This document shows, piece after piece, positions 1 through 31,494 of a stretch of 31,494 nt of DNA. The first letter of the stretch is position 1, and every line of letters starts with the position of its first letter. Under the pieces are notes generated by a model. That model was not told the DNA's origin, searched no databases, and saw only the letters and a program-made list of their open reading frames with translations. The translations under genes were made by a program, and so were the position numbers. Origin of the DNA: a virus; the IMG/VR virus record IMGVR_UViG_3300042301_001347, positions 1 through 31,494 of that record. One strand, 5' to 3'.

Positions 1-2
1 GT

Positions 3-734
3 GTGGGCACGATCCGCTTCGGCTTCGAGACGCACAAAGGCATTGTGTGGTGTCACGAGATGGTGAGCGTCAACGCCCTGTCTGTGGCATGGAGCCGTAC
101 AGGCTCGCTGCCCGTTCGCGCAGAGATTCACGCCAACGGCGCTCTGGCGCAGGCCGGCAAGCTCATCCTCATCAACGTCGTCGTCCTTCAGGAGGGTGAC
201 GTTCTGGACATGCGCGGCTGGCGCTACTTTGGCTCCACGTCCGGCGCCACCGCCAAGCTGGGCGGCACTGCTGCTGGCCTGTACCCTGTGATGTCCCTGC
301 GTGCAGCGGGCACGAACGACCTGACCAAGCGTGCCAGGATCGTCCCTACGTTCCTCGACGTGAACGTGGTTGCTGTGGCCACCGGCGCCACGGCACTGCA
401 GGTCGCCCTGCTGATGCTGCCGACGCCGAACACTGCCGCCACCTTCGCAGTGAACACGGCTGGTTCAGTCGTCACGACGGACCAGGCCGCGACGGCGGCG
501 ACAGCGGTGACGGGTACCCCACTCGCCATCTGGACGATCCCTAACGTCGTCGGCCGATACACGTTCGACCTGGCCACGTACAACGACAACAACAACGTGA
601 TCGGCTACAACGCTGCAGGCACTGTCGCCATCACCGGTTCGTCTGTCCTGACGCTGGCCGTCGGGCCTCTGTCCGGTACGGCGACAGCCGGTGCGACCGT
701 CGTCGCTTCCATGAACTGGAAAGAGATGGTCTGA
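3..734 (+). CDS. Virion structural protein, C-terminal part (5' end outside window)
   Basis: The reading frame is open from the first bases of the window and ends at TGA 732-734. The GTG at position 3 is only the first in-frame codon that could serve as a start, with no room for a ribosome site, so the gene probably begins upstream. The 243 visible residues are rich in Ala, Thr, Val and Gly, with alternating short hydrophobic stretches typical of beta-strand virion proteins. There is no signal peptide or membrane helix. Lying directly before the lysis cassette and tail genes, it is most likely a capsid-decoration, fibre or other minor structural protein. That role is inferred from composition and location; no catalytic motif is visible and I do not recognise a named family. 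Confidence 0.7.
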   Translation: MGTIRFGFETHKGIVWCHEMVSVNALSVAWSRTGSLPVRAEIHANGALAQAGKLILINVVVLQEGDVLDMRGWRYFGSTSGATAKLGGTAAGLYPVMSLRAAGTNDLTKRARIVPTFLDVNVVAVATGATALQVALLMLPTPNTAATFAVNTAGSVVTTDQAATAATAVTGTPLAIWTIPNVVGRYTFDLATYNDNNNVIGYNAAGTVAITGSSVLTLAVGPLSGTATAGATVVASMNWKEMV

Positions 735-772
735 CACGGCGGGTAGTGCCCACCTAAAGGATCGGTGACGCC

Positions 773-1222
773 ATGACAAACACCACCAAACAAAAAATGC
801 TCTGCGGCCTGTCGAAAGCCCTCTGGGACTCGGACCTCGTTGCCACCCGCGTGAGCCTCGCACTTGGTGAGTTCTTCTGGGCAGTCATGCTGCTCTGGCC
901 CGGGGACACGTTCGGGCGACCGACGTACACCGTGATGAGCCACGTGATGTCGGAGGAGGCATGGGGCATGGTACTGCTGTTGTCAGCAGCCACCCAAATG
1001 ACCATCGCTGTTGGCGAATACTTCCATGACTGGTGGGCTCGCCTCTTTGCTGCCTGGAACGCAGTGTTGTGGGGCTTCCTGTGTGTCTCGATGGTGCTGT
1101 CAGTCAGTCCGCCGCCCGCGGCCATCGGCGGTGAGTTCGCCCTCGCGTGTGCCGCATGGTGGGTATGGATCAGGCCGTACATCTTGCACGGGTATTACAG
1201 AAAGGCGTATGGCAATGAGTGA
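773..1222 (+). CDS. Four-helix phage membrane protein
   Basis: A 149-aa protein starting at ATG 773, preceded by an AAAGGA ribosome site. About four hydrophobic segments are visible, near residues 25-42, 63-84, 91-111 and 118-137, many with Trp at the edges. The short N-terminal and C-terminal tails are basic. No enzymatic motif is seen. It heads a run of small membrane proteins that leads into the endolysin, and its last codons overlap the start of the next gene, so it is probably translated as part of the lysis cassette. It could be a holin or antiholin, but four helices are unusual for the classic holin classes. An inner-membrane accessory protein of unknown role is equally possible. Confidence 0.75.
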   Translation: MTNTTKQKMLCGLSKALWDSDLVATRVSLALGEFFWAVMLLWPGDTFGRPTYTVMSHVMSEEAWGMVLLLSAATQMTIAVGEYFHDWWARLFAAWNAVLWGFLCVSMVLSVSPPPAAIGGEFALACAAWWVWIRPYILHGYYRKAYGNE

Positions 1223-1511
1223 TCCGACGAATGCGGAGATCATGAAGGCGATCAAAGACTTGGAGGGCAGCGTCAACACACTGTCGTCGAAGTTCGGCGA
1301 CATGCAGGATGCCTTCCTGGACAACGACATAGGCAAAAAGGACTACGACGGGCACCGCCGCGACCATGCCATCCGCCGCGACAACGAGAAGCACTTCGCG
1401 CAACTGAAGATGGCCGGAGCGATGCGTGTGGTCGGGGCAGCTGCGATCCTGGGTGTCACCATCTTCGGGACCGGTCTGTCTGCATATCTCAAACAACTTC
1501 TGGGGGTCTGA
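1209..1511 (+). CDS. XhlA-like membrane-anchored small protein (holin accessory candidate)
   Basis: A protein of 100 aa (ATG 1209) or 98 aa (ATG 1215). An AAAGG ribosome site at 1201-1205 sits 3 or 9 nt upstream of these ATGs, so 1215 may be the real start. The start overlaps the end of the preceding gene. Residues 1-70 are charged and predicted helical, with a repeated Lys/Asp/Arg pattern suggesting a coiled coil. A single hydrophobic helix follows near the C-terminus, with an Ala-Ala-Ala-Ile-Leu-Gly core. This layout (soluble coil, then one C-terminal helix) matches the haemolysin XhlA type of phage protein, which works with a holin in some lysis systems. The match is in topology and location only. 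Confidence 0.65.
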   Translation: MAMSDPTNAEIMKAIKDLEGSVNTLSSKFGDMQDAFLDNDIGKKDYDGHRRDHAIRRDNEKHFAQLKMAGAMRVVGAAAILGVTIFGTGLSAYLKQLLGV

Positions 1512-1512
1512 C

Positions 1513-1719
1513 ATGCACATCAAGGACGACTGGGGGCAGATTGTCAGGAAGGCGTGGAGCATCCGGTTCATGCTGCTTGCGTTCGCCCTGACGATGGCAG
1601 AAGTGATGCTGCCGTTCTTCAGTGACGCGGTGCCGCCGCGCACCTTCGCGCTGCTGTCCGGGCTGGCGGTGGCCGGTGCTTTTGTTGCAAGACTCGTGGC
1701 ACAAAGGGACGTGACATGA
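1513..1719 (+). CDS. Small two-helix holin candidate (DUF7940-like)
   Basis: A 68-aa protein starting at ATG 1513, two bases after the previous stop. The N-terminus is amphipathic and charged, followed by an RKAWSIRFMLLAFALTMAEV segment and a second hydrophobic segment around FALLSGLAVAGAFVARLVAQ. The two helices are separated by a short polar turn containing two Pro residues. The motif KAWSIR...E...LP...FA.LSG...A.AFVAR.VAQ is one I recognise from small phage proteins encoded immediately before endolysins and grouped as DUF7940. The next gene, the endolysin, overlaps its stop by 4 bp. With a SAR endolysin downstream, a small pinholin-like membrane protein would be the expected trigger. It is the best holin candidate here, though the function is inferred. 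Confidence 0.75.
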   Translation: MHIKDDWGQIVRKAWSIRFMLLAFALTMAEVMLPFFSDAVPPRTFALLSGLAVAGAFVARLVAQRDVT

Positions 1720-2216
1720 AGCACGCACGAACCGCCATTGCCGCACTATCCGTCTCTGCTGCGGCATTCGTCGCCCTCATTTCGCACGAGGGCTGGACAG
1801 ACAAGGCCGTAATCCCGGTGAAGGGTGATGTGCCCACGGTTGGCCCGGGCCTGACCAAGCGCCCCGACGGTAGCCCCGTGCAGATGGGAGACACCATCAA
1901 GCCCATTGAAGGCATACAGCGCAGTTTCGCACACCTCCAGCGCAGCGAATCGCGCATCAGGCAGTGCGTCAGGATGCCGCTTTATCAAGCCGAGTTTGAT
2001 CTGCTCTTGGATCACGCCTACCAATATGGAGAGGCAGCAACCTGCAACAGCAGCATGGTTCGGCTGGTGAATGAAGGCCGGTACGCAGAAGCCTGCAAAG
2101 CCTACGAACGTTTCCGCTTCGTTGCTGGTCGTGACTGCTCTGTGAGGTCAAACGGTTGCTACGGGGTGTGGACGCGCAGCCAAGAGCGCACGCGCAAGTG
2201 CCTGGAGGCGCAATGA
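1716..2216 (+). CDS. SAR endolysin, GH24 lysozyme
   Basis: A 166-aa muramidase that cleaves the glycan strands of peptidoglycan. Residues 7-22 form a weakly hydrophobic Ala/Ser/Val-rich helix with no signal-peptidase site, the hallmark of a signal-arrest-release domain. Such enzymes are first tethered in the inner membrane and become active when released. The catalytic Glu25 lies in SHEGW immediately after this helix. GD.PTVGPGLT follows, with Asp38 and Thr41 as the probable other active-site residues. The Glu-to-Asp spacing is longer than in T4 lysozyme, a variant I know from proteobacterial phage lysozymes. The C-terminal half has the usual helical lobe and ends at Cys162. ATG 1716 overlaps the holin stop, and its own stop overlaps the Rz start, so the cassette is translationally coupled. 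Confidence 0.92.
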   Translation: MKHARTAIAALSVSAAAFVALISHEGWTDKAVIPVKGDVPTVGPGLTKRPDGSPVQMGDTIKPIEGIQRSFAHLQRSESRIRQCVRMPLYQAEFDLLLDHAYQYGEAATCNSSMVRLVNEGRYAEACKAYERFRFVAGRDCSVRSNGCYGVWTRSQERTRKCLEAQ

Positions 2217-2683
2217 TTCCGCTGCCAGTCATCTTCGCAGTCGTCTCAGCCCTGGCCGGTGCATCTGGCGCATGGCTCTACCAGACCAACAAGTTTGAGC
2301 GCCTGCTGAGTGAGCAGCGCAACGAGTACCTGAAACGTGACTTCAAAGCCTTGGAGGTTGCCCATGCAGACACCATCCGCCTACAGGCGACTAAAGACGC
2401 GGCCCTCGAAGCTGCAGCGGCTAGGAACCGGGAGCTGTCTCGCGCTGCTGCTGCTGCTCGTTCTGAGCGTGACGGGCTGCGCGACGAACTCGCCGCCTCC
2501 CGCGTGCAGCTGCCCGACGCTTCCTGCGCTTCCGTCCGTGAGTACGCCTCAACCCTCAGTGAAGTATTCGGACAATGTACGCAGCTTCTTACAAGAGTCG
2601 CGGAACAAGCTGACGGCCACGCCTCTGACTCCCTGATGCTCCAAGAGAGCTGGCCTGTAAATCTACCCTCTAAGATAGAATAG
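2213..2683 (+). CDS. Rz: Rz-like i-spanin
   Basis: A 156-aa protein starting at ATG 2213, in an ATGA overlap with the endolysin stop and with a GGAGG ribosome site at 2204-2208. Residues 4-23 form one N-terminal membrane helix. A long charged coiled-coil stretch rich in Ala, Glu, Arg and Lys follows (about residues 28-95). This is the layout of Rz inner-membrane spanins, which pair across the periplasm with Rz1 and disrupt the outer membrane in the last step of lysis. The presence of a complete Rz1 frame inside the gene makes the assignment firm despite the poor sequence conservation of this class. Confidence 0.88.
   Translation: MIPLPVIFAVVSALAGASGAWLYQTNKFERLLSEQRNEYLKRDFKALEVAHADTIRLQATKDAALEAAAARNRELSRAAAAARSERDGLRDELAASRVQLPDASCASVREYASTLSEVFGQCTQLLTRVAEQADGHASDSLMLQESWPVNLPSKIE
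2364..2636 (+). CDS. Rz1: Rz1-like o-spanin lipoprotein, nested in Rz
   Basis: A 90-aa protein encoded wholly inside Rz in another frame. ATG 2364 follows a GGAGG ribosome site at 2353-2357. The N-terminus has several Arg/Lys residues, then a leucine-rich helix and the lipobox SVTGC, with Cys39 as the predicted lipidated residue. The mature part is proline-rich (SPPP, several Pro-x-Leu-Pro), as is typical of Rz1. The protein would be exported, lipidated and held in the outer membrane, where it meets Rz. An in-frame ATG further upstream at 2337 would give a 99-aa product, but it lacks a comparable ribosome site. The nesting matches the fully embedded class seen in lambda-like spanin pairs. Confidence 0.88.
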   Translation: MQTPSAYRRLKTRPSKLQRLGTGSCLALLLLLVLSVTGCATNSPPPACSCPTLPALPSVSTPQPSVKYSDNVRSFLQESRNKLTATPLTP

Positions 2684-2688
2684 CCGCC

Positions 2689-3867
2689 ATGTCTTTCCCG
2701 TCCATCACTCGGTTCAAGGGCCTCAACAATGTGGCCGACCCCCTGCGGCTAAACCTCGGGTGGCTGGCCGTTGCCGACAACGTGGACATCTCGAACACGG
2801 CAGCACTTGAGACGAGGCGGGGATACACCAAGCGGGTGAATGCCAACGCCACGGGTGCCTTCAACACCAGTGATTTCCGCAAGGTGTACGTGGTGGCCGA
2901 CGGAGCCATAAAGCGCCTGACGCCCGGTGGTTCGCTCGTTCAGATCGTTTCTCTTTCATCGACGGCGCGCATGCACTGGGCGGAAGTCAACAAGCAGGTT
3001 TACTTCAACAACGGAGCCGACAGTGGAGTCATTTCTGAGGACGATCGCGTGGTGGCGTGGCGCTGGCCCGAGCCCGTGGCCCCTGGGGTTTCTGGAGTGT
3101 CTGGCACTCTCCCCGCTGGAACATACCAAGCCTGCTGCACCTTCCTCCTGCCCGACGGCCGAGAGACTGGCGCAGGTGCCGCATCCGCAGTCGTCCTCCC
3201 TGAAGGCTCAGCCCTCCAGGTCACGGACATCCCGCAAGTCGCCGGACTGACCACTCTGGTCTACATCGCTCCCGCCAACAGCGACGTGTTCCAGCTCTAC
3301 GGGTCCGTCTCCGGCTCAAGTCTGGTGTGGTCGTCCACCCCAGACACACTGGGGACGAACCTCGCCACCGCATTCCTCGATCCGCTGCCTGTTGGTACCG
3401 ACGTGATCCAGCACTGGCGCGGGCAGATGTACGCATCGCAGTACCTGCCGCAGGCCAACCAGACAGCGATCTGGATGTCCGAGCCGCTGGGATTCCACCT
3501 GTTCAACCTGAACAGCGGCTTCTTCATGGTGCCCGGCCACGTCCTGATGCTGGCCCCCACCGAGAGTGATCTGATCGTCGGTACCGACGTCGGCATCTAC
3601 GCCTTCAACGGCGAGCGCCTGGAGCACCTGGCCCCCTATGGCGTCGTGCCCGGCTGGCCCTGGGCGGTGGACGAGGACAGCAAAAAGCTGCTGCTCTGGA
3701 CGACACGCGGCGTGTGCCGCGCCATGCCGTTCGAGAACCTCACCCAAGAGTACGTGAGCGTGCCGCCCGGTCGTCAGGCCGGCGTCGCGCTCGTCCGCGC
3801 AGACGGACACAAAAAGTTCGTGGCCAACCTTGTCGCGGGTGGCACGGCGTTCAACCAGCGACAGTAA
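2689..3867 (+). CDS. Tail structural protein, beta-propeller-like
   Basis: A 392-aa protein whose N-terminus (F.GLNNV.DP.RL..GWL..ADNVDI..T.AL..R.GYT) I recognise from tail proteins of proteobacterial phages. In these, repeated short blades such as RKVYVVADG, QVYFNNGADSG, VGTDVGIYAFNG and LLLWTTRGVCRA suggest a propeller fold. There is no signal peptide or membrane segment. It begins 5 bp after the Rz stop, without a clear Shine-Dalgarno sequence, and opens the tail/adsorption part of the late block. It is probably a component of the tail tube or of the connector to the adsorption apparatus. The structural role is well supported by context; the exact position in the particle is not. Confidence 0.75.
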   Translation: MSFPSITRFKGLNNVADPLRLNLGWLAVADNVDISNTAALETRRGYTKRVNANATGAFNTSDFRKVYVVADGAIKRLTPGGSLVQIVSLSSTARMHWAEVNKQVYFNNGADSGVISEDDRVVAWRWPEPVAPGVSGVSGTLPAGTYQACCTFLLPDGRETGAGAASAVVLPEGSALQVTDIPQVAGLTTLVYIAPANSDVFQLYGSVSGSSLVWSSTPDTLGTNLATAFLDPLPVGTDVIQHWRGQMYASQYLPQANQTAIWMSEPLGFHLFNLNSGFFMVPGHVLMLAPTESDLIVGTDVGIYAFNGERLEHLAPYGVVPGWPWAVDEDSKKLLLWTTRGVCRAMPFENLTQEYVSVPPGRQAGVALVRADGHKKFVANLVAGGTAFNQRQ

Positions 3868-3876
3868 GGAACCATC

Positions 3877-4335
3877 ATGACTATTCGCCTCAGTACCGGC
3901 CTCCGCAACGCAATGGTGGGCACAACCGGCCTCGCCGCAGTGTTCGCCAACGGCGTCATCGAAATCTACTCTGGCGCACAGCCTGCGTCCGCCGACGCAG
4001 CTCCTACCGGCACGCTGCTCGGGGTGGTGACCAAGGACGGTGCTGCATTCACACCCGGTTCGCCGACCAACGGCCTGACCTGGGCTGCAGCCGCCAACGG
4101 CTCAGTGACCAAGAGCACCGACAACTGGCAGTTCACCGGCATTGCCGCCGGTACCGCCGGGTGGTTCCGCTTGAAGGGCAACGCAGTCGACGCAGGCGCA
4201 CTGAGCACCACGCTGCCGCGCCTCGACGGCAGCATCGCCAACAGCGGCGGCGACATGAACCTGTCGAACACATCCATCGCCGTGGGCTCGCCCAACACCG
4301 TGGACGTGTTCAGCCTGACGATGCCCGGGGCATAA
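3877..4335 (+). CDS. Small virion protein, paralogue A
   Basis: A 152-aa protein starting at ATG 3877 with an AAGGA ribosome site. It begins with IRLSTGLRNAM and contains a TGTLLG segment, a TAGWFRLKG segment, then a GGDMNLSN segment. The same four landmarks occur in the same order in the 132-aa protein at 6060-6458 (IKLSTAVRNAM, TGTLLA, TAGYFRILD, GQDINLTS), so the two are paralogues. Composition is Ala/Thr/Gly-rich and predicted beta. The location between tail genes suggests a minor tail or decoration component. No enzymatic motif is present. Confidence 0.8.
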   Translation: MTIRLSTGLRNAMVGTTGLAAVFANGVIEIYSGAQPASADAAPTGTLLGVVTKDGAAFTPGSPTNGLTWAAAANGSVTKSTDNWQFTGIAAGTAGWFRLKGNAVDAGALSTTLPRLDGSIANSGGDMNLSNTSIAVGSPNTVDVFSLTMPGA

Positions 4336-6033
4336 GTGGTCAACACCCACGTCACGGCCGACGGGGGCGAACAGTGGCTGTCCTGGGCATATGGCCGGGT
4401 ACGGGTGCTGCGTAGCCTCGGTCTCCCATACATGACCAAGCGTTATGAGATGGGGGACGGGTCGTCCGTGGTCGTGAAGATCAGAGAGGATCAGGCGTAC
4501 GTCGAGCTGAGGCAGGTGAAGGGTGGGTACGGCGTGGTCGTCCTGAGCGACACCTATGACCCGCCAGAGTACTCAGTCCTCAGTGACATCCGCGACCGCC
4601 TGGCCAACCCGCCTGTCGCCCCTTACAAGCGGACCAACAACAAGTACAAGACAGTCAACGCCTCGTACTGGGTCGGCGGCACTGACCGCAAGAAGCCCAA
4701 AGTCAGTCACGTCAACGCCGACACCGCCACGTACGTGACCGATGGCGGGCCGGTGACCCAGTGGAACTTCAGTGGGGGCGGCACGCTCGTCAAAGTGGTC
4801 TGGGTCGCCGAGTCAAGTATGTGGGTGTACGTGACTGTTGCGGCTGACGCGAGGGGGTACAACATCTACGGTGTGTCCCCGGCCTCTGGGACCTTGGGGC
4901 TTATCACCACACTTCCAGTCGGCACGAACGGGGTGATCCCCGCCGATGATTTCGGTATCGTCGATGTCTCGCCCGACGGGAAGAAGATCATGTTCGTCTG
5001 GACTGAGGCGGACCCAGTCCTCAACTTCAGGGTGAAGCGGCTGGTGCGGGAGCACCAGATCGTCTCGCCGCCTGACGGGCTCCCGATCTTCTCGACTGCC
5101 TGGACAGATACCGACGTGACCGACAAAACCGTGTCAGATACCCGAGACGATGCAGGGTTCGGCACTGTCGTCACTGAGAAGAACTCCTTCTTCGGATACA
5201 GCTGGGACGGTGTTTTCCGGTACGCCACCGAGCGCAGCACAGACGCTTTTATGCGGCCCTCGAACTACGACCCCGAAGGCGAGGGCACGAACGTACCCAT
5301 TAACCCGGAGACGGGTCGTCCCGTGCCAGGCACATACACGAACGAGGGCTCCTCAGTCACGACTAAGCGCGACCTCGTCGTGGCTAGTGCGACAGTCCGG
5401 TCGGCCACTGGCAGTGCGTCGCACTCAGGCACGGTTACGGTGGCCGATGCAGTCGTCTTCGAAGACCCTGTGAACGGCAACGTGTACGTCTCCTGGACGC
5501 CGGCCAGCACGTACACAGCGAGCTCCTCGGGAACAAACGCCGAGCTGCTGTTCTTCGATCCTCGTTCCGGTGCCTACGCTGTCGTCGAGAACCGTACGAG
5601 CTCAGACACGACTGGTGCTACGACCGCCGCCGACTACAACTCCCTCCACATCGGTAGCTACAACATAGCCACCACGATAGGCCCCCAACGCGTCGTCTTG
5701 CGCTTTGACGGTCAAGAGAAGAGCTGGGAGATAGAGCCTGTACGCACTTGGAACCAGTCGCTACCGATCTCCCAGTCGACCACCATCGGCCCAGGGGCTT
5801 TCCCTCCGTACCCACTCACCGGAGCCACGCTTGCCGGAGGCGACGCGTCGTTCGCATCACGTCGGCCAGGCGAGGGTGTGTTCGCGTTCAACCCCGTCAC
5901 ACCCAGCGCCAAAAAACTGTTCGCCGTGATCGGCCACGAGGGTGGCGTCGCGGACTTCATCTCTGAGGACACAAGCGGCCTCGAGACCTACGGCAAACCT
6001 GGACTGAAAGTCGTGCAGGTTTACCCCATTTGA
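4336..6033 (+). CDS. Tail-associated structural protein, 565 aa
   Basis: GTG 4336 follows the preceding TAA with no gap, and a GGGG run 5 nt upstream may serve as the ribosome site. An in-frame ATG at 4432 is an alternative that would remove 32 residues. The protein is predicted mostly beta, with recurring short motifs such as WVYVTVAADARG, GKKIMFVW and FGYSWDGVFRYAT that resemble propeller blades or repeated strands. There is a low-complexity Ser/Thr/Ala stretch in the middle (around residues 350-430). No signal peptide, membrane helix or catalytic motif is visible. It sits between the two paralogous small proteins and before the large adhesion protein, so a tail or adsorption role is inferred. 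Confidence 0.75.
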   Translation: MVNTHVTADGGEQWLSWAYGRVRVLRSLGLPYMTKRYEMGDGSSVVVKIREDQAYVELRQVKGGYGVVVLSDTYDPPEYSVLSDIRDRLANPPVAPYKRTNNKYKTVNASYWVGGTDRKKPKVSHVNADTATYVTDGGPVTQWNFSGGGTLVKVVWVAESSMWVYVTVAADARGYNIYGVSPASGTLGLITTLPVGTNGVIPADDFGIVDVSPDGKKIMFVWTEADPVLNFRVKRLVREHQIVSPPDGLPIFSTAWTDTDVTDKTVSDTRDDAGFGTVVTEKNSFFGYSWDGVFRYATERSTDAFMRPSNYDPEGEGTNVPINPETGRPVPGTYTNEGSSVTTKRDLVVASATVRSATGSASHSGTVTVADAVVFEDPVNGNVYVSWTPASTYTASSSGTNAELLFFDPRSGAYAVVENRTSSDTTGATTAADYNSLHIGSYNIATTIGPQRVVLRFDGQEKSWEIEPVRTWNQSLPISQSTTIGPGAFPPYPLTGATLAGGDASFASRRPGEGVFAFNPVTPSAKKLFAVIGHEGGVADFISEDTSGLETYGKPGLKVVQVYPI

Positions 6034-6059
6034 TTTCTAACCAGTAAGGAGCATCCACC

Positions 6060-6458
6060 ATGCCCATCAAACTCTCGACAGCCGTCCGCAACGCCATGCT
6101 GGATGCATACGAAGCAACCGTCGGCGCTTCCCCCAAGATGCGCATCCTGACCGGCGCAGCCCCGGCCAACTGTGCGGCCGCACAGACCGGCACGCTGCTG
6201 GCCGAGCTGACCCTGCCTGCCGACTGGGCCGCGAACGCCGCGTCCGGTGCCAAGCCCCTGGCTGGCAGCTGGTCGGGCAGCGTGACCGTGGCCGGCACCG
6301 CTGGCTACTTCCGCATCCTGGACAACTCCGGTACCACCTGTCATGAGCAGGGCACCATCGGCACGTCTGGTCAAGACATCAACCTGACCAGCACGGCGCT
6401 GACTGTGGGCCAGGTCCTTGTTGTCACTGCGAAGACTCTGACCGCCGGTAACGCTTAA
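6060..6458 (+). CDS. Small virion protein, paralogue B
   Basis: A 132-aa protein starting at ATG 6060 with a TAAGGAG ribosome site. It shares the IKLSTAVRNAM start, a TGTLLAELTLP segment, a GTAGYFRILD segment and a GQDINLTSTALTVGQ segment with the protein at 3877-4335, in the same order and at similar spacing, so the two derive from a duplication. It is Ala/Thr/Gly-rich and predicted beta. It is likely a minor tail or decoration protein. Two Cys residues (in ANCAAAQ and TTCHEQG) are absent from the paralogue. Confidence 0.8.
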   Translation: MPIKLSTAVRNAMLDAYEATVGASPKMRILTGAAPANCAAAQTGTLLAELTLPADWAANAASGAKPLAGSWSGSVTVAGTAGYFRILDNSGTTCHEQGTIGTSGQDINLTSTALTVGQVLVVTAKTLTAGNA

Positions 6459-6478
6459 TCACCTGACCAGGAGCCGCC

Positions 6479-9400
6479 ATGGCTGTCGATCCAAAATTCA
6501 ACTGGGTGCGCTCGCTCGTCCAGGGCAGCTCAACGGAGAACCTGGCAGGGACCAAGTGGCCGACGGCTGTCACAGGCAGCACAGCCGGGGCGGACTATCT
6601 CGGTCTGGCGAACGGTGACCTGACTGTGTCGCCGACGTCAGCTATCGTGGCTGGCGACTTCGACGCCGCCTCGTGGCCGACGACGATCTCGATGATTCGG
6701 CAACTGGTCATCACCAACAAATCCCCGTGGACTCCCGGCGCACGCATCCTCGAATGCGAGGATATGATCCTTGCGCAAGACGCATCTACCGGTCTGCTCC
6801 GGGTTTTGTACCCTGATGGCACGCAGACGCAGATCACCGTGCAGGTGCCCGCAACCGGGCAGTACACACTTGAGGTCACATCCTGGACCGCTCTTGGGAG
6901 TACCCTCACCGACTACGGCATTTACGTAGGGCGTTTCGGTACGTGGGGGGCTAACGGCAGTACGTACGCCGCCAACTACCGCGCCGGCCTCGGCGGTCAG
7001 AGTACGTTCGCTCCAAAGACCGGCTTCACACGAGTCGGCGGCGGGTCACAGACCCAGTCCCTGCTGACCTCCCCTGACTTCACAATCACGAAGAACATCG
7101 CTGTTGCCGGCTACCCACCGGCGGCGGGCGCAGTGCTGGCTGTCGTCCCAACCTCCAGAGTGATAAAGCGGACCGAGTGGTCTTTCAACCCGACCGCCAC
7201 TCTGCCTGGCTCTTCTGGTAGCCGCACGGAGCTGACGCGTTCCTATTCCTCCGGCTCAATCACGTGGCGCATCGGAGCTGGCACGACAGCTTGCCCATAC
7301 TTCACCGCCACGGTCAACGTGGCTGGAATGACAGAACTCCAAGCCGCCACGGTGGCGGCGCAATCTCTGGCGGCACAAGTCACCGCTGCGTTTGCGTCGC
7401 TCAAGGCTGCGGAAGCCCAAGTACGTGAGAACTCAACCAGTTCGCCCGGCGGAGACAGTCAGGGGCGCACAGGGACGATCTACACTTTCTACGACGAGGT
7501 CGTCGTCAAAGTACCGATGACCAACGCCACGATGACGTGGCCGGTCAGCGCAGTTGAGCTCAGCAACGTTGTCTACGTGGGTGACCCAACTGCATACACT
7601 TCCGCACTCAGCGCACAGAACGCACTGTTTGAGACGCAGGGTGTCTACGGCGCAGGCGCTGGCCTGGCCACCACACTGACGTTCACAATCACTGGCGCGA
7701 CGCACCCGGACAACGGTTCGGCAGTCGCTGCGCTGTACAGTCCTGCCGCGCTGGCCATCGCCACGACGCCGTCGCCCCTCGACGCAGCGAACTTCTTCGC
7801 CGCCCAGCTCGCCTCCGAGGCCACGTCCTCGACGACGACGATCGGCAACACGACAATTCTGACGCTCGTCACGAAGTCGCCGATGACGATCACGCAGAGC
7901 CAGCTGAACCAGATCACAGTCGGTCGGCGCGTGGCGACTGTGTCCGGCGTGGACCGGCTGTACGGCTTCAGGCTGACGCTGTCGAAGTCAGAGGACGCCG
8001 TCATCTCATTGCCGTGGGCAACCGGAGCGATCCCACCAGTGACGACCGGCTCTACGCCGACAGTTTGGGACGACGCGTTCAACGCGTCGGACACCATTAC
8101 GAACGCTGGACGGACGGCGACATTCTCTAGCTACGCGGGCGGGCACGTCCGCACCGTCCACGGCAAGACATCAGGGGTGTGGTATTTTGAGGTCGACCTG
8201 AGCGACCAAGGCTCGGCGGGCGTCAACTATGGCCTGGCCGGGGTAATTGACTCGACAGCTCTTCATGTAGAGGCGCTGGCTTCCCCCAGCTTTGTCGCCC
8301 CGCAGGTTAGCTGGTACGCCGCGAACGGTTCCATCTATGTCGGGGACGTCGCCACCGGCGTCCTGTCCTGCACAACGCCGTTTATTGTTGGTGTCGAGCT
8401 GAACGCTGGGACCCGGCAAGTCAGGTTCTACACAACCAGCGGCACAAGCTCCTGGTACACCCTGGCCGGCACAGGGGCCATCTTCGGGGCATTCAGTTCT
8501 GGCGCGAGTGCGGAAGCCATCGGAACGATCAACGCTGGGCAGGCCGCGTTCATGTACGGGCTCCCATCGAGCGCAAGTCCTTGGGGTAGTGGCGGCGGCA
8601 GCAGCACAGACCCGAACACCATGCTGCTGATGCACTTCGATGAAGCCAGTGGCACGACGCTGGCAGACGAGGCGGGGCGTACGTTCGCGACCACCGACGT
8701 GTCGGCCATCACGACTGCGAGCGGCAGGTTCAGCAGGGGGGTATTCCCAGCCGCTGATGCGTGGGCTGGCGCAGCGGGAAGTTCGCCAGTGAACATCTCG
8801 AGCGGGGTATTCACAATAGAGTTTTTTCTGGCCCGGCGCGGTTCTGGAGCGACAGGCTCATACGAGGTCGTGCTCTCACAAACGACTTCTCCAGGCACGT
8901 GGTCGGACGGCGTGGTCATGTTTGTGGACGGGACAAACAACACCATCGCTGCGTACGTCGGCGGTACGCCAACAGGCGTGGTCACCATCGGCTCTACTGC
9001 CGGTACATGGCAGCATATCGCGCTCGTACGAACTGGCTCGGGTTCCGGCGATACAAAGCTGTATGTGGATGGTGTGGGAACAGGATTCACCACAGCGTAC
9101 AGTCACGCCAATGTCAACCCCTACATCGGTGATTCTGGGCCTGGGGCCGGGTACACGCTCCGCTCAATCGGCATCGACGAGCTGCGCATCAGCAACGTTG
9201 CTCGGTACACAGCCAACTTCACGCCACCGACCGCGCCGTTCACCTACGGCAGCTCTGGCGCAAGCTACCGCTATTACCACCTTGCCGGGTTCGACATGCC
9301 GGGTACGGTCGCGGCACTCTGGCTGTCTGAGCTCCAGCTGTGGGAGAGCGACACCGTCAGAGCCAACGGTGTGGCCTGGCATGCGACGGTCGGCACGAAC

Positions 9401-11236
9401 CAGGGGTATCCGCCCAGCGACGGTATTCTCGAAGACGGTGACCTAACCACTGCGTCCACCTCATACTGGGCCACGGACTTCGTATCCTATCCCGGAGTCG
9501 GCCTTAGCCCAGACCTGTCGCTGAACTACGACCTCGGTTCAGCGAAGCTCGCCACCGGGTTCAAGTACGCGCTTCCTTCGGGCGGCACTACTCCGCCGAA
9601 CCTGGCTGGCATGTCGTTCGACGTCTACGGCTCGAACGCTGAGTTTGCTTACTCACCGACCAACCAGACGACATGGACGTTCATCAACCGCGTGACCATC
9701 CCCGCCGACCCGGCCCCCGGTGTGCTGTCGCCGTTCATCGAGTTCTATTCGGCACCGCCGACCGTCGACGTGACGGGCGCAGGCTACAACGACCTCGACG
9801 ACTTCACCGGCTTCGGTACCGGCAACCAGCAGGCCACGGCACCGGACTCCTTCGGCATCAGCCTCGTGGACCTGGACGACTTCACAGTCCTGACCGTCGC
9901 CTACGTCGATGCAGCCGACATCACCGGCACCAGCTCCCAGACCCTGGCGGCGTTCACGAACGCCGGTTCCGGCGTGGCCGCGACGCCGACGGACGTCACT
10001 GGCGACCCGACCGGCCAGCTCGATGACTTCACGTGCTCTGCCGACGGCGTGGCGGACATGCCGCTGGAGCTCACAGCTGACTACACGCTGGAAGACTTCG
10101 CCTCGATAGCGGTCGGTCTGTTCCTGGCCCCGATCGAAGGCGAGAGCGACCAGACTCTGGAGGACCTCGTCACCACTGACTCCGCCGTCGACATCATCAC
10201 GCCGCCCACTGCACAGGTGGTCGCCACACTCCCGGCGCTGCGCGGGACCGCCACGGGCAAGCCCGCGCAGTTCGACGGTGCGCTCATCACCCTGCCACTC
10301 ATGACAGGTACGGCACGCGGTGGGCATCAGGCGGTGAACACACTGCCTGCGCTCACCGGCGCTGCCACCGGCACGACCGTGGCCATGGCCCGGGCGATCA
10401 TGACTCTGCCGATGCTCTCAGTCGAGGCAACGGGGCGCGTGTCCGGCCAGTCGTCTGTCCAGCGCAGCCTGCCTGCCCTGACAGGTACGGCGTTCGGCGG
10501 CGCACAGGCTGAGGCGACCCTGCCAGAGATGACGGGTGCAGCCAGTGTCACGAACGGTAACGTCGCCCGCGTAACCGCCGTGCTGCCGCGCCTCACGCTG
10601 CAGGCCAGTGGGTACAGGGACGACACGGCGAGAGTCAACGCCGTCCTGCCGATGCTGGTGGTGACGCCATCAGCGACCGCACGGATCACTCTGCCTGCCC
10701 TGTTTGTCACCGCTCATGCGCAGCCCGTCCTTACCGACACGTTCGAGGCGTACGTGCTGAACATGACCCAGCCGCTGGACGACAACCCACGCAACAACTT
10801 CGAGGCGAAGGTCGAGCAGGTGACGCGCTACACAAACTGGCCGTTCGTCCAGGTCGTTCGCCTGAACAACACCTACTACGGTGTCGCCGCTGACGGACTC
10901 TATGAGCTGGGCGGCACGACCGACGACGGCGAGCCGATCGCATGGGCGTTCGAGACGTGCAAGACGGACTTCTCCGACCCGCACAAGAAGACCGTGGCGT
11001 CAGCCTATATCGGTGGACAGGCCGGGCCCGAGGTGACATACACCCTGCGCTCCGGTGACGACGCCGACCGCATGTATGACTACGTGACCACGAAGATCAT
11101 CCAAAAGCGCAACCACCGTCAGAAGTTCGGCCTGGGCCGACGTACACGGTACTACTCGTTCGGGCTGGCAGGTACTGGCGACGCAGCCATCGACATGCTG
11201 GAGTTCGAACTCGCCAACACAACCCGGAGGATTTAA
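6479..11236 (+). CDS. 1585-aa multidomain tail/adhesion protein
   Basis: Starts at ATG 6479 with a CAGGAG ribosome site. A beta-rich N-terminal region comes first. Residues about 529-705 resemble a SPRY-like sandwich (VWYFEVDL, SWYAANGSIYVG). Residues about 715-925 form a LamG/concanavalin-like jelly roll, with MLLMHFDE, WQHIALVR, KLYVDGV and IDELRISNVARY as diagnostic pieces. Residues about 930-1080 resemble an F5/8 type C sugar-binding fold. Residues about 1100-1240 repeat an LDDFT/LEDF motif. Residues about 1247-1413 hold nine copies of a short xLPxLTGxAxG repeat. The C-terminal domain (about 1421-1585) has a GVAADGLYEL and RTRYYSFGL signature known from phage tail proteins. The carbohydrate-binding-type domains make it a strong candidate for host recognition or tail assembly. 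Confidence 0.82.
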   Translation: MAVDPKFNWVRSLVQGSSTENLAGTKWPTAVTGSTAGADYLGLANGDLTVSPTSAIVAGDFDAASWPTTISMIRQLVITNKSPWTPGARILECEDMILAQDASTGLLRVLYPDGTQTQITVQVPATGQYTLEVTSWTALGSTLTDYGIYVGRFGTWGANGSTYAANYRAGLGGQSTFAPKTGFTRVGGGSQTQSLLTSPDFTITKNIAVAGYPPAAGAVLAVVPTSRVIKRTEWSFNPTATLPGSSGSRTELTRSYSSGSITWRIGAGTTACPYFTATVNVAGMTELQAATVAAQSLAAQVTAAFASLKAAEAQVRENSTSSPGGDSQGRTGTIYTFYDEVVVKVPMTNATMTWPVSAVELSNVVYVGDPTAYTSALSAQNALFETQGVYGAGAGLATTLTFTITGATHPDNGSAVAALYSPAALAIATTPSPLDAANFFAAQLASEATSSTTTIGNTTILTLVTKSPMTITQSQLNQITVGRRVATVSGVDRLYGFRLTLSKSEDAVISLPWATGAIPPVTTGSTPTVWDDAFNASDTITNAGRTATFSSYAGGHVRTVHGKTSGVWYFEVDLSDQGSAGVNYGLAGVIDSTALHVEALASPSFVAPQVSWYAANGSIYVGDVATGVLSCTTPFIVGVELNAGTRQVRFYTTSGTSSWYTLAGTGAIFGAFSSGASAEAIGTINAGQAAFMYGLPSSASPWGSGGGSSTDPNTMLLMHFDEASGTTLADEAGRTFATTDVSAITTASGRFSRGVFPAADAWAGAAGSSPVNISSGVFTIEFFLARRGSGATGSYEVVLSQTTSPGTWSDGVVMFVDGTNNTIAAYVGGTPTGVVTIGSTAGTWQHIALVRTGSGSGDTKLYVDGVGTGFTTAYSHANVNPYIGDSGPGAGYTLRSIGIDELRISNVARYTANFTPPTAPFTYGSSGASYRYYHLAGFDMPGTVAALWLSELQLWESDTVRANGVAWHATVGTNQGYPPSDGILEDGDLTTASTSYWATDFVSYPGVGLSPDLSLNYDLGSAKLATGFKYALPSGGTTPPNLAGMSFDVYGSNAEFAYSPTNQTTWTFINRVTIPADPAPGVLSPFIEFYSAPPTVDVTGAGYNDLDDFTGFGTGNQQATAPDSFGISLVDLDDFTVLTVAYVDAADITGTSSQTLAAFTNAGSGVAATPTDVTGDPTGQLDDFTCSADGVADMPLELTADYTLEDFASIAVGLFLAPIEGESDQTLEDLVTTDSAVDIITPPTAQVVATLPALRGTATGKPAQFDGALITLPLMTGTARGGHQAVNTLPALTGAATGTTVAMARAIMTLPMLSVEATGRVSGQSSVQRSLPALTGTAFGGAQAEATLPEMTGAASVTNGNVARVTAVLPRLTLQASGYRDDTARVNAVLPMLVVTPSATARITLPALFVTAHAQPVLTDTFEAYVLNMTQPLDDNPRNNFEAKVEQVTRYTNWPFVQVVRLNNTYYGVAADGLYELGGTTDDGEPIAWAFETCKTDFSDPHKKTVASAYIGGQAGPEVTYTLRSGDDADRMYDYVTTKIIQKRNHRQKFGLGRRTRYYSFGLAGTGDAAIDMLEFELANTTRRI

Positions 11237-11239
11237 GCC

Positions 11240-13132
11240 ATGGCCATTACAGTAGGTGAGATCACATCGGCCGCGAACGCGCAGGCCGCTGTCGCACAGG
11301 GGATGGTAGGTCAGGCGCAGTCCGCGCTCGACTCCGCCATCTCGGCAGCACAGTCCATCGTTCTCCTGGGCGCACCCACGCCGGTCACGACACCGACGGA
11401 CATGAAGCCCATTGACATCCCCAAGCTGCCGAACCTCACGAACGTCGCGATCCCTGCGCTCGGGACGCAGCCGCAGAAGCCGAGCGTCCAGCAGATCACA
11501 CCTCAGTTCAACACTGTCGTGCCTGCACTGACAGCGGTGATGCCCCAGACCAACATCCCGGCGCTCCCTGCCGCGCTGACGGCGCTGCAGGCCACGATGC
11601 CGCAGGTGACGATGCCTACGGGCATACCGTCCGCGCCGAACGCTTTCGCGGGTACAGTGCCTACGCTGTCGTCAGTCAGCCTACCCAGCGCACCGAGCAT
11701 CTCCCAACCGGGGTTTGCCGGTCAGCGCCCGACCGACATCACGCTGTCGACCGACCCTGACACGTTCGCTGAGGCGTTCGACCGGGTCAGCCACTCGATG
11801 ATGGCGGACATCAACAATCAGGTGTCGACGTACCTGAACGAAATCTCGCCTGACCACGGGCGCATGTACAACGACCTCGTGGCCAAGCTACACGAGTTCG
11901 CGTCCGGCCAGACTGAGACGGGCTTCAGCCCGGCGGTCGAGAACGCCATCTATGAGCGCAGCAAGAGCAAGACGAATGCCGAGACCACCCGTGTGCAGCA
12001 GGACGCGCTCCTCACCGCAGCACGCCGTGGGTTCACACTGCCCAGCGGTGCGCTCATGTCCGCCATGCAGCAGGCACGGCAGGCCGGTGCCGACAACAAC
12101 GCCACCGCAGCCCGCGAGATCGTCGTGCAGCAGGCTGAGCTCCAGCAGAAGAACATGCAGTTCGCCCTGTCTGCGATCAACGAGCTGCACAAGACCACCA
12201 TCACTGCCAGCCTGTCATACCAGCAGAACGTGATCCAGCTGGCGGGCATGGCCATCCAGTACGCCAGCCAGCTGATCGACGCGCTGATCAAGATGGATCA
12301 GATGCTGGTCCAGGTCTACAACGCGAAGCTCGAAGGCTACAAGGCCGACGCCAGCGTGTTCGAGACGCTGATCCAGGCAGGCATGCGGCAGGTGGAGCTG
12401 TACAAAGCCCGCATCCAGGGCGAGATGGCGAAGGTCGAGGTGGACAAGGCCCGGGTCGATGCCTACAAGTCCCAGGTCGAGGCTCACAAGGCCGCGGTCG
12501 ATGCCTACGGCTCGAATGTGCAGGCCATCGTGGCGCTGGCGAACCTTGAGAAGATCAAGGTCGATGTGTTCCAGGCACAGGTGCAGGCGTTCAGTGCCGA
12601 AGCCCAGGCCAAGGCCGTTGAGTTCCAGGGCTATGCGGCTGCGTGGAATGGTGAGGAGGCCAAGACCCGGGCGTACGCCGCCCAGGTACAGGCGTACTCC
12701 ACCCAGGTCGAAGCCTTCCGCACCACAATCGCTGCCGAGGGCGAGCGCATCCGTGCGCTGGGTATCTCGAACCAGAGCGAGCTGGGCGCCTACGAGGCCG
12801 AGGTCCGCGCATGGGGTACACAGGCCCAGGCGAACGCCACAGTCGTGAGCGCCCAGCTCGACCAGCAGAAGACGATGATCAACGCCTACGATGCCGGGAG
12901 CCGTGCCGTCATCGCGCAGGCGTCGGCTGAGGCCGAGCGGTTCCGGGCTCTGTCTACAGTCGCCATCGAGAACGCGAAGATGCAGAACACGCTCATCACA
13001 GAGCAGGGGCGCATCTCCGTGGAGAACATCAAGATGGCCGCGTCAACCGCCGCATCTGTGGGCGACACCTACGGTCGGATGGCCGGTGCAGCAGTGTCTG
13101 GTGCTACCACATTGCTCGGCGCAATCGCCTAA
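11240..13132 (+). CDS. Long helical-repeat virion protein, 630 aa
   Basis: ATG 11240 follows the previous stop by 3 bp with a CGGAGG ribosome site. Residues 1-30 are helical. Residues about 45-150 are a Pro-rich spacer with recurring PALP/ATMPQ/TMPTG units. Residues from about 170 to the end are almost entirely helical. From about residue 370 a repeating pattern of charged, Ala-rich turns with VDAY, VEAH, VQAF, VQAY and VEAF appears every 7 to 11 residues, typical of a long coiled coil. The C-terminus (AAVSGATTLLGAIA) is apolar and Gly/Ala-rich. Its position between the adhesion protein and the ejection-type proteins suggests a structural rod or internal virion component. I do not recognise an enzyme domain. 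Confidence 0.75.
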   Translation: MAITVGEITSAANAQAAVAQGMVGQAQSALDSAISAAQSIVLLGAPTPVTTPTDMKPIDIPKLPNLTNVAIPALGTQPQKPSVQQITPQFNTVVPALTAVMPQTNIPALPAALTALQATMPQVTMPTGIPSAPNAFAGTVPTLSSVSLPSAPSISQPGFAGQRPTDITLSTDPDTFAEAFDRVSHSMMADINNQVSTYLNEISPDHGRMYNDLVAKLHEFASGQTETGFSPAVENAIYERSKSKTNAETTRVQQDALLTAARRGFTLPSGALMSAMQQARQAGADNNATAAREIVVQQAELQQKNMQFALSAINELHKTTITASLSYQQNVIQLAGMAIQYASQLIDALIKMDQMLVQVYNAKLEGYKADASVFETLIQAGMRQVELYKARIQGEMAKVEVDKARVDAYKSQVEAHKAAVDAYGSNVQAIVALANLEKIKVDVFQAQVQAFSAEAQAKAVEFQGYAAAWNGEEAKTRAYAAQVQAYSTQVEAFRTTIAAEGERIRALGISNQSELGAYEAEVRAWGTQAQANATVVSAQLDQQKTMINAYDAGSRAVIAQASAEAERFRALSTVAIENAKMQNTLITEQGRISVENIKMAASTAASVGDTYGRMAGAAVSGATTLLGAIA

Positions 13133-13158
13133 GCTCTAACGTCGATCTGCCTTAGAAT

Positions 13159-13185
13159 CGGGCCCAGAATCTATTCTGGAGCCCG
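13159..13185 (+). promoter_or_regulatory. Hairpin covering the ribosome site of the next gene
   Basis: An imperfect inverted repeat pairs 13159-13170 with 13173-13185: four outer CGGG/CCCG pairs, one C-G pair, a bulged A at 13180, then CCAGAAT/ATTCTGG. The GGAG at 13178-13181 is the only good Shine-Dalgarno sequence for ATG 13188 and lies inside the 3' arm. Folding of the message would hide it. There is no T-run after the hairpin, so it does not look like an intrinsic terminator. Confidence 0.6.
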
Positions 13186-13187
13186 AT

Positions 13188-15272
13188 ATGGCCGCATCAA
13201 TCGCAGAAGCCCTTCGCGCCGCCGAAGGCAAAGCCCCTGCTGGGTGGGTACCCCCGAAAGCACAAGGGGTGGTCGACCCAAACATGGCGCTTGAGCCCAA
13301 GGGTGCCAAGACCGCCAACCCCCTCAAACTCACTCCCGGAAAGACGGGCGTACCCGAGGCCCCCGGCTGGACGACCTCAAAAGGGTTCGCGCCAGCAGGG
13401 CCAAACTCTGGTCCCCAAGTCGCGATGGGTGCGCCAAACCAGGGGCCCCAGATCAGGATGGGCGCACCGAACCAGGGGCCGCAGGTGGGCATGGGCGCAC
13501 CGAATCAAGGGCCCCACACGAACCACATGGGTGGACCGAACGTCGGGCCGCAGCCCGGTATGGGGCCGAACGCTGGGCCACAGCTTCAGAACATGGGCGA
13601 CGTACGGAACCCAAACGTGGGTAGGGCGCCCGTCCCACCCGTCCCGCCAGACGGTCCGACAGCAAAACCTCTGGGTGCGTCCGGGGGACCCAACGTGCCT
13701 GTGGGTGCAGGGCAGTTCGGACCGGCTGCGGCGGGGTTCCTCATCCAGCAGGCGGGGAAAGGGGTCGGTGCCCCAACCAGCCAGTTCACCGGGCCCATCA
13801 CGATCGGTCCCGAAGCGGCCAGCCGCATCCCGACCGACACAGGGCCGGTCAACGCTCCTGCACGGGAGTACAACTTCTGGAGGGACACAGAGACAGGCCG
13901 GAACCTGAATAACCTGTCAAACGCTTCCGCGATGATCCCTGCCGCCGGGGCGCTCGCGGCGACAGGCAAGATTTCTGCAGGGGTCAATTCCGCTGCACGT
14001 TCGGCCCACGCTGTGGACCAGGGTTTCGCGCTCGGTAACCTGAAGGACGCCTACGCCCAGAAACCACAGGCGATCACAGCCGTTCCGGCGACCGCCAAGC
14101 CCACCCCACCCATCGCCCCGAGCCCAGATCAGCGCGTGGCGCGGAACCGCCCGGGCGCATCAGGTGAGTCCCTGAAGGGCGCGTACGGCGACTTCTCCCC
14201 GGCAGGCACGTTCGGCGACGGCTACACCGACATGGGCGGTGGCATCGCTGGCAAGGGCTCAGGCTCTCGTGGCCAGTTCAACGACTTCACCAACATTGGG
14301 GTGAATGGCCAGCCCGTGCCGATGTCCACACGTGACTCGCGTACGCCTGACCAGATCGCCAACGCGGCGCGGATCAACGCCGACACCGCGAAGTTCGTCG
14401 CCCAACGCGAGCAGGAGCGCCGTGGCGACCCGTACCAGAACGCCCTGAACGCAGCGGCGCAACAGATCGGCATCCCTCTCAGCCAGATGACGCCGCGCAC
14501 GATGGCCCTCGCCACGCAGATGGCCCAGGCCAGCACACAGGCGCAAGTCCAGACCGCTGGCGACCGCATGCGGTCGGCAGACACGCGTCGGGGTCAAGAC
14601 ATCCAGCTGGAGACTGCGGCCCTGCCCGAGCGCCTGCGCCTCGAAGCGGCACAGCGCCAGCGCGAGGCTATCGGTCAGGCATTTGCGCAGGCCGAGGGTG
14701 ACCCCGGCAGGATGGCGAAGATTCTCATGGGGGCGGGTTATGCGGACCCGGCAAAGAACGCTATGGACTACGCTTCTGCGGAGACGGCCCAGACCAAGAA
14801 CGTCACTGACGTGACCCGCAACCTGCTGGCCCCCATGTCCATCGTGAGGAACGACAAAAATGAGGACGTGGTCAGCCCTGCGCTGCAGGCCCGGAACGAA
14901 GGGCTGCTGCGTCAGATGGTGGCGAACTACGACCAGCTCAGCGCACCGGAGCAGGCCGCTGCCATGAAGCAGTATGCCCCGGCGCTCAACGTGTTGAACG
15001 GTATGAACGAGCGGCGCAAGGACACGCTCGGCAAGGCATGGGGTCTCGACCAGAGCCCGGAAATCTCTACCCTGCCGAGTGCAGCGGATTTGGCCGGGGC
15101 GCGCATGGAGAACGTCGGGCTGTGGGAAGGGTGGACCACGCCAGGTGCAGAGATCGGCGACACCGCACTGCGTCTACCGGGCGGACAAACCCGCTACATC
15201 AACAAAGACCGCATGACCGAGGCAGAGCAGGCGTTCCTCGCTTCTCGTGGCGTGAAGCTCGGCAAGGAGTAA
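13188..15272 (+). CDS. Internal virion protein with Gly/Pro/Asn repeats, 694 aa
   Basis: ATG 13188 follows a GGAG ribosome site that lies in a hairpin. Residues about 71-145 contain at least six degenerate copies of an 11-residue unit close to MGAPNQGPQVG. The region to residue 200 is low-complexity and probably disordered. Residues about 225-300 and 380-690 are helical, with charged Gln/Ala/Arg-rich stretches. There is no signal peptide and no catalytic motif. It is the partner gene immediately before the giant 2450-aa protein, separated by 3 bp. That arrangement resembles podoviral internal virion or ejection protein operons, so an internal virion role is inferred. Confidence 0.7.
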   Translation: MAASIAEALRAAEGKAPAGWVPPKAQGVVDPNMALEPKGAKTANPLKLTPGKTGVPEAPGWTTSKGFAPAGPNSGPQVAMGAPNQGPQIRMGAPNQGPQVGMGAPNQGPHTNHMGGPNVGPQPGMGPNAGPQLQNMGDVRNPNVGRAPVPPVPPDGPTAKPLGASGGPNVPVGAGQFGPAAAGFLIQQAGKGVGAPTSQFTGPITIGPEAASRIPTDTGPVNAPAREYNFWRDTETGRNLNNLSNASAMIPAAGALAATGKISAGVNSAARSAHAVDQGFALGNLKDAYAQKPQAITAVPATAKPTPPIAPSPDQRVARNRPGASGESLKGAYGDFSPAGTFGDGYTDMGGGIAGKGSGSRGQFNDFTNIGVNGQPVPMSTRDSRTPDQIANAARINADTAKFVAQREQERRGDPYQNALNAAAQQIGIPLSQMTPRTMALATQMAQASTQAQVQTAGDRMRSADTRRGQDIQLETAALPERLRLEAAQRQREAIGQAFAQAEGDPGRMAKILMGAGYADPAKNAMDYASAETAQTKNVTDVTRNLLAPMSIVRNDKNEDVVSPALQARNEGLLRQMVANYDQLSAPEQAAAMKQYAPALNVLNGMNERRKDTLGKAWGLDQSPEISTLPSAADLAGARMENVGLWEGWTTPGAEIGDTALRLPGGQTRYINKDRMTEAEQAFLASRGVKLGKE

Positions 15273-15275
15273 GAC

Positions 15276-18200
15276 ATGACATTGCGCGCACCCATCTTTG
15301 CTGACCCAACGATCACCCCCGTCCAGGAAGAGGCGTTCACCGCCTCTGGGATGAACCCCATCCGCCGGGCCTACAACGCCAGCCGGATCGGTACCGACAT
15401 CAACAGTCTGGCCGCGCAGGAGGCGACCCAGCGTGCGATGGGCGACACTGCTGCCGCCGACGCGAACCGCGCACAGATCACTGCGCTCCAGCAGCGCCAG
15501 AGTGCATACGCCCCGGACGTTGGCCGGGTCGAGAACATCAAGGGCGTGGGCGACGCCTTCTCCTGGCTCGGTACCCAGATAGGGCAGGGCGCAGGGTCGA
15601 TGCAGGACCCCGTGGCGCTCGCTACCGGGCTGACCGCCGCAGGGAACCTTGCCGGTGCCATCCCCCACCCGATTGCCCGTGGTGTGGGTACCGCACTGAA
15701 GCTGGCCGCGCCAGTCGGTGCGTTCGGTATCAACCAGCGCCAGATGACAGGCGACTTCTACAACCGGGTGCAGGGTGACCCGGAGGTCACGGCCAAGTAC
15801 AGCCCGCAGGAGCTGGCGCTCACCGCCAACGCCTACGGCGCGGGCGCAGGTGCTATCGACACCGTGCTGCCGACTGTGGTGGGCCGTCAGCTCGGCGGCA
15901 GCTTCCTGCGCAAGGGGCTGAGCAACACGGGCATGGGCACGAAGATGGGCGTGGGCCTGCTGGGTGAGGGCACGACCGAACTGGCACAGGACGGTGGCGC
16001 ACTGGCGCTGCACAGCTACATGAATCCGAACCGGGACACCAGCGGCGACGCCATGGACCTGGTGAACTCGTTCGCCGGCGGCATGGCCGGTGCGAGCCCG
16101 TTCGTCACCGCCGGTGCTGCGGCAGAGCACGTGTCTCGCCGTGTCGGGCACACAGCGGGCGTCGTGTCCGAGAAGACCGGTGAGGTGGTCGACCTCTTGA
16201 GCGAGAAGGCTGAGCCCTACGTCGAGAAGGGCAAGGGCAAGCTGGAGAAGGTCATCGACCTGTTCCGCAACGACGACGGCGACGTGACACCGAAGTCGGT
16301 CAAGGACAAGGTCATGGGCACAGCCCAGGACATGAAGGCGAAGCTCGACGAGCACGAGCTGATGAAGGGTATGCCCCCGGCAGACATCCTGAACGACGAT
16401 GCTGCGTACGCCGCATGGTTCGACGAGACCACACCCAAGCGCCGTGACGCGGTGCTGAACCGTCTGGCTGATCTGGCCGACGAGGGTGACGAGAAGGCCA
16501 CCGACCTGTACACACGGTTCGGGCAGGTCCAGACTCAGGGTGAGCAGGACCAGATCATCAACGAGGGTGCCGAGCACGTCCTGAGCCAGAACGAGTGGAC
16601 GGAGCTGGAGAAGCAGGCCCAGGCCCATGCGAAGCAGGCCGGGCGTCTGGTGAACCGGTTCGGCAGCATGTTGGGCAAGGGTGCCCGTGCTGCTGGCAGC
16701 GCCGCGATGGACTTGGGCAAGGCCGCTGTGTCTGGCTTCAAGGGCGACAAGAAGAACATGCAGATCGACCCGTTCGAGCAGGTGCTGGCTGACCAAGCCC
16801 TCGAAGGTGGCAAGGAGCACGTCGCCGGGCTCAAGCAGCAGGCCGAGCGCGAGAAGAGCTACCAGCGTGCGAAGGTCATGAGCGAGTTCCTCGCCGCCGA
16901 AGCCAAGTCTGCCATGGAGGGGCGTGGCTACGGCCAGAACGTTGAGGGCGCAATCAACGTGTCGCCGAGCATGGCAAACCGTACCGGCGGTACGCGCATG
17001 CCAGCAAAGTCGTCTGAGGCGATGACCAACTTCATGAAAGACATCGGCCTGGAGATCGCCGACATCGCCGAAAACTGGATCACGCCCCGTCCGGCCAAGG
17101 CCAAGACGGGCAACGCGCCGACGGGTCCGACCTCCACCTTGAAGCAGCCAGCTGACTCCCGTGGCCAGCAGTACGACGGCCTGCAGTTCAGTATGAACCG
17201 CATCGTCAACAGCCTGCGGGTGATGTACAAGGACCGCGCTGGCGACGTGATCAACGAGCTGCAGTCGATGGTTGACCCCAAGGCTGCGCCGATGTTCGAC
17301 GTGATGCGTGAGGAACTTGAGGCGCAGCAGAGCCCATCGGGCATGCGCCACACGGCCAAGGCCCGTGCTGCCGCGCAGGATGCGCTGATTGGTGCGCTCG
17401 GGCAAGAGACTGAGGCCAAGCTGATCGACCAGGGCGTGAACCTGCGCACCCAGGACGGCAAAGATTCCCTGCTGAAGATGGTCGAAGCTGTCGACCGCGG
17501 CATCGCACCGCCCCACGCCGTCAAGGCGCTGGAGGGACTGATCGGCAAAGAGAACCTGCTGAACCTGCGCCGCACGCTGCGCCCGCAGCAGGCCAGCCGT
17601 GACGACCTCATGGAGGACGACGGCGAGACCGTGGGCGAGGGCCTGGAGGTCGATGGCGACTCCGGCGAGGTGAGCGTGGCCCGGCAGTCGAACTTCGACA
17701 AACGGCAGGCCGAGAAGAAGGTCGAGCGCACCGGTGCCAGCCGCATGTACGGGTTCAAGGGTACGGGTACCGTGCGCTCGTCCGACGGTGCCAAGCGCGA
17801 CCCGTTCGCCCCCGAAGGCCGCATCACGTATCAGGACACGCTGAAGGCTGAGGACGAGATGATCCAGCGCCTTGCCGCTGGCGAGACGTATGAGCTGCCC
17901 AAGGGCCTGCGTCGTCCGACGCTGACGAAGAAGGGCGAGAAGACATTCGATGGCCGCGACGCCAGCGAAGTGGCGCGGCAGCGCCTGTCGAAGATGATCG
18001 GTGGCGAGTCCAATGAGCGGCTGGTGCGGAACCTGCTGGAGAGCGGTGACCCCAACGAGGTCAAGGCCGGTGAGATGGCGCAGGCTGCTTTGAGAGAGCT
18101 GGCCACAGCACGTAAAGCTGGAGACACCGACAAAGCCACGGCGATCGAAAAGAAGCTGGGTCAGTGGCGTCAGCGCATGTTCGGCGACCAGAGCCGTGGC

Positions 18201-21200
18201 GGCGAGTGGGATGTCCAGACCCGCAACGTGCTGGAGGTTCTGCGCGAAGAGGGCGCGGACGACCTCCGCATCCTGAGCCTGTACCGCGACTACGCCCGCA
18301 TGGAGATGGTGGCTGCGAAGGACCCAGCCGAGCGGGCGAGGCTACAGAACATCATCGCCCTGCTGCGCCCAGCGATCGTGGACAAGGCTGACGGGAAGAA
18401 AGGTGGCGCAGGCGCCCCACGTCTGTCGCCCGCCGAGCACTCGAACATGATGCGGCTGGCTGAGCGGTACTTTGGTGACCGTACGATGGCCGTGGCTGAG
18501 CAGCACTCCGACCGTACGCCCGAGAAGATGTCCGCCGGTCAAGTCACTGCGATGGCGTCGTTCGGCAAGGCTGCGATGGAGTTCGCCCGCAAGGTCGAGA
18601 ACACCCAAGGCAAGCAGGCTGCGAACGAGTACGTCGCCGACCGGAACCTGATTCAGTTTGCTGGCAATGACGGCAAGCCGTTCCACATCCCTGCTGGCCG
18701 TCTGGTGCTGTGGGGCAAGAAGGAGCTGGGTCAATACTTCGAGCCAGCCAAGGCCGACAAGTACGACAACTACACCCGCAACCTTGAGTACCTCGGTGCG
18801 CTGACGCTGGGTATCAACGCCGTGCGCGAGAGCGGCATGGTGGCGCTGACGAAGACTGGCGACGGCAAGTACGTGCCGGGCGGCGTGTCCATCGCCGACA
18901 AGTTCGGCCGGATGCAGGAGTTCCGCGCTGACACGAAGCCTGCGAAGGGCAGCACGGAGTTCGGCGACCTGTTCGACGGCCTGCCCGACAACCTGATGCT
19001 GGCCACGACGAACGTGTTCGGCTTCAAGAAGATGATGGCCAGCCGGAAGATCAAGCCGACATCTGAGGCCCAGGACCTGTTGACCAAGCTGCGTGAGTGG
19101 CGCGATGAGGCATTCGTTCCAGGGGACGAGGGCATCGAGGCGATCCCCGAGAGCCTGAAGTCTCGCAACGCCGGCACGCTGCTGCGGAACAACGTCGTCG
19201 ATGAGGAACGGCTCAACGACAAGGACGCGGGCGGCTTCGATGACATGGGCCGGTACCAGCCCGGTGTCACACCGTCTGACCGGGACGGTGCCAACCCTGA
19301 CCGCATCCAGCACGCCAAGGCGAACAAAGAGACCGGCTTCGACGCCGCCGCCATCCCTGCTGGTCTGGGCACAGAGCGCCGGATCGACGCCGGGAAGAAA
19401 GCTGCCGCACGTGGCCAACAGCTCGTCGATGCTCTTGACTCTAACTTCGACGACGGCATGAAGGTGCTGGACTCGCGCATGCGGATGGCAAAAGCCCCGG
19501 CATTCAACGCCAACGACCCGAACACCGTGCGCGGCGGCGCACACTACGCACTGCCTGTGCTCGAAGCCCTGACCGACGAGAACCTGTCGAACATGGACAT
19601 CGACGCCGAGCAGGCCAGCAAGCTGGTCGCCATCCGCAAGGAAGCGCAGAAGCTGGTGGCTGAGTCCGACCTGAGCAACACGGTGAAGTCGACTTACGCC
19701 CCCGCCGGGGAGGTCGGGGCCAGCCTGGGAAAGCCCAGTGGGGTGGGTGAGACCACCGGACGGAAGTTCAACCGGCAGATGTCCGAGCAAGACATCATTG
19801 AGCAGCTGGAGACGAGCGGCTTTGAGGAGCTGATGCGTGCTGTATCAGACGGCAAGCCCGGCGCTGAGAAGCTGGCGTTTGCTGCCACCGGGCTCACACA
19901 AGACCAAGCGACAGGAGAGTGGCGCAGCGGCAGCATTGACTTGGCAGCGTTCCGTACTGCAGCCGACAAACTGGACTTGCCGATCTCCAAGCACTGGCTG
20001 GGTATGCTGGGTATGCTGCCTAAGCTCAACGCCCAGTCAGGCCAAGCCAAGGACGAAGCGGTGCTCGACCGGGCCAAGGCCATCAACGAGATTCGCGCCA
20101 CTCTTGGCAACGACATCACCATCCGCTTCGAGCAGACCACCGGGTTCTCCGGTGCCTACCTCGACCAGGAAGCGGCCATTGTCATCTCCCTGACCCCTGC
20201 CGCCGGTACCCTCCAGACCGCCTACCATGAGGCGCTGCATGCGTTCGTGGCTCGGCTGGTCAGGGGCAACGACAAGGCCAAGCAGGTGCTGGACGCCCTG
20301 GCCAACCACGGGCCGACCATGGAGCGGGTGGTGGCGCTGCTGGACGGCTACCCAGAGGCCATAGCCCAGCTCAAAGACGGGGAGGAGAGAATAGCCTACG
20401 TCTATCAGTTCTGGCGAGCCGGTTTACTCGATCTACCGACCCCAGAAGCCACCACGATGCTCCAGAAGCTCACGAAGTTCTTCCGGGCTGTGCTGGGCAG
20501 GGTAAGCGATTTGGAGCGCGGGAACGACCTTCTGAGGGCCTTCGCGAGGGGGTCCTACGCTGGCGACCCGTCCGTGGCGGGCAAAGTCATGGCAAAGCAC
20601 CTGAATGAGGGTGCCTGGGGTGCCAAAACCCTGCGCAAAATGGACGGTCTGGTGCAGCACGTAGCCGCCCTGACCATGCCCGCTCATTCGGTGCTGGCGA
20701 CCAGCAAGAGCGTAACTGCTCAAAAATTAGGCAACCAGCTCTGGACGAACCCCGGCGAGGGTGAGGACGGCAGCAAGGAAGAGGGCTACCTCAACGCCCG
20801 GGAGCGGATGGCCAAGCGGTACTCCAACGAGTTCAGCCGGATCATGGCGTTCGGTACCGAGCGCGACCACGCTGCGGTCATCGACTACCTCCAGAAGGAG
20901 ACCGACCCGGCGACCATCCCGTACGCCCCGCACCGCGAGGCTGTGGAGAAGATCAGGGGCCTGCTGCAGCGGTTCCGCAAGTACATGGTCGAAGAGCGCG
21001 GCATGAACATCGGTGACCGTGGGCCGCTGTACTTCCCCCGCGTGTGGAGTGTGGCGAACCTTCAGGAAAAGCGCGACGACTTCATCGAGATGATGGAGAA
21101 GGAGTACCCGATGTACAACGCCGAGGGCGTGTACAACGCGCTGATCAAGCGGTACTCGGTCGAGGAGTCCGCAGTGGGCGAGGGTGTGGTTGATGACGAC

Positions 21201-22628
21201 GCCGTGCTCAAGCCGACACAGGGTGCCGGTAACGAGCGGATTCTGGACGTCATCACCGGCGAGCACGCTGCACCGTTTCTGGAGAAGAGTCTGGTCGGCA
21301 CGCTGACCCGGTACTTCCACGAAGGTGCCCGTGCTGCGGAGTACACCCACAGGTTCGGCCAGAAGGGTGAGGCTCTGGCCGGGACCCTGGGCCAGATCAA
21401 CCAGGAGCTGCGGATCGAAGCGAGCAAGATGCGCAAGGACGGTGTGCTGGCGGATCAGGACGCTGAGACCAAGTGGGTCGAGCGCCAGATGCGTGACATC
21501 CGCCGCTCAGTGGACGCGATGGAGGGCACGCTGGGCCGGGACATCGGCGAGGGCTGGCGCAAGGCGAGCAGCTGGGCGACCGTGTACCAGAACGTGCGCC
21601 TGCTGCCGATGGCGCTGTTCAGCTCAATCGTTGACCCGTTGGGGATGGTGGCCCGTGGCGCGACGATGAAGGAGGCGTTCGACGCGTTCCTCCAGAGCAC
21701 GGGCGAGGTGTTCAGGAACTGGAAGGAGATGATCGTCGGCAAGGGCGATGAGGCCCGCCTGCCTGATGAGTGGGAACGTCTGGCCATGGCCGTGGGGTCG
21801 GTCGACGCTGCGGTGTTCAACCACCACGTGTCCGATGAGTACGCGTCTGCGTTCATGACGCCGGGTGCGAAGAAGGTCAACGACTTCTTCTTCAAGGCCA
21901 ACGGCATGGAGGCGTGGAACAAAGGGATGCGGGTGGCAGCGACACGGTCGGCTGTCAACTTCATCCTGCGGCACAGGACTGGGCCGGAGACACACAGCGT
22001 GCGCTGGCTGGAAGAGATCGGGCTGACACCGGGCGACATCCACGTTGATCCAGAAGGCCGACTGATCACCGACAAGCACACCCTGGCCGCGCAGCTCGGA
22101 ATCACAAAAGAGCAGGCGGCTGGGAAGGTCGAGAAAATCCACATCGCGATCAACCGCTGGGTGCAGGGTGCCGTGCTCACGCCGAACGCTGCGCAGCGGC
22201 CTGCATGGTCGAGTGATCCGCACTGGTCGATGTTCTTCCACCTGAAGCAGTTCGCGTACAGCTTCCACCAGACGATCCTGAAGCGTGCGGTCAATGAGCT
22301 GGAGTACGGCAACCTTGGGCCGATCGGCGCATTCATCTGGTACGTGCCCGTGATGATCGCGTCCGACCTCATGCGCGGGTTGATCCAGGGCGGTGGTGAG
22401 CTGCCGTCACACATGCAGGGCATGGACGCTGGCGACCACATACTGAGGGGCCTTGAACGCAGCGGCGTGTTTGGTATTGGTGTGGTCGGCGTGGATGCCG
22501 GGCAAGACATTGCCTCACTTGGCGGGCCAGCAGTCGAGCAGATCATTGATGCGATGCGCGACCCGTTGGAGCGGACCATGATTAAAGCGGCGCCTGCACA
22601 TGGTCTGTACGCTGAAGCATTGAGGTGA
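15276..22628 (+). CDS. 2450-aa giant internal virion protein with metallopeptidase motif
   Basis: ATG 15276 has an AAGGAG ribosome site. The N-terminal third starts helical and then has Gly/Ala-rich apolar stretches (about residues 95-290) with an EGTTELAQD motif common in giant phage virion proteins. The middle is long, charged and helical. At residues 1651-1655 the sequence TAYHEALHAF gives an HExxH zinc-binding motif. Glu1703 or Glu1704 in GEERIAYVYQ is a plausible third ligand. This is the pattern of the zincin domains described in phage polyvalent proteins. The C-terminal region (about 2095-2450) has conserved-looking blocks such as QNVRLLPMALFSSIVDPLG and a hydrophobic stretch near residue 2348. 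As the last and largest late gene it is probably packed in the head and ejected into the host. It could process virion or host proteins. Confidence 0.78.
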   Translation: MTLRAPIFADPTITPVQEEAFTASGMNPIRRAYNASRIGTDINSLAAQEATQRAMGDTAAADANRAQITALQQRQSAYAPDVGRVENIKGVGDAFSWLGTQIGQGAGSMQDPVALATGLTAAGNLAGAIPHPIARGVGTALKLAAPVGAFGINQRQMTGDFYNRVQGDPEVTAKYSPQELALTANAYGAGAGAIDTVLPTVVGRQLGGSFLRKGLSNTGMGTKMGVGLLGEGTTELAQDGGALALHSYMNPNRDTSGDAMDLVNSFAGGMAGASPFVTAGAAAEHVSRRVGHTAGVVSEKTGEVVDLLSEKAEPYVEKGKGKLEKVIDLFRNDDGDVTPKSVKDKVMGTAQDMKAKLDEHELMKGMPPADILNDDAAYAAWFDETTPKRRDAVLNRLADLADEGDEKATDLYTRFGQVQTQGEQDQIINEGAEHVLSQNEWTELEKQAQAHAKQAGRLVNRFGSMLGKGARAAGSAAMDLGKAAVSGFKGDKKNMQIDPFEQVLADQALEGGKEHVAGLKQQAEREKSYQRAKVMSEFLAAEAKSAMEGRGYGQNVEGAINVSPSMANRTGGTRMPAKSSEAMTNFMKDIGLEIADIAENWITPRPAKAKTGNAPTGPTSTLKQPADSRGQQYDGLQFSMNRIVNSLRVMYKDRAGDVINELQSMVDPKAAPMFDVMREELEAQQSPSGMRHTAKARAAAQDALIGALGQETEAKLIDQGVNLRTQDGKDSLLKMVEAVDRGIAPPHAVKALEGLIGKENLLNLRRTLRPQQASRDDLMEDDGETVGEGLEVDGDSGEVSVARQSNFDKRQAEKKVERTGASRMYGFKGTGTVRSSDGAKRDPFAPEGRITYQDTLKAEDEMIQRLAAGETYELPKGLRRPTLTKKGEKTFDGRDASEVARQRLSKMIGGESNERLVRNLLESGDPNEVKAGEMAQAALRELATARKAGDTDKATAIEKKLGQWRQRMFGDQSRGGEWDVQTRNVLEVLREEGADDLRILSLYRDYARMEMVAAKDPAERARLQNIIALLRPAIVDKADGKKGGAGAPRLSPAEHSNMMRLAERYFGDRTMAVAEQHSDRTPEKMSAGQVTAMASFGKAAMEFARKVENTQGKQAANEYVADRNLIQFAGNDGKPFHIPAGRLVLWGKKELGQYFEPAKADKYDNYTRNLEYLGALTLGINAVRESGMVALTKTGDGKYVPGGVSIADKFGRMQEFRADTKPAKGSTEFGDLFDGLPDNLMLATTNVFGFKKMMASRKIKPTSEAQDLLTKLREWRDEAFVPGDEGIEAIPESLKSRNAGTLLRNNVVDEERLNDKDAGGFDDMGRYQPGVTPSDRDGANPDRIQHAKANKETGFDAAAIPAGLGTERRIDAGKKAAARGQQLVDALDSNFDDGMKVLDSRMRMAKAPAFNANDPNTVRGGAHYALPVLEALTDENLSNMDIDAEQASKLVAIRKEAQKLVAESDLSNTVKSTYAPAGEVGASLGKPSGVGETTGRKFNRQMSEQDIIEQLETSGFEELMRAVSDGKPGAEKLAFAATGLTQDQATGEWRSGSIDLAAFRTAADKLDLPISKHWLGMLGMLPKLNAQSGQAKDEAVLDRAKAINEIRATLGNDITIRFEQTTGFSGAYLDQEAAIVISLTPAAGTLQTAYHEALHAFVARLVRGNDKAKQVLDALANHGPTMERVVALLDGYPEAIAQLKDGEERIAYVYQFWRAGLLDLPTPEATTMLQKLTKFFRAVLGRVSDLERGNDLLRAFARGSYAGDPSVAGKVMAKHLNEGAWGAKTLRKMDGLVQHVAALTMPAHSVLATSKSVTAQKLGNQLWTNPGEGEDGSKEEGYLNARERMAKRYSNEFSRIMAFGTERDHAAVIDYLQKETDPATIPYAPHREAVEKIRGLLQRFRKYMVEERGMNIGDRGPLYFPRVWSVANLQEKRDDFIEMMEKEYPMYNAEGVYNALIKRYSVEESAVGEGVVDDDAVLKPTQGAGNERILDVITGEHAAPFLEKSLVGTLTRYFHEGARAAEYTHRFGQKGEALAGTLGQINQELRIEASKMRKDGVLADQDAETKWVERQMRDIRRSVDAMEGTLGRDIGEGWRKASSWATVYQNVRLLPMALFSSIVDPLGMVARGATMKEAFDAFLQSTGEVFRNWKEMIVGKGDEARLPDEWERLAMAVGSVDAAVFNHHVSDEYASAFMTPGAKKVNDFFFKANGMEAWNKGMRVAATRSAVNFILRHRTGPETHSVRWLEEIGLTPGDIHVDPEGRLITDKHTLAAQLGITKEQAAGKVEKIHIAINRWVQGAVLTPNAAQRPAWSSDPHWSMFFHLKQFAYSFHQTILKRAVNELEYGNLGPIGAFIWYVPVMIASDLMRGLIQGGGELPSHMQGMDAGDHILRGLERSGVFGIGVVGVDAGQDIASLGGPAVEQIIDAMRDPLERTMIKAAPAHGLYAEALR

Positions 22629-22654
22629 CTGCGCCCCATCGAGCAATGACATAA

Positions 22655-22675
22655 AAATAGGGCCGCGAAGGCCCT
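22655..22675 (-). terminator. Intrinsic terminator for leftward transcripts (possibly bidirectional)
   Basis: AGGGCC (22659-22664) and GGCCCT (22670-22675) form a 6-bp stem around a 5-nt loop. On the minus strand the stem is followed by ATTTTTAT, a good uridine tract. On the plus strand the following bases are GTCTCTAC, a poor tract. It lies 30 bp after the giant gene and would stop leftward readthrough into the late block. It may also end late transcripts weakly. Confidence 0.65.
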
Positions 22676-22680
22676 GTCTC

Positions 22681-22767
22681 TACTCTACTATGTCTTATAT
22701 TCTTATAATTATAAATTCTTTTTTATCAGAGAAATAATAATAATAAATATAACTAGATAGTAGAGTG
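22681..22767. repeat. AT-rich imperfect inverted repeat
   Basis: ACTCTACTAT (22682-22691) pairs with ATAGTAGAGT (22757-22766), and inside it TTATATT (22695-22701) pairs with AATATAA (22746-22752). The centre holds the palindrome TTATAATTATAA (22703-22714) and an AATAATAATAATAA run. The segment is almost pure A+T in otherwise GC-rich DNA. No gene is seen in 22629-22808. Confidence 0.7.
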
Positions 22768-22808
22768 TGTCTGATTGGAATAAAGTTTTTGGCCTGAAGC
22801 CAAAGACG

Positions 22809-22934
22809 TCAAGGCTTCGTGTGGGCCTTGATCCACCGCGCCGTGCCGTGGGCGACGATCATGATCCCCACTGCTGCACGCAGCGCCTTGTACGCTGCGC
22901 GGATGACACGGACGATTGAAAAGAAAAGCATCAT
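22809..22934 (-). CDS. Short hypothetical amphipathic protein, 41 aa
   Basis: A 41-aa reading frame starting at ATG 22934, in an ATGA overlap with the stop of the upstream gene and preceded by GGAG. The product starts with MMLFFSIVRVIRAAYKALRA and has a second apolar stretch (VGIMIV), giving a basic amphipathic, possibly membrane-associated peptide. The coupled start and ribosome site support it as a real gene. I do not recognise it. Confidence 0.5.
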   Translation of the reverse strand: MMLFFSIVRVIRAAYKALRAAVGIMIVAHGTARWIKAHTKP

Positions 22935-23209
22935 GGTTCGTTCTCCAGTTTGACGGTTGTTGTTTCCCAGCTCTCGTCGGTGATGACGAGCACGCGGCCC
23001 TGACTTGGGTCAGTGGGATCGACCGGGTATCTCGAAATGATTTTGTCCACGACCTTCAACGCGTGCAGGTTCGCTTTGAGTTCTTTGACTGTCGCCAGCC
23101 CGTGATCGTTGACTGCGTGCCGGGCCACAAGGTCCAGTGGTGTGCGCTTCAGTTTGAGCCGTGCGGCCTCGGAGACCTTCAGCGTACCGAGTAAAAAATT
23201 CGCGTGCAT
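22931..23209 (-). CDS. Hypothetical protein resembling plasmid-related small proteins, 92 aa
   Basis: The start is chosen at ATG 23209 because a GAGG ribosome site lies 5 nt upstream; an in-frame GTG at 23215 would overlap that site. The protein has an ARHAVNDHG segment, a KANLHALKVVDKIISRYP segment and a RVLVITDESWETTTVKLE segment. This order (ARH.. G, N..AL...I.S.Y, RV.VIT....TT..L) resembles a family of short proteins annotated as plasmid-related on mobile elements. Their function is unknown. It lies just left of attP and is the first gene transcribed away from it. A DNA-handling or excision role is possible, but no helix-turn-helix is visible. Confidence 0.65.
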   Translation of the reverse strand: MHANFLLGTLKVSEAARLKLKRTPLDLVARHAVNDHGLATVKELKANLHALKVVDKIISRYPVDPTDPSQGRVLVITDESWETTTVKLENEP

Positions 23210-23213
23210 ACTC

Positions 23214-23240
23214 ACCTCGTGTCATAGTTCGATGTCATAG
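23214..23240 (+). promoter_or_regulatory. Left-arm direct repeats of attP (integrase arm-binding candidates)
   Basis: Two TGTCATAG copies start at 23220 and 23233, 13 bp apart and in the same orientation. The first is part of ACCTCGTGTCATAG, which recurs exactly on the other side of the tRNA core at 23424-23437. Paired short direct repeats flanking the core are the usual arm sites of tyrosine integrases. They also lie immediately upstream of the leftward gene at 23209. Confidence 0.65.
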
Positions 23241-23281
23241 TGACGGCTGATATACTATGGCGCAAGTGTTCGGTGACCCTC

Positions 23282-23328
23282 CCTTGACATGGTGGGGGTC
23301 GTTGGTTCGAGTCCAATCGCGCCTACCA
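23282..23328 (+). other. attP: attP core: 3' half of tRNA-Val(GAC)
   Basis: The segment reads as the anticodon loop TTGACAT (anticodon GAC), the 3' strand of the anticodon stem (GGTGG), a GGGTC variable region, the T-arm GTTGG-TTCGAGT-CCAAT, the acceptor strand CGCGCCT, discriminator A and an encoded CCA ending at 23328. The 5' half of a tRNA is missing: bases before 23282 do not form D-arm or acceptor partners. This is what is expected when a phage carries the part of a host tRNA gene that is restored on integration. The cognate integrase is encoded 700 bp away. It is not an intact tRNA gene. Confidence 0.85.
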
Positions 23329-23344
23329 AACACCCAAATAAAAC

Positions 23345-23378
23345 AAGGGCCTGTTCAATGAACGGGCCCTTTGTCTTT
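23345..23378 (+). terminator. Strong hairpin terminator after the attP core
   Basis: AAGGGCC-T-GTTC pairs with GAAC-G-GGCCCTT around an AAT loop: twelve pairs including one T-G wobble, 23345-23371. It is followed by TGTCTTT on the plus strand. On the minus strand the stem is followed by TTGTTTTATTTG, so it can act in both directions. It would end the leftward integrase-region transcript and, after integration, could serve the restored tRNA gene. Confidence 0.75.
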
Positions 23379-23414
23379 GGTAGATCGAACAGCGGTTCAG
23401 CCTGTTCTGATCAA

Positions 23415-23437
23415 TCGTGTCATACCTCGTGTCATAG
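23415..23437 (+). promoter_or_regulatory. Right-arm direct repeats of attP (integrase arm-binding candidates)
   Basis: Two CGTGTCATA copies have their TGTCATA cores starting at 23418 and 23430, 12 bp apart and in the same orientation as the left-arm pair. The second copy belongs to a 14-bp sequence identical to 23214-23227. They end just before the stop of the leftward gene at 23432. Confidence 0.65.
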
Positions 23438-23779
23438 CCCTTTGAGTGCCCTGAGTGATTCGAGGTACTCATACAGGTCGCGGGGCATCCGATAGGTCAC
23501 ATCGAATATGGCCCTGACCTCAACTACCCGCGCACCGGCGACATATTCGTAGTCCACGTTCGACGAGCTCATGCTCCTCGGGTACTTCTCGACCATCTCC
23601 TGGATCGTCGGCAGGTCGACCCGGTCATGCGGACCACGCATCCTGCCGGCCAGGCGAAGCGGCTCAAGTCTCTGATGATGAATGGTTCGCTCTAGCATCG
23701 CGAATTGTTCGTCGCGCACGGCTCTGTCGTACGCCGTCATCGGCATCACGGTTTTGTAGAGATCGTGGTACTGGCTCAT
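23432..23779 (-). CDS. Hypothetical protein, 115 aa
   Basis: ATG 23779 is in an ATGA overlap with the stop of the upstream 87-aa gene. The protein is charged and mixed alpha/beta. It has an Arg/Glu-rich helix around residues 18-40 and a C-terminal helix YEYLESLRALKGL. It has no Cys, signal peptide, membrane helix or recognisable motif. It is the last gene before the attP terminator and is co-translated with the integrase and the 87-aa protein. That location is common for recombination directionality factors, but no winged-helix or helix-turn-helix signature is apparent. I do not recognise it. Confidence 0.65.
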   Translation of the reverse strand: MSQYHDLYKTVMPMTAYDRAVRDEQFAMLERTIHHQRLEPLRLAGRMRGPHDRVDLPTIQEMVEKYPRSMSSSNVDYEYVAGARVVEVRAIFDVTYRMPRDLYEYLESLRALKGL

Positions 23780-24039
23780 ATCTCCCCCCTCAGTTTGAGC
23801 AGCGTTTGTATGCGGACCACGTCATCCTCCGTAACGATCGCCCGCACTTTGAAGTCGCATTCGATCTCGACGAAATTTTTTGTCGACGGTGAGCGCGTCA
23901 CGGAGCCTGGCCACGTTCGTGCCGACGCCATCTTGATCATGTCTGTGACTGTGATGACGGCTACCGGCTCATTGACGTTAGTCACGTTTTTGGCAATGAG
24001 GGGGGCGGGGTAGACGGAATTCGGGAGCATGTTTATCAC
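23776..24039 (-). CDS. Hypothetical protein, 87 aa
   Basis: ATG 24039 overlaps the integrase stop by 4 bp, and its own stop overlaps the next ATG, so the three genes are translationally coupled. The product has two beta-like segments (PVAVITVTD and FVEIECDFKVRAIVT) and a short C-terminal helix. It is small and moderately basic in the centre. I see no known domain. An accessory role in recombination is only suggested by its place directly behind the integrase. Confidence 0.65.
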   Translation of the reverse strand: MINMLPNSVYPAPLIAKNVTNVNEPVAVITVTDMIKMASARTWPGSVTRSPSTKNFVEIECDFKVRAIVTEDDVVRIQTLLKLRGEI

Positions 24040-24995
24040 GGCTTCTTCCTGTTGTTGTCAGCGAACTGTGCGAGGTAGCCCGCTGAGTGGTGGGCGTAGG
24101 TCATGACCATGCGAAGGTCCGCCCACCCACCGAGCTTCTGCAGGACGTCTACGGGTGTCCCGTTCTGGATGTGCCACGTGGCCCATGTGTGTCGTAGCCC
24201 ATGCCAGGTAAAACTTGGCAGACCACTATCCCGCTTCGCTTGCGCGAATCCTTCTTTAGGCTTTGCCATCGGCCGACCGCGGTACGCAAAGACGAACTCA
24301 TGATGCTTCCCGGCTTCGGCCTTGATAGCTTCGAGTGCCGCATCATTGAGCGGTACTGGAATGCCTGCTCCCGCCTTCGCGTCCTCTGCTGCGACAACCA
24401 CATGTCGACGTCCGAGATCGACGTTCTTCCATCTGAGCCCAAAGACATTTGCTTGCCTTAATCCAGTCTGCACAGCCACCATGGCTGGGCCTTTGAGGTG
24501 TTGGGGTAGGGCGGCATAGAGCCGGTCCCACTCGTCGTAGCTCAACCATTTGCGTGCTTTGGGTTTCTTGTCCTTACGGACAGGCACTCGTGGTACCTCG
24601 GTGATGAGGTTGTTCTTCTTGGCCAGATTGAGCACGGCCACGAGCATGGCGCGGTACCGGTTGTACGTTCCGGCTGTGCCACAGAAGGAGAGGGCATTCG
24701 CGATGTCCCCGCCTGTGACGCTCTTGATGGGCCTGTCTTTGAAGTGCCTGTGGAACTTGGCCAGACTCAGAAGTTCTGAGTCCGACCGTCGTGCCTCGCG
24801 CTTCCATGCGGTGACCGCGTCGGACCACATACCACCTGTCGAGGTGTCAATCCATGCTCCGGCCTTCGCCGCATCATGGACCCGCTGTGCGGCGGTCTTG
24901 TCCGTCTCACCCGTGGACCGTCTGATCCGTGGTCTGTCCGGGAACGACAGGCTCATCCACCAGACTTCCGACCCTTTCTGCTTGTACAGCGTCAT
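24036..24995 (-). CDS. int: Tyrosine recombinase integrase
   Basis: The 319-aa start at ATG 24995 is chosen because a GAGGAG ribosome site precedes it; the frame is open further upstream but only as overlap with the dUTPase gene. The N-terminal part (about residues 1-60) is short and basic, as in arm-binding domains. A core-binding helical domain covers about 55-145. The catalytic domain shows Arg180 in TGLRQANV, Lys207 in the beta-hairpin AEDAKAG, His265 and Arg268 in HGLRHT, Trp291 in LGGW (often His) and Tyr300 in MTYAHHS as the nucleophile. It catalyses site-specific recombination between attP (23282-23328) and a host tRNA-Val gene. The 5' end overlaps the dUTPase 3' end by 89 bp. Confidence 0.96.
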   Translation of the reverse strand: MTLYKQKGSEVWWMSLSFPDRPRIRRSTGETDKTAAQRVHDAAKAGAWIDTSTGGMWSDAVTAWKREARRSDSELLSLAKFHRHFKDRPIKSVTGGDIANALSFCGTAGTYNRYRAMLVAVLNLAKKNNLITEVPRVPVRKDKKPKARKWLSYDEWDRLYAALPQHLKGPAMVAVQTGLRQANVFGLRWKNVDLGRRHVVVAAEDAKAGAGIPVPLNDAALEAIKAEAGKHHEFVFAYRGRPMAKPKEGFAQAKRDSGLPSFTWHGLRHTWATWHIQNGTPVDVLQKLGGWADLRMVMTYAHHSAGYLAQFADNNRKKP

Positions 24996-25617
24996 GGTTA
25001 CTCTCCTCGTAGGCGGCGTCCAGCAACGCCATGAGAGGGTCATAGCTGATGCCAGGGTTCTCAGCCAGCAGCACGGACAGGACCTCGTTGTCCTCCAGAC
25101 CACCCCACATCTTGCGGTAGGTGCCGTCCTTGTACCCGCGCTTCTGCCTGAAGTGGTTCAGGACGTTCTTGCCTATGTACATCTCGAACAGCATCTCGTC
25201 GGTGAGTTCGAGGCGCTGGGCGATCACGTACATCACGTCGAGGGCGACCTGCCCGTTCATACCGGCGGCGGAGCCACACACCTCGATGAGCCGTGGTGTG
25301 GGCACGTTCTCCGTATCCATCTGGCTGGGTCCCCAGCTGCTCAGCACCGCGTTGGCCGCAGCCTGGATGTCACCCTCGAACGCCGCCAGGATGTGCGACA
25401 GGGCGAAGTGCCAGATGTCCACGAACTCGAGTTGCGCCTGCTTGAGGTTCAGCTCCTGGTGCTTCCACCACTTCCATCCGACGTGGTCGAGCAGCTCGCC
25501 CGACTCGACGAAGATGGCGCGAGTCCAGTCGTAATCAGCGTTGATCCAGTCAGGGTTCACCGCGCAGTTCATTTTGTGCTGCAGCTGGAACATCTCGATA
25601 AGTTGGCCGGGGTTCAT
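24907..25617 (-). CDS. Dimeric-type dUTPase (all-alpha NTP pyrophosphatase)
   Basis: A 236-aa protein starting at ATG 25617, in an ATGA overlap with the homing endonuclease stop. Near the N-terminus are Glu38 and Glu41 (ESGELLDHVGWKWWK), then Glu64 and Asp67 in EFVDIWHFALSH. The ExxE plus ExxD arrangement and the DH.G.KWWK block are diagnostic of the dimeric dUTPase/dCTPase family. This family hydrolyses dUTP to dUMP and pyrophosphate with magnesium, lowering uracil incorporation and feeding dTMP synthesis. The length fits the family. The C-terminal 29 codons overlap the integrase coding region in a different frame. Activity on dCTP as well cannot be excluded from sequence. Confidence 0.9.
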   Translation of the reverse strand: MNPGQLIEMFQLQHKMNCAVNPDWINADYDWTRAIFVESGELLDHVGWKWWKHQELNLKQAQLEFVDIWHFALSHILAAFEGDIQAAANAVLSSWGPSQMDTENVPTPRLIEVCGSAAGMNGQVALDVMYVIAQRLELTDEMLFEMYIGKNVLNHFRQKRGYKDGTYRKMWGGLEDNEVLSVLLAENPGISYDPLMALLDAAYEESNHDAVQAERVGSLVDEPVVPGQTTDQTVHG

Positions 25618-26090
25618 TTCTTTCCTTTGGTGGGTGTCGTGAGGACGCGTTCGAGTGACCACCCAGCAGACAGGCGGTAGCACAGCGTCGGTTGGCTAAT
25701 GCCGGTGCGTTCGCTCCACTCGCTGAGCGAAAGGGTCTCACCGCCGTACGAAATGCGGGTGTTGTTCGACCTGTTCAGGCTCTGTTCTTTGGCCGTGGCC
25801 CAGTGGCAGTTGCCAGGGCTGTACCCCTTGTCGTTGTCCACCCGGTCGAGTGAGTGCTCCAAGGTGGGCGGTCGGCCCATGTCCGAACAGAACGTGTCGA
25901 AGTCGAACCAACGGTCCGCAACTCTGATCCCACGCCCACCGTAGTGGATGAACCGTGGGACATTCGGGTTGTAGCAGCGCGTGAGCATGCGCTGCCACGT
26001 CAACCACATCTTCCGAACCATGAGGTTCGGGGACGAGCTCAGCCCCCTCCACTCAGGTTTCTTGTGAATGGGGCGGGGCAAGAGCTTCAT
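25614..26090 (-). CDS. HNH-type homing endonuclease with C-terminal HTH
   Basis: A 158-aa protein starting at ATG 26090. It has the pattern W..ML.RCYNP..........HYGGRGI..ADRW (residues 30-61), then LDRVDNDKGYSPGNCHWAT (81-99) and a K..Q..NR tail. I recognise this combination from free-standing HNH endonucleases in phages. Residues about 113-150 (YGGETLSLSEWSERTGIS) are a NUMOD-like helix-turn-helix module. It would cut a phage DNA site lacking the gene and spread by repair. It is inserted in the chain of coupled genes: its stop overlaps the dUTPase ATG, but 2 bp separate its start from the upstream stop. No intron or intein is seen around it. Confidence 0.88.
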   Translation of the reverse strand: MKLLPRPIHKKPEWRGLSSSPNLMVRKMWLTWQRMLTRCYNPNVPRFIHYGGRGIRVADRWFDFDTFCSDMGRPPTLEHSLDRVDNDKGYSPGNCHWATAKEQSLNRSNNTRISYGGETLSLSEWSERTGISQPTLCYRLSAGWSLERVLTTPTKGKK

Positions 26091-26092
26091 GG

Positions 26093-26296
26093 TCAGCTCT
26101 TGTCGCTGTTCAGAAAGGCCAGCATGCCGACCTTGTTCAGTTCGATGTCCACCTCTTCGGTGATGATGTCAGCCCGCTTGTAGCCAGCGTCGACCATCGC
26201 CTTGCGGGTCTTGCCTGCATCTGCGTTGCTGGTGACCCACAGCTTCTTGGCCGGAAGAGTGCTGGTGGCAAAGGTTGTGATCTTGATGAACTTCAT
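26093..26296 (-). CDS. Hypothetical protein, 67 aa
   Basis: Start chosen at ATG 26296, which has an AAGGAG ribosome site. An upstream in-frame start at 26320 would overlap the preceding gene and lacks one. The product begins MKFIKITTFAT, has a LWVTSNADAGKTRKAMVDAGY segment, and ends in an acidic helix. The pattern looks like a small alpha/beta fold, with no Cys or membrane helix. I do not recognise its family. It lies between two coupled genes in the early operon. Confidence 0.65.
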   Translation of the reverse strand: MKFIKITTFATSTLPAKKLWVTSNADAGKTRKAMVDAGYKRADIITEEVDIELNKVGMLAFLNSDKS

Positions 26297-26309
26297 GGTT
26301 TCTCCTTGG

Positions 26310-26561
26310 TTAATAGCCACGTAAGCGGCGGATGGTCTGGGCTTTCAGGTATGTGTCGTAGGGCATCTCGACTTCGACAGGAACCGTCGCAGTCACGACG
26401 ACGGTGTAGCCCGTGATGTGATCTCCGCGCTGGTCTCCTGTCGAGCGGGTGCCGTCTTCCGCAGCAGCGTTCAGCAGCGTCTCCAATGTCACGCAGGGGA
26501 TGATGTCTAAGAGGTTCGCGTCGCCAATCTGTACGCGCTTCGCTGGAGTGCGCCTACTCAC
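26310..26561 (-). CDS. Hypothetical protein, 83 aa, GTG start
   Basis: GTG 26561 overlaps the DNA ligase stop in GTGA, so it is chosen over the longer frame that would lie inside the ligase gene. The product has a Leu-rich helix (LETLLNAAAED), a predicted strand pair (YTVVVTATVPVEVEM) and a C-terminal basic helix. The strand pair and final YDTYLKAQTIRRLRGY resemble the C-terminal part of the 87- and 115-aa proteins near the integrase. In each, a beta pair is followed by a short helix, which may point to a common small fold. Function unknown. Confidence 0.65.
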   Translation of the reverse strand: MSRRTPAKRVQIGDANLLDIIPCVTLETLLNAAAEDGTRSTGDQRGDHITGYTVVVTATVPVEVEMPYDTYLKAQTIRRLRGY

Positions 26562-27445
26562 GACATGTCCCGCGCATCGCGCAGGCCCAGGTACACAGGG
26601 TGGCGGGGCTTGTCCTTGACGCCGATGAGCAGGGACTTGTACTTGACGAGGAGGCCGGGCCGTCCCTTGAGCCAGAACCACTCCTTGTCCGCGTCATCGA
26701 ACCCCGTGCCGATGTTGAACTCGACGCCAGAGCTTAGATCACGCACGCGCAGAGCACCCATGCGGCCCTTGCCGGTCTTGTTCTCTTTGTGGGACGACCG
26801 CTTCGTGCGGCCCAGCTCGTTGGTCTCAGCCTCATTGCCGTTGTGCATCTCTTCGATGACCTCCAGCACCTCAGCCTCGCCGTCGGCGAACCGCTTCACC
26901 TTGAGCAGCAGGTTCTCACGCGCAGTGCTGCGCCCGTGCTTGTAATGGCCTTCAGGGTCACGCAACATGACGCCCTCGTAGCCTTCGTTCAGGCATAGAG
27001 CCTCGTACTTGTCGAGGGCTTCGGCAGAGCCGATCGGCACATGGGGCACCACAAAGATAGCTGCGCTGGTCTCACCGATGCGTTCGCGGATGCTGTTGTA
27101 GCGTTTGAGCCACGGCATGTTCGGTTCGACGGCATGATCGAACGCGTGGAATTTGACGTCCGGCATCTTGTCTTCGGACATCACGCCGCTGACAGTGGCG
27201 CGGTACGTGTCGGGGGCATTGGCTCGCCCAACGATGAGCTCGCCGTCCAGGCCGTTGTACGCCCTGTGCCCGAACAGGTACTGCACGTGGGCGTTCGGGA
27301 TCAGCTTCTTCGACCGACTGTACACCTTGCCATTCATCACGATGGCGCGGACGCCGTCGAGCTTCGGCGAGGCCCAGTACGGAAACCTCAGCAGTTCAGG
27401 CTGATGCTCACAAGCCAGTATCGGCTTGAAGGTCTCAAAGTTCAT
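26558..27445 (-). CDS. ATP-dependent DNA ligase
   Basis: A 295-aa protein; ATG 27445 is in an ATGA overlap with the upstream gene. Nucleotidyltransferase motifs are in order: motif I K28-L-D-G-V-R33 with the adenylated Lys28, LDGEL with Glu69, FHAFD at 99-103 (motif III), EGVML at 157-161 (motif IV) and LLKVK at 180-184 (motif V). A C-terminal OB-fold region follows (GRMGALRV, then FNIGTGF), ending near GLLVKYK. The size matches minimal T7-type phage ligases without extra domains. It seals 5'-phosphate/3'-hydroxyl nicks in duplex DNA and would serve replication, repair and circularisation of phage DNA. Confidence 0.95.
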   Translation of the reverse strand: MNFETFKPILACEHQPELLRFPYWASPKLDGVRAIVMNGKVYSRSKKLIPNAHVQYLFGHRAYNGLDGELIVGRANAPDTYRATVSGVMSEDKMPDVKFHAFDHAVEPNMPWLKRYNSIRERIGETSAAIFVVPHVPIGSAEALDKYEALCLNEGYEGVMLRDPEGHYKHGRSTARENLLLKVKRFADGEAEVLEVIEEMHNGNEAETNELGRTKRSSHKENKTGKGRMGALRVRDLSSGVEFNIGTGFDDADKEWFWLKGRPGLLVKYKSLLIGVKDKPRHPVYLGLRDARDMS

Positions 27446-27693
27446 TTCTTGGCTCCTTGCATGTTCGACTGCGCGACGATCCGCACAGCCTTCTGACACA
27501 GCGCGTGCCCCCGCTGCGCCATCACAGACACAACTTCAAGGGCCTTCTTCGCTGACTTGCCTTCCCCGAAAGGGGTCGGCAGCACCATGGTCGAGACAGT
27601 GCGTCTATCGGCGTCGTAGACGTCGTACAGCCCCCAGCCCATGCTGGCTGCGGCTTCTGCCTCTTGTCTCGTGAGTGAATCTGCGTTGGACAT
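27442..27693 (-). CDS. Hypothetical protein, 83 aa
   Basis: ATG 27693 has no visible Shine-Dalgarno sequence; a stable hairpin (27706-27723) occupies the leader instead. Its stop overlaps the ligase ATG by 4 bp. The product has a short Glu/Ala-rich helix, then YDVYDADRRTVSTMVLP, resembling a strand pair, then a Lys/Ala-rich helix containing VSVMAQRGHALC. No known domain is recognised. Because the ligase is coupled to it, translation of this protein may set ligase output. Confidence 0.6.
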   Translation of the reverse strand: MSNADSLTRQEAEAAASMGWGLYDVYDADRRTVSTMVLPTPFGEGKSAKKALEVVSVMAQRGHALCQKAVRIVAQSNMQGAKK

Positions 27694-27705
27694 TAGATTA
27701 AAGTT

Positions 27706-27723
27706 CAGGGCTTTTCAGCCCTG
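27706..27723 (-). promoter_or_regulatory. GAAA-loop hairpin in the operon leader gap
   Basis: On the minus strand CAGGGCT and AGCCCTG form a 7-bp perfect stem closed by a GAAA tetraloop, in the 34-bp gap between two genes. It is followed by AACTTTAATC, a weak uridine tract, so partial termination is possible. It may equally be an RNA-processing or stabilising element. Confidence 0.5.
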
Positions 27724-27727
27724 TTTA

Positions 27728-28099
27728 TTACTTACGTGTCTGATGGATGTGGATGGTGAGGTGCGGTGTCGTGACGACCATCGTCATCCCCTCTTCCGTC
27801 ACCGTGACCAGCGGCCTGTCAATGAGTAGCTTCGGTGCGTACTCTTTGCCTACGACCCCGACAGGGGTCTTCTCTTTCCACTGGTACATCCAACGTGCTC
27901 TTGAGTTGCCGTTCGAGGGTAGCCGCGTGAGCTGCCCCTTTCGCCACATTGATCCGAGGTAGTCGGATACTCGGTTGGCTGACGCGGCGTAGTTCTTGAC
28001 CTCCTGATAGTCGAACAACTCGTTGCAGTCCATGAACTTGTCCGTCTCTCTGAATATCTGTTCCAGTGCTCGGAACAGGCCCTCTTCGCTATATCTCAT
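27728..28099 (-). CDS. Hypothetical protein, 123 aa, possible winged helix
   Basis: ATG 28099 is preceded by a GGAG ribosome site that overlaps the stop of the upstream zinc-finger gene. The N-terminal two thirds (about residues 5-70) have helix, FDYQEVKNYAAS, then RVSDYLGSMWRKGQLTRLPS and a strand with RARWMYQW. This helix-helix-wing order is what a winged helix-turn-helix looks like, with GQLTRL and RWMYQW as the wing. The C-terminal part is beta with several Val/Thr. A DNA-binding regulator is plausible but not certain. Confidence 0.6.
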   Translation of the reverse strand: MRYSEEGLFRALEQIFRETDKFMDCNELFDYQEVKNYAASANRVSDYLGSMWRKGQLTRLPSNGNSRARWMYQWKEKTPVGVVGKEYAPKLLIDRPLVTVTEEGMTMVVTTPHLTIHIHQTRK

Positions 28100-28108
28100 A
28101 TCTTTCTC

Positions 28109-28327
28109 CTAAGACGAGATCGAGCGCCCCCTCCGCTCGATTTGGAGTTGACACTCGACACACCGATAGTAACCAAGAGCAACGCGCTTTGGCGGCACGA
28201 TGCTCCCGCACTGGCATTCGCCGTCAAACCCCGGCGGTGGGGCCGCACGCATCCGCGCACGCTCGATACCCGCCTGGACTTCCGCTCTTGCAAGGGCGTC
28301 GGCACGTTCGACAAAGTCTTCATCCAT
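28109..28327 (-). CDS. DksA/TraR-family zinc-finger protein, 72 aa
   Basis: Start chosen at ATG 28327 (MDEDFVERAD); the longer open frame upstream overlaps the nuclease gene. A helical N-terminus of about 30 residues (ERADALARAEVQAGIERARM) is followed by a zinc finger with Cys38, Cys40, Cys56 and Cys59 and the signature CGSIVPPKR...G.YRCVECQ. TraR-like proteins bind the secondary channel of RNA polymerase and mimic DksA with ppGpp, shifting host promoter use. The acidic Asp-Glu-Asp at residues 2-4 fits the TraR tip. The first Cys pair is spaced C-x-C rather than C-x-x-C. Confidence 0.85.
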   Translation of the reverse strand: MDEDFVERADALARAEVQAGIERARMRAAPPPGFDGECQCGSIVPPKRVALGYYRCVECQLQIERRGRSISS

Positions 28328-28724
28328 GAGTATGCGAACAGATTCGCTGAGCAATCTGTTTCCTGTTCTCGACAGCACTACGAAACGCTTCAGCCGTGAT
28401 GTGGTGCTCCCATTCACGGTCTTCAAACCACACGCCACCTTCTTTGCACCCGACCACGACGAAGACCTTGCGGCCTTCCTCGTAGCGGTGAGCAAGCCAG
28501 TCAACTTGAAGAGCCGACAACAGCTCGTCGACCTTGATCGCGGTCTTCGGGCGCTTGGGTATCTCGATGAACTTGTATTCGATCCAGATGTCCCCGGCGT
28601 TGCCCGAGTACCAGCAATCAGCGATGCCGCCGTTGTAGACGTTGTGGTTCTTCATGTGGTACACGGCATCAGGCAGGTGCTTGTGCACCGACCTGATGAA
28701 CGTGTTCTCTGGGCCGGAGCTCAT
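28320..28724 (-). CDS. PD-(D/E)XK nuclease-like protein
   Basis: A 134-aa protein; ATG 28724 overlaps the stop of the upstream small membrane protein. The active-site pattern is visible: Asp36 in NGGIADCWY, then Glu49 and Lys51 in DIWIEYK, with Gln73 in LLSALQVDWL. GG..D...SG..GD.W.EYK....P followed by L...Q..WL....EEGR....VVG is a layout I recognise from small phage nucleases of the restriction-endonuclease fold. The role could be Holliday-junction or flap cleavage in phage DNA metabolism. The first 17 bases of the gene are duplicated 808 bp away. Confidence 0.75.
   Translation of the reverse strand: MSSGPENTFIRSVHKHLPDAVYHMKNHNVYNGGIADCWYSGNAGDIWIEYKFIEIPKRPKTAIKVDELLSALQVDWLAHRYEEGRKVFVVVGCKEGGVWFEDREWEHHITAEAFRSAVENRKQIAQRICSHTHG
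28708..28724. repeat. 17-bp direct repeat, copy 1 (start of the nuclease gene)
   Basis: TCTGGGCCGGAGCTCAT on the plus strand, covering the first codons (MSSGP) of the nuclease gene. An identical copy lies at 29516-29532. The two bracket the VWA gene and the small membrane gene. Confidence 0.85.
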
Positions 28725-28834
28725 TTGTCAAGCAAGCCCTTCCAGGCTGCGCTGAGCGTCTGGTACTTGTTGCCGAGGCGGAACCCTCCGTAGAAGGCCC
28801 CGCCAATCGCCGCAATCAGGATCAGATCGACCAC
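28721..28834 (-). CDS. Small membrane protein, 37 aa
   Basis: A GTG start at 28834 lies two bases after the VWA stop, and the stop overlaps the nuclease ATG. The product is VDLILIAAIGGAFYGGFRLG plus a short tail: one hydrophobic helix with a Gly-x-x-x-Gly face and a basic C-terminal end. Tiny proteins with an AAI.GAFYGGF..G core are familiar in phage genomes; their function is unknown. No Shine-Dalgarno sequence is seen, so translation probably depends on termination of the VWA gene. A competing frame from an upstream ATG gives a charged non-descript peptide and looks less likely. Confidence 0.6.
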   Translation of the reverse strand: MVDLILIAAIGGAFYGGFRLGNKYQTLSAAWKGLLDK

Positions 28835-28836
28835 GA

Positions 28837-29439
28837 TCAGTCATTGATCGCTGCAGCGATCAACTCCACAGTGGTGTTGAACTTCTCGGCTTCGGCCATG
28901 GTCTTGGCGTCCACGATGTCGAACTTGCAGCCAGTGAGCTGGTCGTCCAACTTTTTCAGGTACGCGGAGGCGCTGGCGTCGTAGCCCACCTGGACAAACA
29001 GGATGGTCAAAGCGTCGTCAGTTTCTTGCTTGTTGGCAGCATCACGGATGACTTTGGCTGCAGCAGCTTCATCGTCCGGCACACCGTCTGTGAAGACGAT
29101 GATGAAGTCCTTCTTATCGGACTTACCGGCCAGCTTCAGCGCAGCGGTCAGAGCTTCGGCCAAAGGCGTCGAGCTGCGCGGGTTGCGGTTCTGGAACACT
29201 TCTGTGACTTTGGACACATTCACGTTGTCATAACTGTCCACACCAGCGCCGCTGAACACCACCAGACCGATGCCGTCGGCGTCGATCTTGGAGATGTCGC
29301 GCACGAACTGTTCGGCAGTTTCCTGCATCGCTTTCCAGCGGCTGCGCCCACCGCTCATGTCTTCAGTGGCCATAGAGCCGGATGCGTCGACGACCGCGAT
29401 GAAGTCGTATTCGCTCAATGTTGTTTCAGTTGTTGTCAT
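28837..29439 (-). CDS. von Willebrand factor type A domain protein
   Basis: A 200-aa protein starting at ATG 29439 with an AAGGAG ribosome site. It consists almost entirely of one VWA domain: Asp18, Ser20 and Ser22 in VVDASGSMA, Thr91 in SSTPLAEAL and Asp118 in VFTDGVPDD form a complete metal-ion-dependent adhesion site. Hydrophobic strands GIGLVVFS and DFIIVFTDG fit the Rossmann-like core. It has no signal peptide or membrane helix, so it acts in the cytoplasm. Cytoplasmic VWA proteins commonly act as metal-dependent scaffolds, often with a MoxR-type AAA ATPase, but no such partner is in view. It is bracketed by a 17-bp repeat, suggesting it was added to the operon. Confidence 0.9.
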   Translation of the reverse strand: MTTTETTLSEYDFIAVVDASGSMATEDMSGGRSRWKAMQETAEQFVRDISKIDADGIGLVVFSGAGVDSYDNVNVSKVTEVFQNRNPRSSTPLAEALTAALKLAGKSDKKDFIIVFTDGVPDDEAAAAKVIRDAANKQETDDALTILFVQVGYDASASAYLKKLDDQLTGCKFDIVDAKTMAEAEKFNTTVELIAAAIND

Positions 29440-29464
29440 GTTTTGCTCCTTGCAATGGTGGTTT

Positions 29465-29487
29465 GCCGGCGATAAAAGCCCGCCGGC
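29465..29487. repeat. 7-bp inverted repeat before the VWA gene
   Basis: GCCGGCG (29465-29471) and CGCCGGC (29481-29487) form a perfect stem with a 9-nt loop, in the 5' leader of the VWA gene. No uridine tract follows on either strand. It may be an RNA regulatory hairpin or a binding palindrome. Confidence 0.45.
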
Positions 29488-29496
29488 GCGGCTTGT

Positions 29497-29532
29497 TTAT
29501 GCTTTGGTGCGGTCTTCTGGGCCGGAGCTCAT
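29497..29532 (-). pseudogene. 11-codon remnant of the nuclease gene start
   Basis: ATG 29532 overlaps the DUF3310 stop (TGATG). The frame reads MSSGPEDRTKA and stops. Its first five codons are identical in DNA to the start of the nuclease gene at 28724, then diverge. The most economical reading is a broken copy of that start left behind by an insertion, although a coupled leader peptide is possible. Confidence 0.4.
29516..29532. repeat. 17-bp direct repeat, copy 2
   Basis: TCTGGGCCGGAGCTCAT, identical to 28708-28724 and in the same orientation. It lies at the end of the DUF3310 gene. The distance between copies is 808 bp. Confidence 0.85.
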
Positions 29533-29855
29533 CAGTTGTCCAAGATGCTCACAACGACGTCTTCACCGAAGTGTTTCTTCAGCTCAGCAGTCAAGGCTTC
29601 GCGCACCGCGTCTTTCTTCCCTGTCGGCGCTGGCGCACTTTCTTTCGCTTTGGCCATCTCCAGCTCGATCAGCATGTCGATGACATGGCGAGCCTTCTCC
29701 AGGTCGGCGATGCCGCCCTTCTCGCGGAAGCGAGTGACGTACTTGATGATGGTGTGCTGGCATGCATCCAGGCCATTTGCCATGCTGTACTGCATGGGTT
29801 GGATGGACAGGTTCTTGTAATGTCCACCACCGACTTGAGTATCGAACGCGCTCAT
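29532..29855 (-). CDS. DUF3310 (SaV-like) protein
   Basis: A 107-aa protein starting at ATG 29855, in an ATGA overlap with the exonuclease stop. It matches the DUF3310 signature: GGGHYKNLSIQPMQYSMANG, then HTIIKYVTRFREKGGIADLEKARHVIDMLIE. The rest is a charged C-terminal tail with a Pro/Ala linker. This family is widespread in phages, often beside nucleotide-metabolism genes, and has been described as SaV-type or nucleotide-kinase-like, with no settled biochemical role. The conserved His12 and the KYV.R...K.G..DL.KA block are intact. Location next to a DEDDh exonuclease fits an early DNA-metabolism function. Confidence 0.9.
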   Translation of the reverse strand: MSAFDTQVGGGHYKNLSIQPMQYSMANGLDACQHTIIKYVTRFREKGGIADLEKARHVIDMLIELEMAKAKESAPAPTGKKDAVREALTAELKKHFGEDVVVSILDN

Positions 29856-30394
29856 GCTTTCACTTTCTTGGAGAACAGTGCCTTCTGGATGGCACACAGG
29901 GTTTGGGCTTGGGTCAATGCGTCGGCCATGGCGTTGTGCTTGACGCCCATGTCTGGGGTACGCACACTTTTCGCGCCGGGCAGGTTCTTGTAGGTGCGGA
30001 AGCAGCGGTTGTTCCAGAACTTCCACGGCACCTCCATGCTCATCGAGGTGTAAGCATGAGCCAGCATCGGCAGATCGAAGTCGGCCCCGTTTGACCACAT
30101 GATGTTTTCGTCGTTGGCCAACCAGTTACTGAAGTGGACCAGCGAGTCATCGAGATGTTCTTTGGGCTCAAAGAACACTTGGCGTGCAGCAGCTTCCTGC
30201 TTGAACCACCAGATCAGCGTGTCTTCGCTGATGCGGCGTTTGTGTTCGAGGTTGGACTCGACCGAGACGGAGCTGTAGAAACCCTCGTCACTGATTTCGC
30301 CCGTGTCGAGATCGAATCGGACAGCTCCGATGCTGAGGATCACCGCGTCGGCGGTCGTGCCGAGGGTCTCCAGGTCAACCATTACGTGCTTCAT
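29852..30394 (-). CDS. DEDDh-family 3'-5' exonuclease
   Basis: A 180-aa protein starting at ATG 30394 with a GGAG ribosome site. Exo I is MVDLETLG with Asp7 and Glu9. Exo II is WSNGADFDLPML with Asp107 (or Asp105). Exo III is KHNAMADALTQA with His153 and Asp158. This is a complete DEDDh set. The overall pattern (DLETLGT..DAVILSIGAV, WWFKQ..AAR) matches the exonuclease VIII-like/Rv2179c-like group of small phage exonucleases that trim 3' ends of DNA or RNA. It is a stand-alone nuclease, not part of a polymerase, since no polymerase domain is fused. A strong terminator lies immediately upstream. Confidence 0.92.
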   Translation of the reverse strand: MKHVMVDLETLGTTADAVILSIGAVRFDLDTGEISDEGFYSSVSVESNLEHKRRISEDTLIWWFKQEAAARQVFFEPKEHLDDSLVHFSNWLANDENIMWSNGADFDLPMLAHAYTSMSMEVPWKFWNNRCFRTYKNLPGAKSVRTPDMGVKHNAMADALTQAQTLCAIQKALFSKKVKA

Positions 30395-30418
30395 GCACAG
30401 CTCCGTTCCTGTTGGGTA

Positions 30419-30451
30419 CAAAAATAGCCACCTGGGTGTCCCCAGGCGGCT
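30419..30451 (-). terminator. Strong intrinsic terminator between early genes
   Basis: On the minus strand AGCCGCCTGGG pairs with CCCAGGTGGCT (11 bp, one G-T wobble) around GACA and is followed by ATTTTTG. A further 7-bp hairpin, TAAGCCG/CGGCTTA, lies just before it at the end of the Lys/Ala-rich gene. It separates the upstream early genes from the exonuclease-to-integrase chain, so downstream genes need readthrough, antitermination or another promoter. Confidence 0.8.
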
Positions 30452-30468
30452 CGGCTAAGCCGGGCGGC

Positions 30469-30762
30469 TTAGACTGTGGCGGCAGGCTCCAGTTCAGCCA
30501 ACTGGGCGTTGATCTTTTCAGCACCCTTGGCAGCAGCAGCAGCTGCCTTTTCTGCTTTGGCCGTAGCAGCGGCAACAGCCTTCTGCGCGGCGGCGATGGT
30601 CTTGTCCGCTTCCTTCTTGGCTGCAGCCAGGGCTTTGTTGGCAGCAGTCAGTTCAGCCTGGTAGGGCTTCAGGTTTGCGGTGTTTTCTTTCAACGCCTTC
30701 GTCAGCTCGGCTTTGCGAGCTTTGATTTCAGCAGGGGTCAGGGTCTTTTTAGCTTTGGCCAC
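30469..30762 (-). CDS. Lys/Ala-rich coiled-coil protein, 97 aa, GTG start
   Basis: GTG 30762 is chosen because GGAG lies 7 nt upstream; the longer frame overlaps the preceding gene. The product is extremely rich in Ala and Lys, with an unbroken helix from about residue 10 to 90 and repeated KAxAAAxK units (ANKALAAAKKEADKTIAAAQ). It resembles histone H1-like or coiled-coil proteins. A DNA-coating or scaffold role is possible, but such low-complexity helices are hard to assign. It ends at TAA directly before a double hairpin terminator, which suggests high expression. Confidence 0.7.
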   Translation of the reverse strand: MAKAKKTLTPAEIKARKAELTKALKENTANLKPYQAELTAANKALAAAKKEADKTIAAAQKAVAAATAKAEKAAAAAAKGAEKINAQLAELEPAATV

Positions 30763-30970
30763 GGTATTTCTCCTTGAGTTGGCGCGAGTAACGAACTTCA
30801 TTGAGCCGGACGGCTCGGGATATGAGGCGGTCAATGAATGACTGCCTCCGGCGAGTGGCGCTCTCGAGCTCGAGAGCAGCCAACACTTCTTCCTCGGTCA
30901 GGTCGTTCAGAAGCGCAGTCAGCTCTCCGAACGACTCCAGAGCCCGAGTGACTTCGAACTTCCTGACCAT
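30749..30970 (-). CDS. Small charged helical protein, 73 aa
   Basis: Start chosen at ATG 30970 with GAGG 5 nt upstream; a GTG two codons earlier overlaps that site. The last codons overlap the next gene by 14 bp. The protein is highly charged and helical: LNDLTEEEVLAALELESATRR followed by an Arg-rich stretch (RLISRAVRLNEVRYSRQLKEKY). The acidic helix followed by a basic helix may form a small helical hairpin. No known family is recognised. It lies between the Cys-rich protein and the Lys/Ala-rich protein. Confidence 0.65.
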   Translation of the reverse strand: MVRKFEVTRALESFGELTALLNDLTEEEVLAALELESATRRRQSFIDRLISRAVRLNEVRYSRQLKEKYRGQS

Positions 30971-30977
30971 GGGCACC

Positions 30978-31494
30978 TCAGCGGCGACCTGCTGTCACAG
31001 GCTTGCGTGCGGGGGTCTGCTTGACCACCTTCACAGGCTTTGCGTACTGCGAGACGTCGGGTTCAGCGGCCAGCATTGCCTTGGCGTCTTCCAGACGGCT
31101 CATGGCCACGGCGGCGTTCTCGTTGATTTCAGGCTCGGAGAACTTCAGGCTGGGGTAGTCAGAGTTGTCGTCGAAGGACACTGTGGTCACCACACCGGCA
31201 GGAGGCACACCGAACTGGCGACCGACGCTCTGCGCGTAGCTGTCCCAGCCCTTGATGCCAGTGGGCGACACTTTCAGGGTCCACAACGGATCGTCTTTTT
31301 CGGCATCGGGCTGCATGACGGCCAGAACACGGGTGTTCTTGCAAGCCTTGCCCTTGCCGCGACTGCCGAATGCGTTCATCGGGCAGCTGTTGCAGTCTTC
31401 GCACTGCTTGTCAGGTGAGTTGTCGCTGGCGATCAGTGCTTTCGGGTTGTCGCCGATGGCGAAGCAGGCGGGCGGGGAGATGTTCTCCTTGTCG
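30978..31494 (-). CDS. Cys-rich phage protein, 5' end beyond the window
   Basis: The frame stays open from the right edge of the window to TGA 30978-30980. An ATG at 31379 is internal: the 38 codons before it are clearly coding, with ENISPPACFAIGDN and a cysteine cluster, CEDCNSCPMNAFGS, followed by GKGKACKNTRVLAVM. Such a C..C..CP...FGS..GKGKACKNTR block, likely a zinc site, occurs in a family of phage proteins of unknown function that lie among early DNA-metabolism genes. The C-terminal part is a beta domain followed by a Lys/Pro/Val-rich tail. A single-stranded-DNA or recombination role has not been shown. Confidence 0.75.
   Translation of the reverse strand, partial: DKENISPPACFAIGDNPKALIASDNSPDKQCEDCNSCPMNAFGSRGKGKACKNTRVLAVMQPDAEKDDPLWTLKVSPTGIKGWDSYAQSVGRQFGVPPAGVVTTVSFDDNSDYPSLKFSEPEINENAAVAMSRLEDAKAMLAAEPDVSQYAKPVKVVKQTPARKPVTAGRR

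Follow-up and report, generated by a model that had tools for sequence, protein, structure and literature searches.

A predicted attP site in the 3' part of tRNA-Val(GAC) in a little-known phage lineage

Known systems and the tRNA-Val(GAC) core

A passage of the Islander work (PMC4383910; Williams 2002 cited therein) describes class A as integrative elements with an anticodon-centred attP in tRNA genes, and the mycobacteriophage Boilgate has its attP in tRNA-Lys(TTT) (PMC10865867). The general mechanism of tRNA-restoring integration is already well described. The locus compared here with these systems lies in a 31,494-base viral record, a linear 31.5-kb fragment referred to as the window. The literature searched described neither its phage lineage nor its integrase subfamily, and offered no direct precedent for its att site.

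The 47-bp segment CCTTGACATGGTGGGGGTCGTTGGTTCGAGTCCAATCGCGCCTACCA occurs a single time in the window, at positions 23282-23328 on the plus strand, and equates to the 3' portion of tRNA-Val(GAC), beginning at the edge of the anticodon stem and ending in CCA. It consists of the final two bases on the 5' side of the anticodon stem and the loop TTGACAT (anticodon GAC), followed by the 3' anticodon-stem strand, the variable loop, the T-arm, the 3' acceptor strand and CCA. Identity with the tRNA-Val(GAC) genes of many bacteria is exact and begins inside the anticodon stem, two bases before TTGACAT, as it likewise does in the relative G251; it extends through CCA, as in a tRNA-restoring attP. Among the fetched bacterial loci, the 47 bp form the end of an intact tRNA-Val(GAC) gene at 117/119 sites, and with a random expectation of approximately 3e-24 for a given 47-mer, a chance match is negligible. 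No 5' half accompanies the core: the 30 bases upstream match the tRNA-Val 5' half at 6/30 positions, ARAGORN detected no tRNA in the window, and Rfam recovered no family at gathering score.

A tyrosine integrase is encoded on the minus strand at 24036..24995 (PF00589, 8e-31; phrog_1, 1e-52), with intact catalytic motifs (TGLRQANV, HGLRHT and YAH) and a gene end, at 24036, situated 708 bp from the core. Its frame is open to 25103 (24036-25103, minus strand), and alignment with relatives suggests a start at 24995 (MTLYKQ; MALYKQ in the G077 counterpart). The 3' end of the integrase gene faces the core, and the CCA end of the core faces the integrase, so that the regenerated tRNA would sit at the integrase end of the prophage. 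Two open frames on the minus strand, one of 115 aa between the integrase and the core (23432..23779) and one of 87 aa overlapping the integrase stop (23776..24039), belong to no PHROGs or Pfam family and have no homologue among the fetched loci. Virion genes occupy the window to the left of the core, while the integrase, NTP pyrophosphohydrolase, HNH endonuclease, DNA ligase and exonuclease genes lie to the right. The virion genes include one for a 2450-aa protein (15276-22628, plus strand), of which the C-terminal third is approximately 30 % identical over 849 aa to a structural protein of the phages KPP25 and phiR18. For a 630-aa structural protein, no confirmed relative was found in viral contigs.

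The sequence-only reading had proposed an attP core in the 3' half of tRNA-Val(GAC), with an anticodon loop, T-arm and CCA end on the plus strand, no 5' half, a tyrosine integrase approximately 700 bp away, and phage genes on both sides. Each of these elements was recovered, the flanking genes being structural on the left and of DNA metabolism on the right, and relatives use the same tRNA. Positions 23282-23328 thus almost certainly serve a temperate tailed phage as its tRNA-Val(GAC)-restoring attP site, with a predicted function of the integrase and arm sites. Their reading as an ordinary anticodon-class, tRNA-restoring attP in a little-known phage lineage is well supported by the sequence comparisons.

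Integrase relatives and integration at tRNA-Val(GAC)

Three relatives were found by the integrase alone, at approximately 50 % amino acid identity or more (49-55 %, two aligners). These comprise a viral contig (L239) and two genomes sampled from the family of a Variovorax (G077 and G251; Burkholderiaceae). The tRNA-Val(GAC) core is located 0.45-1.1 kb downstream of the integrase in 3/3 of these relatives, as an attP in two and at an integrated prophage in one (G077). Back-translated integrase peptides searched against viral contigs found only L239, and the other relatives were obtained through core or genome searches. ARAGORN calls a tRNA-Val in L239, which was rejected as a tRNA gene and is taken as an attP, given a 5' part agreeing with that of a tRNA at only 19/30 positions and phage-type genes beyond it.

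The G077 contig C113 carries an intact tRNA-Val(GAC), bordered on one side by the integrase together with syntenic phage genes and on the other by a short-chain dehydrogenase and a DnaG-type primase (judged from translations), and is read as the attL of an integrated prophage. The attR of this prophage is read in contig C161, which holds the 3' tRNA fragment only, preceded by phage sequence with a homologue of the small protein p94 described below. The host flanks, once joined, align to Curvibacter sp. PAE-UM (L091) and to L028, where an uninterrupted tRNA-Val(GAC) lies between them and represents the empty site. A relative is thus integrated at tRNA-Val(GAC), one end of it bearing the intact tRNA and the other only a fragment. 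The predicted integration locus, for which related prophages at the same tRNA had been named as support, is well supported by the two junctions and the uninterrupted site elsewhere, and we infer that this particular phage would also integrate at tRNA-Val(GAC). No lysogen of the window phage itself was detected, and an integrase search in 47 core-bearing genomes returned one weak match, at another tRNA.

The 21 integrases with 34-40 % identity to that of the window are located at tRNA-Met, -Lys, -Asn, -Arg or -Phe, or where no tRNA was found, with 0/21 at tRNA-Val. A tree built from 37 integrases places the window within a thirteen-member clade (support 100/98), all members of which are located at tRNA-Val(GAC), most having been fetched via the core and only L239, G077 and G251 being free of that selection. 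The HxxR motif is mostly HGLRHT within this clade and mostly HDLRHT outside it. L171 and L157 lie outside the clade yet use tRNA-Val(GAC), which indicates repeated adoption of the site.

The 65.7-kb contig C105 of G251 has identical 141-nt ends (circular phage contig) and presents the same order as the window, with the integrase, the core lacking a 5' half, and a homologue of the 2450-aa virion protein. The earlier statement that the window is not from an integrated prophage stands for this DNA, with the proviso that a tandem-prophage junction would give an identical sequence. By geometry, two tandem prophages of this phage would share an attP-like middle junction, indistinguishable in sequence, and the window could then represent their chromosomal border. 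This is very improbable, as such records contain fewer tandem prophages than free phages and the G251 relative has the same arrangement within one 65-kb circle; the site would, in any event, still be an attP. Phages are known to carry tRNA genes and tRNA remnants, and the segment could be imagined as a phage-encoded tRNA-Val gene which has decayed, losing its 5' half, and is unconnected to integration. There is scarcely any likelihood of this, however, considering that the 47 bp have zero mismatches and are cut at the anticodon stem, that the same cut and unrelated 5' flanks occur beside related integrases in other phages, and that one relative is integrated exactly at tRNA-Val(GAC). Although the integrase type and tRNA target are alike, tRNA-dependent lysogeny, where the host tRNA is broken on integration and replaced by a phage-borne tRNA of its type (PMC10865867), can be dismissed as next to incredible, since the 47-bp core restores the entire 3' part to CCA, ARAGORN shows no phage tRNA in the window, the combination of a too-short core with a same-isotype phage tRNA is not found there, and the tRNA at the G077 attL is intact.

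Repeats, hairpin and small frames flanking the core

Paired direct repeats flank the core on the plus strand. In the P arm these are TCGTGTCATAG (23217..23227; recovered by repeat scan, pattern search and geometry in relatives) and TCGATGTCATAG (23229..23240), in which GTCATA is found 13 bp past the GTCATA of the first repeat. The P' arm contains TCGTGTCATAC (23415..23425) and a further copy of TCGTGTCATAG (23427..23437), both recovered by repeat scan and pattern search. Counted from the core, the GTCATA repeats of the window are positioned at -61 and -48, and counted from CCA at +91 and +103, compared to -67, -54, +107 and +120 in L239 and -68, -55, +94 and +106 in L148, with similar positions in G077 and L161/L145. 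The longer motif CRTGTCATA is present in three copies in the entire window, all near the core, and 0/100 shuffles reach three. Several clade members lack the motif or have another form of it, among them G251, L156/L215, L236 and L129. Most simply, the paired repeats would represent putative arm-type integrase sites.

A terminator-like hairpin of twelve pairs with a T-rich tail is located 16 bases past CCA (23345..23371, plus strand; fold z-score of -4.3 for 23329-23385). Using one fixed rule, a terminator at most 75 nt past CCA was identified at 11/14 att sites of the clade, in comparison to 131/2100 random windows (6 %), while 48/94 distinct host downstream regions were positive by the same rule. 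According to the control of the scan, a surplus or shortfall of one terminator-like site in 1.5 kb is unremarkable, and the terminator claim thus depends on the fixed position in the relatives. The phage seems to bring its own putative terminator for the rebuilt tRNA gene.

On the opposite side of the core from the integrase, a conserved small protein of 94 aa (p94; 22931..23215, minus strand) is encoded with its start abutting the P arm. Homologues occur near the core in seven relatives (L239, 6908-7189; G077, contig C161, 176-451; L145, L156, L161, L215 and L129), and the frame as read from the match contains a stop codon in L156 and L215. No sequence family was found for p94, nor a PDB fold match for its good model (mean pLDDT of 87). 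Its candidacy as an excisionase was rejected on these grounds, with just two weak matches, to unnamed viral proteins. Adjoining p94 is a conserved open frame of 41 aa, MMLFFSIVRVIRAAYKALRAAVGIMIVAHGTARWIKAHTKP (22809..22934, minus strand), with homologues occupying the equivalent position in L239, G077 and L161. It is conceivable, albeit rather unlikely, that the attP forms part of a conserved module of an integrase subfamily dedicated to tRNA-Val(GAC) (HGLRHT), comprising the arm sites, the core, a built-in terminator replacing that of the host, and p94, which may control the direction of recombination.

With the core as a tRNA-restoring attP, the integrase would bind the putative paired arm sites flanking the core, and the anticodon stem would supply its core-type sites. 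The phage core would recombine with the identical sequence in the host tRNA-Val(GAC) gene, with a crossover presumably within the anticodon loop. The host 5' half and the phage 3' half would then form an intact tRNA at the integrase end, where it would precede the predicted terminator of the phage itself, and the displaced host 3' fragment would mark the far end of the prophage.

Host range of the core and comparison with known systems

The exact core is present in 121/201 Burkholderiaceae, 11/148 Pseudomonadaceae and 10/299 Pseudomonadota genomes sampled. At least 118 bacterial loci contain it, and the matches listed, among them Pseudomonas and Methylococcales, include 72 betaproteobacterial, 41 gammaproteobacterial and five unassigned loci. 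The search of the 47 bp against bacterial genomes thus returned exact tRNA-Val(GAC) 3' ends as had been anticipated, while the expectation of a narrow host group failed. Determination of the host from the core alone was rejected, since exact matches span the beta- and gammaproteobacteria. The placement of the host among the betaproteobacteria is nevertheless likely, on the basis of the enrichment of the core in Burkholderiaceae and the occurrence of both cellular-genome relatives in this family.

Among viruses, at least 119 stretches incorporate the core, with Pseudomonas-type downstream sequence at 78 sites, and a relative of the window integrase is within reach in only fourteen fetched viral loci. 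A large set of viral contigs (L120-L238) shares the core and the Pseudomonas-type downstream sequence, mostly with no relative of the window integrase in the fetched stretch. The many core-bearing viral contigs without a related integrase mark tRNA-Val(GAC) as a target that unrelated elements share. In 24 Pseudomonas tRNA-Val(GAC) genes (L008, L019, L021, L025 and others) the 5' acceptor strand AGGCACG opposes a 3' strand CGCGCCT, giving an A5-C68 mismatch. The origin of this C68 from integrated elements was unsupported, with no integrase-like frame within 3 kb at the four loci inspected. As the 47 bp span beta- and gammaproteobacteria and are used by unrelated elements, a core made of a tRNA fragment is, taken alone, a poor guide to the host. 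The attP does fix the place where a little-known phage lineage probably integrates, and shows this phage to be equipped for lysogeny.

In comparison with the Islander class A elements (PMC4383910), no essential difference is apparent: the attP carries the 3' tRNA part from the anticodon region, a tyrosine integrase is encoded, and integration would restore the tRNA and displace a 3' fragment. Unlike Boilgate (PMC10865867), the window has a different tRNA and different hosts, and its repeats and hairpin were compared within its own clade. The integrase shares with those of the lambda type its catalytic motifs, and the paired direct repeats flanking the core would fit arm sites; it differs in having a tRNA gene as its target and in the motif HGLRHT. 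Furthermore, the 2450-aa virion protein resembles that of the Pseudomonas phages KPP25 and phiR18 in its C-terminal third, the only region matched, and besides this KPP25/phiR18-like virion region the window also encodes an integrase and an attP.
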